DNA of 64,000 nt. It comes from an uncultured Clostridia bacterium (GTDB taxonomy: Bacteria; Bacillota; Clostridia; Christensenellales; Borkfalkiaceae). The stretch covers positions 1 through 64,000 of the forward strand of contig CALVHS010000029.1 in the NCBI GenBank assembly GCA_944328665.1. Reading direction: 5' to 3'. Below, piece after piece: positions 1 to 64,000 of the stretch. A program made the translations under genes and the position numbers. Position 1 is the first letter of the stretch. Every line of letters begins with the position of its first letter. The notes under the pieces are model-generated. The model was not told the DNA's origin. It saw nothing but the letters and a program-made list of their open reading frames with translations, and did not search any database.

Positions 1-2
1 GC

Positions 3-137
3 GGCCACAACATGGGCGTCAACGCCGCATGGCAGACAAACGTCATGCCCGCTGCGGGCAACGGCGCCACCTTCGGCATCGGCGATTGCTTCTATATCGG
101 CGCGCTCTACCGCGAAAAACCCGCGGAAGAAGCATAA
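3..137 (+). CDS. C-terminal fragment of an unidentified protein, cut by the window edge
   Basis: An open frame enters from the left edge and ends at TAA 135-137, leaving the last 44 residues. They are rich in Gly, Asn and Ala (GHNMGVNAAW, AAGNGATFG) with an acidic tail (EKPAEEA), and I recognise no family. It lies directly upstream of two sugar ABC permeases, the usual place of the solute-binding lipoprotein, so that is the best positional guess. The visible tail does not prove it; a beta-sandwich sugar-binding or hydrolase protein is equally possible. Confidence 0.55.
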   Translation, partial: GHNMGVNAAWQTNVMPAAGNGATFGIGDCFYIGALYREKPAEEA

Positions 138-224
138 GGGCATCCATGGATGCGGCGGGGCGTTCCCGCCCCGCCGCAAATGTATCGGTACTGATGCGGC
201 AGGATGCCGCAGAGAGGAAACTAC

Positions 225-1166
225 ATGAAATCAACGCAATTTAAGATCAAAGACAGAATGCCCAAGACTTTCCGCAAGGGGATGCCCCTTTTTATCATCT
301 CCATGCTTGCGGTGCCTGTGGCGTGGTTTATCGTATTCTACGTCGTCGTCAACTTCAACTCTATTATTCTGGCGTTCCGCTCCATCGTGGGCGTCTCCTC
401 GGTCGGGACGCCCGTTTACGAATGGGGCTTCGGCAACTTCCTAAAATTTTTTGAAGATTTTGTCCTCGACACGGGCGACGTGCAGATCTCTCTTTGGAAT
501 ACGCTGAAATACTTTGCGCTGAATGTGCTCTGTATCCTGCCGCTTACTTACTTTTTTGCGTATTTTATCTACAAAAAGATCTGGGGACACAAATTTTTCC
601 GTATTTTGTTCTATATGCCCTCGATCCTGTCTGCCGTCACGATGACGACGATCTACAAAAACATCCTCGGCGGGTACGGGCCTATCGACGAATTTTGGAA
701 GGCGCTCACGGGCAATTCCATCCCCGCCTTTTTCACCAGTTACGAACTCGGCACGCCCATCATCATGATCTATCAGGTGTGGGTCGGGTTCGGCGTCAAT
801 ATGATCCTCTATCAGGGCGCCATGGGGCGCATCCCCGAAGAGGTCATCGAGGCGGGCAAACTGGACGGTATCAGCTGGTGGAGGGAGATGTTCCAAGTGG
901 TCACGCCGATGATCTGGGGCACCCTGTCCACGACGCTCATCCTCGCCTTTACGGGGCTGTTCAATTCGAGCGGGCCGATCCTCTTGCTCACCAACGGCGC
1001 TTTTCATACCTCTACCATCAACTTTTTCATCTTCAATCAGGTGTACCGCTATTCCGAATACGCGTATCCGGCGGCGATCGGTCTCTTCTTTACCGTGATC
1101 AGCCTGCCCATCGTCTTCGGCTTCCGCGCCCTGATGAACAAACTCGACCCGAAAGTGGAATACTGA
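225..1166 (+). CDS. Carbohydrate ABC transporter permease, MalF/UgpA-like
   Basis: Inner-membrane subunit of a CUT1-type sugar importer, 313 aa. An N-terminal membrane segment is followed by several more hydrophobic helices. The cytoplasmic EAA loop that docks the ATPase lies near residue 205 (EEVIEAGKLDGISWW, then VVTPMI). The start chosen is ATG 225, preceded by AGAGAGGAAA; an in-frame ATG at 204 has no good ribosome site. The second permease starts 13 bases after its stop, so the two form the usual heterodimer. No ATPase gene is seen nearby, as is common where one shared MsmK-type ATPase serves several importers. The substrate cannot be read from the sequence; the neighbouring glycosidase-like lipoproteins suggest an oligosaccharide. 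Confidence 0.93.
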   Translation: MKSTQFKIKDRMPKTFRKGMPLFIISMLAVPVAWFIVFYVVVNFNSIILAFRSIVGVSSVGTPVYEWGFGNFLKFFEDFVLDTGDVQISLWNTLKYFALNVLCILPLTYFFAYFIYKKIWGHKFFRILFYMPSILSAVTMTTIYKNILGGYGPIDEFWKALTGNSIPAFFTSYELGTPIIMIYQVWVGFGVNMILYQGAMGRIPEEVIEAGKLDGISWWREMFQVVTPMIWGTLSTTLILAFTGLFNSSGPILLLTNGAFHTSTINFFIFNQVYRYSEYAYPAAIGLFFTVISLPIVFGFRALMNKLDPKVEY

Positions 1167-1179
1167 GGGGAGGTCAGGC

Positions 1180-2034
1180 ATGCAGCTGTTAAAATCAAAT
1201 CGTAAGTCACCCGTCTTTTATGTCGTTTTCGTGATCTTTGCGCTGTACGCGCTGTCGCTGATCTTTCCCTTTTTATGGGCGTTCATGACGACGTTCAAGA
1301 CGGAGGGGGAATTTATCAACAACAAGGCATATTTCCCCAAGGTCATAGACTGGACAAACTATATCGACGCGTTCCGCACCCTGTCCGCCAACGATACGAA
1401 CATGTTCGTGATGCTGTTCAACTCCGTTTGGTGGTCTGTGGGCAGCACCGTCCTTGCCGTATGCGCCTCCACGATGAGCGCATACGTCGTCGCAAAGTAT
1501 AAATTCCCCGGCAGGCAGGTCATCTACGGGGTGGCGATCTTCACGATGATGCTCCCCATCGTCGGCGCGATGCCTTCGCAGTATACCGTATACAGCGCGC
1601 TCGGCATCCTCGACAACCCGCTCATGCTCATCGCGACCATCGGCGGGTTCGGCTTCAACTTCTTCGTGCTGTACGGGTTTTTCAAGAGCCTCCCCTGGGA
1701 CTATGTGGAGGCGTCCTTCCTCGACGGCGGCGGGCATTTTTCTACCATGGTGCGCGTCATGCTGCCCATGGCGATGCCGGTCATGACCTCGCTCGCGGTC
1801 GTCGCGTTCATCGGCGTTTGGAACGACTATAATACGCCGATCGTATTTTTGGAAAATTATCCCACACTTGCGTCCGGCCTGTATCTCTATCAAAACGCCA
1901 CGATGCAGCATTCCATCGATATCCCGCTCTTGTTTGCGGGCGTGCTCATGAGCATCATTCCGGTCGTTGCGCTCTTCTGCATCTTCCAGAATTCTATCAT
2001 GAACATCTCTTTCGGCGGCGGACTGAAAGGCTGA
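1180..2034 (+). CDS. Carbohydrate ABC transporter permease, MalG/UgpE-like
   Basis: Second membrane subunit of the sugar importer, 284 aa. It has the typical MalG layout: N-terminal helix (VVFVIFALYALSLIFPFLW), a periplasmic-type loop with a conserved KTEGEF stretch, then five hydrophobic helices. The EAA loop is near residue 174 (YVEASFLDGGG, then MLPMAMP). ATG 1180 is preceded by GGGGAGGT. It pairs with the upstream permease, and a lipoprotein gene follows 13 bases after its stop, so all are probably one transcript. Confidence 0.93.
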   Translation: MQLLKSNRKSPVFYVVFVIFALYALSLIFPFLWAFMTTFKTEGEFINNKAYFPKVIDWTNYIDAFRTLSANDTNMFVMLFNSVWWSVGSTVLAVCASTMSAYVVAKYKFPGRQVIYGVAIFTMMLPIVGAMPSQYTVYSALGILDNPLMLIATIGGFGFNFFVLYGFFKSLPWDYVEASFLDGGGHFSTMVRVMLPMAMPVMTSLAVVAFIGVWNDYNTPIVFLENYPTLASGLYLYQNATMQHSIDIPLLFAGVLMSIIPVVALFCIFQNSIMNISFGGGLKG

Positions 2035-2047
2035 AAAGGAGGAACAT

Positions 2048-3460
2048 ATGAACACATTTGAAAAAGTCTGCGCGATCGCGCTTTCCCTCGCGCTGGCATT
2101 CGGCGTCACCGCCTGCACGACAGGCGAGGAGCCGGGCGGCGGCGGGGAAGGAGGCGGGCTGCCGGAAACGAGCGATTACCCCGTGTTCGACGAACATACG
2201 ATGTGGATCGGCGCGTGGAACAACCCGCCCGCCAACGAACAGGCGTATACCTATCTCGAGGACGGCGGCTTCAACATGGTCTTTACCTGGAACAACAATC
2301 CCCAAGCGCTCTCCGAACATCTGCGCCTCGGCGGCGAGCACGGCGTCAAGATCTATGCCATGCTCAACTCGACGAAGGTGGCGGGCTCCGCCGAGGAGGT
2401 CAACGAAAATTGGCTGGACAGCTATGCCGATTACGAGGGGCTGGGCGGCTTCTGCTACATGGACGAACCGGGGCAGGGCGCCTATGAAGGGCTGGGGCTG
2501 CTCGCGGAAAATCACGAAGAGAACTATTCCGACATCGACTATTACGTCAACCTCTATCCGACGACCTTTTTCGGCGCGAATGCCGAAAACACGGGGCTCA
2601 GCTATGCGGAGTATGTAGAAAAATTCTGCGATACGTGCCTCACGAAATTGGACAAGACCCGCCGCATCCTGAGTTTTGACCACTATTGCATGTCGCTGGG
2701 CGCGAACGGCGGGTATCTGAGCGAGATGTGGCTGGAGACGGTGGAGACGATCGCCCGTTACGGCAAGCAGTACGACGCGATGACGCACGCCTTCTTTTTG
2801 ACCACAAAACACTATGCCTACCTCGCGCAGACGTACGAAAGCCTCCGCTATCAGGCGAACGTATATATGGCGTACGGCATCCAAGGCTTTTCTCACTTCA
2901 CCTATGCGGGCGGCTTCAACGACTATCCCGTCGATCCCGGCACGGGGCTTCCCGTCGGGGACGGCAGGCTGTATTACGATATGGCGCAGCTGAACGGGGA
3001 ACTGCTCGCGTGGGACGATATCTTCCTCTCCTTCGACTGGAAGGAAGTGATGCACGTGACGGGCAGCGATAACCTCGCCCAGTCCGCTTCGTATGCAAAC
3101 CCCGTGCTCTCCTTCGCGCGCGACGCCGTGGACGAGCTGGAGTATGTGACGGAAGTGACCGCGACCAAGGACACGATCATCGGATCCTTCGAGGACGCGG
3201 ACGGCAACATCGGCCTGATGGTCACCAACTTCGACTTCCCCAGCGAGGTGACTGGGCTGGACGACGAAGTCGCCGACGCGCCCGATTTTTCCACGCTGGG
3301 CACGGATGTGGTGACGCTGACCATCCCCGGCGCGAACACGGCGCTGATCGTGCGCAACGGCGAGCTGACGGAAGAACCCGTCACGGACGGAAAGATCGAA
3401 CTCGCCATCGAGCCTTCGGGCGCGGCGTTTGTGATCCCGCTCAACATCAAACAGGCATAA
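2048..3460 (+). CDS. Lipoprotein with TIM-barrel glycosidase-like domain
   Basis: Predicted cell-surface lipoprotein, 470 aa. The signal peptide ends in a lipobox (GVTAC, Cys23), followed by a Gly/Glu-rich linker. The remainder looks like a beta/alpha-barrel glycoside hydrolase of the uncharacterised type often found near sugar transporters. A DEP motif (Asp139-Glu140) lies after a predicted strand and could supply the acid/base. An N-LYP stretch follows (near residue 165) and SFDHY sits at 209-213. The last ~130 residues look like a beta-rich accessory domain. ATG 2048 follows AAAGGAGG. Its place in the importer operon suggests it trims or binds the sugar outside the cell. The family assignment rests on remembered motif order; the substrate is unknown. 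Confidence 0.7.
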   Translation: MNTFEKVCAIALSLALAFGVTACTTGEEPGGGGEGGGLPETSDYPVFDEHTMWIGAWNNPPANEQAYTYLEDGGFNMVFTWNNNPQALSEHLRLGGEHGVKIYAMLNSTKVAGSAEEVNENWLDSYADYEGLGGFCYMDEPGQGAYEGLGLLAENHEENYSDIDYYVNLYPTTFFGANAENTGLSYAEYVEKFCDTCLTKLDKTRRILSFDHYCMSLGANGGYLSEMWLETVETIARYGKQYDAMTHAFFLTTKHYAYLAQTYESLRYQANVYMAYGIQGFSHFTYAGGFNDYPVDPGTGLPVGDGRLYYDMAQLNGELLAWDDIFLSFDWKEVMHVTGSDNLAQSASYANPVLSFARDAVDELEYVTEVTATKDTIIGSFEDADGNIGLMVTNFDFPSEVTGLDDEVADAPDFSTLGTDVVTLTIPGANTALIVRNGELTEEPVTDGKIELAIEPSGAAFVIPLNIKQA

Positions 3461-3470
3461 AAAAACGAGC

Positions 3471-3502
3471 GCCGCCCCTCTTCGTATAGGCAGGGGGGCG
3501 GC
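3471..3502 (+). terminator. GC-rich hairpin between the two lipoprotein genes
   Basis: GCCGCCCC (3471-3478) pairs with GGGGCGGC (3495-3502). Only ATTTG follows, so termination would be partial. It may reduce readthrough into the next lipoprotein or stabilise the upstream mRNA end. Confidence 0.4.
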
Positions 3503-3524
3503 ATTTGCATGGAGGAATGGCCAT

Positions 3525-5156
3525 ATGAAAAGATGTTCTCTCGCCCTCGCGGCGGTGCTCGCGTTTGCGCTGTTTGCGGGCTGCGCTCCGAAGGCGGAAG
3601 AGGAAAAGGAAGAAAAGCAGCACCCGCTCGGCGGGTACGCCGTCGTGTACGCCGAAGGTGACGCCGACGCCGAGTCGGCTGCCGAGGCGATCGCCGCGGA
3701 GGCGGCGGAGGAGGGGCTGACCCTCCCCGTGCGCGCCGATTCGGAAGGCGCCGCCGCGCGCGAGATCCTCGTCGGCGACGTTTCCGGCAGGAGCTACAGC
3801 TATTACACCGGTCGGCTGCACAAGACGGGCGGCTGGGACGTGCGCATGCTGGACGGCAATATCTATCTCACCTCCGATGCCGGCTATGACGACGCCGTCT
3901 CCGCCTTTTGCGGGGCGTTCCTGCGCGCGGAATTTTCGCAGGAGACCTCCGTTTCCTCGGCGGGCGCGTTCCGCATCGGCAGGGCGGAACTTGCGGGCCT
4001 GCCGCTGGGCTGTTTTGACATCGTCTATCCCGAAGGGGACGCCGCCGCGGAGGACGCCGCGGGCGAACTTTCGACATGGTTTGCCGAAAACGCGGGGTAC
4101 GTTCTTCCCGTTTCGGCTTCGGGCGGGCAGGAGAACCCCATGACGATCGAGATCGCCCCGCAGGCGGAATGGGAGGACGCGGAAGCGTGCGCCCTTTCCC
4201 TGCACGCAAACGGCGCCCGCATCCTTTTTGCCGCGTCGGAGACGGAAAAGGCGGTGCGCAGCTTCATCGCGCATTTTTACCGCGGTCAGGAGACGGACGT
4301 CGTCCTCGGCGAAGAAGGGGAGATCGGGTACCGCGTCTGGGAATACCTCGACTCCGATTACGAGACGACGGACGTTTTTGTCCCTTCCGCGGCGCTCGCG
4401 GAGGGGGTCACATGGAGCCGCCGCACGATGACGGACGCGGAGGGCACGCCGCAGAGCGTCTTTGTATTGGAGGCGAAGGCGGGCGGCGGCTGGAAGCTGC
4501 GCGTCGGCACCCATCCCGATTATCAAAAGGGCAGCCCCGTCGTCTCCACCGTCCTGCAGACGGCGGAAGCGTACCGCGCTGCGGGGGAGGACGTCCTCTT
4601 TGCCTGCAACGGCGGGTATTTTAAGATGGCGACGGACAACAAGCCGGAAGGGATCCTCATCCGCGACGGCGAGATGCTGTCCGACGGCTTAGGCGCCCTG
4701 CACCACGACTTTTTCGGCGTGCGGGCGGACGGCTCTTTCGTGATCGGGGAATACGATCTTTTGCAGGAGATCTCCGCCGAGCTGGTGCAGGCGTGCGGCG
4801 GCAGGGGGGTGATCCTGCGGGAAGGCGAGCCGTACGACATCAGCTACACCGAGGGCGGGGACGATCTCGGCATCAACGTCCACCCGCGCACGGCGGTCGG
4901 CTTCCGCGCCAACGGCGATCTGCTGATCGTGGTCGCGGACGGGCGGCAGAGCGGCTATGCGGCGGGGCTCAACCTCGTCGACCTCGCGCAGCTCTTTCAA
5001 GAATTGGGCGCGCAATATGCGCTCAACCTCGACGGCGGCGGCTCTTCGACCTTTGTGACGAAGGAAGAGGGCGCCCTGCGCGTGCAGAATCGGCCGAGCA
5101 ACGCCGGCGGCGCGCTGCGCGCGGTCGGGGACTGCCTCGTCCTGACGGCGGCATAA
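3525..5156 (+). CDS. Lipoprotein with phosphodiester glycosidase (NAGPA) domain
   Basis: Predicted surface lipoprotein, 543 aa, with lipobox LFAGC (Cys20) and a charged linker. The C-terminal ~200 residues carry hallmarks of the phosphodiester glycosidase family (PF09992): NGGYF near residue 362, HPRTAVGF, VVADGRQ and the loop LDGGGSSTF starting near 502. This family, named for the mammalian uncovering enzyme NAGPA, cleaves sugar phosphodiesters; bacterial members are mostly uncharacterised and may act on wall or teichoic acid sugars. Residues 30-330 hold two similar-looking Ala-rich repeats (GGYAVVYAEGDADAES and GCFDIVYPEGDAAAED), probably duplicated substrate-binding modules. ATG 3525 follows GGAGGAATGGCCAT. 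Together with the upstream glycosidase-like gene it suggests a surface glycan-processing pair. Confidence 0.82.
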   Translation: MKRCSLALAAVLAFALFAGCAPKAEEEKEEKQHPLGGYAVVYAEGDADAESAAEAIAAEAAEEGLTLPVRADSEGAAAREILVGDVSGRSYSYYTGRLHKTGGWDVRMLDGNIYLTSDAGYDDAVSAFCGAFLRAEFSQETSVSSAGAFRIGRAELAGLPLGCFDIVYPEGDAAAEDAAGELSTWFAENAGYVLPVSASGGQENPMTIEIAPQAEWEDAEACALSLHANGARILFAASETEKAVRSFIAHFYRGQETDVVLGEEGEIGYRVWEYLDSDYETTDVFVPSAALAEGVTWSRRTMTDAEGTPQSVFVLEAKAGGGWKLRVGTHPDYQKGSPVVSTVLQTAEAYRAAGEDVLFACNGGYFKMATDNKPEGILIRDGEMLSDGLGALHHDFFGVRADGSFVIGEYDLLQEISAELVQACGGRGVILREGEPYDISYTEGGDDLGINVHPRTAVGFRANGDLLIVVADGRQSGYAAGLNLVDLAQLFQELGAQYALNLDGGGSSTFVTKEEGALRVQNRPSNAGGALRAVGDCLVLTAA

Positions 5157-5178
5157 AACATCGATCGAAAAAAGGCAA

Positions 5179-5206
5179 GGGGGGCGCCGCGTATGCGGCG
5201 CCCCCC
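5179..5206. terminator. Bidirectional terminator between convergent genes
   Basis: GGGGGGCGCCGC (5179-5190), loop GTAT, GCGGCGCCCCCC (5195-5206). The A-rich flank AAAAAAGGCAA on the left becomes the U tract for the leftward XRE gene; the right flank is only GTTCGCGTTT. It lies between the end of the NAGPA-type gene and the end of the XRE gene. Confidence 0.7.
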
Positions 5207-5239
5207 GTTCGCGTTTACGATATAGCGCGGGCAGGGCGG

Positions 5240-5542
5240 TCATTCCTCTTCCAAAAGTTCCAGCAAAAGCGCCCGCTTTTTGGCGGGCAGCCTGCGGTAC
5301 GCCAGCAGCAGCCTTCTCTCCTGCGCGGCGACGATCTCCACCTGCTCGTCCTCCATAAAAAATTGCGCCAAAGTGATGCCGAACGCGCCGCAGATATTTT
5401 CCAAGATGTCCAATTTGGGCGGTGTGTTGCGTTCATAGACGGAAGCAAGCGTCGATTGCGGGATCATCGCCTCCGCCGCAAGTTTATAGTCCGTCCACCC
5501 CCGTTCGTTTTTTAATTGTTTGATCCTTTCTATGACGTTCAT
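5240..5542 (-). CDS. XRE-family helix-turn-helix regulator
   Basis: Small DNA-binding regulator of 100 aa. Residues 1-60 form a Cro/CI-type HTH: the helix IERIKQLKNERGW, then DYKLAAEAMIPQSTLASVYE as scaffold and recognition helices, then LDILENICGAFGITLAQFF. The rest is a basic and acidic helical tail (LPAKKRALLLELLEEE) that probably dimerises. Start ATG 5542 is preceded by AAGGAA at good spacing; in-frame upstream codons run into its own promoter region. It is transcribed away from the signal peptidase gene. A near-perfect inverted repeat straddling the -35 of that gene is a plausible operator, which would make it an autoregulator and regulator of the signal peptidase. Confidence 0.88.
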   Translation of the reverse strand: MNVIERIKQLKNERGWTDYKLAAEAMIPQSTLASVYERNTPPKLDILENICGAFGITLAQFFMEDEQVEIVAAQERRLLLAYRRLPAKKRALLLELLEEE

Positions 5543-5561
5543 CTGCATTTCCTTTTTTCTC

Positions 5562-5567
5562 ATTATA
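5562..5567 (-). promoter_or_regulatory. -10 element for the XRE gene
   Basis: TATAAT on the minus strand, about 20 bases upstream of the start codon, giving a very short leader. No good -35 at 16-18 bases is visible, so the gene may be weakly expressed or need an activator. Confidence 0.45.
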
Positions 5568-5592
5568 CAATGAATTTTTTCCGAATATATTT

Positions 5593-5624
5593 CGTAAAAA
5601 CGTTGACAAAATATCGTATTTACG
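5593..5624. promoter_or_regulatory. Inverted repeat, likely XRE operator
   Basis: CGTAAAAACG (5593-5602) and CGTATTTACG (5615-5624) form an inverted repeat with one mismatch and centres 22 bases apart, about two helical turns. They bracket the -35 of the rightward promoter and lie within the divergent control region. Binding by the neighbouring XRE protein is inferred from position only. Confidence 0.45.
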
Positions 5625-5631
5625 TTATAAT
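5603..5631 (+). promoter_or_regulatory. Consensus sigma-A promoter for the signal peptidase gene
   Basis: TTGACA 5603-5608, 17-base spacer, TATAAT 5626-5631: exact consensus at optimal spacing. Transcription would start near 5638, leaving a leader of about 90 bases before the gene. Confidence 0.85.
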
Positions 5632-5729
5632 CATAATGCAGACGTGGCTTACAAAATAAAGTAAACATCATATTTCTGCGCCTGACGGGATTCGGCTGCG
5701 CGCCGCGGCGCATAGGAAGGTTTTGCGGG

Positions 5730-6542
5730 ATGAGTAAAACTCGGCGCACGGGCGATATCATAAGTATAGTGATCATGGCGGTACTTTCCGTCATCTTGAT
5801 TCCGATCCTTGCCGTCAACCTGACGTTGATCATCAAGGGCCGTTTGGACGAGTCGGTCCCGCCCGACGTATTCGGGATCGCGCCGCTCGCCGTCACCACC
5901 GGTTCTATGTCGGGAGACAAGGAGGACAGTTTTAACGAGGGCGCGCTCATCTTCGTGCGCATCCTCGATGAAGAGGGCAAAAACAGCTTGCAGGAAGGGG
6001 ATATCGTCACCTTCCGCACGGAGGACGGCTATGTGACCCACAGGATCGTTTCCGTCACCCGTGACGGGTCGCAAAACGTCACTTCCGTCGTTACCCAAGG
6101 GGACGCGAACAGCGTCACCGACGGCGCCATCCCCATCGAAACGGTGGTGGGGCGCTGCGTGGGCAGCGTGGGCGGCATAGGAAAATTTTCCATTTTCCTG
6201 CAGACGCCCGTCGGCATATTGGTCTTTGTGGGGATCCCCGTACTTCTCTTTATCGCCTATGACATCACGCGCATCACGCTGCAAAACAAGCGCGCGCGTG
6301 AAGAAGAGGGCGCCGAAGAAAAAGACGAGGCGCTTCGGCAGAGAGAGGACGAATTGGAAAGCGCGCGCAGCGAACTGCGCGACAGAGAAGAGGAATTGCG
6401 CCGCCTGCGCGCTCTCGTCGAGGGGGGGAGCGTATCGCCGCAAAACGGCGGACAGGAGGGCAAGGAAGATCGCCAAGACGCGAACGCCGGACCAGGCAGA
6501 ACAGGCGCAGAGGATGGCGACCCTTCCGGATCGAAAGACTAA
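5730..6542 (+). CDS. Signal peptidase I, SipW/ER type, with a coiled-coil tail
   Basis: Membrane serine protease of family S26, 270 aa. Order: N-terminal membrane anchor (residues 10-36), the catalytic serine loop TTGSMSGD with Ser59, GDIVTFR, the THRIVSV box with His104, and TQGDANSV. A Ser-His pair instead of Ser-Lys marks the ER/SipW subtype, which in Bacillus processes biofilm and spore-coat proteins. A second membrane helix (about residues 152-180) is followed by a Glu/Arg heptad coiled coil (about 190-235) and a Gly/Asp/Gln-rich tail, unusual for the family. No TasA-like substrate gene is adjacent. The start is ATG 5730, preceded by GGAAGGTTTTGCGGG. Confidence 0.87.
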   Translation: MSKTRRTGDIISIVIMAVLSVILIPILAVNLTLIIKGRLDESVPPDVFGIAPLAVTTGSMSGDKEDSFNEGALIFVRILDEEGKNSLQEGDIVTFRTEDGYVTHRIVSVTRDGSQNVTSVVTQGDANSVTDGAIPIETVVGRCVGSVGGIGKFSIFLQTPVGILVFVGIPVLLFIAYDITRITLQNKRAREEEGAEEKDEALRQREDELESARSELRDREEELRRLRALVEGGSVSPQNGGQEGKEDRQDANAGPGRTGAEDGDPSGSKD

Positions 6543-6624
6543 AGAAAAATACGAAGTTCTTGCCCCCTCCTTTTCATCACACGCGGTGAAACGGGGGGGG
6601 GTACTCATTTTTAGCGGAAAAGCG

Positions 6625-6660
6625 CTTTCGCGCCAATAAGGCGCGAAAGGAAAGGTTTTT
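6625..6660 (+). terminator. Hairpin with delayed T tract after the signal peptidase gene
   Basis: CTTTCGCGCC (6625-6634), loop AATAA, GGCGCGAAAG (6640-6649), then GAAAGG and TTTTT (6656-6660). The gap before the Ts is longer than usual. Another imperfect hairpin (C-rich 6562-6570 with the G run 6591-6600) precedes it. Confidence 0.5.
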
Positions 6661-6863
6661 CGATACAGCGATCACCGGGGCCGAGTTTGGAGGCGGATCC
6701 GGTCACAGCAAAACCCAAAAGAGGGCAGCGTCCCCCGGTCGCGCGCCGCGCTTCGGCTGTTGCAAAAGTCGGTGCAGCATCAAAAAAACAAGAGAGCAGA
6801 CAGATCGTCGTTTACTAGTAAGTGTCGGTTTATTTTGCGCCCGACACCGTCGGGCGTTTTTTT
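6661..6863 (+). ncRNA. Unassigned possible RNA segment ending in a terminator with an alternative fold
   Basis: This gene-free segment ends in a clear intrinsic terminator. Upstream, GTGTCGG (6822-6828) can pair with CCGACAC (6841-6847), which overlaps the left arm of the terminator, so the two hairpins exclude each other as in attenuators and riboswitch expression platforms. I tried to match tmRNA, RNase P RNA, SRP RNA, 6S RNA, T-box and common riboswitches and found none of their signatures. No coding frame follows on the plus strand before 8947. It could be a stand-alone small RNA or the end of the signal peptidase mRNA. Left end and function are unknown. Confidence 0.3.
6838..6863 (+). 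terminator. Intrinsic terminator
   Basis: CGCCCGAC (6838-6845), loop ACC, GTCGGGCG (6849-6856), followed by seven Ts (6857-6863). Classic form, plus-strand orientation, immediately left of the repeat array. Confidence 0.8.
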
Positions 6864-6875
6864 GTTGTTATATGG

Positions 6876-7368
6876 TTCACGAAATTTCTTTTAAGCTGAT
6901 AAAAGAAATTTCCGTGATGTAAGGGGAAACCCGAACGGTTTTCCCCTCTGCGCGGCATATATAAGGGCACGCCATTTGCATGCCGCGCATTCACCCTTTC
7001 CGTAAGCCAAAGTGTTGGCAAATAGGGGTGCGCTGCGGAAAAGTGCGATTTCCCTTGCGCGAGTAAAAATTTTGAGGCGCCCCCCACAAGGCTTCCCCCC
7101 GGGGGGAAGCTGTCACGAAAACAGGGCTCCCAAAAAGTATCGAAGAACTTTTTGGGAAGAGGAGACGCAGGGAGGAAAGGCGAGGCGGCAAGCAATGCGC
7201 GCCGCCTGCAAAACGACCCTTGCGTCGACGAGATGAGGGGGCATCCTGATTTATCTTCAACAGGGCTCCCAAAAAGTATCGAAGAACTTTTGGGAATCAG
7301 CGCCTCATCCGTCAGCCGCTGCGGGCGGCTGACACCTTCCCCTACGCGGGGAAGGCTATAATAGTGTG
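6876..7368 (+). repeat. Composite repeat, copy A (complete)
   Basis: First of four related units. It opens with a 41-base hairpin (6877-6917). Element X follows (AAGGGGAAACCCGAACGG through TTGCGCGAGT). Element Y then holds a perfect 20-base palindrome (7091-7110), a CCCAAAAAGT/ACTTTTTGGG hairpin and a CTCATCCGTCAGCCGC double-hairpin end, closing with CTATAATAGTG. Within this copy the CCCAAAAAGT hairpin segment occurs twice (7129 and 7270 regions), so it is about 40 bases longer than copy B. No credible gene lies in it. Confidence 0.9.
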
Positions 7369-7822
7369 TTCACGAAATTTCTTTTAAGCTGATAAAAGAA
7401 ATTTCCGTGATTAAAGGGGAAACCCGAACGGCTTTCCCCTCTGCGCGGCATATTTAAGGGCACACCTTTTGCATGCTGCGCATTCACCTCTTCCGTAAGC
7501 CAAAGCATTGGCAAATAGGGGTGCGCTGCGGAAAAGTGCGATTTTCCTTGCGCGAGTAAAAATTTTGAGGCGCCCCCCCCCAAGGCTTCCCCCTCGGGGG
7601 GAAGCTGTCACGAAAACAGGGCTCCCAAAAAGTATCGAAGAACTTTTTGGGAAGAGGAGACGCAGGGAGGAAAGGCGAGGCGGCAAGCAATGCGCGCCGC
7701 CTGCGAAACGTCCCTTGCGTCGACGAGATGAGGGTGCATGCAATTATTAAGATACGCCTCATCCGTCAGCCGCCGCGGGCGGCTGACACCTTCCCCTGCG
7801 CGGGGAAGGCTATAATAGTGTG
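7369..7822 (+). repeat. Composite repeat, copy B (complete)
   Basis: Near-identical to copy A in both elements. It has the same hairpin (7370-7410), the GCTTCCCCCTCGGGGGGAAGC palindrome-like block (7585-7605), one CCCAAAAAGT hairpin and a fully paired GTCAGCCGCC/GGCGGCTGAC followed by CCTTCCCC/GGGGAAGG. It ends with the same CTATAATAGTGTG that precedes copy C. Confidence 0.9.
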
Positions 7823-8018
7823 TTCACGCGATTTGTTTTAAGCTGATAAAACAAATCGCCGTGATGTAAGGGGAAACCCGAACGGTTTTCCCCTCTGCGC
7901 GGCATATTTAAGGGCACGCCATTTGCATGCCGCGCATTCACCTCTTCCGTAAGCCAAAGCATTGGCAAATAGGGGTGCGCTGCGGAAAAGTGCGATTTTC
8001 CTTGCGCGAGTTATAGCG
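7823..8018 (+). repeat. Composite repeat, copy C (element X only)
   Basis: Contains the hairpin (7824-7864) and element X, stopping after TTGCGCGAGT where element Y would begin. The hairpin carries paired changes relative to copies A and B (GCGATTTG with CAAATCGC instead of GAAATTTC with GAAATTTC), so the stem is kept while the sequence differs. Confidence 0.88.
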
Positions 8019-8183
8019 TTCACGCGATTTGTTTTAAGCTGTTAAAACAAATCGCCGTGAGTTGGAGTATCCTCTCCAAGGCTTCCCCCTCGGGAGAGGA
8101 AGTTGTCACGAAAACAGGGCTCCCAAAAAGTATCGAAGAACTTTTTGGGAATCAACGCCTCATCCGTCAGCCGCCGCGGGCGG
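8019..8183 (+). repeat. Composite repeat, copy D (element Y only)
   Basis: Contains the copy-C version of the hairpin (8020-8060, with a loop change) joined directly to a diverged element Y: AAGGCTTCCCCCTCGGGAG, ACAGGGCTCCCAAAAAGT hairpin and CCTCATCCGTCAGCCGCC. It ends inside the double-hairpin segment, 5 bases before the stop codon of the leftward flavodoxin-like gene. Confidence 0.85.
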
Positions 8184-8187
8184 AAGG

Positions 8188-8754
8188 TCATGATAAGGAT
8201 GGCGTATTCCGGTCTTTTGAGAGCCTTTCCGCCTCTTCTATGACGGGGCGGGCGGAGGAAAGGTCGGTAAATTCCACCTCTCCGCCGTAGGAAGATAAAA
8301 GCTGTTTGTCCTCTTCGCTTTTGTCTCTTTTCTTTTTCAGGTAGGCGATCAGCATCGCCATCATCGCGCGGTGTTTCAGCCCCAGCTTTGTGTATTGTAT
8401 GCCGCCGCGCAGGCAGAACACGGGCAGCGTTCCTTTCTGTTCGGGGGGCAGCTTTTTTTCAAACAGCATGCGCGCTTCCCTTTGCGTCTTTTCTTTGGCG
8501 GGGTCGGCAAGCCCGCATACGAACAGGACGATGCGTTTGTCTTTCGCCCGCCGTAAAAGGCGGGCGGCTTTGCGCCATCCCGCAATGCTGCCGGCATACA
8601 CGCCGCCGCCGAAGATGACGACGTCCGCTTCCGCCATATCTTTCCTTTTTGCCTTGCCGACGGGCAGCGCCCTGCATCCGAGCGCCTGCGCGATGTGCTT
8701 TGCATAAGCCTCCGTCCTGCCGTAGCGAGAACCGTACAACACGAGCGTTTTCAT
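8188..8754 (-). CDS. Flavodoxin-domain protein (HemG/flavodoxin_5-like)
   Basis: Soluble FMN-binding redox protein of 188 aa. The N-terminal strand and phosphate loop (LVLYGSRYGRTEAYA, residues 4-18), the second strand with VVIFGGGVYAGSI and the third (RIVLFVCGLAD) match the flavodoxin-like domain of protoporphyrinogen-oxidase HemG and related proteins. The C-terminus is a basic helix (LIAYLKKKRDKSEEDKQ) plus a tail. ATG 8754 is preceded by GGAGAAAAAAA. It is a single-gene unit, and the last copy of the repeat array abuts its stop, perhaps acting as its 3-prime end. Electron donor and substrate cannot be read from the sequence. Confidence 0.85.
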   Translation of the reverse strand: MKTLVLYGSRYGRTEAYAKHIAQALGCRALPVGKAKRKDMAEADVVIFGGGVYAGSIAGWRKAARLLRRAKDKRIVLFVCGLADPAKEKTQREARMLFEKKLPPEQKGTLPVFCLRGGIQYTKLGLKHRAMMAMLIAYLKKKRDKSEEDKQLLSSYGGEVEFTDLSSARPVIEEAERLSKDRNTPSLS

Positions 8755-8785
8755 TTTTTTTCTCCGTTTTTATTTTCTCCCTTAC

Positions 8786-8814
8786 AGTATACCATATCCG
8801 CCTTCCGCCGTAAA
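8786..8814 (-). promoter_or_regulatory. Probable promoter of the flavodoxin-like gene
   Basis: Minus-strand TTTACG (8809-8814), 17-base spacer, TATACT (8786-8791). The -35 is a moderate match. Confidence 0.5.
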
Positions 8815-8887
8815 GGAGGAGGGTGTCATAAATTTGTAATATCTGTGCGGCGGGCGGGCAGGAACGCCGGACGGGCGGCGCAATCGC

Positions 8888-8917
8888 TTGCGCGCGCACC
8901 GCGCCCTGTGGTATAAT
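8888..8917 (+). promoter_or_regulatory. Promoter of the ABC exporter operon
   Basis: TTGCGC (8888-8893), 18-base spacer, TATAAT (8912-8917), about 30 bases before the start codon. Confidence 0.6.
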
Positions 8918-8946
8918 AAGGAAAACTGCACAGCGGGAGAAGGAAT

Positions 8947-9873
8947 ATGAAAGAAGCGATTATCCGCGTCGAAGGGCTGAAAAAGGCCTACGGCGCCGTG
9001 GAGGCGGTCAAGGGGATCAGCTTTTCGGTGGAAAAGGGCAGCCTCTTTTCCTTTCTCGGCGTCAACGGCGCAGGCAAAAGCACGACCATCAACATCCTCT
9101 GCTCTATTCTGAAAAAGGACAATGGCAAAGTAGAGATCGGCGGATATGACCTTGACCGGGAAGCGGCAAAGATCAAGCCGATGCTCGGCGTCGTCTTCCA
9201 GGGCACCGTGCTGGACGACCTGCTCACCGTCAAGGATAACCTGACCGTGCGGGCGAGTTTTTACGGCATGCGCGGCAGAGAGTGGGCGCGGCGGTTGGAA
9301 GAACTTGTCTCTCTGCTCGATCTGAAAGACATCTTGACCCGTCCTTTCGGCAAGCTGTCGGGCGGGCAGCGGCGGCGGGTGGATATCGCCCGCGCCCTCA
9401 TACACCGGCCTTGCGTGCTCGTGCTGGACGAGCCGACGACGGGCCTGGATCCCAAAACGCGGCAGACGGTGTGGGAGATCGTGCGCGGCCTGCAGCGGCG
9501 GGAGGGGATGACCGTCTTTCTTACCACCCATTACATGGAGGAAGCGGACGGTTCCGATCTGGTGGTCATCATCGACGGCGGCGCGATCGCCGCGAGCGGT
9601 ACGCCCGTGCAGCTGAAAAACGAATATTCGCGCAACTATTTGCGCCTTTACGGGGACGCGCCCGCGATCGCCGCGGCGCTGCGGGCGGAGGGCGTCTCCG
9701 CCCGGGAAGAGGGGGGCGCCTGTGTCGTCGTCACGGACGGCGCCGAGGCGGCGCGGGAGATCTTGCTGCGCTTTCCCGAGGCGTGCCGGGATTTTGAATT
9801 TGTCAAAGGGAACATGGACGACGTGTTCCTCGCCGTTACGGGCAAAAAATTAGAGGGAGGGCTTGCGCAATGA
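8947..9873 (+). CDS. ABC exporter ATP-binding protein, DrrA-like
   Basis: Cytoplasmic ATPase of an ABC-2 type exporter, 308 aa. Walker A GVNGAGKST starts near residue 38, signature LSGGQRRRVDIARAL near 137, Walker B VLVLDEPTTGLDP near 157, and the switch histidine lies in LTTHYMEEAD. The C-terminal ~90 residues form the regulatory extension common in drug, antibiotic and polysaccharide exporters of this class. Start ATG 8947 is preceded by GGGAGAAGGA. It overlaps the permease gene by 4 bases (ATGA), so the two are translationally coupled. The exported substrate is unknown. Confidence 0.93.
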   Translation: MKEAIIRVEGLKKAYGAVEAVKGISFSVEKGSLFSFLGVNGAGKSTTINILCSILKKDNGKVEIGGYDLDREAAKIKPMLGVVFQGTVLDDLLTVKDNLTVRASFYGMRGREWARRLEELVSLLDLKDILTRPFGKLSGGQRRRVDIARALIHRPCVLVLDEPTTGLDPKTRQTVWEIVRGLQRREGMTVFLTTHYMEEADGSDLVVIIDGGAIAASGTPVQLKNEYSRNYLRLYGDAPAIAAALRAEGVSAREEGGACVVVTDGAEAAREILLRFPEACRDFEFVKGNMDDVFLAVTGKKLEGGLAQ

Positions 9874-10775
9874 ATATGCTGCTGTGTATGACTTCCCGCA
9901 ATCTGAAGATCTTTTTGAAGGACAAGGCGAACATCTTCTTTTCGCTGCTCTGTCCGCTCATTGTGTTGGCGCTGTACGTCCTCTTTTTGGGCAAGACGCA
10001 GGCGGACGGCATCCTCGCCGCCCTGTCCGAGGCGGGCGTTTCCGGGGCGGAGGACGCCGTGCAGGCGTTTTGCGACAGCTGGATGCTCGCGGGCGCCTTC
10101 TCGAGCGCCTGCATCACCGTGCCGCTGTGCGCGTGCGGGGTGATGGTGCAGGACAGGCGGCGGGGCATCACGGGCGACTTGCTCGCTTCTCCCGTGCCCG
10201 GTTGGTTGGCGCCCGCCGCGTACTGCCTCTCCGTCATGGCGGCGGGGCTGGTGTTGTGTACGGGCGTGCTGCTGCTCTCGTTCGGTTGGCTGGCGGTGTC
10301 CGGCAGTTGGTGCCTTTCCTTTGCGGACGTGCTCGCCGCATTCGGGATCATGCTCCTTTCCGTCGTCGCGTCCACGGCGCTGCTCGTGTTCGTGGTCGGC
10401 TTTGTCCGCTCGGAAGGCGCGTTCACGGGCATCAACGTCATTTTGGGCACGGTGGTCGGTTTTCTCATCGGCGCGTACATGCCGCTGACCATGTTTCCCG
10501 CAGGCGTGCAGTATTTTGCCGCCTTTTTTCCCGGCACACATTCCGCGGGGATGTTCCGCACCGTCATCATGGGCGGCGCCCTCGACGAACTCGCCGCGCT
10601 CGCTTCCCCCGCCTTTGCCGAGGCGTTGGCGGAAGAATTTTCCCTGACCCTGAACTTTTTCGGCAGCGAAGTATCCCCCGCCGCCATGGCGGTCGTCGTC
10701 GCGGGGTCGGCCGTGCTGTTTTTTGCGCTGCTGCTTTTGGTGCGCACCCTCGCCGCGCGGCGGGGCGCCAAGTGA
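9870..10775 (+). CDS. ABC-2 type transporter permease
   Basis: Membrane partner of the preceding ATPase, 301 aa, with six predicted membrane segments. The first is FFSLLCPLIVLALYVLFLG; the extracytoplasmic stretch after it (residues ~45-70) is soluble; the others follow at regular spacing, the last near the C-terminus before a basic LAARRGAK tail. Such DrrB-like permeases act as homodimers with two ATPases to export drugs, lipids or glycans. The start overlaps the ATPase stop. Confidence 0.9.
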   Translation: MNMLLCMTSRNLKIFLKDKANIFFSLLCPLIVLALYVLFLGKTQADGILAALSEAGVSGAEDAVQAFCDSWMLAGAFSSACITVPLCACGVMVQDRRRGITGDLLASPVPGWLAPAAYCLSVMAAGLVLCTGVLLLSFGWLAVSGSWCLSFADVLAAFGIMLLSVVASTALLVFVVGFVRSEGAFTGINVILGTVVGFLIGAYMPLTMFPAGVQYFAAFFPGTHSAGMFRTVIMGGALDELAALASPAFAEALAEEFSLTLNFFGSEVSPAAMAVVVAGSAVLFFALLLLVRTLAARRGAK

Positions 10776-10796
10776 TCTTTTTGCGGAGGATGCCGT

Positions 10797-11729
10797 ATGC
10801 TTTATAAAAGCATCGCCGAATTAGTCGGCAAAACGCCGCTCTTGGAACTGTGCGGTTATGAAAAAAAATATGCGCTCGGGGCGCGGATCGTCGCCAAACT
10901 CGAATACTTTAGCCCCACGGGCAGCGTCAAAGACCGCGCCGCCCTCTATATCGTCGAAGAGGCGGAAAGGACGGGCAGGCTGAAGCCGGGCATGACCGTC
11001 ATCGAGCCGACCAGCGGCAACACGGGCATCGGGCTTGCCGCCGTCTGCGCGGTCAAAGGATATCCGCTCGTGCTGACCATGCCGGAAACGATGAGCGCGG
11101 AGCGGCGCAAGCTGCTTTCCGCCTTCGGGGCAAAGCTCGTGTTGACGGACGGCAAAAAGGGGATGGCGGGCGCCATCGCCGAAGCGGACAGGCTGCACGC
11201 GGAAAATAAAAATTCCATGATCGCGGGGCAGTTCGTCGATCCCGCCAACGTGCGCGCCCATTACGAGACGACGGGGCCGGAGATCTGGGCGGATACGAAA
11301 GGCCGGGCGGACTTTCTCGTCGCGGGCGTGGGTACGGGCGGCACCCTCGGCGGCGCCGCAAAATTTTTAAAAGAAAAAAATCCCGCCCTGCGCGCCGTGG
11401 CGGTGGAGCCGAAGGGCTCCCCCGTCCTTTCGGGGGGCAAGGCGGGCGCGCACGGGCTGCAGGGCACCGGCGCGGGTTTTGTGCCCGAGATCCTCGACAC
11501 CGCCCTGCTCGACGAGATCGTCTGCGTGGGCGAGGAGGAAGCGTACGCCGCCGCGCGCGAGATCGCCGTCACCGACGGCGTCTTTGCGGGCATCACCGCG
11601 GGCGCGGCGGTGCATGCGGCAAGGCTCGTCGCCTCCCGTGCGGAAAACGCGGGCAAGACGGTCGCCGTCATCCTTCCCGATACGGGCATGCGCTATCGCT
11701 CCTCCGATCTGTTCGGCGGGGAAAAATGA
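10797..11729 (+). CDS. cysK: Cysteine synthase A (O-acetylserine sulfhydrylase)
   Basis: Pyridoxal-phosphate enzyme making cysteine from O-acetylserine and sulfide, 310 aa, the normal length. PTGSVKDRAA supplies the Schiff-base lysine (Lys45), EPTSGNTGIGLA (from about 70) binds the substrate and GVGTGGTLGGAA the cofactor phosphate. The end PDTGMRYRSSDLF is typical of CysK. It lies 21 bases after the permease gene and may share its transcript. Its partner cysE is 1.7 kb further on beyond a divergent regulator, so the two steps are not in one operon. No CBS or metabolic regulatory domain is present. Confidence 0.94.
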   Translation: MLYKSIAELVGKTPLLELCGYEKKYALGARIVAKLEYFSPTGSVKDRAALYIVEEAERTGRLKPGMTVIEPTSGNTGIGLAAVCAVKGYPLVLTMPETMSAERRKLLSAFGAKLVLTDGKKGMAGAIAEADRLHAENKNSMIAGQFVDPANVRAHYETTGPEIWADTKGRADFLVAGVGTGGTLGGAAKFLKEKNPALRAVAVEPKGSPVLSGGKAGAHGLQGTGAGFVPEILDTALLDEIVCVGEEEAYAAAREIAVTDGVFAGITAGAAVHAARLVASRAENAGKTVAVILPDTGMRYRSSDLFGGEK

Positions 11730-11744
11730 CGTAAAAAGGAAAGA

Positions 11745-11772
11745 GACGGAGGCGGGGATCCCCGCCTCCGTC
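11745..11772. terminator. Bidirectional terminator between cysK and the DeoR gene
   Basis: A perfect palindrome centred on GGGGATCCCC (11754-11763), 14 bases per arm. CCTTT follows on the right, and CTTTCCTTTTT reads off the left side for the minus-strand gene. Confidence 0.75.
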
Positions 11773-11799
11773 CCTTTCCGACAAAAAGGCCCGGTCGTC

Positions 11800-12504
11800 T
11801 CAGATGACGACGATGTTTTTTACTTCGAATTTTTCTTTGACCGCGAGCGGGAAGTTGTCGTCCGTGATGAGCACGTCGATGTCGTCGGGCGTCGCAAAGG
11901 TGTAGGGCATGATCTTGCCGATCTTGGAAGTGTCCAGCATCATGTATACCATCTTGGCGCGGCTCAAAACAAATTTGAGCAGGTCGGATTCCACCTGCGA
12001 GATGCAGGAAAAGCCCTGATCGAAGGAAAAGGCGGAGGCGGAAATGATGGCAAGTTCAAAATTCGTGTTCTCCAAAAACACCTTCGTGTACGGCGACGCG
12101 GTGGAAAGGTTCTCCTTGATCAGCGTCCCGCCGACAAGCACCACCTCCGGCTGTTTTTTGTGCGCCAGCTCCTCCGCGACGGCGATGCCGTTGGTAAAGA
12201 TGTGGCAGGGCTGGTCGGGGATCTCTTTGGCGAGATACAGCGCCGTCGTGCCGCCGTCCAAAAACAGGCTCACCCCTTCGTCGATGAGGGAGACTGCCTT
12301 TTTGGCGATGATCTTTTTCGCGTCCGTGTTGATGGTCGACTTCTGCGCGTACGCCTCGCCGGAGCGCTTTTGTACTTCCAGCACGGACATGGCGCCGCCC
12401 CGCACGCGGATGACCTTGTTTTGCTGTTCCAGCTCCATCAGGTCGCGGCGGAGGGTCATATCGGAGACGTCGGGGAACTGTTCGGCAAGTTCTTCCAGCG
12501 TCAT
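11800..12504 (-). CDS. DeoR-family transcriptional regulator (N-terminus probably longer)
   Basis: Sugar-metabolism type repressor, 234 aa from ATG 12504. The HTH (TLEELAEQFPDVSDMTLRRDLMELE) is followed by the basic wing with VIRVRGGAMS and the DeoR sensor domain: KKIIAKKAVSLIDEG, FLDGGTTALYLA and DTSKIGK, which bind phosphorylated sugars in relatives. Codons upstream of this ATG continue the family's usual first helix (KRTRIEEIALLIEKNG), back to an ATC codon at 12558 behind AGGTAGGTGA, with no ATG, GTG or TTG. The true start may therefore be a rare ATC codon at 12558, giving 252 aa. The regulon is unknown; it sits between cysK and the cysE operon. Confidence 0.9.
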   Translation of the reverse strand: MTLEELAEQFPDVSDMTLRRDLMELEQQNKVIRVRGGAMSVLEVQKRSGEAYAQKSTINTDAKKIIAKKAVSLIDEGVSLFLDGGTTALYLAKEIPDQPCHIFTNGIAVAEELAHKKQPEVVLVGGTLIKENLSTASPYTKVFLENTNFELAIISASAFSFDQGFSCISQVESDLLKFVLSRAKMVYMMLDTSKIGKIMPYTFATPDDIDVLITDDNFPLAVKEKFEVKNIVVI

Positions 12505-12598
12505 TTTTCCGTTTTTTTCGATCAGGAGGGCGATCTCCTCGATTCTTGTGCGTTTGATAGCCGTTCACCTACCTTTTGACATTCGTTGTTCGCCATCG

Positions 12599-12627
12599 AT
12601 TATAACATATTTTGCCGAAAAGTGCAA
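12599..12627 (-). promoter_or_regulatory. Promoter of the DeoR gene
   Basis: Minus-strand TTGCAC (12622-12627), 17-base spacer, TATAAT (12599-12604). Transcription would start near 12592, well upstream of both candidate start codons. Confidence 0.7.
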
Positions 12628-12695
12628 CGAAATAAACAAATAGTGTGAAAATTTTTCAAAAAAGAAAAAAAATTTTTTTAATCGAGCAAGAAAAC

Positions 12696-12724
12696 TTTTC
12701 TATTTGTCCGAAATATAGTATAAT
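12696..12724 (+). promoter_or_regulatory. Probable promoter of the HTH-like/cysE operon
   Basis: TATAAT at 12719-12724 with a poor -35 (TTTTCT, 12696-12701). The AT-rich region on its left is shared with the divergent DeoR promoter, so DeoR control of this operon is possible. Confidence 0.45.
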
Positions 12725-12751
12725 AGAGCAAATACCGCAAAAGGAATGCCT

Positions 12752-13396
12752 ATGCAAGACACGCAGACCGCCGCCGGCAGCGAATTGCTGCGCGACCTCG
12801 ACGATTATTTTTGCAAAAAATTTACCGACTTCGATATGATCGGCGCCATGCCTTCCTATCAGTCGGTCACGCTGTCCATGATCTTAAAGAACAAGAACCG
12901 CATCGAGGACGGCGAGTATGCCGCCAACGAGATGCGCAAGATCTCCTTCCAGCCGGAGGCAGCCAAAGTGCTTGCCGAACTGAAGGAGAGGTATGTGGAC
13001 AACACGTTCACTTTTTCCTTCCGCCCGGGGACGCTGCGCGAACGGCTCGCCGCCCTCTTCGGCAGGAGCGCGTCGGGCAGGTTCATCGAAAAGCTCATCC
13101 GCAGCTACGGCGAACTGCCCGCGCCCCTGTGGGAAAAACTGGGCATCGCGCAGAAGGACTGGAAGGCGGTGCTGCGCGGCTTTTACATCCCGGAAAAGGT
13201 GCTCGTCTACAAACTCACCCTGCTTTTGGGGCTGTCGCAGGGGGATCATGCTGCCTTGATGAGGGTGTGCGGCGCAAGCGCCGATCTTGCCGACGCGCGC
13301 GACGTGGTGATGCGCTATCTCGTGGATTACCGCGTCTACAACCGTGACATGATCGCCGCCGCATTCAAAGAATACCGCCTGCGCCCCATCGTGTAA
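12752..13396 (+). CDS. Uncharacterised protein with HTH-like C-terminal half
   Basis: 214 aa, probably cytoplasmic, no signal peptide or membrane segment. The first ~100 residues are helical and match nothing I know. The C-terminal half (GELPAPLWEKLGIAQKDW, then KVLVYKLTLLLGLSQGD, then VVMRYLVDYRVYNRDMIAAAF) follows the order of a HTH-related module seen in uncharacterised Clostridia proteins, where a short XRE-like fold ends in a conserved YDI-INEALF helix. DNA binding is therefore possible but unproven. Start ATG 12752 lies 7 bases after AAAGGA; an in-frame ATG 6 bases earlier overlaps that site. It is first in a probable operon with cysE (21-base gap) and the short AlaRS, so it may sense or regulate serine or cysteine supply. 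Confidence 0.72.
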   Translation: MQDTQTAAGSELLRDLDDYFCKKFTDFDMIGAMPSYQSVTLSMILKNKNRIEDGEYAANEMRKISFQPEAAKVLAELKERYVDNTFTFSFRPGTLRERLAALFGRSASGRFIEKLIRSYGELPAPLWEKLGIAQKDWKAVLRGFYIPEKVLVYKLTLLLGLSQGDHAALMRVCGASADLADARDVVMRYLVDYRVYNRDMIAAAFKEYRLRPIV

Positions 13397-13417
13397 GGGC
13401 AAATAGGGAGGGAAAAT

Positions 13418-14206
13418 ATGTTCAGAAGGCTGCGCGCCGACATCGAGGCGGCAAAGCGCAACGACCCCGCCGCGCGGAACAAGTTCGAGATCTGGCTGAC
13501 CTATTCGGGGGTGCACGCCCTGTCCTGGCACCGCTTTGCCAACCGCCTGTACAGGATGCATTTAAAGCTGCTCGCCCGCGTGGTCTCGCAGCTGGCAAAG
13601 TTTTTGACCGGCATCGAGATCCATCCCGCCGCCAAGATCGAAGGGGGCGTGTTCATCGACCATGGCACGGGGGTCGTCATCGGCGAGACGGCGGAAGTCG
13701 CTTCGGGCGTGGTCATCTATCAGGGCGTCACCCTCGGCGGCACGGGCAAGGAAAAGGGCAAGCGCCACCCCACCATCTGCAAGGACGTGGTGATCAGCTC
13801 CGGCGCCAAAGTGCTGGGCGGATTCACCGTGGGGGAGGGCGCCAAGATCGGCGCGGGCGCGGTCGTGCTCAAAGAGGTGCCGCCGCACGCCACCGTAGTG
13901 GGCGTTCCCGCGCGCGTCGTGCGCATCAAAGGGGAAAAACCCGACCTCTTGCAGGAAAAGGTCGACCCCAACGCGGAGGAGATCCGCGCGCTCAAATGCC
14001 GCGTCCACAAGCTGGAAGCGGCGCTGGAAAAGCTCACGGGCGAAAAATACGAATGCACCAAAGAGGAAGAGGAACTTTTCCCCGCCGTGGAGACGGGCGC
14101 TGCGGCGCAGGAGATCGCGCGGACGGACAGGGGAGAAGAGGACGAGAACGCTAACGCGGAAAAAGAGGAAAAAAACGATGATCACATCCAAGGAACTGAG
14201 GAATAA
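13418..14206 (+). CDS. cysE: Serine O-acetyltransferase
   Basis: Activates L-serine with acetyl-CoA to O-acetylserine, the first step of cysteine synthesis, 262 aa. The N-terminal helical domain (HALSWHRFANRLY) is followed by a left-handed beta helix of hexapeptide repeats (about 65-165). IDHGTGVVIGETAE contains the catalytic Asp-His pair, and GGTGKEKGKRHPTI is the typical loop. An unusual C-terminal tail of ~75 charged residues (Lys/Glu rich, ending in ENANAEKEEKNDDHIQGTEE) follows the catalytic part; EpsC-type enzymes lack such a long one. This tail overlaps the next gene by 29 bases, so part of it may exist mainly to couple translation. Probably forms the cysteine synthase complex with CysK. 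Confidence 0.92.
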   Translation: MFRRLRADIEAAKRNDPAARNKFEIWLTYSGVHALSWHRFANRLYRMHLKLLARVVSQLAKFLTGIEIHPAAKIEGGVFIDHGTGVVIGETAEVASGVVIYQGVTLGGTGKEKGKRHPTICKDVVISSGAKVLGGFTVGEGAKIGAGAVVLKEVPPHATVVGVPARVVRIKGEKPDLLQEKVDPNAEEIRALKCRVHKLEAALEKLTGEKYECTKEEEELFPAVETGAAAQEIARTDRGEEDENANAEKEEKNDDHIQGTEE

Positions 14207-16007
14207 GTGGCTTACATTTTACGAGGGCAAGGGGCACGTCAACATCGGCGCGGTCTCCCTCATCGGCGACGGAAGCACGGGCGTCATGTTCAACGTGGCG
14301 GGCATGCAGCCGCTCATGCCCTATCTTTTGGGGCAGCCCCATCCCGCCGGCAGGCGCCTCTGCAACGTGCAGGGGTGCGTGCGCACGGTCGACATCGATT
14401 CCGTCGGCGACGCGACCCATTTCACCTTTTTCGAGATGATGGGCAACTGGTCGCTGGGCGACTACTTCAAAAAGGAGAAGACGGCGTGGTCGTTCGAACT
14501 TCTCACCGAGGTTTTCGGGCTGGATAAGGACAAGATCTGTTCCACCGTGTTCGCGGGCAACGAATCCGCCCCGCGCGACTACGAAACGGCGGAACTTCTC
14601 GTAAAGCTCGGCATCAAGCGCGAAAACATCTTTTATCTGGACAAGTCCAACAACTGGTGGGAGCTGGAAGGCACCGTGGGCACCCCCTGTGGGCCGGATA
14701 ACGAATGGTTCTATCCCCTCACCGACCGCGAGTGCGGCAGAAAGCCGTGCGACATCAACTGCCCCTGCGGCAGGTACGTCGAGATCGGCAACGACGTATA
14801 CATGCAGTATAAAAAGACGGAAGGGGGCTACGTTCCCCTCGAAAATAAAAACGTGGACACGGGCTTCGGGCTCGACCGCATGCTCGCATTCCTCAACGGG
14901 CTGACCGACGGATATAAGACCGATCTTTTCAGCGGTGCGATCGCCTGCCTCGAACGGCTTTCGGGCAAGCGCTACGACGGCGGCGGCGACGCGCAGAAGG
15001 CGATGCGCATCATCGCCGACCATACCCGCACGGCGGTCATGCTCATCGGCGACGTCAACGGCATCCTCCCCTCCAACACGGGGGCGGGGTATATCCTGCG
15101 CCGTCTCATGCGCCGCGCCATCCGCTATTGCCGCGCGCTCGGCGTCGCGGGCAGCGCCATGCAGGAAGTCGCAAAGGTGTTCATCGAGGAGGTGTACGGC
15201 GAAGCGTACCCGCTCCTCCCCGAAAAGGAAGGATATATCCTCGAGGAGATCGCGCGCGAGACGGAGCGGTTCGAAGCGACGCTCGAAAAGGGGACCAAGG
15301 AATTTGAAAAGACGGTCGCCGGCATCGAGCGCAAAAACGAATTCATGTCCAAACAGGATCCCGCTTATCGGAAGGAGACGAAGATCGGCGGCAAGGCGGC
15401 GTTCAAATTGTACGATACGTACGGCTTCCCCCTCGAACTCACCGTGGAAATGGCTGCCGAGCGCGGGTATACGGTGGACGAGGCGGGCTTTGCCGAGGCG
15501 TTCAAGGAACATCAGGAAAAGAGCCACGCCGCCGTCGCCGCGGGCGAATTCAAGGGCGGGCTCGCCGATACTTCCGCCGCCACGACGCGGCTGCACACGG
15601 CGACGCATCTGCTCAACGCGGCGCTCAAAAAAGTGCTTTCACCCGACGTCAACCAAAAGGGCAGCAACATCACGCCCGAGCGGCTGCGCTTCGATTTCAA
15701 CTTCGCCCGCGCGATGACACCGGAAGAGATCGCGGCGGTGGAAGATCTCGTCAACGAGAAGATCAAAGAGGATATCCCCGTCGTGTTCGAGGAGATGCCC
15801 TACGAACGCGCGCGGGAGGAAGGGATCGTCGGCGTGTTTGACAGCAAGTACGGCGACGTGGTCAAAACCTACTCCATCGGCAATTTTTCGCGGGAGATGT
15901 GCGGCGGCCCGCACGCGGCGCGCACGGGAGAACTGGGGCATTTCAAGATCGTCAAAGAACAGTCCTCCGCGAGCGGCGTCAGAAGGATCAAAGCGGTGCT
16001 CGAGTGA
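14178..16007 (+). CDS. Short alanyl-tRNA synthetase (AlaRS-related, lacks C-Ala domain)
   Basis: 609 aa against ~870 for standard AlaRS. The class II catalytic core (NVAGMQPLMPYLLG, DATHFTFFEMMGNWSLGDYFKKE, GYILRRLMRRAIRY) is followed by the tRNA-recognition helices. The editing domain has its zinc-site motifs HTATH (near 473) and CGGPH (near 575). The protein stops right after VRRIKAVLE, so the dimerising DHHA1/C-Ala region is absent. Such short forms occur in some Clostridia and Patescibacteria and are often named AlaRS-related. It may charge or deacylate tRNA-Ala, or edit Ser-tRNA-Ala; a full-length alaS could exist elsewhere. ATG 14178 follows GAGGAAAAAAACG and lies inside cysE, so expression is coupled to serine acetylation. 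Confidence 0.88.
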   Translation: MITSKELRNKWLTFYEGKGHVNIGAVSLIGDGSTGVMFNVAGMQPLMPYLLGQPHPAGRRLCNVQGCVRTVDIDSVGDATHFTFFEMMGNWSLGDYFKKEKTAWSFELLTEVFGLDKDKICSTVFAGNESAPRDYETAELLVKLGIKRENIFYLDKSNNWWELEGTVGTPCGPDNEWFYPLTDRECGRKPCDINCPCGRYVEIGNDVYMQYKKTEGGYVPLENKNVDTGFGLDRMLAFLNGLTDGYKTDLFSGAIACLERLSGKRYDGGGDAQKAMRIIADHTRTAVMLIGDVNGILPSNTGAGYILRRLMRRAIRYCRALGVAGSAMQEVAKVFIEEVYGEAYPLLPEKEGYILEEIARETERFEATLEKGTKEFEKTVAGIERKNEFMSKQDPAYRKETKIGGKAAFKLYDTYGFPLELTVEMAAERGYTVDEAGFAEAFKEHQEKSHAAVAAGEFKGGLADTSAATTRLHTATHLLNAALKKVLSPDVNQKGSNITPERLRFDFNFARAMTPEEIAAVEDLVNEKIKEDIPVVFEEMPYERAREEGIVGVFDSKYGDVVKTYSIGNFSREMCGGPHAARTGELGHFKIVKEQSSASGVRRIKAVLE

Positions 16008-16024
16008 TCGGAAAAACGAAAAAA

Positions 16025-16063
16025 GGGGGCGCCCGTTTCTGTAACGGGCGCCCCCCTTTTTTT
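16025..16063. terminator. Strong bidirectional terminator
   Basis: GGGGGCGCCCGTT (16025-16037), loop TCTGT, AACGGGCGCCCCC (16043-16055), then C and seven Ts (16057-16063); the left flank AAAAAA serves the opposite strand. It separates the AlaRS gene from the convergent glycosyltransferase fusion, whose stop codon it touches. Confidence 0.88.
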
Positions 16064-19000
16064 CAGCCGAACAGCGTATGGTACAGCTTTTTTGCCAATT
16101 CCCTCCGCCGCGAGCCGACGGGCAGCGTCTTGTCGGCGAGCCGCCATATTTTTCCGTTCCTGCGGTGCTGCGAAACATAGGCCTGATATTGCTGCAGCCC
16201 CGAATTGTTTAATTCGTTCTGCCAAAATTCGAACGCGTTCACGCTCCTTCCTTCCCCGAAGGAATCTTCAAAGGCGACGCAGGCGAACACTTTGCGGTCG
16301 AGCTCTTTGGAAAAATGCAGGTAATATTCGAAGGGGAAAGCCATGTCTTCCCGCCGGTAGGGGAGCCCCGCTTCCCCGAAAAAGCGCAGCATGTCGCGCA
16401 CGAACGAAAGCGCGGCGTTCTGCATGGTGCGCGTCATCCAATCGGTCGCAAAGTCGTAGCGGTATTCTTCGAAGACGGGGCGCATTTCCCCGTCCTTTTC
16501 TTCGTAGCCTATCGCGGACGGGGCAAGTTTCATAAAGACGTGTTCCCGCACGACGCCCGTTATGGAAGGCTTGTGCTGATAAAAGGTGTCTATGGTGAAC
16601 CCGAAGAACCGTTCTCGGCTGCAAGCGATATCGCCGTTCGTGTGGATATACAGGCTGTTTACGGGGTATCCGAGCAGCCCGCGCAGCGCCGCTTCCACGC
16701 GCCCGCTGTAACCGATGTCGAAGATCAGATCGCCCGGCGCAAATGTTTTTTTGAAATGTTCGCCGAGTTTTTTGCGGTAGTCGTTGAGTTTTGCATAGTC
16801 GAGCAGCGCGTCGATCTGCGTCAGGCGGCCGTCGAACTCTTCCCGGGAGAGGAAATTTTTATCAAAGACGCCTTCGGTGCAATGCAGCAGGCGGCACAGC
16901 GCCGCGTCGTCGGCGCCGCGGTACGCCTCTTGCAGGAAGGGCCGGAACAGCGCGCACAACGAACGGGCGGACTGTTTGTAGAGATTGAGTTTGCCCGAAA
17001 GCGAGCGAAGGTCTGTGCCTTTTCCGATGTCCGCCAAAGCCATCGCCCTGCGAGAAAAATAGGCGTAGTCCGTTTTCGGCACCTCTCTTCCGTATTCTGC
17101 GAAAAGCTGTACCGCCCGCATGGGGATGTAGCCGTCGCGCGCGGCAAAGTGAACGGTCTTAGCCCACTTTGCCGCCGCCTCTTTTAAGAGCCAATCGGTC
17201 ACGGCGTAAAGGTAGGGCCCGAGCGCAAAATAACCGATGCGGTAAGGGTCGGCGTTGAAGTCCGAATCTTTGTTGACGTCCGCGAAGGGATCGTCGAACA
17301 GTTTATTCGCCGCAAGCGCCATCGCGCACCGCCAGCCCGGCCAAGTGCGGGCAGACATCATGTCGACCGCGCCGCTCGTTTTGGCAAAACCTTGCAAGGC
17401 GCCGCCGCCGTACAGGTCGGGCACGTTGTTTTCCAGCATGTCGGTGCATTTGGGCAGCCAAGCCGCGTCCCACCCCGCCTTTTTCGCCTGCGTCACGTCG
17501 CTTTCAAAGTTGTCGCCGATGTGCAGGATGCTCCCGCCGGGCAAAGCCAGCTCCTTTTGAACGTATTTATACAGGTTTCCCGACCATTTCCCCGTTTTGC
17601 GCTCGGACGAAACGTAGACCTCGTCCGGTTCGTAGCCGCAGTTTTGCAAGATCTCTTTCACCGCCTGCTCGGGCAGATACATGTCGGAGACGGCGACGAC
17701 CTTTTTGCCGAGGTATTTTGCGAGGGAGTACAGTTCTTTTGCCGTTTTTCTCGCGTAGCAGAAGCGCTTTTCCGCCTGCAGTTCCAGCGCTTTCATCTTT
17801 TCGGCGAGCGCCGCGCCCAGCCCGTATTCTTCGGCGAGGCAGGCATAAATATCGTCTAAAGTGATATCCTCTTCGCCGCTGCGGGCGGCGGAAAGATCTT
17901 TTCTGCACCGTTTTTCCGCATCCGTCCGCAGCTGTGAAAAATCGACGTACGCGTTGCTTTCGGCGAGGCGGTTGAAATCGTCGGACAGATAGCGGAACAG
18001 GTCGATCGGGTAATAAAAGGGGCGAAGAACAAGCGTGTCGAACACGTCAAAACTGACGGCCTGCACGGCGGGCGACAGGATCTTTTGTTTGATCTCTTCC
18101 AGCCGGAAAAAGGCGCTCTGCGGGACGGAGGTGTCGATGGAGTGGAAATAGGTCTTGCGCGGCCGCGCAAGCACGGCGGGGGTGTCCGTCTGCAAATACC
18201 GAGAGACGGCCGCGAGGCGATAGCTTTTTCCGAAATGCGCATACGCGTCGTAATACATGGCGGCGTAGGCGTCCTTCCAGGCATAAAAGTCGTCGGCGTA
18301 TTTTTCGAACAAGCCGAATTTTTCCAGCTGGCCGCGCATGAGCTCGAAAGACGCCGCCACGTCCGACAGCTTCTTTTCAAAACTCTCCCTGTCCGGGGAG
18401 ACGGCGGTGCTCGCCTCTTTGTGCCGGAAATACAGATAGTGCGCTCCGCGCGTGACGTTGCATACTTTTTTCGCGCGGATCCAAAGGGCGGAAGAAAACG
18501 CCTGATCTTCGCACATCACAAAGTGCGGGTGCGCCGCGTCGAACGCTTTCAAATCGGGCAGGGCGTCCATCCAAAGCCTGCGCGTATACAGCTTGTTGCA
18601 GATCGTCCACCACGAGTAACAGGAGCCGCGCTGGCGCATAAAAGGGGCGATCGGGTCGTCGAGCAAAAATTCCTGCCGCATCGGGTCTAAGTTTTTATAG
18701 CAGTAGCGCTCTCCCTCGATGTCTTCCAGCAGGCTGCCCGCACAGATGTCCGCCCCCTCTTTTTTTATTTTTTCGTGCAAAAGCCGCAGCCAGTCGCAGG
18801 TGATCTTGTCGTCCGCGTCCACGAAGGCGATGTGATCGCCCGTGCTCGCCTCCACGCCCGTGATGCGGGCGGAAAAGAGGCCGCGGTTTTTGTCGTGCCG
18901 TACGACCCGCAGGGCGTCGCACGCCTTTTCCAGTTCTTGCAGGGCGGCGGCGGTGCCGTCCGTCGAGCCGTCGTCCACGGCGATGATCTCGACGTCCTTG

Positions 19001-19086
19001 TAACTCTGCCGGCAGATGCTTTCGACGCAGCCGCGGATAAATTTATCGACGTTATAAGCGGGGATGATGACGGAAATGATGTCCAA
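16063..19086 (-). CDS. Fusion: family 2 glycosyltransferase + HAD-like region + COG5610-type C-terminal domain
   Basis: 1007 aa, no signal peptide. Residues 1-~320: GT-A glycosyltransferase (ISVIIPAYNVDKFI, DDGSTDGT, FVDADD), a sugar-nucleotide transferase of capsule and teichoic pathways. About 345-590: HAD-like region with FDVFDTLVLRPF (DxD nucleophile), a Lys-rich middle and HIGDNFESDVTQAKKAGW as motif IV. About 590-980: the extension of COG5610-type proteins (TVHFAARDGYIPMRAVQLF, FDIGYSGRVEAALRGLLG), role unknown but found in cell-surface polysaccharide clusters. The start is TTG 19086, with AGAGGAAA just upstream; an ATG at 19155 lies inside the promoter, before the transcription start. 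It stands alone, outside any visible polysaccharide cluster. Confidence 0.87.
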   Translation of the reverse strand: MDIISVIIPAYNVDKFIRGCVESICRQSYKDVEIIAVDDGSTDGTAAALQELEKACDALRVVRHDKNRGLFSARITGVEASTGDHIAFVDADDKITCDWLRLLHEKIKKEGADICAGSLLEDIEGERYCYKNLDPMRQEFLLDDPIAPFMRQRGSCYSWWTICNKLYTRRLWMDALPDLKAFDAAHPHFVMCEDQAFSSALWIRAKKVCNVTRGAHYLYFRHKEASTAVSPDRESFEKKLSDVAASFELMRGQLEKFGLFEKYADDFYAWKDAYAAMYYDAYAHFGKSYRLAAVSRYLQTDTPAVLARPRKTYFHSIDTSVPQSAFFRLEEIKQKILSPAVQAVSFDVFDTLVLRPFYYPIDLFRYLSDDFNRLAESNAYVDFSQLRTDAEKRCRKDLSAARSGEEDITLDDIYACLAEEYGLGAALAEKMKALELQAEKRFCYARKTAKELYSLAKYLGKKVVAVSDMYLPEQAVKEILQNCGYEPDEVYVSSERKTGKWSGNLYKYVQKELALPGGSILHIGDNFESDVTQAKKAGWDAAWLPKCTDMLENNVPDLYGGGALQGFAKTSGAVDMMSARTWPGWRCAMALAANKLFDDPFADVNKDSDFNADPYRIGYFALGPYLYAVTDWLLKEAAAKWAKTVHFAARDGYIPMRAVQLFAEYGREVPKTDYAYFSRRAMALADIGKGTDLRSLSGKLNLYKQSARSLCALFRPFLQEAYRGADDAALCRLLHCTEGVFDKNFLSREEFDGRLTQIDALLDYAKLNDYRKKLGEHFKKTFAPGDLIFDIGYSGRVEAALRGLLGYPVNSLYIHTNGDIACSRERFFGFTIDTFYQHKPSITGVVREHVFMKLAPSAIGYEEKDGEMRPVFEEYRYDFATDWMTRTMQNAALSFVRDMLRFFGEAGLPYRREDMAFPFEYYLHFSKELDRKVFACVAFEDSFGEGRSVNAFEFWQNELNNSGLQQYQAYVSQHRRNGKIWRLADKTLPVGSRRRELAKKLYHTLFG

Positions 19087-19145
19087 AACGGTTTCCTCTG
19101 CGTTTCTTTTGCTCGTGCGGGAGGTTTTTCCCTCGCGGCGACCCG

Positions 19146-19174
19146 AGTATATCATATTTGCGCGGGCATGTCAA
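19146..19174 (-). promoter_or_regulatory. Promoter of the glycosyltransferase fusion
   Basis: Minus-strand TTGACA (19169-19174), 17-base spacer, TATACT (19146-19151). Transcription would begin near 19139, leaving a ~50-base leader to the TTG start and excluding ATG 19155. Confidence 0.82.
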
Positions 19175-19236
19175 GGCGTTGCAAAAGCGGCGTCTCTCTC
19201 TTTTTCGACGGAAATACAACCTTTTTGCGAGAATTG

Positions 19237-19265
19237 TTGACAAATTCTCCCGCAGCAGATATAAT
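19237..19265 (+). promoter_or_regulatory. Consensus promoter of the secB-like/fabZ unit
   Basis: TTGACA (19237-19242), 17 bases, TATAAT (19260-19265). Divergent from the glycosyltransferase promoter about 60 bases away. Confidence 0.87.
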
Positions 19266-19314
19266 AATAAAGAAAGTTCCCGCCTTCGCAGCGGAAAAGA
19301 TACGGAGAACGGAT

Positions 19315-19752
19315 ATGCAGAAGATCAACTTTACCCTCAAAGGGCTGCGCGCAGACGAGATGCGCTTCGCGCTCACAAACGTGCGCCCGAGCAAAGACGG
19401 GCGGTTTGAGGTCAAGCCCGCCTTTTCGCGGCAGGTGCGCCGCGCCGTCGGCAACGAAAAACTCTTTTTCGTCTCCCTCGCCGTCAAGATCGAAAACACG
19501 GAAGGATCCCCCAAGCCCATCGAGCTTTCCGTCCGCCTGACGGGCGTGTTCGAAGCGGAAGTCTCGGGCGAGGAGGAGAGCAAGGCGTTCACCGTGCAGG
19601 CGACGGAGGTGCTCTATCCCTATCTGCGCGCGTCCGTCACCAACCTCACGACGGCGGCGTACGCGGCACCGCTGGTGCTGCCCGTCGTCAACGGGGGGAT
19701 CTTCCCCGAGGACAGGGAGCCCTCGCCCGAAGAGGACGGCTATACGAGCTGA
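19315..19752 (+). CDS. SecB-like export chaperone domain protein
   Basis: 145 aa, close to E. coli SecB in length (155). Beta-strand-rich with the SecB order: an N-terminal strand (INFTLKGLRADEMRFAL), PEV/KPAF-like segment (FEVKPAFSRQV), a long strand (EKLFFVSLAVKIEN), an acidic hairpin, and the diagnostic helix and end ATEVLYPYLRASVTNLTTAAY, then LPVVN. In SecB this helix packs the tetramer and the surface holds unfolded preproteins. Canonical SecB is rare in Bacillota, though SecB-like and TAC-type proteins exist, so export chaperone or toxin-antitoxin chaperone are both open; no toxin is adjacent. ATG 19315 follows CGGAGAACGG. fabZ follows 20 bases downstream. Confidence 0.72.
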   Translation: MQKINFTLKGLRADEMRFALTNVRPSKDGRFEVKPAFSRQVRRAVGNEKLFFVSLAVKIENTEGSPKPIELSVRLTGVFEAEVSGEEESKAFTVQATEVLYPYLRASVTNLTTAAYAAPLVLPVVNGGIFPEDREPSPEEDGYTS

Positions 19753-19772
19753 GCGCGGGGAAGGAAGGCGTG

Positions 19773-20189
19773 ATGAACAGAGAAGAGATCAAACAGCTTC
19801 TTCCCCACCGCGAACCGATGCTCCTTTTGGACGAGGTGAACGTGGAAGGGGAAAAGGCGGTCGGCAAATATACCGTCCGCGGGGACGAATTTTTCTTGCA
19901 GGGGCATTTCCCCGGCAACCCCATCGTGCCCGGCGTCATCCATTGCGAAATGATCGCCCAGACGGCGGTCGCGCTGCTGCCCGACAGCAAGGGCAAGACC
20001 CCGCTGTATACGGGGCTGAACAATGTCAAATTCAAAAATCCGCTTTTGCCGGGAGACACGGCGGTGATGACCGTCGAACTGACTGCGCGCAGGGGCATTT
20101 TCTGTTTTGCCAAGGGCAGGCTCGAAGCGAACGGAAAGCTCTGTACGAGCGCGGAGTTTTCCTTTGCGTTGCTCCCCCCGCGGGCATAG
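19773..20189 (+). CDS. fabZ: 3-hydroxyacyl-ACP dehydratase
   Basis: Dehydrates 3-hydroxyacyl-ACP to trans-2-enoyl-ACP in fatty acid elongation, 138 aa hotdog fold. LPHREPMLLLDEV near the start, HFPGNPIVPGV with the catalytic His in the middle and the Glu in VIHCEMIAQ are all present. The ATG at 19773 follows GGGGAAGGAAGG; the codon before it is GTG, an alternative start. It shares a transcript with the secB-like gene and is closed by a terminator, so it is expressed apart from the fabH-accA operon. Confidence 0.92.
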   Translation: MNREEIKQLLPHREPMLLLDEVNVEGEKAVGKYTVRGDEFFLQGHFPGNPIVPGVIHCEMIAQTAVALLPDSKGKTPLYTGLNNVKFKNPLLPGDTAVMTVELTARRGIFCFAKGRLEANGKLCTSAEFSFALLPPRA

Positions 20190-20211
20190 CGGAAGCAAAA
20201 GGCAAGATCTT

Positions 20212-20243
20212 GCGCCCGCATGCACGGCGGGCGCCCTTTTTTT
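20212..20243 (+). terminator. Terminator after fabZ
   Basis: GCGCCCGC (20212-20219), 7-base loop, GCGGGCGC (20227-20234), then CC and seven Ts (20237-20243). Confidence 0.8.
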
Positions 20244-20285
20244 GCGTCCGCCTGCCCGAAATTGCATGGTTTTTTTATAGAAAGC

Positions 20286-20314
20286 TTGACTTGACGGGGC
20301 AAATCTCTTATAAT
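20286..20314 (+). promoter_or_regulatory. Promoter of the fab-acc operon
   Basis: TTGACT (20286-20291), 17-base spacer, TATAAT (20309-20314). A leader of about 60 bases precedes fabH. I looked for FapR and FabT operator consensus sequences around it and did not see a convincing one. Confidence 0.8.
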
Positions 20315-20382
20315 TTAAGAAAGGGGAACGCGCGTCGGGCGCGCTCCGCCGCCGCCGTACGGGGCGGCCTTGAGGCTGGTTT

Positions 20383-21348
20383 ATGTCATTTTATATCGCG
20401 GGGACGGGCAGCGCCCTTCCTCAAAAGCAAGTCACCAACGACGACCTCGCCGCGTTTTTGGATACCTCGGACGAGTGGATCCGCACCCGCACGGGCATCC
20501 GCAGCCGCCACGTTTTGACGGACGAACGGCTGGACGACCTGGCGATCGTTTCCGCCAAGGCGGCGCTCGCGGAGGCGGGCGTATCCGGCGACGGGCTCGA
20601 CCTCATCCTCTGCGCGACCATGCGCGGGGATACCTATACTCCCTCTCTCGCCTGTATCGTGGCGGAGGCGGTGGGCGCGACGGCGCCCGCCTTCGACCTG
20701 AACGCGGCGTGCGTGGGCGTCCTGTACGCGATGGAGATCGCCGACGCCTTCATCTCTTCGGGCAAGGCAAAGACCGTCCTCATCGTCTCGGCGGAGGCGA
20801 TGAGCAAGCTCCTCGATTGGACGGACAGGGCAAGCTGCGTCCTCTTCGGGGACGGCGCGGGCGCGATGGTCGTGCGCGCGGGCGAAGGCAGGCTTTCGGG
20901 CGTGCTTTCCACCGCTCCCGATTCGCAGGTCATCCGCATGCCCAATTTTGAAGGCCTCAACAGCCCTTACAACAAGATCGCGCAGGAAAAGCCTGCCCTG
21001 CACATGGACGGGGGCGAAGTGTATAAATTCGCGGTCAACGCGATGGGCAGGAACATCGAGGAAGCGTGCGCGCGCGCGGGGCTGACGCCCGCGGATATCG
21101 ACTGGTATCTTCCGCATCAGGCGAACCTGCGCATCATCGACGCCAGCCTGAGAAAGTTCAAGATCGACAAGAGCAAAGTATTGACCAACATCGAACACTG
21201 CGGCAACATGAGCGCTACGTCGGTGATGGTATTGCTCGACCAATTTGCCCGAAAGGGCACGTTTAAAACGGGAGACAAGCTGCTGCTGGTCGCGTTCGGA
21301 GCGGGACTGACGAGCGGCGCCGTCATCATAAAATGGAATAAAGAATAA
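20383..21348 (+). CDS. fabH: Beta-ketoacyl-ACP synthase III
   Basis: Starts fatty acid synthesis by condensing acetyl- or branched acyl-CoA with malonyl-ACP, 321 aa. The Cys-His-Asn triad is visible: Cys110 in NAACVGVLYA, His245 in LPHQANLRI and Asn275 in CGNMSATS. The N-terminal TNDDLAAFLDTSDEWI and TRTGIRSRH are typical. First gene of an eleven-gene operon that runs to degV with short gaps. The start is ATG 20383. Confidence 0.95.
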   Translation: MSFYIAGTGSALPQKQVTNDDLAAFLDTSDEWIRTRTGIRSRHVLTDERLDDLAIVSAKAALAEAGVSGDGLDLILCATMRGDTYTPSLACIVAEAVGATAPAFDLNAACVGVLYAMEIADAFISSGKAKTVLIVSAEAMSKLLDWTDRASCVLFGDGAGAMVVRAGEGRLSGVLSTAPDSQVIRMPNFEGLNSPYNKIAQEKPALHMDGGEVYKFAVNAMGRNIEEACARAGLTPADIDWYLPHQANLRIIDASLRKFKIDKSKVLTNIEHCGNMSATSVMVLLDQFARKGTFKTGDKLLLVAFGAGLTSGAVIIKWNKE

Positions 21349-21362
21349 AAAGGAGCAAGAAC

Positions 21363-21590
21363 ATGGAAACTTTGGAAAAACTGAAAGAGATCCTCAGCGA
21401 GTGCAAGGGGGAAGACCTCGACATCACGCCCGAAACGACGTTTGACGAGCTGGAGTTCGATTCCCTCGACAAGGTGGACATCGTCATGCAGATCGAGGAG
21501 GCGTACGATATTTCCCTCGGCGACAACATGCAGCTTTCCACCGTCGGCGAACTCATCGCCAAGATCGACGAGGCGGTCGCAAACAAGTAA
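21363..21590 (+). CDS. acpP: Acyl carrier protein
   Basis: Acidic four-helix carrier of 75 aa. The phosphopantetheine site is Ser34 in FDSLDKVDIVMQIEE. ATG 21363 follows AAGGAGCAAGAAC; it lies between fabH and fabK and supplies both. Confidence 0.95.
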   Translation: METLEKLKEILSECKGEDLDITPETTFDELEFDSLDKVDIVMQIEEAYDISLGDNMQLSTVGELIAKIDEAVANK

Positions 21591-21599
21591 GGCAAAGCG

Positions 21600-22541
21600 A
21601 TGCGTACAAAACTGACCGAACTTCTCGGTATTCGGTATCCGATCATTCAGGGAGGCATGGCGTGGATCGCCGATGCCTCTTTGGCGAGCGCCGTTTCCAA
21701 TGCGGGGGGGCTCGGCATCATCTCCGCGATGAACGCGAACGCCGATTGGGTGCGCGAAGAGATCAAAAAATGCAGGCGGATGACGGATAAGCCGTTCGGC
21801 GTCAACATCATGCTGATGAGCCCTCACGTCGAGGAGGTCGCCGCGATGGTCGCCGAAGAAAAGGTGCCCGTCGTCACGACGGGCGCGGGCAACCCTTCCC
21901 GCTTTGTCGGAAAGTGGAAGGAGGCGGGCATCGTCATCCTGCCCGTCGTCGCAAGCTGTGCGCTCGCCAAAATGGTGGAGCGCGCGGGCGTGGACGCAGT
22001 CATCGCCGAAGGCGGCGAAAGCGGCGGGCACGTCGGCGACCTCACCACGATGGCGCTCGTGCCGCAGGTGGTGGACAGCGTAAAGCTCCCCGTCGTCGCG
22101 GCGGGCGGCATCGGGGACGGCAGGGGCATGGTGGCGGCGTTCGCGCTGGGCGCCTGCGGCGTGCAGATGGGCACGCGTTTCCTCGTCGCCGACGAGTGCA
22201 CCGTCTCGGAAGAGTATAAAAAGAAGGTGCTGGCGGCCAAGGATATTTCCACGATGGTCACGGGCAGGCGGCTCGGCCATCCCGTCCGCGCCATTAAAAA
22301 TTCGTATATGAACGCCTACGCCAAGCTGGAGGCAAATTCCGAGATCCCCGACGAACAGCTGGAACAGTTCGGCGTCGGATCTCTGCGCAAAGCGGCAAAA
22401 GAGGGCAATGCGGACGAAGGGTGCTTCCTCGCCGGGCAGATCGCGGGCATGGTCAACAGGCGCCAGAGCGCCAAGGAGATCGTGGACGAGATCATGGCGC
22501 AGGCGGAAAAGATGATGGAGGGGGTCAAATGGGACGTATAG
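21600..22541 (+). CDS. fabK: Enoyl-ACP reductase II, FMN type
   Basis: NAD(P)H-dependent flavoenzyme completing each elongation cycle, 313 aa TIM barrel of the nitronate monooxygenase/FabK family. YPIIQGGMAWIADASLA and SNAGGLGIISA near the N-terminus, FGVNIMLMSPHVEE, then EGGESGGHVGDLTTM with the catalytic His region and AAGGIGDGRGM form the FMN site; QMGTRFLVADEC closes it. No FabI or FabL is present here, so this is the likely sole reductase, a state linked to intrinsic triclosan resistance in streptococci. It overlaps fabD by 13 bases. Confidence 0.94.
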   Translation: MRTKLTELLGIRYPIIQGGMAWIADASLASAVSNAGGLGIISAMNANADWVREEIKKCRRMTDKPFGVNIMLMSPHVEEVAAMVAEEKVPVVTTGAGNPSRFVGKWKEAGIVILPVVASCALAKMVERAGVDAVIAEGGESGGHVGDLTTMALVPQVVDSVKLPVVAAGGIGDGRGMVAAFALGACGVQMGTRFLVADECTVSEEYKKKVLAAKDISTMVTGRRLGHPVRAIKNSYMNAYAKLEANSEIPDEQLEQFGVGSLRKAAKEGNADEGCFLAGQIAGMVNRRQSAKEIVDEIMAQAEKMMEGVKWDV

Positions 22542-23365
22542 CCTTCCTCTTTGCCGGCCAGGGCGCGCAGGTGCCCGGCATGGCGGCGGACGTACGGGAT
22601 CTCCCCAAAGTCGGACGGCTGTTTTCCCTCGCCGAGGACATCCGCCCCGGCATCGTGGAAAAGATGCTCTCCGGTACGCAGGAAGAGCTGAACAGGACGC
22701 TGCTCACCCAGCCGACGATGTTTTTGGCAGACCTCGCCTACGCCTATGCGCGGGAAGAAGCGTCGGGCACGCCGGACTGCGCGCTCGGCTTTTCCGTCGG
22801 GGAGGTGCCCGCTCTCTGTTTTGCGGGGGCGCTCTCCGAGGAGGACGCCTTCCGCGCCATCCTTCGGCGCGCGGAACTGATGGAAGCGTATACCGGCCGG
22901 GTCAAAGGCTGCATGATCGCCGTCGTCAAGCTGCCGCGCGAAAGGGTGGAAGCGCTCTGCGACGGGACAGATACGCACCCCGCCAATTATAACGGCGCCC
23001 TGCAGACGGTCGTCGCCTGCAAGGCGGAAGCGGAAGAGGCGTTCTGCGCCAAGGTCAGGGAGGCGGGCGGACGGGCGATGAAGCTGCGCGTTTCCGGCAT
23101 GTTCCACTGCCCCGAACTTGCGCCCGAGGCGGAAGAATTTGAAAAGTTTTTGCGCTCCCTTGCATGGCGGGCGCCCCGCATGGACGTATATGCCAACCTG
23201 ACGGCGGCTCCTTATGCGGGCGACTTTGCCGCGACGCTCGCAAGGCAGATGTGCTCGCCCGTGCGCTTTACCGACAGTATCGCCGCGATGAAGGCGTGCG
23301 GCACGGAAGAATTTATCGAGGTCGGGCCGGGCAAGGTGCTGACGGGGCTCGTTCAGCGCGGCTGA
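22529..23365 (+). CDS. fabD: Malonyl-CoA:ACP transacylase
   Basis: Moves malonyl groups from CoA to ACP, 278 aa. AFLFAGQGAQVPGM at the N-terminus, catalytic serine (Ser89) in GFSVGEVPAL where GHSLGE is more usual, and the VSGMFHCPELAP box carrying the His. The substitution of Leu by Val and Tyr/Ala by Val-Pro around the nucleophile is mild. Start ATG 22529 follows GGAGGGGGTCAA and lies inside the end of fabK, in another frame. Confidence 0.93.
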   Translation: MGRIAFLFAGQGAQVPGMAADVRDLPKVGRLFSLAEDIRPGIVEKMLSGTQEELNRTLLTQPTMFLADLAYAYAREEASGTPDCALGFSVGEVPALCFAGALSEEDAFRAILRRAELMEAYTGRVKGCMIAVVKLPRERVEALCDGTDTHPANYNGALQTVVACKAEAEEAFCAKVREAGGRAMKLRVSGMFHCPELAPEAEEFEKFLRSLAWRAPRMDVYANLTAAPYAGDFAATLARQMCSPVRFTDSIAAMKACGTEEFIEVGPGKVLTGLVQRG

Positions 23366-23379
23366 AAGAGGTTTTTATC

Positions 23380-24120
23380 ATGGCAGAAAAGAGGGTCGCC
23401 CTCATCACGGGGGCGGGCAGGGGGATCGGCGCGGCCATCGCGCTCACCCTCGCCAAAGAAAATACGGACATCGCCGTCGTCGACTACGCCGACGAAAGCG
23501 CCGCGGCGGAAACGCTGGCGGCCCTGCGGGAAGCGGGCGCGGCAGCCCGCTATTACCGGTGCGACGTGTCCGACTTCGCTGCGGCCAAAGAGGTCGTCGA
23601 CGCGATCGCCAAGGATTTCGGCAAGATCGATATCCTCGTCAACAACGCGGGCATCACCGCGGATAAACTGATCTTGCGCATGGAGGAAGAGGACTGGGAC
23701 AAGGTGCTGGCCGTCAACCTCAAAGGGTGCTTCAACATGATCAAACATGTCACCCCGTACATGATGCGCAAGCGCTGCGGCAGGATCGTTTCCGTCAGTT
23801 CGGTCGTGGGGCTGATGGGCAACGCGGGGCAGGCGAATTACGCCGCTTCCAAGGCGGGCATCGTCGGGCTGACCAAGACGGTCGCCAAAGAATTCGGCCC
23901 GCGCAACATCACGGCGAACGCGGTCGCGCCCGGCTTTATCAAGACGGCGATGACCGAAGCGCTGTCCGAAGAGCAAAAGAAGGCGATGTATAAACTCATC
24001 CCGCTCGGCTGCCTCGGAGAAACGCAAGATATTGCCAATGCGGTAAAATTTCTCGTCTCCGACGACGCGCGCTATATCACGGGCGTCGTCTTGAAAGTGG
24101 ACGGGGGCATGTATATTTAA
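23380..24120 (+). CDS. fabG: 3-oxoacyl-ACP reductase
   Basis: NADPH-dependent short-chain dehydrogenase, 246 aa, for the first reduction in fatty acid elongation. Rossmann motif TGAGRGIG, NNAG with ITAD after it, Ser in VSSVVGLMGN, and the YAASK pair (Tyr154, Lys158); the end YITGVVLKVDGGM is family-typical. ATG 23380 follows AAGAGGT. A 137-base gap with no gene separates it from fabF. Confidence 0.95.
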   Translation: MAEKRVALITGAGRGIGAAIALTLAKENTDIAVVDYADESAAAETLAALREAGAAARYYRCDVSDFAAAKEVVDAIAKDFGKIDILVNNAGITADKLILRMEEEDWDKVLAVNLKGCFNMIKHVTPYMMRKRCGRIVSVSSVVGLMGNAGQANYAASKAGIVGLTKTVAKEFGPRNITANAVAPGFIKTAMTEALSEEQKKAMYKLIPLGCLGETQDIANAVKFLVSDDARYITGVVLKVDGGMYI

Positions 24121-24257
24121 AGAACTTCACGCGTTTTTCGGCGGGCGGCAAGCCCGCGGAACGTCGCAATCGCAGGGGCTGCCCGCGCGGGCTCCCCTTC
24201 GGTCACGGCATTTTGTTTTGGACGGCAAAGCAAAGTGCCCGCACCGGGAGGAATCGT

Positions 24258-25487
24258 ATGAATCGAGTCGTGATCACGGGCCTCGGGGCGGTCTCGCCCC
24301 TCGGCAACGACGTAAAGACAACATGGGAGAACATGAAAAAGGGCGTCAACGGCATCGGAGAGGTGACCAAGTTTGACGCGTCCGAGTATAAGTGCCGCCT
24401 TGCGGGCGAGGTGCGCGGCTTTGACCCGACCCTCTATCTTCCGAAAGGGGAGATCCGCAAGACAGACCTGTATACGCAATACGCCGTCGCCGCGGCGGCG
24501 CAGGCGTACGAGGACGGGGGGCTGACGGCGGAAAGCGTCGCGCCCGACCGCTTCGGCGTATATATCGGCTCGGGGATCGGCGGCATCCAGACCCTCGTTT
24601 CCGAGCACTCCAAATTTATCGAAAAGGGCCCCGGCAGGGTCTCGCCCTTTTTCGTTCCGATGATGATCGCAAACATGGCGTCCGGCACGGTCGCCATCCG
24701 CTATAATGCGCAGGGCCCGAATATCGGCATCGTCACCGCCTGCGCCACCTCTACGAACAGCATCGGCGAGGCGTACCGCGCCATCAAGCACGGCTATGCG
24801 GACGTCATGCTGGCGGGCGGCAGCGAGGCGGCGGTCACGCCCCTCTGTTTTGCCGGCTTTATCAGCTGTCAGGCGCTTTCGCCCGCGGAGGACAAAGACC
24901 GCGCCTCCATCCCCTTCGACAAGGAGCGGGGCGGCTTCGTGATGGGGGAAGGCGGCGCCGTCCTCCTGCTCGAAGAATACGGGCACGCTAAGGCGCGCGA
25001 CGCAAAGATCTATGCGGAAGTGGTCGGCTACGGATGCACGAACGACGCCTATCATATGACCGCGCCCAATCCGGAGGCGGTCGCCTCTTCCCGCGCCATC
25101 GAACTGGCGGCGGCGGAGGGGGGCGTCGTCGCGGACGGACGCCTTTATATCAATGCGCACGGCACGGGCACGCCGCTCAACGACAAGACGGAGACGTGCG
25201 CCGTCAAGCGCGCTTTCGGGCAGGACGCCTATAAGCTGCACATCTCTTCGACCAAGTCGATGACGGGGCATATGCTGGGGGCGGCGGGCGGCATCGAGGC
25301 GATCGCCTCCGTGCTGGCGCTCGGCGAAGGGGTCATCCCGCCCACCATCAATTACAGGGTCAAGGACGAGGACTGCGACCTCGACGTTACTCCCAACGAA
25401 GCGGTCGGGGCAGACCTCGCTTTCGCCCTGTCCGTCTCGCTCGGGTTTGGCGGGCACAACGGCTGCCTCGCCTTCAAAAAGATATAA
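24258..25487 (+). CDS. fabF: Beta-ketoacyl-ACP synthase II
   Basis: Elongating condensing enzyme, 409 aa. The Cys-His-His triad is Cys162 in TACATSTNSIGEA, His in NAHGTGTPLND and His in KSMTGHMLGAAGG. MNRVVITGLGAVSPLG is the standard N-terminus; ATG 24258 follows GGGAGGAATCGT. Confidence 0.95.
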   Translation: MNRVVITGLGAVSPLGNDVKTTWENMKKGVNGIGEVTKFDASEYKCRLAGEVRGFDPTLYLPKGEIRKTDLYTQYAVAAAAQAYEDGGLTAESVAPDRFGVYIGSGIGGIQTLVSEHSKFIEKGPGRVSPFFVPMMIANMASGTVAIRYNAQGPNIGIVTACATSTNSIGEAYRAIKHGYADVMLAGGSEAAVTPLCFAGFISCQALSPAEDKDRASIPFDKERGGFVMGEGGAVLLLEEYGHAKARDAKIYAEVVGYGCTNDAYHMTAPNPEAVASSRAIELAAAEGGVVADGRLYINAHGTGTPLNDKTETCAVKRAFGQDAYKLHISSTKSMTGHMLGAAGGIEAIASVLALGEGVIPPTINYRVKDEDCDLDVTPNEAVGADLAFALSVSLGFGGHNGCLAFKKI

Positions 25488-25547
25488 AAGGGAAAAGCGC
25501 CGTCCGACAGAGGAGGGCGCGCGCTCTTTTGCACGGAGACAGAGATC

Positions 25548-25994
<447 letters not shown>

Positions 25995-26006
25995 GGGGCG
26001 AAGGAG

Positions 26007-27356
26007 ATGTTCAGTAAGATCCTGATCGCAAACCGCGGCGAGATCGCCGTGCGCATCATCCGCGCCTGCAACGAAATGGGCATCCGTACCGTCGCCGTGT
26101 ATTCGGAGGCGGACGCGGAGGCGCTGCACGTCAGCCTGGCGGACGAAAGTTATTGCATCGGCCCCGCCCTTCTCAAGGACAGCTACCTCAACATGACGGC
26201 GATCATCGACGTCGCCATCGCGACCGGCTGCCAGGCGATCCATCCCGGCTACGGGCTGTTGAGCGAAAATCCGCGCTTTGCGCAGCTGTGCGAAAAGTGC
26301 GGCATCAAATTTATCGGGCCGCATTGGTCGGTCATCGCCAAGATGGGGGACAAAGACGAAGCGCGCCGCACCATGAAGGGCGCGGGCGTGCCCGTCGTGC
26401 CCGGGCTGGACGAGATCGGCGACATCGCCGAGGCGAAGGCGTTCGCCGCCGCGATCGGGTATCCCGTCATCGTCAAGGCGAGCGCGGGCGGCGGCGGCAA
26501 GGGCATCCGCATCGTGCGGAAGGAAGAGGATTTTGAAAACGCGGTGCGCGCCGCTTCGGCGGAGGCGCAGAGCGCTTTCGGCAACGGAAAATGCTATCTC
26601 GAAAAGTATTTGACGGACGTCAAGCATGTGGAGATGCAGATCGTTGCCGACGAGGCGGGCAACGTCGTCTGTTTGGGCGAGCGCGACTGCTCCATGCAGC
26701 GGCGCAACCAAAAGCTCATCGAAGAGAGCCCCTGCGTCCTCCTGACGCCGGAGGTGCGCAAGGAGATGGCGGACGCGGCGGTGCTTGCCGCCAGGACGGT
26801 GGGGTATACCAACCTCGGCACCGTCGAATTTCTTTTGGACAAAGATAAAAAGTTCTATTTCATGGAGATGAACACCCGTCTGCAGGTCGAGCATCCCGTC
26901 ACCGAATACGTCACGGGCATCGACGTCGTCAAATGGCAGATCCGCATCGCGGCGGGCATCGAGTTCATTTATAAGCAGGAAGATATCCGCCTGCGCGGCT
27001 GCGCCATCGAATGCCGCATCAATTCGGAGGACGCGCGCATGAATTTCCGGCCCAGCTGCGGCAGGATCTCCCTCCTGCATATCCCGGGCGGGCCGTGGGT
27101 GCGCTTCGATACGGCGATCTATCAGGATTACACGATCCCGCCCTATTACGACAGCATGATCGGCAAGCTGATCGTGTACGCGCGGGACAGGACGGAAGCC
27201 ATCCGCAAGATGCAGGCGGCGCTGGCAGAGCTGGTCATCGAGGGAGTGCAGACAAACGCGGAGCTGTCCAGCGATATCCTCGCCAGTGACGCGTTCAAGA
27301 ACGGCAGCTACTGCACCAATTTTTTGGACGCTTTTTTGAAAGAGTACGTTAAATGA
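26007..27356 (+). CDS. accC: Biotin carboxylase of acetyl-CoA carboxylase
   Basis: ATP-grasp enzyme that carboxylates biotin on AccB, 449 aa, the usual length. ILIANRGEIAVRIIRACNE, the ATP loop SAGGGGKGIR, ERDCSMQRRNQKLIEE and EMNTRLQVEHPVTE are intact. It forms the acetyl-CoA carboxylase complex with AccB, AccA and AccD, all in this operon, making malonyl-CoA for FabD. Confidence 0.96.
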   Translation: MFSKILIANRGEIAVRIIRACNEMGIRTVAVYSEADAEALHVSLADESYCIGPALLKDSYLNMTAIIDVAIATGCQAIHPGYGLLSENPRFAQLCEKCGIKFIGPHWSVIAKMGDKDEARRTMKGAGVPVVPGLDEIGDIAEAKAFAAAIGYPVIVKASAGGGGKGIRIVRKEEDFENAVRAASAEAQSAFGNGKCYLEKYLTDVKHVEMQIVADEAGNVVCLGERDCSMQRRNQKLIEESPCVLLTPEVRKEMADAAVLAARTVGYTNLGTVEFLLDKDKKFYFMEMNTRLQVEHPVTEYVTGIDVVKWQIRIAAGIEFIYKQEDIRLRGCAIECRINSEDARMNFRPSCGRISLLHIPGGPWVRFDTAIYQDYTIPPYYDSMIGKLIVYARDRTEAIRKMQAALAELVIEGVQTNAELSSDILASDAFKNGSYCTNFLDAFLKEYVK

Positions 27357-27402
27357 CCGCACCGCCGCGGGGCGGCGCGCGTAGGACAGGGGTGATACGC
27401 TT

Positions 27403-28290
27403 TTGAAATTCGATTTTAAGAAATTTTTCTTCCGCAAGCCGAAAAACGAACTGGAAGGCTCGGAAAATCAGGCGCCCGCCGCCGAGGGGCCGCCGCAGGA
27501 GGCGGCGATCCCCGAAAAACTCGCCGAAAAGTGCGAAGGCTGCGGGCAGATCGTCCTCGCGGACGAGGTGGCAGCCAACTTCGGCGTCTGTCCCAAGTGC
27601 GGGCACTGCCGCAAGATCGATGCGCGCGCGCGCATCCGGCTTTGCTTCGATTCGTTTGAGGAGCTGTTCGCCGAGGAGGCGTCCGGCAACGTGCTCGACT
27701 TCCCCGGATACAGCGAAAAACTCGCTTCCTTGCGAGAAAAGACGGGGGAAACGGACGCCGTCGTCACGGGCACGGGCGTCTGCGGCGGCATCGAAGCTGC
27801 CGTCTTTTCCATGGAATACCGCTTTATGATGGGCAGCATGGGGCACGCCGTGGGCGAAAAGATCGCCAAACTTTTCGAATATGCCACCGAAAAGGGGCTG
27901 CCCGTGGTCGGATTCGTGCTCAGCGGCGGAGCGCGCATGCAGGAGGGCATCATCTCCCTCATGCAGATGGCAAAGACGTCCGCCGCCGTCGCCAAACACG
28001 GCGAGGCGGGGCTGTTGTATATTTCCGTGCTCACCGACCCCACGACGGGCGGCGTTTCGGCGTCGTTCGCCTTCGAGGCAGACATCATCATGGCGGAAAA
28101 GGGGGCGCTCATCGGCTTTGCGGGGCCGCGCGTCATCGAACAGACCATCCGCCAGAAGCTGCCGGAAGGGTTCCAGCGGGCGGAATTCCTCGAAGAAAAG
28201 GGCTTTGCCGACCTCATCGTCGAGCGCAAAGAGATGAAGGAAAAGCTCTGCGCCCTTTTGCGGCTGCACTGCGGGGAGGCGATCGCATGA
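27403..28290 (+). CDS. accD: Acetyl-CoA carboxylase carboxyltransferase, beta subunit
   Basis: 295 aa. An N-terminal zinc ribbon (Cys44-x2-Cys47 and Cys63-x2-Cys66, in CEGCGQIV and CPKCGHC) is followed by the crotonase-fold carboxyltransferase, with GGARMQEGIISLMQMAKT and GFAGPRVIEQTI. The start is TTG 27403 (KFDFKKFFF follows), preceded by AGGGGTGATACG; no ATG fits. Its end overlaps accA by 4 bases (ATGA), coupling the two subunits 1:1. Confidence 0.94.
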   Translation: MKFDFKKFFFRKPKNELEGSENQAPAAEGPPQEAAIPEKLAEKCEGCGQIVLADEVAANFGVCPKCGHCRKIDARARIRLCFDSFEELFAEEASGNVLDFPGYSEKLASLREKTGETDAVVTGTGVCGGIEAAVFSMEYRFMMGSMGHAVGEKIAKLFEYATEKGLPVVGFVLSGGARMQEGIISLMQMAKTSAAVAKHGEAGLLYISVLTDPTTGGVSASFAFEADIIMAEKGALIGFAGPRVIEQTIRQKLPEGFQRAEFLEEKGFADLIVERKEMKEKLCALLRLHCGEAIA

Positions 28291-29051
28291 ACGCATATGA
28301 CATCGTGCTGAAAAGCAGGGAAAAGGGCAGGCCCACCGCGCTCACCTATATCTCCCGCATCGTCGACGGCTTTATCGAACTGCACGGAGACAGGCGCTTT
28401 GCCGACGACTGCGCGGTCGTGGGCGGCGTCGGCGCCGTGGAAGGGATGCCCGTCACCGTCATCGGCATCGAAAAAGGGGAAGACACCAACGACAAGATCG
28501 CCCATCATTTCGGCTGCGCCCATCCCGAAGGGTACCGCAAGGCGGTGCGGCTGATGAAGCAGGCGGAAAAATTTCATCGCCCCGTGCTCTGTTTTGTGGA
28601 CACGTCGGGCGCATATTGCGGCATCGGCGCAGAGGAGCGCGGGCAGAGCGAGGCGATCGCCATGAGCATTTTGGAGATGCTCCGCTTAAAGACGCCCACC
28701 CTCTCGCTCATCATCGGCGAGGGCGGCTCGGGCGGGGCGCTCGGGCTTTCCGCCGCGGACGAAGTATGGATCACCGAGACATCCACCTATTCCGTGATCT
28801 CCCCCGAAGGCTGCGCCTCCATCCTCTGGAAGGACAGCTCGCGCGTGGCGGAAGCGTCCGAATGCCTGAAAATGACGGCGAACGACCTCGCCGCCTTGGG
28901 CGCGGTGGAGCGCGTGATCCCCGAGGACGGCTTTTCGGACGCGTTTTTCGAGGGGCTGAAGGCGGATATCGCCGCGGCGTTCGGCAAGCTGAAAGGGCTC
29001 CCCGTACAGACGTTGGTGGAAAACAGATACCGCCGTTACCGCAAATTTTAG
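28287..29051 (+). CDS. accA: Acetyl-CoA carboxylase carboxyltransferase, alpha subunit
   Basis: 254 aa, the short Gram-positive form. RPTALTYISRIVDGFIELHGDR at the start, FCHPEG-like GCAHPEGYRKAVRLM, GAYCGIGAEERGQSEAIA and GEGGSGGALGLSAAD form the acyl-CoA site; SVISPEGCASILW is diagnostic. It partners AccD in malonyl-CoA formation. Confidence 0.95.
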   Translation: MNAYDIVLKSREKGRPTALTYISRIVDGFIELHGDRRFADDCAVVGGVGAVEGMPVTVIGIEKGEDTNDKIAHHFGCAHPEGYRKAVRLMKQAEKFHRPVLCFVDTSGAYCGIGAEERGQSEAIAMSILEMLRLKTPTLSLIIGEGGSGGALGLSAADEVWITETSTYSVISPEGCASILWKDSSRVAEASECLKMTANDLAALGAVERVIPEDGFSDAFFEGLKADIAAAFGKLKGLPVQTLVENRYRRYRKF

Positions 29052-29073
29052 AAGAGACCAAAGGAGAAAAAAG

Positions 29074-29886
29074 ATGATCGCGATCGTGACCGACTCTTCC
29101 GTCGGATATTCTGCGGCGGAGATCGCAGACAGGGGCATCGTCAGCGTCGTGCCGCTCAATTACAGCATCGGCGGGAAAAATTTCGAGGAGCAGGCGGCGG
29201 ATAAGAACGGCGCCTTTCTCCCCTCTATGCGCGGCGTGCCCTGCAAGACGGCGCAGCCCGCCCTCGACCATTTTTTGCAGGCGTTTTCTTCCCTCACGGC
29301 GAAGGGCTGCGAGGTCATTTGCATCGTTTTGAGCTCCTCCCTTTCGGGGACGTATTCCTCGGCAAAGTTTGCGGCGGCGCAGACGGGGGGCAGGATCGCC
29401 GTCATCGATTCGCGCACCATCGGCGCGGGGATGCATCTTTTGGTGGACGAGGCGGTCAACCTCGTCAAAGCGGGCGTCCCGTTCGAGCGCGCCGTGGAGA
29501 TGCTCGAGGCGCTGAAAAACAAGATCGGCATCGTCTTTACGGTGGAGACGCTGGATAATCTCGTCGCGGGCGGCAGGCTGAACACGACAAAGGCAAAGGC
29601 GACCCTCAACAACCGCCCCGTGTTTGACCTGCATGCCAAGATCTTTTTCAAGAGCAACGCGCGCGGCGCGCGCGAGCGGCTGGAAGAGATGCTCGCCGAG
29701 ATCCCTGCCAACGCGCGGCGCATGTTCGTCTGCCGCTGCGGAGAGGGGACGGACGTGACCGCGCTGACGGAACTTTTGAAGGCGCACCATCCCAATGTGT
29801 ACATCCACCAGCGGGTGCTCGGGCCCGTCCTCAGCATCCATGTGGGGGAGGGCGCGTTCGGCGTCGCCTATGTGATAAAAAATTAG
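29074..29886 (+). CDS. DegV family fatty acid-binding protein (FakB-like)
   Basis: 270 aa, cytoplasmic. DegV fold: IAIVTDSS at the N-terminus, CIVLSSSLSGTYSSA in the middle, VIDSRTIGAG and KIGIVFTVETLDNLVAGGRLN, all family marks that line a buried fatty-acid site. In Bacillota, FakB proteins present exogenous fatty acids to the kinase FakA for incorporation into phospholipid. Co-transcription behind accA with a 22-base gap fits a lipid role, for instance handling end products or sensing acyl chains. FakA itself is not here. Confidence 0.9.
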   Translation: MIAIVTDSSVGYSAAEIADRGIVSVVPLNYSIGGKNFEEQAADKNGAFLPSMRGVPCKTAQPALDHFLQAFSSLTAKGCEVICIVLSSSLSGTYSSAKFAAAQTGGRIAVIDSRTIGAGMHLLVDEAVNLVKAGVPFERAVEMLEALKNKIGIVFTVETLDNLVAGGRLNTTKAKATLNNRPVFDLHAKIFFKSNARGARERLEEMLAEIPANARRMFVCRCGEGTDVTALTELLKAHHPNVYIHQRVLGPVLSIHVGEGAFGVAYVIKN

Positions 29887-29936
29887 CGGCGGGGCGCGGC
29901 ACGCGCGCCCCGTCCGAACGGGACGATATTGAAAAA

Positions 29937-29973
29937 GAGGGGAGGCTCGCGCAACTTGCGCGAGCCTCCCCTC
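29937..29973. terminator. Long bidirectional terminator
   Basis: GAGGGGAGGCTCGCGC (29937-29952), loop AACTT, GCGCGAGCCTCCCCTC (29958-29973). AAAAA on the left gives the U tract for the minus-strand flavodiiron gene; the plus-strand side lacks one but the stem is very stable. Confidence 0.78.
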
Positions 29974-30016
29974 TCCGTGCAGACGGTATCTTGCTCTTCC
30001 CGCCGGGCGGAAAGGC

Positions 30017-31189
30017 TCATTCTCCCTTGAGGGCGGCGGTCACGTCTGCCGTAATGGCGGCAAGCTGCTCCGCGTCGGGCTTGTAAGAAAGTTTGATCGC
30101 CGGCAGCAGCGGTTCGCATTTGGGGCTTTTGAGCGCTTCGAACACCTGGTCGGGGGACTGCCCGCCCCAGCCGTACGAGCCGAAAGCGATAAACTTTTTC
30201 TTGTTGCCGTTCAATCCCTTAAAATAGGTGAGGAAGGAGGCGACGGAGGGCATCATGTTGTTGTTGAGGGTGGGGGAGCCGACGGCGATATACTTCGCCG
30301 TCATCGCGTCCGCGACGATGTCCGAATTGTGGCAGAAGTGCAGGTCGTACAGGCGGGGCTTCAGGCCGCAGGCGAGGAAAGCCTCTTCGACGGCGTGCGC
30401 CATCGCCTCGGTGGAGTGCCACATCGTGTCGTATACGACGATCGCCGTATCGTCGTATGTGCCCGCCGCCCACGATCTGTAGAGCGAGAGGATCTCGGGG
30501 ATGTGTTCCGTCCAGCAGACGCCGTGGCTGGGCAGGATCTTGTCGATGGCGAGACCTTCGAGGGCGGAGAGCGCCTTGCCCGTCTGCATCCCGTACGGCT
30601 GCACGATGTTCGCGTAATATTTGCGCGCCTGGATGTACGCTTCGGGCAGGTCGCATTCGCTGTCGAGGCGCTCGTCCGAGGCGTAATGTTGGCCGAAGGC
30701 GTCGTTGGAAAAGAGGATGTTGCCGGGCGTCATCAGCGTGACCATGTTGTCCGGCCAATGCACCATCGGCGTGGGCACAAAAGTCAGCGTGCGTTTGCCG
30801 ATGGACAGGGTCTCTCCCGCCTTCACCCCGATGTAACCGAGGTCGCCGTAATAGGCGGCAAGGTCTTTGACGCCCGCGCCCGCCGCGGCGTAGATCTTCG
30901 CGTTTGCGGCGATGCCTTTGATGAAGGGCAGGGCGCCGCTGTGGTCGGGCTCGGCGTGGTTGGAGACGATGACGTCGATCTTGGCGGGATCGATGACGGA
31001 GGCGATGCGCGAAAGCATCTCTTCTTTGAACGGTTCTTTGACGGTGTCGATGAGCGTCACCTTTTCGTCGAGGACGAGATAGGCGTTGTACGAAGAGCCC
31101 TTTTCCGTCTCATAGCCGTGAAAATTGCGTAAATTCCAGTCGATGGCGCCTACCCAATAGACGCCCTCTGCGATGCGGGTTGCTTTCAT
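30017..31189 (-). CDS. Flavodiiron protein (FprA-type)
   Basis: Soluble oxygen or nitric oxide reductase of strict anaerobes, 390 aa. The N-terminal metallo-beta-lactamase-like domain has the diiron ligand motif NHAEPDHSG and later LFSNDAFGQHYASDE. The C-terminal flavodoxin domain has YDTMWHSTEAMA for FMN phosphate and GSPTLNNNMMP. Start ATG 31189 lies 11 bases after AAGGAG. A single-gene transcript. It implies a lifestyle with occasional O2 exposure; the electron donor, usually rubredoxin, is not adjacent. Confidence 0.93.
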   Translation of the reverse strand: MKATRIAEGVYWVGAIDWNLRNFHGYETEKGSSYNAYLVLDEKVTLIDTVKEPFKEEMLSRIASVIDPAKIDVIVSNHAEPDHSGALPFIKGIAANAKIYAAAGAGVKDLAAYYGDLGYIGVKAGETLSIGKRTLTFVPTPMVHWPDNMVTLMTPGNILFSNDAFGQHYASDERLDSECDLPEAYIQARKYYANIVQPYGMQTGKALSALEGLAIDKILPSHGVCWTEHIPEILSLYRSWAAGTYDDTAIVVYDTMWHSTEAMAHAVEEAFLACGLKPRLYDLHFCHNSDIVADAMTAKYIAVGSPTLNNNMMPSVASFLTYFKGLNGNKKKFIAFGSYGWGGQSPDQVFEALKSPKCEPLLPAIKLSYKPDAEQLAAITADVTAALKGE

Positions 31190-31240
31190 GGATTGCGTTT
31201 CTCCTTGTGCGGGGGTGCCGCGGTTGCTTATTTTTATCCT

Positions 31241-31269
31241 ATTATACAACGAAAGGGCGCGCCGCGCAA
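31241..31269 (-). promoter_or_regulatory. Promoter of the flavodiiron gene
   Basis: Minus-strand TTGCGC (31264-31269), 17 bases, TATAAT (31241-31246). Confidence 0.65.
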
Positions 31270-31370
31270 GGGATTTTTGCGCCCCGCGGGGAAAAGGTGC
31301 CCTTTTCGGCGGGGTATTCTTCTTTATTGCGCACAAAAGCAAGAAAATCGGCTTTTTCCGTCAAAAACGA

Positions 31371-31399
31371 TTGACAAGGCAAAAAGTTTATGATAGACT
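31371..31399 (+). promoter_or_regulatory. Promoter of the rpmG-secE-nusG-rplKA block
   Basis: TTGACA (31371-31376), 17-base spacer, TAGACT (31394-31399). Transcription would start near 31406. Confidence 0.75.
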
Positions 31400-31406
31400 C
31401 TAAGAA

Positions 31407-31433
31407 CACACCGCCCGAGGGTGTGATTTTTTT
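31407..31433 (+). terminator. Terminator-like hairpin at the 5-prime end of the rpmG transcript
   Basis: CACACC (31407-31412), loop, GGTGTG (31420-31425), then A and seven Ts (31427-31433). It lies at the very start of the mRNA, where it may protect the 5-prime end; a role in termination or slippage is less certain. Confidence 0.45.
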
Positions 31434-31452
31434 GCACGGAGTTTTTAGGAAA

Positions 31453-31614
31453 ATGGCTGCCATAAACAGAACCAAGATCACATTCGAATGCACCGAATGC
31501 AAACACAGAAACTACGACAATATGAAAAATAAAAAGAACGACCCGGAGAGACTGCAGCTTAAAAAGTATTGTCCTTTCTGCAAAAAGCATACCGTCCATA
31601 AGGAATCCAAATAA
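31453..31614 (+). CDS. rpmG: 50S ribosomal protein L33
   Basis: 53 aa zinc-binding form: two Cys pairs (CTECKHRN and YCPFCKKH). Start ATG 31453 ([10 protein letters not shown]) after TTAGGAAA. It precedes secE as in other Bacillota. Confidence 0.94.
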
Positions 31615-31651
31615 GGATCCTGCGGCAGCACGTATTTTGTAAGGAGACGAT

Positions 31652-31879
31652 ATGAAAGCGAAAACAGCAGCGAAAAAGCCCAATATTTTCGTGCGCATGG
31701 GCAGAAAGATCAAGGAAGTCTTTTCCGAACTGAAAAAGGTCACGTGGCCTTCGTTCGGCAAGGTCGTCAAATCGACGGGCGTGGTCATCACCGTCGTCGT
31801 GATCTTTCTCGTCGTATTCACCGCCATCAATTTCGGGCTCAGCTCCCTTCTCGAACTGATCACCGGCATCGGCGGCTGA
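31652..31879 (+). CDS. secE: Preprotein translocase subunit SecE
   Basis: 75 aa, single-span type. Cytoplasmic amphipathic region with the conserved ELKKVTWPSF, then one membrane helix (VVITVVVIFLVVFTAINF). Part of the SecYEG channel; secY lies 13 kb downstream. ATG 31652 follows AAGGAGACGAT. Confidence 0.95.
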   Translation: MKAKTAAKKPNIFVRMGRKIKEVFSELKKVTWPSFGKVVKSTGVVITVVVIFLVVFTAINFGLSSLLELITGIGG

Positions 31880-31889
31880 GGGCAGGGGT

Positions 31890-32453
31890 ATGGAAAATTC
31901 GCCCGAAAGCCAGGCAAAATGGTACGTCCTGCATACCTATTCCGGGTATGAAGCGATGGTCAAGGACAGCCTGGAACGTCTGATCGAAAACAACAACCTG
32001 CAGGACAGCATCTTCGACCTCAAGATCCCGATGGAACAGACCATCGAGGAGCGCAACGGCAAAAAGAAGGTCGTGGAAAGAAAGCTGCTTCCCTGCTATG
32101 TGTTCATCAAGATGATCTATTCCAACCAGGTGTGGTATCTCGTTACCAACACGAGGGGGGTCACTGGCTTTGTCGGCCCGCAGGGCAGGCCGCTCCCGCT
32201 CAAGGACGAAGAGGTCAGGAAGATGCAGCTCGAGACGGTGGTCATCGACGCCGATTTCGAGGTGGGCGACGACGTCAGCATCGACGCGGGCCCGCTCGCG
32301 GGCTTTGTCGGCAAGGTCAAAGAACTCAACGACTCCGCGCAGAAGGCGAAGGTCAACGTCGTCATGTTCGGCAGGAATACCGACGTCGAGGTGGAATACG
32401 TCCAGATCAGGAAGCTCAACCTGGCCGAAAAGCCGGAAAAGAGCGAACAATAA
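31890..32453 (+). CDS. nusG: Transcription termination/antitermination factor NusG
   Basis: 187 aa. NGN domain (WYVLHTYSGYEAMVKDSLE, LLPCYVFIKMIY, TRGVTGFVGP) and C-terminal KOW domain (GPLAGFVGKVKELN). Binds RNA polymerase and couples it to ribosomes or Rho. Starts 10 bases after secE. Confidence 0.95.
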   Translation: MENSPESQAKWYVLHTYSGYEAMVKDSLERLIENNNLQDSIFDLKIPMEQTIEERNGKKKVVERKLLPCYVFIKMIYSNQVWYLVTNTRGVTGFVGPQGRPLPLKDEEVRKMQLETVVIDADFEVGDDVSIDAGPLAGFVGKVKELNDSAQKAKVNVVMFGRNTDVEVEYVQIRKLNLAEKPEKSEQ

Positions 32454-32487
32454 CGCAGGAACAAGGGGCGACCCTTTTTTCTAATAC

Positions 32488-32531
32488 GGTGGGAGAAGCG
32501 CAAATCTTTTCGGCGCTTTGTTAAAACCACC
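32488..32531 (+). promoter_or_regulatory. Probable L1-binding leader upstream of rplK
   Basis: GGTGG (32488-32492) pairs with CCACC (32527-32531) around an inner stem AAGCGC (32496-32501) with GCGCTT (32513-32518), leaving GAG and TGTTAAAA in an asymmetric internal loop. It sits just before the rplK ribosome site. In other bacteria L1 represses rplK-rplA by binding such a GTGGGAG structure that mimics its 23S rRNA site. Assignment is by shape and position. Confidence 0.5.
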
Positions 32532-32547
32532 ATCCGGAGGAGAACTT

Positions 32548-32973
32548 ATGGCTAAAAAAATCACCGCGGTCGTCAAGCTGCAGCTGCCCGCAGGTAAAGC
32601 CACGCCCGGCCCGCCCGTCGGTTCGACGCTCGGCCCGCACGGCATCAACATTCCCGGCTTTACCAAGGAATTCAACGCAAAGACCGCCGACCAGGCGGGG
32701 TTGATCATCCCCGTGGTCATCACCATTTATCAGGACAGGTCTTTTACCTTTATCCTCAAAACGCCGCCCGCACCCGTGCTGATCAAAAAGGCATGCAAGA
32801 TCGAAAGCGGCAGCGCCCGTCCCAACCGCGACAAGGTCGCCAAGCTGACCGCGGCGCAGGTAGAGGAGATCGCCAAGCTGAAGATGCCCGACCTCAACGC
32901 CGCTTCCCTCGAAGCCGCCATGAGCATGATCCGCGGCACCGCGCGCAGCATGGGCGTCACCGTCGAAGAATGA
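32548..32973 (+). CDS. rplK: 50S ribosomal protein L11
   Basis: 141 aa, full length, part of the GTPase-associated centre. [20 protein letters not shown] and the RNA-binding C-terminal domain ([10 protein letters not shown]) are typical. ATG 32548 follows CCGGAGGAGAA. Confidence 0.97.
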
Positions 32974-33030
32974 CCGAAAGGAGAAAGTGGGAGAGTTTGT
33001 CTCGCATGTACCACAAGGAGGTAAAATAGA

Positions 33031-33720
33031 ATGAAATACGGGAAAAAATATGCCGACAGCCTGAAGGCATACGACCGTTCCAAAGCATACGACGTGGATG
33101 AGGCGATGGGCCTCGCCGTCGAAACCGCAAAGGCAAAATTCGACGAAACGATCGAATTGCACGTGCGCCTCGGCGTCGATCCCCGTCAGGCGGATCAGCA
33201 AGTCCGCGGCGTGCTCGTCCTTCCCAACGGCACGGGCAAGACCAAAAAGGTGCTCGTCATCGCCAAGGGCGAAAAGGCGGACATCGCGCAGCAGGCTGGG
33301 GCGGACTTCGTCGGCGCGGAAGAGATGATCGCCAAGATCCAGGGCGAAAACTGGTTCGGCTTCGACGTGGTCATCACCACGCCCGACATGATGGGCGTCG
33401 TCGGCCGCATCGGTAAAGTGCTCGGCCCGAAGGGTCTCATGCCGAACCCGAAATCGGGCACCGTCACCCCCGACGTCGCCAAGGCGATCGCCGAGGTCAA
33501 GGCAGGTAAGGTGGAGTACCGTCTGGACAAGACGGCGATCATCCACTGCCCGATCGGCAAAAAGAGTTTCGGCAAGGAAAAACTGGCGGAAAACTTCAAC
33601 GCGCTGATGGATGCGATCGTCAAGGCGAAGCCCGCCGCGGCGAAAGGCCAGTACATCAAGAGCGTCGCCGTTTCCAGCACGATGGGCCCCGGCATCAAGA
33701 TCAATTACAACAGGGCGTAA
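33031..33720 (+). CDS. rplA: 50S ribosomal protein L1
   Basis: 229 aa, normal length; forms the L1 stalk at the E site. LPNGTGK and the [14 protein letters not shown] box bind rRNA and, in other bacteria, its own mRNA. ATG 33031 follows AAGGAGGT. Confidence 0.97.
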
Positions 33721-33726
33721 AAACGG

Positions 33727-33755
33727 TTGACAGATCCGGGCGTTCTCGGTATAAT
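33727..33755 (+). promoter_or_regulatory. Consensus promoter of rplJ-rplL
   Basis: TTGACA (33727-33732), 17 bases, TATAAT (33750-33755), starting 6 bases after the rplA stop. It makes rplJL separately adjustable from rplKA. Confidence 0.88.
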
Positions 33756-33761
33756 ATTCAC

Positions 33762-33915
33762 GCACTGAAAATTGCATAGAAAAGTTCCGATACCGCAGAA
33801 AGCAGGCACCGCAAGGTTTAATGGAAACGCCCGCCGAGGTCGTAAGAGCAGCCGTTTGCCGCACTATGGCACAACGAGCCCTTATATCCGCGCGGTATAA
33901 GGGCTCTTCGTTTGT
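33762..33915 (+). promoter_or_regulatory. Ribosomal protein L10 leader with terminator hairpin
   Basis: A structured leader with the conserved CCGCAGAAAGCAGGC, CCGCAAGG and GCCCGCCGAGGTC segments of the L10(L12)4 autoregulatory leader (the Rfam L10 leader type). It ends in GAGCCCTTATA (33876-33886) pairing with TATAAGGGCTC (33896-33906), followed by TTCGTTTG, the attenuator arm. Excess L10-L12 complex binds the leader and lowers rplJL expression. Confidence 0.82.
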
Positions 33916-33983
33916 AAGATCGCGGAGATCCCGCCCGTCCGGAGCGGTTTCCGCGTGCTCAAATTTTTACAAGGAGGTAATCC

Positions 33984-34508
33984 ATGTCTGCCAATCTGGA
34001 AGCGAAAAAACAAGTCGTCGAAGAGATCAAGCAGAAGATCCAAAACAGCAAGTCCGTCGTCTTCGTCGATTATAAGGGGCTTACCGTGGCGGAAGTTTCC
34101 GACCTGCGCAACAAGTTCAGGGCTGCGGGCGTCGAGTACAAGGTGTATAAAAACACCCTGCTGCGCAAAGCCTTCAACGAACTGGGCGTAGACGCGTTCG
34201 ACGGCGACCTCAACGGCCCGACGGCGACCGCGTTCAGCCCCGACGAGACGGCTGCGGCAAAGATCTTCGCGGACGCGATCAAAGCTATGCCGGAAAAGAT
34301 CGTCCCGAAGAGCGCGTACGTCGACAACGCATATGTAGACGCAAACGGCATCAAGGCGCTCGCCAGCATGCCGTCGAAGGAAGAACTCATCGCAAAGATG
34401 CTCGGCTCCATGCAGGCGCCCATCGCGAATTTCGCGGGCGTTCTCTCCGCGATGCTTCGCGGCGTGGTGATCGCGCTCAACGCGATCGCGGAAAAGAAGG
34501 CGCAGTAA
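33984..34508 (+). CDS. rplJ: 50S ribosomal protein L10
   Basis: 174 aa. N-terminal rRNA-binding domain (VVFVDYKGLTVAEVSDLRNKFR, split by eye; YKNTLLRKA) and the long C-terminal helix that holds L7/L12 dimers. ATG 33984 follows CAAGGAGGT. Confidence 0.96.
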   Translation: MSANLEAKKQVVEEIKQKIQNSKSVVFVDYKGLTVAEVSDLRNKFRAAGVEYKVYKNTLLRKAFNELGVDAFDGDLNGPTATAFSPDETAAAKIFADAIKAMPEKIVPKSAYVDNAYVDANGIKALASMPSKEELIAKMLGSMQAPIANFAGVLSAMLRGVVIALNAIAEKKAQ

Positions 34509-34619
34509 CGCCTCTCTTCCTGCGGAAGCAAGCGGCATTGCCGCCGCCCGTCCGCCGCGGCGTAAAAGAAAGCGGAAAAAACCATCAAAAAATAAAAATC
34601 ATTTCGGAGGAATCGAACA

Positions 34620-34994
34620 ATGGCTGATATCGCTAAGTTTATCGAAGAGATCAAAGGTATGACGGTCGTCGAGCTCAACGAGCTCGTCAAGGCTTTGGAA
34701 GAGGAGTTCGGCGTCAGCGCCGCCGCTCCCGTTGCCGTGGCTGCCGCGCCCGCCGCGGGCGCCGCTGCGGAAGCAGTCGAGGAGAAGACGGAGTTCAACG
34801 TCAAACTCAAGGACATCGGCGCCAAGAAGATCGAGGTCATCAAGGCCGTCCGCGAGTTCACTTCCCTCGGCCTTGCCGAAGCGAAGAAGCTCGTCGAAGA
34901 TCTCGGCATGATCAAGGAAGGCGTCAACAAGGAAGAGGCGGAAAAGATCGCCGCCCGCATGAAGGAAGCCGGCGCGGAAGTCACCATCGACTGA
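34620..34994 (+). CDS. rplL: 50S ribosomal protein L7/L12
   Basis: 124 aa. N-terminal dimerisation helices, an Ala/Pro hinge (about 38-54) and the factor-binding C-terminal domain ([20 protein letters not shown]). The single most abundant stalk protein; strong site TTCGGAGGA upstream. Confidence 0.97.
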
Positions 34995-35012
34995 TCTTCC
35001 GACGCAAAACAC

Positions 35013-35040
35013 AAAGCGCACCCGCCGAGGGTGCGCTTTT
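35013..35040 (+). terminator. Terminator after rplL
   Basis: AAAGCGCACCC (35013-35023), loop GCCGA, GGGTGCGCTTT (35029-35039), followed by T and TGCTCTTTG. Confidence 0.82.
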
Positions 35041-35115
35041 GCTCTTTGCGGGCGCGGTTTTCGGCAAAGATCCCCAAAAACGGGCGAAAAAATAAAAAAT
35101 AATACCGATTTTCGG

Positions 35116-35144
35116 TTGACATCCCTTGCGCGATATGGTATGAT
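35116..35144 (+). promoter_or_regulatory. Promoter of the S10 operon
   Basis: TTGACA (35116-35121), 17-base spacer, TATGAT (35139-35144). Confidence 0.82.
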
Positions 35145-35150
35145 ATTAAG

Positions 35151-35395
35151 GCTGTGTAATAGGGATGAGGTATAAAGTTACTTCAATCGCACGGGCTGCG
35201 AGGATAAATACAGCACAATCGCGCCCTTTGCGAAGATAATTTATACCGACAAATGTGGGGGCACGACCCCAGCGACTAACCGGAGTACAGCCATTCAATA
35301 GTTCATATCGAATGGCGTTTATTTTTCTGCGACACTCCGACACACACGGCTACGTTGACAGAAAGTTAGTATAAAAAACGGAGGAATTCAACACA
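35151..35395 (+). promoter_or_regulatory. Long structured leader of the S10 operon, possible attenuator
   Basis: About 245 bases between promoter and rpsJ with no coding frame. Visible elements: hairpin TGGGG/CCCCA (35256-35271); GCCATTC (35290-35296) pairing with GAATGGC (35310-35316) followed by GTTTATTTTT, a terminator-like unit; and an outer stem CGGAGT (35281-35286) with ACTCCG (35334-35339) enclosing it. E. coli uses L4 to control this operon through its leader; no such leader is established for Clostridia to my knowledge. Attenuation is an inference. Confidence 0.5.
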
Positions 35396-35695
35396 ATGGC
35401 AGGACAGAAAATCAGGATCAAACTCGCCGCGTACGACCACGAACTCGTAGACCTTGCGGCGCAGCGCATCGTGGACGCGATGGTCAAATCGGGCGCAAAG
35501 GTCAGCGGCCCCATCCCGCTGCCGACGGAAAAGGAGATCGTCACCATTCTCCGCTCCCCCCATAAAGATAAGGACAGCCGCGAACAGTTCGAGATCCGCA
35601 CGCACAAGAGGATCATCGACATTTACAGCGCCAACGCCAAACTTTTGGAAAGCGTGCACCTGCCCGCGGGCGTGGATATCAAGGTCAAATTATAA
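35396..35695 (+). CDS. rpsJ: 30S ribosomal protein S10
   Basis: 99 aa. [13 protein letters not shown] and the protruding loop [11 protein letters not shown], also the NusB partner in antitermination. First gene of the S10-spc-alpha superoperon; ATG 35396 after ACGGAGGAATTCAACAC. Confidence 0.97.
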
Positions 35696-35763
35696 TTTCC
35701 GACAAGAAATACTTTGCAAGGGCAAGGTATTCGAAAAAAATATAGAAGGAGTGAACTTTATCA

Positions 35764-36399
35764 ATGAATAAAGCAATCATCGGCCGCAAAGTCGGCATGA
35801 CGCAGATCTTTACTCCGGAAGGGAAGGTCATTCCCGTAACGGTAGTCGAAGCGGGCCCCTGCCCGGTCGTTCAGATCAAGACGGTGGAAAAGGACGGCTA
35901 TGCCGCGCTCAAGCTCGGGTTTGACGAGACGAGCGAGAAAAAGCTCAACAAGCCCGAACTCGGCCAGTTCAAAAAGGCGGGCGTCAAGCCGCAGAAAGTC
36001 CTCAAAGAATTCCGCCTCGACGACCTCTCTTCTTACGAAGTGGGCAAGGAGGTCACGGTCGAGATCTTCAAGGAAGGCGAAAAGGTGGACGTCGTCGGCA
36101 CGTCCAAAGGCCACGGCTATTCGGGCGTCATCAAAAGATGGAACCAGCGCCGTCTGAAGGAAACGCACGGCGTCGGCCCCGTACACAGGGAAGTCGGTTC
36201 CATGGGCGCAAACTCCACGCCGAGCCGCGTCTTTAAGCAGAAGCACATGCCCGGCCAGTACGGCAACGAGCGCGTCACCATCCAAAACCTCGAGATCGTC
36301 AAAGTGGACGCGGCGAGGAACGCGCTGCTCATCAAGGGCGCGATCCCCGGAGCGAAGGGGAGCGTGGTCGCCCTCAGCGACAGCGTCAAAGCGAAATAA
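35764..36399 (+). CDS. rplC: 50S ribosomal protein L3
   Basis: 211 aa. [12 protein letters not shown] at the N-terminus and the extended loop VKRWNQRR-like [14 protein letters not shown] reaching the peptidyl transferase centre. Upstream of rplD as in all bacteria; site AGAAGGAGTG. Confidence 0.96.
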
Positions 36400-36413
36400 G
36401 GAGAGAAGAAGAT

Positions 36414-37040
36414 ATGCCCAGCGTAAAAGTATATAAAATGGACGGCTCGGTTGCAGGCGAAATGCAGCTTTCCGACAAGATCTTCAACGCGGAATATAAC
36501 GAGCCTTTGATTCATCAGGCGATCGTTACGCGCCTTGCCAACGACAGGCAGGGGACGAAGAGCACCCTCACCCGCACGGAAGTGCGCGGCGGCGGCGCCA
36601 AGCCGTGGCGGCAGAAAGGTACGGGCCGCGCGCGTCAGGGCTCCATCCGCGCCCCGCAGTGGACGAAGGGCGGCGTCGTGTTCGCGCCCAAAAGCCGCGA
36701 TTTCTCCAAAAAGATGAACGTGGAAGCCAAGCGCCAGGCGCTTTTCTCCGCGCTTTCCAAAAAGGTGGCGGACGGGGAGCTGCTCGTCGTGGACAAACTG
36801 GAAGTCAGCGCGCCCAAGACGAAGGAAATGGTCAAATTTCTCGACGCGCTCAAACTTGACAAACGCACTCTCGTGGTGATGGACAACGACGACGTCAACG
36901 TCATCCTCGCCGCGAGGAACATCCAAAAGCTGAGCACGATGCCCGTAGCCGAGATCAACACCTACGAAGTGGTCGCCAACGCGAAAGTCGTTCTGACCAA
37001 GGGCGCCGTGGAGAAAATACAGGAGGTCTACGGAGCATAA
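36414..37040 (+). CDS. rplD: 50S ribosomal protein L4
   Basis: 208 aa. The tunnel loop [19 protein letters not shown] is intact (site of macrolide-resistance changes in other species; none judged here). The stop overlaps rplW by one base (TAATG). Confidence 0.96.
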
Positions 37041-37330
37041 TGAGAGCGGAAGACATCATCATCAAGCCCATCCTCACGGAAAAAGGTTACGACGGCATCG
37101 CCGAAAAAAAATACACCTTCAAAGTGGCGAAGAGCGCGAACAAGACGGAGATCAAGACGGCCGTCGAACAGCTTTTCGGGGTCAAAGTAGACAGCGTCAA
37201 CACCAGCAACGTGCGCGGCAAGCTCAAAAGAATGGGCAGGAACGAGGGCCTCACTTCCTCTTATAAAAAAGCCGTCGTCCAGTTGAAAAAAGACAGCAAA
37301 CCCATCGAATATTTCAATTCGCTGTCCTAA
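37040..37330 (+). CDS. rplW: 50S ribosomal protein L23
   Basis: 96 aa. [28 protein letters not shown] and the rRNA-binding end; docking site of trigger factor and SRP at the tunnel exit. Coupled to rplD. Confidence 0.95.
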
Positions 37331-37359
37331 TCGGAGATTGATCGGAGGAAGAAAGAAAA

Positions 37360-38187
<828 letters not shown>

Positions 38188-38201
38188 GGGAGGATCATTC
38201 A

Positions 38202-38483
38202 ATGAGCAGAAGCGTAAAAAAGGGCCCTTATGTGGAAGAGCGCCTTCTCAAAAGGATCGAAGCGCTCAACGCGGCCAACGATAAAAAAGTTTTAAAGACG
38301 TGGTCGAGAGCCTCGACGATCTTCCCGCAGATGGTCGGCCACACGATCGCCGTACACGACGGCAGGAAGCACGTCCCCGTCTATATCACGGAGGACATGG
38401 TCGGTTGCAAGCTCGGCGAGTTCGCGCCGACGAGAACCTTTAAAGGGCATTCGGGCGGCAAGACGACCGCCGCCAAGAAGTAA
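38202..38483 (+). CDS. rpsS: 30S ribosomal protein S19
   Basis: 93 aa. [33 protein letters not shown] and [13 protein letters not shown] are standard. It contacts S13 in the 30S head. Confidence 0.97.
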
Positions 38484-38498
38484 AGGAGGCCGCAGGCA

Positions 38499-38888
38499 AT
38501 GGCTACGAACACTCGTGAAAAGACCAAAAAGATCGCGGAGAACAGGGACAGGCGCCCCTCGGCGACCGCAAAACATATCAGGATGTCGCCTTACAAAGTG
38601 CGCCGTGCGCTCGCCCTCATCCGCGGCAAAAGCGTAAACGAAGCGGCGGCGATCCTCGAATATGCGAACATCATCTCCGCCGAACCCGTCAAAAAGGTGC
38701 TCCTTTCCGCGGCGGCGAACGCGGAACACAACTTCGGCATGGACAGGGGCGACTTGATCGTCGCCGAAGCGTATGCGGATCAGGGCCCTACGCTCAAGAG
38801 GATGCAGCCCGTCTCTAAGGGCAGGGGGCATTCCATCCTCAAGAGGACGAGCCACATCACGGTCATCCTCGACGTAAAGAGCAATTAA
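38499..38888 (+). CDS. rplV: 50S ribosomal protein L22
   Basis: 129 aa; N-terminal extension of ~20 charged residues (TREKTKKIAENRDRRPS) before the normal start of the fold (ATAKHIRMSPYKVRRAL). The tunnel beta-hairpin near the C-terminus (KRMQPVSKGRGHSILKRTSH) is intact. Confidence 0.95.
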   Translation: MATNTREKTKKIAENRDRRPSATAKHIRMSPYKVRRALALIRGKSVNEAAAILEYANIISAEPVKKVLLSAAANAEHNFGMDRGDLIVAEAYADQGPTLKRMQPVSKGRGHSILKRTSHITVILDVKSN

Positions 38889-38900
38889 GGAGAGAGCAAA

Positions 38901-39560
38901 ATGGGACAGAAAGTTAATCCGCACGGTTTGAGAGTCGGCGTCATCAAGGGCTGGGATACCCAGTGGTATGCCGATAAAAAGGATTTCGGCAAATTTCTCA
39001 AAGAGGATTACGAGATCCGCAAATTTATCAAGGACAAATACTATGCCGCCTCGGTCAGCAAGATCGCCATCGAGCGCGCGGCGAACAGGATCGTGGTCAC
39101 CGTCTATACAGGCAAGCCGGGCGTTTTGATCGGCAAAGCCGGCGCGGAGATCGAGGTCATCAAAAAAGATCTTGCCAAGCTCACGCACGGCAAATACGTC
39201 GTCATCAACGTCACCGAAGTGCGCAAGCCCGATTCGGACGCACAGCTCGTCGCCGAGGGCGTGGCGCAGCAGCTCGAAAAGCGCATGTCTTTCCGCCGCG
39301 CGATGAAGCAGGCGATCGGCCGCGCGATGCGTTCGGGCGTCAAGGGCGTCAAGATGATGGTTTCCGGCCGCCTCGACGGCGCCGAGATCGCGCGCTGCGA
39401 ACAGTATCACGAGGGCTCCATCCCCCTGCAGACGCTGCGTGCGGACATCGATTACGGCTTCGCCGAAGCGCACACCACCTTCGGCATGATCGGCGTCAAA
39501 GTCTGGATCTATAAGGGCGAGGTGCTCAAGGCGAAGGCGCATGAAGGAGGCGAACAGTAA
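38901..39560 (+). CDS. rpsC: 30S ribosomal protein S3
   Basis: 219 aa. KH domain with [18 protein letters not shown] (GXXG-type loop) and C-terminal domain [19 protein letters not shown]. Lines the mRNA entry channel. Overlaps rplP by one base (TAATG). Confidence 0.97.
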
Positions 39561-40033
39561 TGTTAATTCCGAAGAGAGTCAAAAGAAGAAGACAGCACCG
39601 CGGCAAGATCAAGGGCCAGGCGCATAAGGGCAACAAGGTCGCGTACGGCGAGTACGGCCTCGTCGCCGTCGAGGGCGCGAGGATCACCTCCCGCCAGATC
39701 GAGGCTGCCCGTATCGCGATGACCAGGTTCATCAAGCGCGGCGGTCAGGTTTGGATCGATATCTTCCCCCACAAGCCGATCACGCGTCACCCCGCCGAGT
39801 CCCGTATGGGCTCCGGTAAAGGCGCGGTCGAGTACTGGGTCGCGGTCGTAAAGCCGGGCAGGGTCATGTTCGAGATGGCGGGCGTCCCCGAGGACGTCGC
39901 GCGCGAAGCGATGCGCCTTGCCGGGCACAAACTGCCCATCAAGACGAAGTTCATGGTCAAAGGGCAGGTCAACCCCGTCACGGGCGAGATGCCCGAGGGC
40001 GGAGAAATCATTACAGAAGGCGGTGAAGGTTAA
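39560..40033 (+). CDS. rplP: 50S ribosomal protein L16
   Basis: 157 aa, slightly longer than the usual ~140-145 because of a Gly/Glu-rich C-terminus ([15 protein letters not shown]). Core motifs [36 protein letters not shown] are present. Its stop overlaps rpmC by one base. Confidence 0.95.
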
Positions 40034-40233
40034 TGAAAGGGAAAGAACTTCACGGCATGACGGACGAGGAATTGAAGAACAAGCTCAGCGAACTGAAGAG
40101 CGAGCTGTTCAACCTGCGTTTCCGCCATGCGTCCGGTCAGCTTGAAAATCCGATGACGATCGCGTCCTGCAAAAAGGACATCGCGAGGGTGAATACGGTC
40201 ATCCGCGAGAGAGAACTCAAGGCGAAGGGCTAA
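40033..40233 (+). CDS. rpmC: 50S ribosomal protein L29
   Basis: 66 aa helical hairpin: LHGMTDEELKNKLSELKSEL and LENPMTIASCKKDIARVNTV. Start ATG 40033 overlaps the rplP stop. Confidence 0.95.
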   Translation: MKGKELHGMTDEELKNKLSELKSELFNLRFRHASGQLENPMTIASCKKDIARVNTVIRERELKAKG

Positions 40234-40248
40234 GGAAGGTAAAGATCT

Positions 40249-40503
40249 ATGGAAAGAAATCTGAGGAAAGAAAGAGTCGGCCTCGTCGTTTCCGACAAGA
40301 TGGATAAGACGGTCGTCGTCGCCATCGTCGACAAGAGCACGCACCCCCTTTATAAAAAGACCATCACCAAGACCAAAAAGGTCAAGGCGCACGACGAAGC
40401 GAACGAGTGCGGCGTGGGCGACAGGGTCAGGATCGTGGAGACGAGAAAGCTCAGCAAGGACAAAAACTGGAGAGTCGCCGAAGTCCTCGAACGGGCGAAG
40501 TAA
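40249..40503 (+). CDS. rpsQ: 30S ribosomal protein S17
   Basis: 84 aa OB fold: [19 protein letters not shown] and [20 protein letters not shown]. Confidence 0.96.
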
Positions 40504-40527
40504 TTATATCAAGGAGAGAAGAGCCAT

Positions 40528-40896
40528 ATGATACAACCGCAGACAAGGCTTAAAGCGGCGGACAATTCCGGCGCGAAAGAGCTGATGTGCATCAGGGTTC
40601 TGGGCGGCTCGTTCCGTAAGTGCGGCAACATCGGCGATGTCATCATCGCCAGCGTCAAGACTGCCGCTCCCGACGGCGCCGTAAAAAAGGGCGAAGTCGT
40701 AAAGGCCGTCATCGTCAGCACCAGCAAGGGCATCAGAAGGGCGGACGGGACGTATATCCGTTTCGACGACAACGCCGCCGTCATCATAGACAATCAAAAA
40801 CAGCCGCGGGGCACCCGTATCTTCGGGCCCATCGCGCGGGAACTGAGGGAGAAAGATTATATGAGGATCATTTCCCTCGCTCCCGAGGTGCTGTAA
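40528..40896 (+). CDS. rplN: 50S ribosomal protein L14
   Basis: 122 aa, exact usual length. [19 protein letters not shown] and [14 protein letters not shown]. Contacts 16S rRNA at bridge B5/B8 and RsfS. Confidence 0.97.
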
Positions 40897-40908
40897 GGAG
40901 GGAGCCGC

Positions 40909-41346
40909 ATGAACGTAAAATTGAACGACAACGTCCTCGTGATCACGGGTAAGGACAAGGGCAAGACGGGCAGGGTGGTCTCCACATTTCCCAAAGCGGG
41001 CCGCGTCACCGTACAGGGCGTCAACCTCCAAAAGAAGCACATGAAGGCGAGGAAGGCGACGGACGTCGCCGGCATCGTCGAGCGTGAAGGCTCCATCGAC
41101 GTTTCCAACGTCATGGTCGTCTGCGACAAGTGCGGCAGGGCGACGAGAGTGCATCATACCTTTGTCGAGCAGGACGGCAAGATGAAGAAGGTGCGCGTGT
41201 GCAAATGCGGCAACGTCCTCGACAAGACCTTCAAAAAGCAGGCGAAGGCCGCGGCGGCGGCAAAGCCGGCGGAAGAGGCGCCCAAAAAGAGGACGAGGAA
41301 AAGAACTGCCAAAGCCGAAGCGCCCGAGCAGGAAAACAAGGACTGA
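40909..41346 (+). CDS. rplX: 50S ribosomal protein L24 with a C-terminal extension
   Basis: 145 aa versus ~103. The KOW core (LVITGKDKGKTGRVV) and the zinc-ribbon-like part (VCDKCGRATRV, then VCKCGN where CKKCG is usual) are followed by about 38 extra residues of Ala, Lys, Glu and Pro (AKAAAAAKPAEEAP, KKRTRKRTAK). The extension is low-complexity and probably sits on the ribosome surface near the tunnel exit. Confidence 0.94.
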   Translation: MNVKLNDNVLVITGKDKGKTGRVVSTFPKAGRVTVQGVNLQKKHMKARKATDVAGIVEREGSIDVSNVMVVCDKCGRATRVHHTFVEQDGKMKKVRVCKCGNVLDKTFKKQAKAAAAAKPAEEAPKKRTRKRTAKAEAPEQENKD

Positions 41347-41362
41347 GGCGAGGTAAAGAAAG

Positions 41363-41920
41363 ATGGCAGAAAAAGTGTACAAGAGCAGGGTAAAAGAGGC
41401 GTACGACAAGGAAGTCGTGCCCTACCTGATCAAAAAGTTCAACTATAAAAACGTGAACGAAGTCCCCAAACTCGTCAAGATCGTGATCAACGCCGGCCTC
41501 GGCGACATCAAGGACAACGCCAAAAGCGTGCAGATCGCGCACGACGAACTGAAAGCGATCGCGGGGCAGAAGCCCGTCATCACCAAGGCGAAAAAATCCG
41601 TCGCGAACTTCAAAGTGCGCGAAGGGATGTCCGTCGGGCTGAAAGTGACGCTCCGCAAGGACAGGATGTACGATTTTTACGATAAATTCGTGTCCATCGC
41701 GCTCCCGAGGGTGAGAGACTTCCGCGGCGTGTCCGCGAACTCTTTCGACGGCAGGGGCAATTATGCGCTCGGCGTAAAAGAGCAGCTCATCTTCCCCGAG
41801 ATCTCCTACGATCAGGTAGAAAAGATCAGGGGCTTCGATATCTGCTTCGTCACGACGGCGAAGACGGACGAAGAGGCGCGCGAGCTTCTCGGGGCAATGG
41901 GTATGCCCTTCAAAAAATAA
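41363..41920 (+). CDS. rplE: 50S ribosomal protein L5
   Basis: 185 aa, slightly longer than usual at the C-terminus. [35 protein letters not shown] and the 5S-rRNA-contacting loop [20 protein letters not shown] are present; ends in [11 protein letters not shown]. Confidence 0.96.
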
Positions 41921-41932
41921 GGAGAACGGGAC

Positions 41933-42118
41933 ATGGCTAAAAAATCTATGATCAATAAACAGCAGCGCACGCCCAAATACAGCACAAGGGCGTATACCCG
42001 CTGCAGCATTTGCGGCAGGCCGCATGCGGTGCTGCGCAAATACGGCATCTGCCGTATCTGCTTCCGCAATCTTGCGTACAAGGGGCAGATCCCCGGCGTG
42101 AAGAAGGCGAGCTGGTAA
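41933..42118 (+). CDS. rpsN: 30S ribosomal protein S14 type Z
   Basis: 61 aa zinc form with CSICGRPH and CRICF (C-x2-C pairs). ATG 41933 after AAGGAGAACGGGAC. Confidence 0.96.
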
Positions 42119-42129
42119 GGAGGCGCATC

Positions 42130-42519
42130 ATGACAGATCCCATCGCAGATATGCTTACGAGAATCAGGAACGCACTCACCGCCAAACACGAAACGGTCGA
42201 AGTTCCCGCCTCTAACATGAAAAAGGCGATCGCGAACATCCTCGTCGAAGAGGGGTACATCGCGCAGGCGGAATTCGTGGACGACGGGCTTTCGGGCAAG
42301 ATCGTGATCACGCTGAAATATGCGGACGGCAAGCCTGTCATCACGGGGCTCAAGCGCGTCTCCAAGCCCGGCCTGCGCAAGTACGCGGGCGCGGACAATA
42401 TGCCCAAAGTTTTGGGAGGATTGGGAACGGCGATCGTTTCCACTTCCAAGGGAATCATGACGGACAGGCAGGCAAAGGCCGCGAACGTTGGCGGCGAGAT
42501 GCTCTGCTTCGTCTGGTAA
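42130..42519 (+). CDS. rpsH: 30S ribosomal protein S8
   Basis: 129 aa. [15 protein letters not shown] and the C-terminal [17 protein letters not shown] are typical. In E. coli S8 represses the spc operon; no binding site was looked for beyond the leaders noted. Confidence 0.97.
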
Positions 42520-42532
42520 GGAGGCAAGCACT

Positions 42533-43072
42533 ATGTCGAGAGTAGGAAGGGCGCCCGTGGCGATCCCTGCCGGCGTCACCGTCGAAGTCAAGGACGGCAT
42601 GATGACGGTCAAGGGGCCGAAGGGCACGCTCACGCAGGATATCGATCCGCAGATCGCCGTCGCCGTGGAGGGCGGGCACGCCACCCTCACGAGGGCGAAC
42701 GACGGCAAGGAACTCAGGGCAAAGCACGGCCTGTACAGGGCGCTTTTGCACAACATGATCGTCGGCGTCACGGACGGCTATACCAAGTCGCTCGTCATCA
42801 ACGGCGTCGGCTACAAAGTCGCCAAACAGGGCAACAAGATCGTGCTCAACGTCGGTTATTCTCATCCCATCGAATTTGCCGAGATCGAAGGCATCAAGCT
42901 GGAATGCCCCACGCAGACGGAGATCGCCGTCAACGGCATCGACAAGGTCAAGGTCGGGCAGGTCGCCGCAAATATCCGTTCCATCCGCGAACCGGAGCCC
43001 TATCACGGCTACGGCATCCGCTATAAGGACGAGGTGATCGAGCGCAAGGAAGGCAAGACCGCCGGTAAGTAA
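42533..43072 (+). CDS. rplF: 50S ribosomal protein L6
   Basis: 179 aa, two repeated alpha/beta domains: SRVGRAPVAIPAGVTV and the C-terminal GQVAANIRSIREPEPYHGYG. Start ATG 42533 follows AAGGAGGCAAGCACT. Confidence 0.97.
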   Translation: MSRVGRAPVAIPAGVTVEVKDGMMTVKGPKGTLTQDIDPQIAVAVEGGHATLTRANDGKELRAKHGLYRALLHNMIVGVTDGYTKSLVINGVGYKVAKQGNKIVLNVGYSHPIEFAEIEGIKLECPTQTEIAVNGIDKVKVGQVAANIRSIREPEPYHGYGIRYKDEVIERKEGKTAGK

Positions 43073-43085
43073 AGGAGCGTAAGAC

Positions 43086-43454
43086 ATGATTTCGAAAAAA
43101 GATAAAAACGCAGACAGGGTGCAGCGGCACGCGCGCGTAAGGAAAAAGATCTCCGGCACGGCGGAAACGCCCCGCTTCAGCGTCTACAGGAGTCTCAATC
43201 ACATTTACGTTCAGGTCATCGACGACGTGAAAGGCGTCACGCTCGTATCCGCGTCCACGATGGAGAAGGCCGTCCGGGAAAAGATCAAGGATCTGACCAA
43301 GACGGAGGCCGCCAAGATCGTCGGCGAAGAGGCAGCCAAAAAGGCGCTCGCCGCGGGGATCGAGACGGTCGTCTTCGACAGGGGCGGCTACATTTACACG
43401 GGCCGTGTAAAGAGCGTTGCCGACGGCGCGAGAGAAGCCGGGCTTAAATTCTGA
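43086..43454 (+). CDS. rplR: 50S ribosomal protein L18
   Basis: 122 aa, binds 5S r[23 protein letters not shown] and [23 protein letters not shown] (split by eye) match. Confidence 0.96.
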
Positions 43455-43468
43455 GAGGAGAAAGGCAA

Positions 43469-43990
43469 ATGGCAAGAGAAGACAGAAGGCCTCAGAGAAG
43501 GCAGGAAGAGAACGACGGGTTCATCAAAAAGCTCATCCAGGTCAACCGCGTCACCAAGGTCGTCAAGGGCGGCCGCAACATGCGTTTTGCGGCGCTCGTT
43601 GTCGTGGGCGACGGCAAGGGCAGGGTCGGCGTAGGCTCGGGCAAGGCGAACGAAGTGCCCGAAGCGATCGAAAAGGCGCAGGCGCAGGCGAAGAGGAACC
43701 TGATCAACGTTCCCATGATGGAAACGACCATCCCCCACGAAGTGCTCGGCAAATTCGGCAAAGGCGTCGTTTTGATGATGCCCGCCGAAGAAGGTACCGG
43801 CGTCATCGCGGGCGGCCCCGTCCGTGCGGTCATGGAAGCCGCGGGCATCAAAAACATCCGTACAAAGTCGCACGGCACCAGCAATCCCGTCAACTGCGTC
43901 AAAGCGGTCATCGAAGGGCTTTCGCAGCTGAAGACGGCGGAGCAGGTGGCGGCGCTGCGCGGCAAGGCCGTGGAAGAGATCGTCGGCTGA
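43469..43990 (+). CDS. rpsE: 30S ribosomal protein S5
   Basis: 173 aa. [19 protein letters not shown] (the loop implicated in decoding accuracy), [18 protein letters not shown] and [14 protein letters not shown]. Normal length and motifs. Confidence 0.97.
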
Positions 43991-44003
43991 GGAGGGCGCA
44001 AAC

Positions 44004-44183
44004 ATGGCACAGATCAAAGTTACGCTCGTCAAGAGCACCATCGGCAGCACCGAGACGCAGAAAGCGACCGTCGCGGCGCTCGGCCTCAAAAAGATCCGTT
44101 CTTTCCGGATCCATGAAGACACGCCCGCCATCCGCGGACAGATCAACAAAGTTTCGCACCTGATCAAGGTCGAAAACGTATAA
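44004..44183 (+). CDS. rpmD: 50S ribosomal protein L30
   Basis: 59 aa: [20 protein letters not shown], then LGLKKIRSF and [11 protein letters not shown]. The reading frame fills the gap between rpsE and rplO exactly; site AGGAGGGCGCAAAC before ATG 44004. Confidence 0.95.
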
Positions 44184-44196
44184 GGAGCGTCGCACT

Positions 44197-44643
44197 ATGA
44201 GAATCGATACCATTCAACCCGCGATCGGGGCCAACCCCTCTTCGAAGCGTCTCGGCAGGGGCATCGGCTCCGGGCTGGGCAAAACGAGCGGCAAGGGCCA
44301 CAAGGGTCAGTGGGCGCGTTCGGGCGGCGGCGTAAGGCCGGGCTTTGAAGGCGGGCAGACCCCCATCCACAGGAGGCTCCCCAAGCGCGGGTTCAACAAC
44401 AAATTCAAGAAAGAATACGTCATCGTAAACCTCTCTCAGCTGGCAAGCGCAGAAGCGGGCACCGTAGTCGACTACGAATACGTCATGACGAACAAGCTTG
44501 CCAAGCAGGTAAAGGACAATTGCGGCCTGAAAGTCCTCGGTTCCGGCGAATTGAAAGCGGCGCTGACGGTGAAGGCGGCAAAATTCTCCGCTTCCGCCAA
44601 AGAGGCGATCGAAAAGGCGGGCGGCAAGGCGGAAACGCTTTGA
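44197..44643 (+). CDS. rplO: 50S ribosomal protein L15
   Basis: 148 aa. Basic Gly-rich N-terminus (KRLGRGIGSGLGKTSGKGHK) and RSGGGVRPGFEGGQTP. 82 bases without a gene separate it from secY. Confidence 0.96.
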   Translation: MRIDTIQPAIGANPSSKRLGRGIGSGLGKTSGKGHKGQWARSGGGVRPGFEGGQTPIHRRLPKRGFNNKFKKEYVIVNLSQLASAEAGTVVDYEYVMTNKLAKQVKDNCGLKVLGSGELKAALTVKAAKFSASAKEAIEKAGGKAETL

Positions 44644-44725
44644 CCTCCGTATCGCCGCGGCAGGGTGCAGCTTCGGTTGCCCTCCGCTTACGGAAGCGTA
44701 GCTGCGCATTTCAAGGGAGGACAAG

Positions 44726-46072
44726 ATGTTCGAGACTTTAAAAAACGCTTTTAAAGTAAAAGAAATCAGAAAAAAGATCTTCATTACGCTGCTGTTGCTG
44801 CTCGTTTACAGGGTAGGCTGCTACATCCCCGTCCCGGGGCTGGACGCAGAGCAGTTTTCCGGGCTTTTTACCGGTGACAGCGCGAATAATTTCCTCACGC
44901 TGATGAGCGCCGTCACGGGCGGCGCGCTCTCGCAGGGCACGCTGTTCGCGCTCGGCATCGGGCCGTACATCAACGCGTCCATCATCATGCAGCTGCTCGC
45001 GGTCGGCATCCCCGCGCTCGAGCGGCTGTCCAAACAGGGGGAAGAGGGCAAAAAGAAGATCGCGGCGTATACGCGTATCCTCACCCTCATCCTCGCCATC
45101 GTGCAGGCGATCGGCGTCATCATCAACTTCGGCAATCAGAGCGGCGCCATCAACACCGCGCCCTTCTGGGATCAGACGTGGCTCGCCTACGTGTTCATGG
45201 CGATCGTCTATACGGCGGGCGCGATGCTGACCATGTGGCTGGGCGAACGCATCACCGAATACGGCGTCGGCAACGGCATTTCGATGATCATCTTCCTCGG
45301 CATCATTTCGACGGCAGGCCAGCAGCTGATCATCTACCCGATCACGGGTGCGGTCACGGGCACGGATGTCGTCACGGGGCAGACCTTCGACGGCGTGCAG
45401 TCCATCGTCTCTATCGTGATCTTCTGCGTGCTCGCAGTGGTCATCTTCGGGCTCATCGTTGCAGTCGACCTGGCGGAGCGCCGCATCCCGGTGCAGTACG
45501 CAAAGCAGGTCAAGGGCAGAAAGATGTACGGCGGTCAGTCCACCGTGATCCCCATCAAGATCTCGGGCAGCGGCGTCATGCCACTCATCTTTGCCTTTGC
45601 GATCATCAGCCTCCCCGACCTCATCATGGGGCTCTTTTGGCCGAACAGTTCCGCTTACGATTGGTACAGCACCAACATCAGCGGCGGCACGGGCCCGTGG
45701 GCGTGGGCATATATCCTCGTGCTTTGCCTCCTGATCTTCGCGTTCTCTTTCTTCTACGCGCAGATCCAGTTCAATCCCGAGGACATCTCCAAGAGCATCC
45801 AGCAGAACGGCGGCTTTATCCCCGGCATCCGTCCGGGCAAGCCCACGGCGGACTATCTCAAAAAGATCTCCAACCGCATCACGCTGTTCGGCGCCATCTT
45901 CCTGTCGCTGGTCGCGTTCATCCCTTCGCTGGCGTTCAGCTTTGCGGGGCAGGGTTTCGTGAACGTGTTCTCCACGACGGGTATCCTCATCGTCGTCTCC
46001 GTCGCGCTCGAGTTTGACAAGCAATTGCAGTCGAAGCTGATGATGAAGAATTACAAAGGCTTTTTGAAATAA
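44726..46072 (+). CDS. secY: Protein translocase subunit SecY
   Basis: 448 aa with ten membrane segments; channel pore of the Sec system. VYRVGCYIPVPGLD at the N-terminus, the loop VDLAERRIPVQYAKQVKGRK (split by eye) and the FNPEDISKSIQQNGGFIPGIRPG stretch before TM8 (split by eye) that contacts SecA and ribosomes. Partner secE is in the rpmG block. ATG 44726 after AAGGGAGGACAAG. Confidence 0.97.
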   Translation: MFETLKNAFKVKEIRKKIFITLLLLLVYRVGCYIPVPGLDAEQFSGLFTGDSANNFLTLMSAVTGGALSQGTLFALGIGPYINASIIMQLLAVGIPALERLSKQGEEGKKKIAAYTRILTLILAIVQAIGVIINFGNQSGAINTAPFWDQTWLAYVFMAIVYTAGAMLTMWLGERITEYGVGNGISMIIFLGIISTAGQQLIIYPITGAVTGTDVVTGQTFDGVQSIVSIVIFCVLAVVIFGLIVAVDLAERRIPVQYAKQVKGRKMYGGQSTVIPIKISGSGVMPLIFAFAIISLPDLIMGLFWPNSSAYDWYSTNISGGTGPWAWAYILVLCLLIFAFSFFYAQIQFNPEDISKSIQQNGGFIPGIRPGKPTADYLKKISNRITLFGAIFLSLVAFIPSLAFSFAGQGFVNVFSTTGILIVVSVALEFDKQLQSKLMMKNYKGFLK

Positions 46073-46082
46073 GCAAAACGCG

Positions 46083-46108
46083 CCCTCCCGCGCCGCGGCG
46101 CGGGAGGG
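46083..46108 (+). other. GC hairpin between secY and adk
   Basis: CCCTCCCGCGCC (46083-46094) pairs with GGCGCGGGAGGG (46097-46108) without a T tract. More likely an mRNA processing or stability element than a terminator. Confidence 0.4.
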
Positions 46109-46137
46109 GGGAAGCAAATATCAGGGAGAGAAAAGAC

Positions 46138-46758
46138 ATGAATATCATTCTTCTCGGCGCACCGGGCGCGGGCAAAGGCACGCAGGCCTCCCGCATTTCC
46201 GAAAAGTACGGCCTTCCTCACATTTCCACGGGGGACATCTTCCGCGACAACATCAAGCGCGGCACGGAGATCGGCCTGCTCGCCAAGTCATATACCGACA
46301 AGGGGCAGCTCGTTCCGGACGAAGTCACCTGCAAGATCGTGGAAGGGCGCCTGCAGGAGGCGGACTGCAAAGGCGGGTACCTGCTCGACGGGTTCCCCCG
46401 CAATCTGTTCCAGGCGGAGGAGCTGGATAAATTCTCCAAGGTCGATGCCGTCATCAACATCGACGTCGATCTTTCCCTGCTCATGGCGCGCTTGTGCGGC
46501 AGGCGCGTGTGCAAAAGCTGCGGGGAAAGCTATCACGTCGATTTCCTCGGCGGCAAGACCGTCTGCGAAAAGTGCGGCGGCGAGCTGTATCAGCGCAAGG
46601 ACGACAATGAGGAAACGGTCGGCAACCGCTTGAAAGTATACAGCGAGCAGACCGCGCCCCTCATCCGTTATTATAAAGACAAAGACGTACTCATCGACAT
46701 CGACGGCGTCGGCACGATCGACGAAGTGTTCGCCCGTATCGCAGCCGCGCTCAAATAA
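46138..46758 (+). CDS. adk: Adenylate kinase, zinc-lid type
   Basis: Interconverts AMP+ATP and 2 ADP, 206 aa. P-loop GAPGAGKGTQA, LLDGFPRN and the LID with two Cys pairs (CKSCGESYH and CEKCGGEL) typical of Gram-positive zinc enzymes. Located between secY and map as in Bacillus. ATG 46138 after AGGGAGAGAAAAGAC. Confidence 0.96.
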   Translation: MNIILLGAPGAGKGTQASRISEKYGLPHISTGDIFRDNIKRGTEIGLLAKSYTDKGQLVPDEVTCKIVEGRLQEADCKGGYLLDGFPRNLFQAEELDKFSKVDAVINIDVDLSLLMARLCGRRVCKSCGESYHVDFLGGKTVCEKCGGELYQRKDDNEETVGNRLKVYSEQTAPLIRYYKDKDVLIDIDGVGTIDEVFARIAAALK

Positions 46759-46770
46759 AGCGGCGGCAGT

Positions 46771-47514
46771 ATGATCACGGTCAAGACGGAAAAGGAGATC
46801 GACCTGATGCGCGAGCCGTGCGCCATCGTGCGCGACACGCTCGCTTACGTCGGTTCCAAGATCAAGCCGGGCGTAACGACGGCGGAGTTGGACGAATACG
46901 CGGAAAAATACATCCGTTCGCGGGGGGCGGAGCCTTCCTGCCTCGGGTATTGCGGGTATCCCGCCAGCATCTGCGCATCCGTCAACGAGGTGGTCGTGCA
47001 CGGGATCCCCGGCGAGCGGGTCATCCGTGAAGGGGACATCGTCAGCATCGACCTGTGCGCCTATAAAAACGGGTTTCACGGCGACGGCGCGCGGACGTTC
47101 CTCGTCGGAGAGGTCTCCGAAGAAAAGAGGAAACTGGTGCGCGTGACGGAGGAATGTTTCTTCAAGGCGATCGAAAACCTGCGCGCGGGCACCCCGCTCT
47201 ACGATATCGGCGCGGCGGTGCAACGGCATGCGGAAGAGAACGGCTTTTCCGTGGTGCGCGCGCTCGTGGGGCACGGCATCGGCAGAGAGATGCACGAAGA
47301 TCCGTCCGTCCCTAATTACGGCAAGCGGGGCACGGGCATCCGTCTCAAGGCGGGCATGACCGTCTGCATCGAACCGATGATCAACATGGGCGGATACGAA
47401 GTGGACTTCATGGACGACGGCTGGACGGTCAAGACGCGGGACAGAAAGCCTGCCGCGCATTACGAAAACACCGTGGTCATCCGCGAGGACGGCGTGGAGA
47501 TCCTCACCATCTGA
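46771..47514 (+). CDS. map: Methionine aminopeptidase, type Ia
   Basis: Removes N-terminal Met from new proteins, 247 aa. Metal ligands are visible in DLCAYKNGFHGDGART (two Asp), GHGIGREMHE (His), IEPMI (Glu) and REDGVEIL (Glu). No N-terminal zinc extension. Starts 12 bases after adk. Confidence 0.96.
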   Translation: MITVKTEKEIDLMREPCAIVRDTLAYVGSKIKPGVTTAELDEYAEKYIRSRGAEPSCLGYCGYPASICASVNEVVVHGIPGERVIREGDIVSIDLCAYKNGFHGDGARTFLVGEVSEEKRKLVRVTEECFFKAIENLRAGTPLYDIGAAVQRHAEENGFSVVRALVGHGIGREMHEDPSVPNYGKRGTGIRLKAGMTVCIEPMINMGGYEVDFMDDGWTVKTRDRKPAAHYENTVVIREDGVEILTI

Positions 47515-47527
47515 ACGGGAGGCGCGC

Positions 47528-47809
47528 ATGAAGGTAAAGATCCCCGAACCCGGCGGGGTCGCAGAGAGCATGGCCGGGCACGACGCGGGCAGGCTGTATA
47601 TCATCCTCGGGCAGGAAGGAGAACGCCTCCTCCTTGCCGACGGCGGGGCAAAAAGCTGCCGCGCGCCGAAAAGCAAAAATATAAAACACGTCCGGCTCCT
47701 GCCCCTCTTTTACCGCGAGATCGCGGCGCGGGCGGCGGCGGGCAAGGACGAGGACAGCGAGATCAGGGCGGCGCTGCAAGAGGCGGCGCGGGCATACTTA
47801 AAAAATTAG
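47528..47809 (+). CDS. KOW-domain RNA-binding protein (L14e-like)
   Basis: 93 aa, uncharacterised, but a constant gene between map and infA in many Clostridia. The first half has a KOW-like fold (GHDAGRLYIILGQEGERLLLADGG, split by eye), then KSKNIKHVRLLPLF and an acidic helical tail. Presumed ribosome- or RNA-associated. ATG 47528 after GGGAGGCGCGC. Confidence 0.85.
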   Translation: MKVKIPEPGGVAESMAGHDAGRLYIILGQEGERLLLADGGAKSCRAPKSKNIKHVRLLPLFYREIAARAAAGKDEDSEIRAALQEAARAYLKN

Positions 47810-47824
47810 CGGAGGAAGTTTTTC

Positions 47825-48046
47825 GTGTCCAAAGACGACGTTATCGAGACGGAAGGCAAGATCGTGGAAGCGCTCCCCAATGCGACGTTCCGCGTGCGGC
47901 TCTCCAACGGGCATGTGATCACGGCGTATATTTCGGGAAAGCTGAGGATGAATTACATCCGCATCATCCCGGGCGATACGGTCAAGCTGGAGATGAGCCC
48001 GTACGATCTCACCAAGGGCAGGATCACCTGGCGTGGCAAATCGTAA
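47825..48046 (+). CDS. infA: Translation initiation factor IF-1
   Basis: 73 aa OB fold: [37 protein letters not shown]. The start is GTG 47825 after GGAGGAAGTTTTTC; IF-1 is conventionally abundant, so the GTG may temper it. Confidence 0.95.
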
Positions 48047-48106
48047 CTTTCTCGGCGAGCAAGCAGCCGCTGCGGCGGCGGGCAGGGGGGCTTCCCCCCG
48101 ACGGCA

Positions 48107-48131
48107 GTTCCTGCGGGAATGCCGCAGGAAC
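48107..48131 (+). other. Hairpin between infA and rpmJ
   Basis: GTTCCTGCGG (48107-48116), loop GAATG region, CCGCAGGAAC (48122-48131), then ACCATTATTTTT. It resembles a leaky terminator that could reduce readthrough into rpmJ. Confidence 0.42.
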
Positions 48132-48157
48132 ACCATTATTTTTCGGAGGATAATAAA

Positions 48158-48274
48158 ATGAAAGTCAGACCGTCTGTCAAGCCCATGTGCGACAAATGCA
48201 AAGTGATCAAGCGCAACGGCAAAGTCATGGTCATCTGCTCTAAGAACAAGAGCCACAAGCAGAGGCAGGGTTAA
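48158..48274 (+). CDS. rpmJ: 50S ribosomal protein L36
   Basis: 38 aa zinc form with C-x2-C, Cys and His ligands ([25 protein letters not shown]). ATG 48158 after TTCGGAGGATAATAAA. Short but unmistakable. Confidence 0.95.
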
Positions 48275-48405
48275 GGTTCCGAAAACGATCTCATGCGCCC
48301 TCCCCCGCGGAGACATTCCGGTTTTTCCTTCCGCGGCGGCGCGTGAATGGCATATAAAAAACAAAAACACACCATCAAAAAACCAAACGGAGGTCAAAAG
48401 GTCAA

Positions 48406-48774
48406 ATGGCACGTATTGCCGGTGTAGATTTACCCAGAGAGAAGAGGGTCGAGATCGGGCTGACCTATATCTACGGCATAGGTCTCACGACGTCTAAGCA
48501 GATCCTTGCGGCGACGGGCATCGATCCCGACACGAGAGTGAAAGATCTCGACGAGAACGACGTCTCCAAGCTGAGAGAATATATCGATCACAATTTGAGA
48601 GTGGAGGGCGAACTCCGCGGCGAAGTCAACATGAACATCAAGCGCCTCATGGAGATCGGCTGCTACCGCGGCATCCGCCACAGAAAGGGCTTGCCCGTCC
48701 GCGGACAGAGCTCTAAGCGCAACGCGAGGACGAGGAAAGGCCCCCGCCGCACGGTCGCGAAGAAGAAGAAGTAA
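48406..48774 (+). CDS. rpsM: 30S ribosomal protein S13
   Basis: 122 aa. [43 protein letters not shown] and the basic tail reaching the P-site tRNA. Begins the alpha operon; ATG 48406 after ACGGAGGTCAAAAGGTCAA. Confidence 0.97.
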
Positions 48775-48794
48775 TAGGAGGATGGTAGCGAACT

Positions 48795-49196
48795 ATGGCA
48801 GCTGCAGCGAAAAAGACGGCGCAGACAAGGCGCCGCAAAGAGCTTAAAAAAGTAGACAGAGGGCAGGCGCATATCCAATCCTCGTTCAACAACACTCTGG
48901 TCACCATCACGGACATGAACGGCAACACGATCTCCTGGTCGAGCGCGGGCAGCCTCAACTTCAAAGGTTCGAGGAAGGGCACCCCGTTCGCCGCGCAGAT
49001 GGCGGCGGATACCGCAGCCAAGGCGGCGAAGGAGCACGGGCTCCGCTCGGTCGAAGTGTATGTCAAGGGCCCCGGCGCGGGCAGAGAAGCGGCGATCCGC
49101 GCGTTGGCGGCGGCCGATCTCGAGATCACGATGATCACCGACGTTTCTCCCATCCCGCACAACGGGTGCAGGCCTCCCAAGCGCCGCAGAGTATAA
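48795..49196 (+). CDS. rpsK: 30S ribosomal protein S11
   Basis: 133 aa. [34 protein letters not shown] and the C-terminal [15 protein letters not shown]. Platform protein of the 30S subunit. Confidence 0.97.
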
Positions 49197-49213
49197 TTTA
49201 AGGAGAGAAAGAC

Positions 49214-49837
49214 ATGGCAACATACAGAGATTCTAAATGCCGTCTCTGCCGCAGAGAGGGCGCAAAACTCTTTTTGAAGGGCGACAGATGCTATACGGGC
49301 AAGTGCGCGTTCGAAAAGCGCCCCGCCGCCCCCGGCGTACACGGCGCCGGCAGGAAAAAGGTCTCCGAGTACGGCCTGCAGCTTCGCGAAAAGCAGAAGA
49401 CGAAGAGGATCTACGGCGTACAGGAAGGCCAGTTCCGCAAGTATTATGAGATGGCAGACCGCATGAAGGGCATCACGGGCGAAAACATGCTCTCCCTGTT
49501 GGAGCGCCGCCTCGACAACGTCGTTTACCGCATGGGCGTGGGCGCGTCCCGCGCGCAGGCGAGGCAGCTCGTCAACCATGCGCATTTCTCCGTCAACGGC
49601 AGGACGGTCAACGTCCCGTCCTATATCGTGAAGGCGGGCGACGTCATCGCGGTCAAGGAGAACAGGAAAAAGGATAAATACTTCGAGCAGATCAAGGCGA
49701 TGAAGGTCGGCAACATGCCCAAATGGCTGGAGTTCGATCCCGAAAAATTGGAAGGAAAGGTCTTAGCGCTCCCGACGAGGGAGGATATCGACAGTCAGAT
49801 TGCGGAGCATATGATCGTCGAGTTGTACTCCAAGTAA
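49214..49837 (+). CDS. rpsD: 30S ribosomal protein S4
   Basis: 207 aa, zinc-binding type: CRLCRREG and [10 protein letters not shown] at the N-terminus give four Cys. S4 domain with [20 protein letters not shown] and [13 protein letters not shown]. Nucleates 30S assembly. Confidence 0.96.
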
Positions 49838-49869
49838 TGGGGTACGCCTTAAAAAGGAGGTAACGCCGC

Positions 49870-50826
49870 ATGATCGAAATGGATATGCCCAAGATCGAGG
49901 TGGAAGAGAACGAGTCGAAGAGTTATGCGAAGATCGTTGTCGAACCGCTCGAAAAGGGCTTCGGTCTTACAATAGGCAATTGCTTGAGAAGGATCCTCCT
50001 CTCTGCGCTCCCCGGAGCTGCCGTGCAGGGGATCAGGTTTTACCCGGACGGGCTCGTCAGGCACGAGTTTTCCGCCATTCCCGGCGTAAAGGAGGATGTC
50101 CCGGAGATCATCCTCAACCTCAAAACGCTCGCCATCCAGACCGCATCGGTGGATAAAGACTACGTCAAGACCATGCACATCTGCAAGGAAGGCCCCGTGG
50201 TCATCACCGGCGCCGACATCGAGCAGGATGCCGAGGTCGAAGTCATCAACAAAGACCGGTATATCTGCACGGTGGACGAGGGCGCAAAGATCGACATGGA
50301 AGTCACCGTCGGCAGGGGCAGGGGCTATAAGGGCGCCGGCTCCAACAAGAACCATCCGATCGGTTACATCCCCGTCGATTCCATCTATACCCCCGTCAAA
50401 AAAGTCAACTATAATGTAGAGAGCACGCGCGTCGGTCAGAGCATCGACTACGACAAGCTCGTCATGGAAGTGTGGACGAACGGTGCCTTCTCCGCCAAGG
50501 AGATCGTCTCGCTCGCCGCCAAGATCATGCAGGATCACATCAGCCTGTTCGTCAATCTGTCCGATTTTATCAAGGGCATGGACATCCTCGTCAAAAACGA
50601 GGACGACAAGCAGCAGCAGGTGCTCGCCATGGCGATCGAGGACATGGATCTTTCCGTCCGCTCTTACAACTGCCTCAAGCGCGCGAATATCCACACGGTC
50701 GAAGATTTGACCAAAAAGACCGAGGAAGAAATGCTGAAAGTACGCAACCTCGGCAGGAAGTCCCTCGACGAAGTCATCTTAAAGCTCGAGTCTTACGGAC
50801 TTTCTTTAGAAAAAAAGGAGGACTAA
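49870..50826 (+). CDS. rpoA: RNA polymerase alpha subunit
   Basis: 318 aa. Alpha-NTD (KGFGLTIGNCLRRILLSALPG, split by eye, through the dimer interface), linker near 230-245, and alpha-CTD for UP-element and activator contacts (LDLSVRSYNCLKRANIHTVEDL-type sequence, EEMLKVRNLGRKSLDEV). ATG 49870 after AAAGGAGGTAACGCCGC. Confidence 0.97.
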   Translation: MIEMDMPKIEVEENESKSYAKIVVEPLEKGFGLTIGNCLRRILLSALPGAAVQGIRFYPDGLVRHEFSAIPGVKEDVPEIILNLKTLAIQTASVDKDYVKTMHICKEGPVVITGADIEQDAEVEVINKDRYICTVDEGAKIDMEVTVGRGRGYKGAGSNKNHPIGYIPVDSIYTPVKKVNYNVESTRVGQSIDYDKLVMEVWTNGAFSAKEIVSLAAKIMQDHISLFVNLSDFIKGMDILVKNEDDKQQQVLAMAIEDMDLSVRSYNCLKRANIHTVEDLTKKTEEEMLKVRNLGRKSLDEVILKLESYGLSLEKKED

Positions 50827-50830
50827 CATT

Positions 50831-51346
50831 ATGCCGGGAAAATTGGGCAGGACCAGCGAACAGAGGCTCGCGATCCTCAGGAATCAGGCTTCCAGCCTTC
50901 TCTGGTACGGAAAAATAGAGACGACCAAGGCGCGCGCGAAGGAATTGCGCTCATATGTCGAAAAGATCATCACCGCCGCGGTCAACACCTATGACGACAC
51001 CATCGAAAGCACAAAAGTCGTCACGGAAAAGACGGGCAAAAAGGCAAAGGAGGTCACGGTCACCGTCGTCAAGGACGGCCCGAAGAAGCTCGCCGCCCGC
51101 CGCAGGATCATGGCAAAGCTGTATGACCTGCAGGAGATCAAGGCCTTTTCCGAAAGCAAGTCCGCGTATAAAGCGAGGACGAAGGACGTGGCGCATCCCC
51201 TCATTGAAAAGCTGTTCAACGAGATCGCGCCGAAGTATGCGCAGCGCAACGACGAGAAGAACTGTGCGGGCGGCTATACCCGCATCATCACCCTCGGCGA
51301 GCGCCGCGGCGACGCGTCCGAGACCGCCATCATCGAATTGGTGTAA
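50831..51346 (+). CDS. rplQ: 50S ribosomal protein L17 with internal insertions
   Basis: 171 aa where ~115-130 is usual. N-terminal KLGRTSEQRLAILRNQAS and IETTKARAKELR, and the end GGYTRIITLGERRGDASETA, are normal. Extra sequence lies at about residues 51-83 (NTYDDTIESTKVVTEKTGKK and beyond) and 97-124 (YDLQEIKAFSESKSAYK). Surface protein near the tunnel exit, so insertions are tolerated. Last gene of the superoperon. Confidence 0.94.
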   Translation: MPGKLGRTSEQRLAILRNQASSLLWYGKIETTKARAKELRSYVEKIITAAVNTYDDTIESTKVVTEKTGKKAKEVTVTVVKDGPKKLAARRRIMAKLYDLQEIKAFSESKSAYKARTKDVAHPLIEKLFNEIAPKYAQRNDEKNCAGGYTRIITLGERRGDASETAIIELV

Positions 51347-51370
51347 GGCGGCAGCGGAGAACGAGAGCAG

Positions 51371-51405
51371 GGGCGCGCATCTTCGGATGCGCGCCCGCGT
51401 TTTTT
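51371..51405 (+). terminator. Terminator of the ribosomal superoperon
   Basis: GGGCGCGCAT (51371-51380) and ATGCGCGCCC (51387-51396) closed by a C-UUCG-G tetraloop, then GCG and six Ts (51400-51405). Confidence 0.88.
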
Positions 51406-51463
51406 CCGAATGTGATAAAAAGAGGGAATTGTACGCGAATTTGCCGAGAATATCCAAAAGTGC

Positions 51464-51492
51464 TTGACGATTGAGAAAATAACGGGTAAAAT
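51464..51492 (+). promoter_or_regulatory. Promoter of the cyclophilin-like lipoprotein gene
   Basis: TTGACG (51464-51469), 17-base spacer, TAAAAT (51487-51492). Confidence 0.68.
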
Positions 51493-51547
51493 AATGGAGT
51501 ATCGGCAGGATATCCGCGTTACCGCGCTTATTTTGCAAGGAGGCTGT

Positions 51548-52447
51548 ATGACCAAAATTTTGTGGAAAAAGGGGACGAAATTCGCCGCCACGCTGATTGC
51601 GGCGCTGTTTGTCTTTACGGCGGCGTTCGCTTTTGCGGGCTGTGAATCTAAGCGGCCCGAAATTTCTATCCGCATCTCTTTTAACGAAGAGACGTACGAT
51701 CTCGAATACGAACTGTACCGCAATATGTACCCGCAGACGGTCGCCCACTATCTTGAACTCATCGAGATGGACTACTTCGACGGCACCGTCATCAGCGATT
51801 ATTTGGACGATCGCATGGTCGGCGGCGGGTATACGTATGAAGGCGAGGATATCGCAGAAGATCTCGTGGAAAAGGACTACGACGGCGCGACCAAAGACGC
51901 GGACGGCAACGTGACCCTCAAAAACATCTCCGTCTGGGCGGACAGCGGCAAAGAGACGGCGTACAACACCCTCTACGGCGAATTTTCCGCCAACGGTTTC
52001 ACGGTGGAAAACAACGGCCTGACCAACGCCCTCGGCGCGCTCGGGACGTATTATTACACGCCGGAAGTGACCGCGGGCGGCGCGCCCACCGTCTATGTAC
52101 AGCGCAACAGCGACGGGGAGATGGACACGCGCTCGTATTGCTATAACGCCGCGACCGACCTTTTTTATCTGTACACGGGCTCGTCCGGTTCGGACAGCAA
52201 GTTCTGCACCTTCGGGCTGTTGAAGGAAGGGGACAAGGAGACCTTCCAATCGCTGCTCGGCGCGATCGAGGCGTATACGCTCGACGTGCTCAACGGCGGC
52301 GATGAAGAGGGCTCGGAGATCTTTACGACCGAAAGGCAGATGATCATCGAGGACGAATATTGGATGGAGAACAGTTACGAAGACATCACCTTCCACATTC
52401 CCCGCAGCAAGATCGTCATCGAAGAGATCAAAGTCACAAAATATTGA
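51548..52447 (+). CDS. Lipoprotein with cyclophilin-type peptidyl-prolyl isomerase domain
   Basis: 299 aa. Signal peptide with lipobox FAFAGC. The following domain (ISIRISFNEETYDLEYELYRN, split by eye; PQTVAHYLELIEMDYFDGTV) follows cyclophilin order, in which relatives read ELYPDIAPNTVANFL. The usual catalytic FHR is replaced by ISDYLDD, so isomerase activity is doubtful. Probably an extracytoplasmic folding helper anchored to the membrane. Start ATG 51548 after AAGGAGGCTGT; an earlier in-frame TTG lies in the promoter. Confidence 0.75.
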   Translation: MTKILWKKGTKFAATLIAALFVFTAAFAFAGCESKRPEISIRISFNEETYDLEYELYRNMYPQTVAHYLELIEMDYFDGTVISDYLDDRMVGGGYTYEGEDIAEDLVEKDYDGATKDADGNVTLKNISVWADSGKETAYNTLYGEFSANGFTVENNGLTNALGALGTYYYTPEVTAGGAPTVYVQRNSDGEMDTRSYCYNAATDLFYLYTGSSGSDSKFCTFGLLKEGDKETFQSLLGAIEAYTLDVLNGGDEEGSEIFTTERQMIIEDEYWMENSYEDITFHIPRSKIVIEEIKVTKY

Positions 52448-52454
52448 CCGCGCC

Positions 52455-52487
52455 CCCGCGGCGGAGCATCCGCCGCGGGAGTTTTTT
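52455..52487 (+). terminator. Terminator after the cyclophilin-like gene
   Basis: CCCGCGGCGG (52455-52464), loop AGCAT, CCGCCGCGGG (52470-52479), AG and six Ts (52482-52487), more Ts after GTT. Confidence 0.85.
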
Positions 52488-52516
52488 GTTTTTTTTCACG
52501 AAACGTTCACATCCGA

Positions 52517-52545
52517 TTGCTTTTTGCGGGCGGGAGTGTTATAAT
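52517..52545 (+). promoter_or_regulatory. Promoter of uraA-upp
   Basis: TTGCTT (52517-52522), 17 bases, TATAAT (52540-52545). The ~60-base leader holds a small GCGGGGCTGCCGC hairpin but no clear PyrR site. Confidence 0.6.
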
Positions 52546-52610
52546 AAGGCGATGTGTTTTGCGGGGCTGCCGCAGGGCACAAAAAATTTTACCGTTTGGG
52601 GGTTTTACCA

Positions 52611-54074
52611 ATGAATCTGATCTACGGCGTAAAGGACAGGCCCGCGCCCGGAAGGTTGATCCTGTTTGCCCTGCAGCAGCTGCTCGCCATCCTCGCGGCG
52701 ACGATCACCGTGCCGATCGTGGTCAGCGGCAATACGGGGTACGACTTGTCCATTTCCGCGGCACTCTTCGGCGCAGGCGCGGGAACGCTCGTTTACCTGC
52801 TCTTTACCAAGTTCAAAAGCCCTGTCTTTTTGGGCAGCTCTTTTGCCTTTATCGGCTCAATGAGCGCCGCGCTCGCAGGCGGCGTGTCGGCGGCGCTCGG
52901 CTATTTCGGGCTCATCATCGGCGCCGTCTTTGCCGGGCTCGTCTACGTCGTCATCGCCCTGATCGTCAAGCTGGCCGGGGTCAAATGGATCGATAAATTC
53001 ATGCCCGCCGCGGTCATCGGGCCGACGGTCGCATTGATCGGGCTTTCCCTCGCGGGCAGCGCCGTGCAGAACGCCCTCGGCGGCATCAGCCTGGACGCCG
53101 ATACGGGCAGTTACCTGATGGATACCAATGCCATACTCTGCCTGATCTGCGCGCTCGTCGCGCTTGCCGTTGTCATCGTCTGTTCCGTGTACGGCAAAAA
53201 GATGCTCAAAATGATCCCCTTTATCATCGGGATCCTCGCGGGGTATGCGGTCGCCGCCGTCTTTACGGGGTTTAGCTATCTCCCCGGGGCGGAGAGCATG
53301 CGCATCATCGATTTTTCCGTCTTTAAGAACATGGAATGGGTGCCGGATTTCACCTTTGTGGAGGCGTTTTTCAGCGGAGAATGGACGGCGGAAAAGGGGA
53401 TCGGCAGCTATATCGGCACCATCGCCGTGGCATATATCCCCGTCGCCTTCGTCGTCTTTGCCGAACATCTCGCCGACCATAAAAACATCTCTTCCATCAT
53501 CGGCAGCGATCTCCTGCGCGAACCGGGGCTTTCGAGGACTCTCCTCGGCGACGGCGTCGGTTCGATGGTGGGCGCCGTATTCGGCGGCTGCCCCAACACG
53601 ACGTACGGCGAATCCATCGCCTGCGTCGCCATTTCCGGCAACGCGTCCGTCGTCTCCATCCTGCTGACGTCTATCCTCGCCGTCGTCTTTTCCTTCGTCG
53701 CGCCGTTTGTGACTTTTCTCTCCAGCATCCCCTCCTGCGTGATGGGCGGCGTCTGCATCGCGCTGTACGGCTTTATCGCCGTCAGCGGGCTGAAGATGGT
53801 GCAAAAGGTCGACCTGAACGATAACGGCAACCTGTTCACCGTTTCCGCCGTGTTGGTCACGGGCGTGGGCGGCATGGCGATGACCTTCGGAAAGATCACG
53901 ATCACCGCGATCGCCGTTGCCTTGATCCTCGGCGTTTTGACCAACGGTCTCGTCAAACTCGGCAAAAAGAAGGCGGGCTCGCCCGAAGCGCCCGCGGCGG
54001 AGGCGGCGGACGCCGCAGGCGCCGCAAGCGCGGAAGAGGGCGCGGCAGAGGAGGACGGCGATGCAGGAGTATAA
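52611..54074 (+). CDS. uraA: Uracil:cation symporter (NCS2 family)
   Basis: 487 aa with 12-14 membrane segments. [20 protein letters not shown] starts the fold; [12 protein letters not shown] lies mid-protein, and EHLADHKN with [11 protein letters not shown] form the substrate site of the UraA/NCS2 family (His and Glu present). A hydrophilic tail of ~35 Ala/Glu/Gly residues ([20 protein letters not shown]) is unusual. ATG 52611 lies after TTTGGGGGTTTTACC. Its end overlaps upp by 14 bases, so uptake and salvage are coupled. Confidence 0.93.
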
Positions 54075-54699
54075 AAACGTATTCGTATTCGACCATCCCC
54101 TCATCAAGCACAAGATCTCCATCTTGCGGGACAAAAACACGGGCATGAAGGAGTTCCGCGAATTGGTGGAGGAGATCACCCAGATCATGACGTATGTCAG
54201 CATGGGCGACGTGCCGCTGTCTCCCGTCGAGGTGGAGACCCCGCTCGAAAAGACGGTCGGTTACCGCATCCCGGAAGAGAGCATCGCCATCGTGCCCATC
54301 CTGCGCGCGGGATTGGGCATGGTCAACGGCGTGCATAAAGTGCTTCCCACGGCGCGCGTCGGACATATCGGCATGTACCGCGACGAGGAGACGCTCGAAC
54401 CGCAGGAATATTATTGCAAACTGCCCGAGGGCATCGAAAAAAAGACGGTCATCCTCGTCGATCCCATGCTTGCCACGGGCGGCTCCGCCTGCGACGCGCT
54501 GGCGGCGCTCAAAAAGCGCGGGTGCAAAAATATCCGCATGATGTCCATCATCGCCGCGCCCGAAGGGATCGAGCGCATCGCGCGCGAACATCCCGACGTG
54601 CAGGTGTACGTCTCCACGCTCGACCGCCAACTTAACGAAAACGGCTACATCCTGCCCGGCCTCGGCGACGCGGGCGACAGGCTGTTCGGCACAAAGTAG
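54061..54699 (+). CDS. upp: Uracil phosphoribosyltransferase
   Basis: Converts uracil and PRPP to UMP, 212 aa. [25 protein letters not shown] and the PRPP loop [12 protein letters not shown]-terminal uracil loop [13 protein letters not shown]. The start overlaps uraA in another frame. Confidence 0.96.
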
Positions 54700-54720
54700 A
54701 AGGTTTTTACAAAAGGAAAA

Positions 54721-54750
54721 GGGGGCGCGCCGCTTTTGCGGCGCGCCCCC
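54721..54750. terminator. Bidirectional terminator after upp
   Basis: GGGGGCGCGCCGC (54721-54733), loop TTTT, GCGGCGCGCCCCC (54738-54750). The A-rich left flank (AAAAGGAAAA) gives the U tract for the leftward DUF4250 gene. Confidence 0.78.
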
Positions 54751-54758
54751 GCTGCCTG

Positions 54759-54941
54759 TCAGCGGATCGGAACAAAGCGGTTCGTCCCTTCGTCATAGCG
54801 GTAGCCCGCTTCGGCGAGGGAGGCGGCGATCTCCTCTTCGGGCAGGGCCATGTCGTCGCACAGGGCGGCAAGGCTCGGGTACAAGTCGCGCAGCTTGGTG
54901 TTGATATAGCTCAAAAGCATTTCGGGGTCTTTGGGCAGCAT
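54759..54941 (-). CDS. Small DUF4250-domain protein
   Basis: 60 aa. LPKDPEMLLSYINTKLRDLYPSL and LCDDMALPEEEIAASLAEAGY (both split by eye) match DUF4250 (PF14056), a compact all-helical protein common in Clostridia with no assigned function. Start ATG 54941 after GGAGGTGCCGCC; an in-frame upstream ATG at 54992 is in the promoter. Confidence 0.85.
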   Translation of the reverse strand: MLPKDPEMLLSYINTKLRDLYPSLAALCDDMALPEEEIAASLAEAGYRYDEGTNRFVPIR

Positions 54942-54963
54942 GGCGGCACCTCCGGTTTTTTCT

Positions 54964-54992
54964 ATTATACCACGTCGGGCGGCAAAGGGCAA
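54964..54992 (-). promoter_or_regulatory. Promoter of the DUF4250 gene
   Basis: Minus-strand TTGCCC (54987-54992), 17 bases, TATAAT (54964-54969). Confidence 0.6.
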
Positions 54993-55021
54993 ATGTTCGC
55001 AGAAAAAACGGCAAAAATCGC

Positions 55022-55049
55022 TTGACGGGCGCGCCGCCGTGAGTATAAT
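55022..55049 (+). promoter_or_regulatory. Promoter of the anion permease gene
   Basis: TTGACG (55022-55027), 16-base spacer, TATAAT (55044-55049). Confidence 0.65.
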
Positions 55050-55078
55050 AAAAGTGTTTACGAGCGGAGAAAAACGGT

Positions 55079-56242
55079 ATGGAAGAGAAGAACATACAGG
55101 CGCCCCTTTCCAAAAAACGGCGGGCGATCCTCGCGGTGGGGCACTTTTTCAAGAGCAGCGTGGTGCTGCTGGCGGCGCTCGCCGCGGCGGCGGTCACTTG
55201 CTTTTTTGTTCCCTTTGACAGGGAATATCTCGGCTATTTCGATCTGCGCACCCTTTCCTGCCTCTTTTGCACGCTGGCGGTGGTGGCGGCGTTCAAAAAT
55301 ATCCGCTTTTTCGTCTGGCTGGCGGATATCATCGTGCGCCGCTTCAAAAACATGCGCAACATCGTGCTGGCGCTCGTGTTCGTCACCTATTTCGGCTCTA
55401 TGATCATGGCAAACGACATGGCGCTCATCACCTTTCTGCCCCTCGGCTGGTTCGTGCTCGACTCCTGCGGCAACAGGCGGCTGGCGGCGTTCACCTTCAT
55501 CATGCAGAACATCGCCGCCAACCTCGGCGGCATGCTCACGCCCTTCGGCAATCCGCAAAACCTGTATCTCTACTCTTATTTTTCCATCGCCGCGGGGGAA
55601 TTTTTCAAGATCATGGCGCTGCCCTTCGCGGTCGCTTTCCTGCTCATCCTCGGCGTCTGTCTCTTCGTCAAGCCGGAAAAGGCGGAGGTGCGCTCCTCGC
55701 CCAAAAAGACGCCCCCCGTCTGGCGGATCGCCGTATATACGGCGCTCTTCGTCTTTTCGGTGCTCATCGTGTTTCGCGTCTTTCCCTATTATTGGGGGCT
55801 GCTGGCGGTGGCGGCGGCGCTTCTCGTCCTCGATTGGCGCGCGATCGCCCGCGTCGATTACGGCCTGCTTTTGACCTTTTGCGCCTTTTTCGTGTTTTCG
55901 GGGAACATGGCGCGCATCCCCGCGGTGGAAAAATTCCTTGCCGGGCTCATCGCGCTCGACCCGCTCGCCTTCGGCGTTTTATCCTGTCAGGTCATCTCCA
56001 ACGTTCCCTCGGCGGTGCTGCTGTCCAAATTCACGTCCGACTATGCGGGCCTTTTGGTGGCGGTCAACATCGGCGGGCTGGGCACGCCCATCGCTTCTCT
56101 CGCCAGCCTCATTACCCTCAACACCTACCGCCGCGTCTGCCCGGGCGATACCGGGCGTTACGTCCTCAAATTTTTGCTGCTGAATTTCTCCTTTCTCGCC
56201 GTTTTGCTCGGCGTCGGCTATCTCAACGCCCTGCTCGTCTGA
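55079..56242 (+). CDS. SLC13/ArsB-type anion permease
   Basis: 387 aa with about ten membrane segments. FGSMIMANDMALITFLPL and the hairpin-forming IAANLGGMLTPFGNPQNLYLY, then VISNVPSAVLLSKF and GGLGTPIASLASLITLN, are the two helical hairpin regions of the ion transporter superfamily that includes ArsB, CitT and NhaD. Substrate could be citrate or another carboxylate, arsenite or a similar ion; no arsR or citrate enzymes are adjacent. Start ATG 55079 after CGGAGAAAAACGGT. Confidence 0.85.
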   Translation: MEEKNIQAPLSKKRRAILAVGHFFKSSVVLLAALAAAAVTCFFVPFDREYLGYFDLRTLSCLFCTLAVVAAFKNIRFFVWLADIIVRRFKNMRNIVLALVFVTYFGSMIMANDMALITFLPLGWFVLDSCGNRRLAAFTFIMQNIAANLGGMLTPFGNPQNLYLYSYFSIAAGEFFKIMALPFAVAFLLILGVCLFVKPEKAEVRSSPKKTPPVWRIAVYTALFVFSVLIVFRVFPYYWGLLAVAAALLVLDWRAIARVDYGLLLTFCAFFVFSGNMARIPAVEKFLAGLIALDPLAFGVLSCQVISNVPSAVLLSKFTSDYAGLLVAVNIGGLGTPIASLASLITLNTYRRVCPGDTGRYVLKFLLLNFSFLAVLLGVGYLNALLV

Positions 56243-56321
56243 CGGGGCAAAGCTTAAGGCCGCACGCGCAAAGAAGGAGCATCAAAAAGCGTTCCGCGCA
56301 TCCAGGCGCGCCTTCCGACGC

Positions 56322-56340
56322 GGCGCAATGCGCCTTTTTT
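56322..56340 (+). terminator. Terminator after the anion permease
   Basis: GGCGC (56322-56326), GCGCC (56330-56334), then six Ts. Short stem but well placed. The rest of the 56243-56420 gap shows nothing else. Confidence 0.6.
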
Positions 56341-56421
56341 GTCTCTAAGCCGCCGCCGTGCCGCTTCTCGCTCCGCCTTTTTCGGCTTGTCATTTTTTCG
56401 CGGAAAATTTTAAAAAAAGGA

Positions 56422-56450
56422 TTGACAACGGGCACATTGTGTGGTAAACT
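56422..56450 (+). promoter_or_regulatory. Promoter of the uxaBAC operon
   Basis: TTGACA (56422-56427), 17-base spacer, TAAACT (56445-56450). Confidence 0.8.
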
Positions 56451-56463
56451 TTTGACAAACGGG

Positions 56464-56481
56464 AATGTAAGCGCTTACAAA
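56464..56481. promoter_or_regulatory. Perfect cre box (LacI/CcpA-type operator)
   Basis: AATGTAAGCGCTTACAAA matches the cre consensus WWTGNAARCGNWWWCAWW at every position and contains a perfect 14-base palindrome. It lies about 8-25 bases downstream of the expected transcription start, so bound CcpA-HPr would block initiation or elongation. A dedicated LacI-family uronate repressor could use the same palindrome. Confidence 0.82.
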
Positions 56482-56575
56482 CGCGTTTGCCGTTCCTTCC
56501 TTTTTGTCGGCAGACGGGGCGGACGGCCGATGCCGCCGGCGTTTTAAATTTTCAGGAGGGGAAGATCGTCTCGCT

Positions 56576-58003
56576 ATGCGCAATATCGCGGAAAAATTTG
56601 CCAAAGAGAAAAAATTGACTGAAAAAGTCCTCATGTTCGGGGAAGGGAATTTCCTGCGCGCTTTTATCGGCAGGATCGTCAAAAACTGCAACGACGCGTG
56701 CGGTTACGGTGGCAGCATCGTCGCGCTGCAAGGAACGGAAAAGGGGATGTGCGACGTGATCAACGCGCAGGACGGCCTGTATACGTTGGTCGAGCGCGGC
56801 ATCGAAAGGGGCGTGCCTGTCGTGCGCGAGACGGTGATCGACTGTCTCAGCCGCTGCATCGATCCCTTCCGGGATTACGGCGCTTTTTTGCAGACGGCGC
56901 ACGCGCCCGCAATGCGCGTGGTCGTCTCCAATACGACGGAGTTCGGCATCTGTTACGATCCGGGCGAGCCGTCCGCGCGCCCGCACAAAAATTTCCCCGC
57001 TAAACTCACGGATTGGCTGTACGAGCGCTTTTTGGCGCTCGGAGAGGGGGGCGGCGTGCTGATCTTGCCCTGCGAACTCATCGAGGACAACGCAAAACAG
57101 CTTGCCGGGCATGTATTCCGCTATGCGCGGGAGTGGGGGCTCGGCGAGCCTTTCCTGCAATGGCTGCGCTCGCGCTGCCGCTTTTGCGGCACGCTGGTCG
57201 ACAGGGTGGTGTCCGGCTATCCCGCGGAAGAGGGGACGGCGATGGAAAAACGATTGGGCTACCGGGACGCGCTGATCGATGTGTGCGAACCGTTTTTGCT
57301 GTGGGTCATCGATTCCGCGCAGCCGATCGACGAATATCTGCCCGTATCCCGCTGCGGGGCGGACGTCATCGTCACGACCGATCTCGCCTCGTTCAGGACG
57401 CGCAAGGTGCGCATCCTGAACGGCGCGCATACGAGCAGCGTCCCCGCCGGGTATCTGTGCGGGTTTGAGACGGTGGACAAACTCGTCGCCGATCCCGTCT
57501 TTTTCTCTTTCATAGACGGCGAAATGCGGGAGGAGATCATCCCGTCTTTCGACGGCGCCGCGCTGCAAAAGTATGCCGAGGAGGTGTACGAGCGCTTCCG
57601 CAACCCCTTCGTGCATCACAGGCTCTCTTCCATCGTGCTCAACTCCGTCTCCAAATTCCGCGCGCGCGTGCTCGTCAGCATCGAGGACTGCGTCGGGCGG
57701 GGGATCCGTCCCTCCCGCCTCTTCTTTTCTTTGGCGGCGCTCCTCGTCTTTTATGAACGGGAGATGGACGGAGCGGTGCGCGACGAAAAGGTCTATACCG
57801 ACCGCCTGCGCGCCTATTTTGCGGAGGCGCCCGCGCTCGGCAGGCGGAAGATGCTGCGGCGCATCCTGTCCGACGAGGTGCTGTGGGGAAAAGACCTCAC
57901 CGCGATCGAAGGGTTGGAGGAGGGCGTTGCCGCCGCCGACGAAAGCATCGCCGCTTTGGGAATGTATTGCGCCGTGGAGCAGGCGGCGAGGGGGAAAGGA
58001 TGA
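56576..58003 (+). CDS. uxaB: Tagaturonate reductase
   Basis: NADH-dependent reduction of D-tagaturonate to D-altronate in galacturonate breakdown, 475 aa. Mannitol-dehydrogenase family: VLMFGEGNFLRAFIG for NAD binding, VSNTTEFGI, the KVRILNGAHTSSVP substrate box and NPFVHHRLSSIVLNS near the C-terminus. Name chosen over fructuronate reductase because altronate dehydratase follows. ATG 56576 lies 14 bases after AGGAGGGG, longer than normal; no closer start codon fits. Its stop overlaps uxaA (ATGA). Confidence 0.9.
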   Translation: MRNIAEKFAKEKKLTEKVLMFGEGNFLRAFIGRIVKNCNDACGYGGSIVALQGTEKGMCDVINAQDGLYTLVERGIERGVPVVRETVIDCLSRCIDPFRDYGAFLQTAHAPAMRVVVSNTTEFGICYDPGEPSARPHKNFPAKLTDWLYERFLALGEGGGVLILPCELIEDNAKQLAGHVFRYAREWGLGEPFLQWLRSRCRFCGTLVDRVVSGYPAEEGTAMEKRLGYRDALIDVCEPFLLWVIDSAQPIDEYLPVSRCGADVIVTTDLASFRTRKVRILNGAHTSSVPAGYLCGFETVDKLVADPVFFSFIDGEMREEIIPSFDGAALQKYAEEVYERFRNPFVHHRLSSIVLNSVSKFRARVLVSIEDCVGRGIRPSRLFFSLAALLVFYEREMDGAVRDEKVYTDRLRAYFAEAPALGRRKMLRRILSDEVLWGKDLTAIEGLEEGVAAADESIAALGMYCAVEQAARGKG

Positions 58004-59466
58004 AGGGGCTCTTGCTGCATTCCGGCGACAACGTCGCCGTCGTCACCGCCCAAACGGAGCGGGGGGAAGAGGTCGGCGTGAACGGCAGGCGGATCGTCGC
58101 CGCCGACGGGATCCCCGCCCTGCATAAGATCGCCCTGTGCGATATCCCCGCCGGGGAAAAGGTGTACAAATACGGCTATCCGATCGGCGTCTCTCTCGGG
58201 ATCCGCTGCGGCGAACACGTGCATGTGCAAAATTTGCGTTCCGCCTTGCAAGAACGGGACGAATACCGCTATGCGCCCGCCCCTTCCGCCCTGCCTGCCT
58301 ATCCCGACCGCACGTTTGCGGCATACCGCCGCGCCGACGGGCGGGTGGGCATCCGCAACCAGATCTTGATCGTGCCGACGGTCGGCTGCGTCAACGGCGT
58401 CTGCGAAGAGATCGCGCGCGTCGCGCGGGAGAAGAGCGGCTATACGGAGATCTACGCGATGCCGCATCCGTACGGCTGTTCGCAGCTGCACGACGATCTG
58501 CGCGCCACGCGCGAGATCCTGGCGGGCTTGGCGTCCAACCCGAACAACGGCGGCGTGATCGCCCTCTCGCTCGGGTGCGAAAACAATACGCTGGACGGGT
58601 TTTTGCGCAGCCTTCGCCTCTCCGATCCGTCGCGCCTGCGCTCGATGCGCACACAGGACGCGGGAGACGAACTGGAAAAGGGTGTCGCGTTCGCCTGCGA
58701 ACTGGCGGAACTGTGTCGGGCGGATGTGCGGACGGAGTGCCGGCTGAGCGATCTGAAGATCGGCTTGAAATGCGGCGGTTCCGACGCCTTCAGCGGCATC
58801 ACCGCCAATCCCGTCGTCGGCGCCTTGGCGGATAAACTGATCGGGGCGGGCGGCTGCGCGGTCATGACGGAGATCCCCGAAATGTTCGGGGCGGAGCAGC
58901 AGCTGCTCGACCGCTGTGTGTCCGAAGAAAAATTCCGCGCCCTCGCGCAGGTCATTCAGGATTTTAAGCATTATTTTGTCAGCCACGGAGAAAAGGTGGG
59001 GGAAAACCCCTCCCCCGGCAACCGAGAGGGCGGGATCACGACGCTGGAAGAAAAATCTCTCGGCTGCGTGCTCAAGGGAGGGCATTCCGCCGTCATCGAC
59101 GTCGTGCGCTACGGGGGAGAGGCGTGCAATCCCGGGCTCACCGTTCTGGAAGCGCCCGGGAACGACGGGACGGCGCTGACCGCGCTGGCGGCGGCAGGGG
59201 CGCAGCTCGTCCTCTTTACGACGGGCAGGGGCACGCCGCTCGGCGGCATCGTGCCCACGATCAAGATCTCGTCCAACCATGCCCTCGCCGCGGCAAAACC
59301 GCATTGGATCGATTTCGACGCGGCGAGCGCCTTCGGCTGCGGCATCGCGGGCGCCGCGGAAGAATTGATGCGGCTCATCCTCCGCACGGCGGACGGCACG
59401 CCCGTCGCCGCGGAGCGGAACCGCTGCCGCGAGATCGCGATCTGGAAGCGCGGCGTCACTTTGTGA
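58000..59466 (+). CDS. uxaA: Altronate dehydratase
   Basis: Dehydrates D-altronate to 2-keto-3-deoxygluconate, 488 aa. N-terminal SAF domain (about 1-80; LHSGDNVAVVT), then the UxaA core with GVNGVCEEIA-like VNGVCEEIARVA, PHPYGCSQLHDD, LGCENNTLD, KCGGSDAFSGITANPVVG and FTTGRGTPLGG. Cysteines likely hold an iron centre. Start ATG 58000 overlaps the uxaB stop. Confidence 0.93.
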   Translation: MKGLLLHSGDNVAVVTAQTERGEEVGVNGRRIVAADGIPALHKIALCDIPAGEKVYKYGYPIGVSLGIRCGEHVHVQNLRSALQERDEYRYAPAPSALPAYPDRTFAAYRRADGRVGIRNQILIVPTVGCVNGVCEEIARVAREKSGYTEIYAMPHPYGCSQLHDDLRATREILAGLASNPNNGGVIALSLGCENNTLDGFLRSLRLSDPSRLRSMRTQDAGDELEKGVAFACELAELCRADVRTECRLSDLKIGLKCGGSDAFSGITANPVVGALADKLIGAGGCAVMTEIPEMFGAEQQLLDRCVSEEKFRALAQVIQDFKHYFVSHGEKVGENPSPGNREGGITTLEEKSLGCVLKGGHSAVIDVVRYGGEACNPGLTVLEAPGNDGTALTALAAAGAQLVLFTTGRGTPLGGIVPTIKISSNHALAAAKPHWIDFDAASAFGCGIAGAAEELMRLILRTADGTPVAAERNRCREIAIWKRGVTL

Positions 59467-59486
59467 TCGTCGGAAAGGAGAAAAAA

Positions 59487-60884
59487 GTGCAAGAATTTAT
59501 CGGAAAAGATTTTTTGTTGACGAACGAAACGGCGAAGCGCCTGTATCACGAACACGCGGCAGGGATGCCGATCTTCGATTATCATTGCCACCTTTCGGAA
59601 AAGGAGATCGAACGGGACGAGCCGTTTGAGGACTTTTTTATGCTGTGGCTGGGCGGCGACCATTACAAATGGAGGCTGATGCGCAACTTCGGCATAGACG
59701 AGCGCTTCATCACGGGGGACGCTTCGCATAAAGAAAAATTCGAGGCGTATGTATGCGCCCTCGAAAGGGCGTACGGCAACCCGCTCTATCATTGGTCGCA
59801 TATGGAACTGCGCGCCTATTTCGGCATAGAAGAGCGCATCTGTACCGCCAATGCGGACGCCGTTTGGGAAAAGGCGAACGGATATATCCGTTCGCACAGG
59901 CTTTCTCCCGCTTCGCTGATCGCAGGTTCGAATGTCAGGACGGTCTGCACGACGAACGAGATCTTCGACGATCTGCGCATCTTCGGCCGCATCCGCGAAA
60001 AGGGATATCCTTTCCGCGTTCTGCCCACTTTCCGCGCGGATAAGGTCATGAATATCGACGACCCCGCCTTTGCCGCGCATCTCGGCAAGCTGTGCGCCCT
60101 CACGGGGGAACTGCGCTCTTTGGACGAACTGGAAGAGGCGATCGTCCTGCGCGTAGGACAATTCCGGGCGGCGGGCGCCGTCGCCGCGGATATCGCCCTG
60201 CAGAGGGTGTATCCTCCTCTCCCTCGAAAGGAGGCGGCGCAGGCATTTGCCGCCGCCCGCCGCGGGGAGCCCGTTTCCGAAGCGCAGGCCGCCGCGTATA
60301 AATCGTTTGTGACGCAAACGGTCATGCGCGCCTGTGCGGCGAAGGGGCTTGCCGTGCAGCTGCACATCGGCGCGATGCGCAACAACAACAGCCGCATGTT
60401 TGCCCGCTTGGGCGCGGATACAGGCTATGACAGCATCGACGACGGCGTCGGCATATCGGCGCTGGCGCGGCTGATGGACGTCCTCGACGGTGCGGGCGAA
60501 CTGCCTAAAACGGTGCTTTTCAACTTGAATCCCGCATGGAATCTGCCGCTGACGACGCTTGCGGGGTGTTTTCAGGATGCGAGCGCGCGCGGCAAGATCC
60601 AATTCGGCCCCGCGTGGTGGTTCCTCGATCATCTGGACGGGATCCGGGCACAATTGGACGCGCTTGCCGCGACGGGGCATATCGCCACGTTTATCGGCAT
60701 GCTGACGGACAGCCGCAGCTTTTTGTCCTATCCCCGTCACCATTATTTCAGGCGCATCCTGTGCGATTGGCTGGGCCGCAAGGCGGAGGCGGGCGAGATC
60801 GGCTACGACTTCGACGCGTTTGCCGCCGTCGTGCGCGATATCTGTTACAACAATGCCGCCGCCTATTTCGGTGCGGATACATGA
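59487..60884 (+). CDS. uxaC: Glucuronate/galacturonate isomerase
   Basis: Isomerises D-galacturonate to tagaturonate and glucuronate to fructuronate, 465 aa amidohydrolase barrel. The metal motif HCH is in IFDYHCHLS (His33, His35); MNIDDPAFAAHLGKL-type middle, AVQLHIGAMRNNN and QFGPAWWFLDHLDGI are diagnostic. Start GTG 59487 after GGAAAGGAGAAAAAA; no ATG is nearby. Third gene of the operon, which converts galacturonate to KDG; KDG kinase and aldolase are not in the window. Confidence 0.94.
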   Translation: MQEFIGKDFLLTNETAKRLYHEHAAGMPIFDYHCHLSEKEIERDEPFEDFFMLWLGGDHYKWRLMRNFGIDERFITGDASHKEKFEAYVCALERAYGNPLYHWSHMELRAYFGIEERICTANADAVWEKANGYIRSHRLSPASLIAGSNVRTVCTTNEIFDDLRIFGRIREKGYPFRVLPTFRADKVMNIDDPAFAAHLGKLCALTGELRSLDELEEAIVLRVGQFRAAGAVAADIALQRVYPPLPRKEAAQAFAAARRGEPVSEAQAAAYKSFVTQTVMRACAAKGLAVQLHIGAMRNNNSRMFARLGADTGYDSIDDGVGISALARLMDVLDGAGELPKTVLFNLNPAWNLPLTTLAGCFQDASARGKIQFGPAWWFLDHLDGIRAQLDALAATGHIATFIGMLTDSRSFLSYPRHHYFRRILCDWLGRKAEAGEIGYDFDAFAAVVRDICYNNAAAYFGADT

Positions 60885-60885
60885 C

Positions 60886-60917
60886 GGCGGGATCGAAGAG
60901 GGAATGCGATCCCCGCC
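60886..60917 (+). terminator. Weak hairpin after uxaC
   Basis: GGCGGGATCG (60886-60895) pairs with CGAT-C-CCCGCC (60907-60917, one bulged C). A second small CCCTT/AAGGG hairpin follows; neither has a T run. Confidence 0.38.
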
Positions 60918-60972
60918 GCCCTTAAAAGGGGACGGGCCCGCTGCGCCGTTTTGGGGCTGCGTAAAATAAATT

Positions 60973-61827
60973 GTGAGATTTTCACTTCCGGAAATGGGGG
61001 AGACCATTCACGGAGATGGTTTTTTTACAAACCCCGGCGGCAAGGGAGCAAATCAAGCCGTCGCAGCGGCACGGGCCGGAGCAAAAACGTATTTTTGCGG
61101 GCTTGTGGGAGAAGATCTATACGGCGATACACTTGCCGACGAGCTCAAAAACAGCAACGTGGATATAAGTTTGCTCGGCAGGGTACGAGGCTGTTCCAGA
61201 GGCGTGGCGGTGATCACCGTCGTACAGGGAGACAACTGTATCGTGCTTGACGGCGGGGCAAATATGCGGGTCGCAGAGAAAAATGTTGACGAGTACCTGA
61301 AAGAGGCGCATGGCGGCGATGTTTTGCTTATACAGCAAGAAATTCCTTCACAGACGGTTGTATATGCGCTTAAAAAGGGAAAGGAAAAGGGAATGCTTAC
61401 CCTTTTGAACCCTGCGCCTGCGCAAAATTTCAACAAAGAGGCGCTGCGATTTGCAGATATCGTTCTTCCCAACGAAACCGAAGCGGCGGAGCTTTCGGGC
61501 GGAGCAGGATATAGCGAAGCGGCGGAAAGACTTGCGGAAAACGGGTGCACGGTGATCGTTACGCTCGGCGCGCAGGGGTGTTATATTTTCACGGACGGGC
61601 TGGGGGCGGGCATGGCGTGCCCTAAGGTGAAGGCGGCGGATACCACCGCCGCGGGAGATACTTTTTGCGGTTATCTTGCGGCGCGTTTAGCCGAAGGGCG
61701 GCCGCTCGAAAAAGCGGTGGATGATGCGTTGGCGGCGGCGTCGCTTGCCGTTACGCGCCGCGGCGCTCAAAAATCGATCCCGTTCGCGAGTGAAGTGGAG
61801 CAATTCAAATCACAACCGGCCGAATAA
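60973..61827 (+). pseudogene. rbsK: Ribokinase (PfkB family), N-terminus missing
   Basis: From GTG 60973 the frame gives 284 residues that begin at the equivalent of residue ~20 of a normal ribokinase. PGGKGANQAVAAARAG, LIQQEIP, NPAPAQ, LPNETEAAELSG and the catalytic DTTAAGDTFCGY are intact. The first beta strand and the GSxNxD sugar-binding motif are absent, and a TAA (60967-60969) sits just upstream in frame. Without that Asp, substrate binding should fail, so I call it a 5-prime-truncated gene, possibly by rearrangement. The upstream DNA also changes base composition near here. A minority view is a short functional variant. Confidence 0.72.
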
Positions 61828-61841
61828 TAAGGATGCAAGAC

Positions 61842-61880
61842 AAAGAGCCATGAAAAACAATGCGTTTTTCATGGCTCTTT
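61842..61880. terminator. Bidirectional terminator
   Basis: AAAGAGCCATGAAAAA (61842-61857), loop CAATGCG, TTTTTCATGGCTCTTT (61865-61880). Serves the ribokinase remnant and, from the other side, the lipoprotein pair. Confidence 0.85.
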
Positions 61881-61966
61881 TATCGGGATGTAGGCAGGGC
61901 TCTTCGAGTTACGGCAAGACATTGATAAGTTATATGCCGTCTTATAGAAACCTCAAAGTCATAATT

Positions 61967-62431
61967 CTATCTGTATCTATAAATTATCTCTCCTATGCTG
62001 TAATTTGCGTCCTTCGCAATTTCCGCATAGTAGGGTAAAACTATAATATCATCCGTAACGGGGTCACCGTCGTTTATTTTATTGCGATAGAACAGCGGAT
62101 AAAGTTTACCTCCATCCTGCAAAACCTCGCCAAACTCCATTTCATCGGACGAGCAGCACCGGATGACAAATACCAGCAAATCATTTTGTTCAAAATAGCT
62201 TTCCGTATAAGGGAAGTCGAAATCGTATTGCGAATAATCCTTATAATAGGTAAAGAGTTCGGCTTTATTATATCCGAATGAAAAATTATCTATATCGTCA
62301 TAATCAAAATCCACTTGTTTGACATTAAGGCCGCTTGAAACATAATCTTTGTATGGATCTTGCGCGCAACCTGTAAATACAGTCAATATGCTGAGCAGCA
62401 GCAGAATAAATGACATAATAATTTTTTTCAT
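61967..62431 (-). CDS. Small lipoprotein, unknown
   Basis: 154 aa. Signal peptide with lipobox VFTGC, then a Tyr/Asp-rich soluble part (VDFDYDDIDNFSFGYNK; YYKDYSQYDFDFPYTESYF). No domain recognised. ATG 62431 after AGAGGAGAAGTATCGT. Second gene of a two-gene unit with the lipoprotein 21 bases upstream; codon use is AT-rich compared with the rest of the window. Confidence 0.8.
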   Translation of the reverse strand: MKKIIMSFILLLLSILTVFTGCAQDPYKDYVSSGLNVKQVDFDYDDIDNFSFGYNKAELFTYYKDYSQYDFDFPYTESYFEQNDLLVFVIRCCSSDEMEFGEVLQDGGKLYPLFYRNKINDGDPVTDDIIVLPYYAEIAKDANYSIGEIIYRYR

Positions 62432-62452
62432 ACGATACTTCTCCTCTTTGTT

Positions 62453-62971
62453 TTATTGCTCGATAAATTCTGCTGTGTCTATCTCTATTTTGTCCATTTT
62501 TACCAACAAACAGCCCTGCGCGGGCATTGCCGCATCACCGACCCCGTTCCTCTTTTCGATTTCGACTAAAACACTCACTTTTTTCCCTTCGATGGCGATC
62601 TTTTTCAAGCTATAATCCCGCCCCGGATATATTTCGGGATGAATATACAAAAGCAACATTTCATTTGTAAAATCGACGACAAAAGAATCCCTTTGAAAAA
62701 TTTCGTCAAATGCTGTGCTGTCGACAATAATAAAAGTTCGAGTTAGAGGAGCTGTTTCATCATAAATATATCTTTCTGATTGCTCATCGTTCTCATCATA
62801 GTTTTCGTTCAGATAATACGCCTTTACGCGATTTTCCCGGAGAAAATCATTAAGAAGCCACAGTTCAGCATCATTGAACAATTCTGCATTAAATGTATCG
62901 CCACACCCCGCCGCGCCGAGCAAACAGCACGTTAAGATAACGGTACACATAATGCGCATAAACTTTTTCAT
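62453..62971 (-). CDS. Small lipoprotein, unknown
   Basis: 172 aa. Signal peptide and lipobox LGAAGC, then an acidic, Tyr- and Asn-rich domain (RVKAYYLNENYDENDE) ending in predicted strands (KKIAIEGKKVSVLVEIEKR). It is of similar size and character to the following gene, possibly a distant paralogue, but the sequences do not align obviously. ATG 62971 after GAAGGTATAAT. Confidence 0.8.
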   Translation of the reverse strand: MKKFMRIMCTVILTCCLLGAAGCGDTFNAELFNDAELWLLNDFLRENRVKAYYLNENYDENDEQSERYIYDETAPLTRTFIIVDSTAFDEIFQRDSFVVDFTNEMLLLYIHPEIYPGRDYSLKKIAIEGKKVSVLVEIEKRNGVGDAAMPAQGCLLVKMDKIEIDTAEFIEQ

Positions 62972-63026
62972 ATTATACCTTCAATTATTAAACGCCGCAA
63001 CTTAACGTTTTACTCATGTCATAGCG

Positions 63027-63055
63027 ATTATATTACAAGAACGGATAGATTGCAA
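63027..63055 (-). promoter_or_regulatory. Promoter of the lipoprotein pair
   Basis: Minus-strand TTGCAA (63050-63055), 17 bases, TATAAT (63027-63032). The rest of the 62972-63202 gap shows nothing I can name. Confidence 0.6.
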
Positions 63056-63202
63056 TACTCTTAACGATCTACACTGTTTGTAAAGGCATGCACGCGGATT
63101 GTCTATCTTAATTATACAGGATCCCGTGTTCTTTTTCAAGTCAATTTCTGATTTATGCCAACTGGTATCTTTTTAAGCATTGTCCTCCTCGTAAACAAGA
63201 AG

Positions 63203-63580
63203 TTATCTTCGGGTCCCGTCATCGTTAAACCTCTTTTTCAAAGCGGCTTCCGTTGGGAAAATAGAAGAGATTAAAACTATGACTTGAATCGCTACAAGAA
63301 TAAGTGTGACAATTCCTATTATGTTGTCATCGCTACAGTAAAACGGAATGTGTATGACAACAGATGGAACTAACATAATGAATCCAATCCTCCACCAAAG
63401 TTGTCCGCAATACTCGTGAGCGAATTTCCATGTATCCATATTTTTCATAGAACGAGCTGTTCTATATCCTATTACTCTATTTATCTGTTTAGGGCAATGC
63501 TTCCACATCATTCTTCCCACAACAAGCATTATGATAGGAATTATTAAATTGCAGATTAGCATAAGCCACCAAAACCACAT
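63203..63580 (-). CDS. SdpI family membrane protein
   Basis: 125 aa with three or four membrane segments. The VIGYRTARSMKNMDTWKFAHEY motif (split by eye) between the first and second helix is the SdpI/YhfL signature; SdpI of Bacillus protects against the SdpC toxin and recruits a repressor. No toxin gene is adjacent, and many members have other or unknown roles. Start ATG 63580 with GGAGGTAAG 7 bases upstream; a GTG 18 bases earlier lies within that site. The ribosome site overlaps the end of the DUF3795 gene. Confidence 0.82.
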   Translation of the reverse strand: MWFWWLMLICNLIIPIIMLVVGRMMWKHCPKQINRVIGYRTARSMKNMDTWKFAHEYCGQLWWRIGFIMLVPSVVIHIPFYCSDDNIIGIVTLILVAIQVIVLISSIFPTEAALKKRFNDDGTRR

Positions 63581-63588
63581 AAGAACTC

Positions 63589-63927
63589 TTACCTCCACAA
63601 CTTCAAGTTTTCCAAAGCCGATGGATTGTTTTCAAGAATCGCCCCAACAGTCGGGCAGGTTTCTAAATTTGAACAATCTCCGCAGGTGGAAACACCTTTA
63701 TTTAACGCACACTTCCGAATCCCGCACAGGCTATCGCAGAATACCGTTTTTGCCCCATTCATACGGCAGCCCTCGCAGTTAATATGTTCCGGCAGAATGG
63801 GGGCGTTGTTTAGCTCTGCCCACAGCTTCGCAGTTTTCTCCCGCAAAGCCTGATCGTCATTGACGGTCGCTATGTATGCGTCGCACTTTTCGCAGTCCAA
63901 TCCGCAGTATCCGATCATATCTTTCAT
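63589..63927 (-). CDS. DUF3795 cysteine-rich protein
   Basis: 112 aa. GYCGLDCEKCDAYIAT, CEGCRMNG, CDSLCGIRKCALNKG and CGDCSNLETCP give ten or more Cys in the spacing of DUF3795, a presumed metal-binding family of unknown role. ATG 63927 after AGGAGATAACCT. It is first of a two-gene unit with the SdpI-like gene. Confidence 0.85.
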   Translation of the reverse strand: MKDMIGYCGLDCEKCDAYIATVNDDQALREKTAKLWAELNNAPILPEHINCEGCRMNGAKTVFCDSLCGIRKCALNKGVSTCGDCSNLETCPTVGAILENNPSALENLKLWR

Positions 63928-64000
63928 AGGTTATCTCCTGTCAGTATTTTTTATCTATTATCCATGCCTAATAGTAGAATGGCTTCGGTCAAATTGCATT

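Follow-up and report, generated by a model that had tools for sequence, protein, structure and literature searches.

Between positions 6876 and 8183 of the window, a 64,000-nucleotide stretch from an uncultured Clostridia bacterium of the family Borkfalkiaceae, lies a repeat array whose hairpin arms change together, which raises the question of what such an array is made of, whether it belongs to a wider family, and what keeps its arms paired. The initial annotation had divided it into two building blocks, X and Y, and both the order XY, XY, X, hairpin-Y and the fourfold opening hairpin (about 6876-6917, 7369-7410, 7823-7864 and 8019-8060) are indeed present in the sequence. The 5' arm of this hairpin, H, is GAAATTTC in copies 1 and 2 and GCGATTTG in copies 3 and 4, the 3' arm changes to match, and the same bulged C is kept in all four, as had been described.

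Elements of the window array

Y did not survive as a building block of the same family: it reads as two other elements, T plus an inserted K (one or two per T), and not as a unit. The array is best described not as one composite family but as three elements, X, T and K, arranged as X, T with two K, X, T with one K, X, and a cut-short X with T and one K. On this reading the window holds four X copies, the fourth truncated; T invaded the array three times, and K sits inside T. A forward array of four X units would have been invaded later by T and K, and its X-T stretch would have been duplicated once in tandem. The features are listed below, with bit scores from R1, a covariance model built from 20 X units.

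6837-6864, plus strand: intrinsic terminator immediately 5' of the array and outside X
6876-7066, plus strand: X unit A, outer hairpin H (about 6876-6917) and hairpins S1-S4; R1 209.8 bits over 6878-7066, DNA fold z = -7.0
7088-7357, plus strand: T element 1, palindromic ends AAGGCT...AGGCT, two K inside; from sequence, with uninterrupted T in L056:1-140 and at the end of L048 as comparison
7121-7231, plus strand: long K inside T element 1, with ACAGGGCTCCCAAAAAGT hairpin, GAGGAG, stem and CGACGA; K motif matches, copies elsewhere in the genome
7260-7296, plus strand: short K hairpin inside T element 1; K motif matches
7369-7559, plus strand: X unit B, H variant as in A; R1 206.7 bits over 7371-7559
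7582-7811, plus strand: T element 2 with one long K (7616-7726); 93% identity to T element 1 and its K over 168 nt, junction with X identical
7616-7726, plus strand: long K inside T element 2; K motif matches
7823-8013, plus strand: X unit C, H variant GCGATTTG/CAAATCGC; R1 208.8 bits over 7825-8013, RNA fold z = -5.5
8019-8067, plus strand: X unit D, truncated to H and GTTGGAG, then T; from sequence, with a weak R1 match (38 bits) across T over 8021-8222
8078-8183, plus strand: T element 3, 3' end truncated, with short K (8114-8151); from sequence and K motif

The array is flanked by the terminator on one side and by the stop codon of a minus-strand ORF (8188-8754) on the other. A 25-nt K motif matches four times in the window, against 0.00 matches expected from shuffles. 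Elsewhere in the window, positions 33775-33919 hold a ribosomal protein L10 leader (Rfam RF00557, 47.4 bits).

Outside the array, the host genome contains uninterrupted T, T with K only, X without T, K alone, and X and T together. T, found whole in L056:1-140, is palindromic and MITE-like, with AAGGCT...AGGCT ends and a variable C run on its 5' side; some relatives also have matches to T-like ends. The structured element K begins with ACAGGGCTCCC and, in its long form, ends in CGACGA. It looks like a separate structured mobile repeat (window 7121-7231 and 7616-7726; loci L107, L110, L033 and L034), inserted in T, next to tRNA-like sequence and, in several species, in S2 loops of X. In an S2 loop of an array at fabF, only one of the genomes G017 and G011 has K, and for K a clean, single-boundary empty site was observed. 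The idea that K is the end of an IS200-like element, raised by a K near a Y1 gene on contig C46, was dropped, as the remaining Y1 loci examined showed no convincing K. Because several X, T and K copies lie at contig ends, the host metagenome-assembled genome (MAG) probably undercounts all three.

These separate occurrences, together with the exchange of array stretches between species described below, bear out the modular recombination that had been suggested for the array. They also refute a one-off local duplication, in whose favour A with its T and B with its T are near-identical tandem copies that share the same X-T junction: X, T and K are dispersed through the host genome and the genus, and we give that explanation virtually no chance. 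Further copies and covariation, whose joint absence would have pointed to it, were both found.

Architecture and distribution of X

An X unit spans about 190 nt and consists of the 41-43 nt outer hairpin H, with GTTCAC reading inwards, followed by S1-S4. Larger X elements open with at least one forward unit, pass through an AT-rich centre (AATTATTTAAATAATT) and close with at least one reverse unit, with H outward at both ends and GTTCAC and GTGAAC as the outer ends of the array. Adjacent X units were tandem in 29 cases, tail-to-tail in 23 and head-to-head in none, and the tail-to-tail centres are usually 10-13 nt long and AT-rich. The loops of S1 (CCCGAACGG), S2 (AAGGGCACACC) and S4 (AAAAGYGYGRTTTT) are conserved, which suggests constraint beyond simple palindromes and counts against a plain DNA-palindrome account. 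No target-site duplication was detected at 19 elements, where k-mers shared between the flanks were no commoner than in shuffles. Among 149 upstream 12-mers, a GTAG tag occurs in 2 and CGTC in none; a G(T/C)TC motif is found there instead. Searches against Rfam 15 at gathering score gave no match at the X loci searched, and for the array itself, relaxed thresholds included, only weak matches at chance level.

Using R1, we found about 14 X units on 10 contigs of the host MAG, where copies at unrelated sites are near-identical (92-97%). Of 40 genomes from the genus Candidatus Borkfalkia, 37 contain X, often with at least 40 to 60 copies per genome; these counts score the best 64 candidates per genome, and in many genomes 50-64 of the 64 matched. 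The proposal that the array belongs to a dispersed non-coding family is thereby supported. In 400 kb of genome G013 about 15 X units lie at some ten places, the first 140 kb of contig C1 being free of them. An exact S1 pattern searched in GTDB contigs matched Candidatus Borkfalkia, which NCBI taxonomy places in Christensenellales, and unnamed Clostridia or Firmicutes MAGs. Across the family, R1 detected X in 51 of 151 genomes and 7 of 18 genera, own genus included, the units of other genera being diverged, and in two further families of the order (f6 and f14) three genomes carry ten or more copies. These distant-family copies keep the order H, S1, S2, S3, S4 and the S4 loop AAAAGYGYGRTTTT, or a loop near it. 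In distant genomes from which several X copies were sampled, those of one genome are mostly more alike (means of 61-87%) than copies from different families (about 50%). Amplification of X thus reads as lineage-specific, with diverged sets in other genera and in two other families of the order. All genomes are MAGs with many contig ends in repeats, and some arrangements could be assembly errors.

Several further leads were set aside. The class-wide matches examined in families f82 and f96 have no S4 loop, and X outside the order was not trusted. A viral origin was dropped after two exact X patterns gave no match in 2.9 million viral contigs. A HisS tree intended to date the spread was weakly resolved, with X-rich and X-poor species interspersed. 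An apparent X 5' of a fabG-like gene (L083) had the look of an attached leader but is probably an old insertion.

Gene junctions and exchange of arrays

By a crude ORF caller, 53 of 80 arrays lie between co-directional genes and 11 between divergent ones, some of the latter calls being antisense ORF errors (e.g., L186). Complete arrays that we read by hand are placed between a stop codon and the following ribosome-binding site (RBS) at asnS-plsX, smc-ftsY, priA-def, fabG-fabF and the gene before hisS, the gene names being assigned by reading translated ends. Across the genus, the hisS and fabF junctions hold arrays in many species and plain spacers of about 35-130 nt in others, and an array-less fabF junction occurs also in X-rich genomes such as G016 and G019. 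X itself, unlike K, gave no clean empty site marked by a single boundary. In the host genome, the fabG-fabF spacer (window about 24115-24255) resembles a decayed H...H' end remnant.

Pairwise comparison of these junctions separates the history of the arrays from that of their neighbours. The sequence leading to the stop codon before hisS matches at 98-100% between G009 and G032, whose arrays are then unalignable; identity resumes at CGTGAACGAGG. Conversely, G003 and G024 share 97% identity over a 305-nt array stretch and fall away just 3' of GTGAACAAA; hisS is 82% identical between them and the upstream gene similarly diverged. At fabF, a stretch 99.6% identical between G011 and G017 lies next to fabF genes that are 84% identical. 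X arrays, whole or in part, therefore behave as cassettes that pass between species as well as within genomes, irrespective of the genes beside them. Ordinary homologous recombination accounts for part of this exchange, because the tract common to G017 and G012 extends into the first part of fabF.

From sequence comparison we take as established the dispersal of X, its lineage-specific amplification, its forward-then-reverse order, its placement at gene junctions, its presence in some species and absence in others at one and the same junction, and its exchange independent of flanks.

Stem pairing, the mover and known systems

Two-sided changes were found at 33 of 52 stem pairs in alignment A1, at 51 of 52 in a set of 150 units and at 52 of 52 in 53 order-wide units. 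In the 150 units, 94.9% of stem cells are paired; shuffling lowers this to 69.9%, and sliding the structure to 37-54%. As the alignments followed the model in their fitting, the counts lean its way, although shuffled and slid controls lie far below, and none of 500 shuffles reached the covariation counts of the 150-unit or order-wide set. The covariation seen between the copies of the window is thus real across the family. In 43 confidently aligned pairs (6157 stem cells), G-T occurs 45 times (0.7%) and A-C 35 times (0.6%). A control of 19 tRNAs from the same loci gave 31 G-T and 0 A-C in 409 cells, a small set in which the structure caller may not mark A-C. Since selection acting on a single RNA strand would be expected to leave more G-U than A-C, their near-equal rarity points to palindromes maintained at the DNA level, or to template-switched arms, over one-strand RNA selection.

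This bears on the possibility that X functions as a structured RNA or mRNA element, serving 3' end processing, decay protection or the tuning of operon ratios, with pairing selected on the transcript. Arrays between co-directional genes and directly 3' of stop codons would suit such a role, as would the conserved loops and a five-hairpin plan kept across the order; but G-T barely exceeds A-C in the stems, X units occur in both orientations within one junction, congeners differ in array presence at the same junction, and Rfam matches over the array stay at chance level. We consider a transcript-level function unlikely.

The covariation might instead be mainly mutational, arising through template switching between arms and recombination between units, with no selection on structure. 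Arms change at several bases on both sides with almost no wobble intermediates, and template switching has been proposed, from reconstructed histories, as a creator and maintainer of perfect hairpins (PMC8794818). The host genome also holds chimeric H hairpins (L049 about 1470-1516 and L051 about 165-213), mismatched and with one arm of each window variant, which appear to reflect exchange between variants, as if recombined at the loop, an assembly error being the alternative. Such exchange forms part of the apparent covariation in the window, whose two hairpin variants look like two of many. A purely mutational origin does not by itself account for why hairpins keep the same number and sequence along the unit, why loops are conserved, why forward units always precede reverse ones and why cassette ends are precise across the order; we hold it to be very unlikely.

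We favour the reading that X is probably a family of non-autonomous, hairpin-bounded mobile DNA repeats. Movement would depend on some enzyme that recognizes the outward H hairpins in single-stranded DNA; this recognition and template-switch correction would jointly keep the arms paired, and the position next to stop codons may be what purifying selection has left. Weighing against this reading are the failure to find a mobilising enzyme or a target-site duplication, the lack of a clean single-boundary empty site for X, and the conserved loops.

The obvious candidate for the mover is a Y1 transposase, of the RAYT/TnpA-REP or IS200/IS605 kind, which would make X a REP/REPIN-type element. X is intergenic and palindromic, with inverted pairs, a bulged outer hairpin, tandem clusters and no target duplication, as in such elements (PMC3116915, PMC8266576), and Y1 matches occur in 23 of 40 genomes, the host genome having three matches. 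However, X and Y1 counts do not track each other: 17 of the 37 X-bearing genomes have no Y1 match (MAG incompleteness being a caveat), six of these with about 60 X (G001, G032, G061, G035, G009 and G027), whereas three genomes with 0 X (G062, G005 and G002) have 3-7 Y1 matches. Across the genus, Y1 matches tend to be more numerous where X is scarce or absent than in X-rich genomes, possibly for phylogenetic reasons. The GTAG tag, at 2 of 149 sites, and a unit of about 190 nt with five hairpins, compared with 20-50 nt, also argue against a Y1-moved REP/REPIN element, which we regard as quite improbable. On Y1 counts, GTAG and the lack of a target duplication, the REPIN-like, TnpA-REP mechanism put forward in the initial annotation was not upheld. 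In search of an autonomous form of X, we inspected four stretches of 400-5000 nt that separate forward from reverse units; none contained an obvious mobility gene, and one of their ORFs reads by eye as a DNA ligase. Neither Y1 counts nor the ORFs in these stretches yielded a mobilising enzyme for X.

A more far-reaching version of the mobile-repeat reading, which we put forward tentatively, is an order-wide DNA mobility or site-exchange system not described before, in which a single-strand-specific enzyme unlinked to Y1 would swap protein-free multi-hairpin cassettes precisely between stop codon and RBS, the cassettes acting as interchangeable intercistronic spacers.

Small palindromic repeats are common in bacteria, the mover is known for few families, and structure is usually inferred from one genome. 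With hundreds of X units in dozens of species, X offers clear two-sided covariation in a dispersed repeat, with a signal toward DNA and not RNA, and its natural swaps at orthologous junctions make repeat movement and arm matching directly testable by comparison and experiment. X is a new, previously unnamed family of a known kind, unusual in scale, architecture and exchange; a search of the open literature found no paper combining Borkfalkia with palindromic repeats. It appears to work like REP/BIME/REPIN and BOX elements but shows neither the GTAG tag nor the cognate Y1 of REP/REPIN. REP, BIME and REPIN elements of enterobacteria and Pseudomonas are extragenic palindromes in inverted pairs and tandem clusters, with a bulged stem in one REP group and outward palindromes bounding the element (PMC3116915, PMC8266576). 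X resembles them in being extragenic, palindrome-bounded and arranged in inverted doublets (23 tail-to-tail, 0 head-to-head), and differs in its five-hairpin unit of about 190 nt, in lacking GTAG and any relation to Y1 counts, and in arrays that are forward-then-reverse only and swapped as cassettes between species. BOX and RUP of Streptococcus pneumoniae are modular (boxA-B-C), strongly folded, intergenic, dispersed, and thought to be mobilised in trans (PMC3049150). X shares the modularity, strong folding, intergenic position and dispersal; but BOX and RUP are linked to the terminal repeats of resident insertion sequences (IS), no such IS is known for X, and the structure of X is larger, with two-sided covariation across many species. 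The bcr1 repeat of the Bacillus cereus group has a similar length, a conserved secondary structure and inferred mobility, and occurs as single units with a target duplication. On these general features X is alike in length, structure and inferred mobility, and differs from bcr1 in forming arrays and lacking the duplication, a lack (at the 19 elements compared) that also separates it from DDE-type MITEs. Integron attC arrays, finally, offer an analogy only: they too are arrays of folded sites with cassette exchange at fixed places, whereas X cassettes carry no ORFs and their hairpin layout differs.
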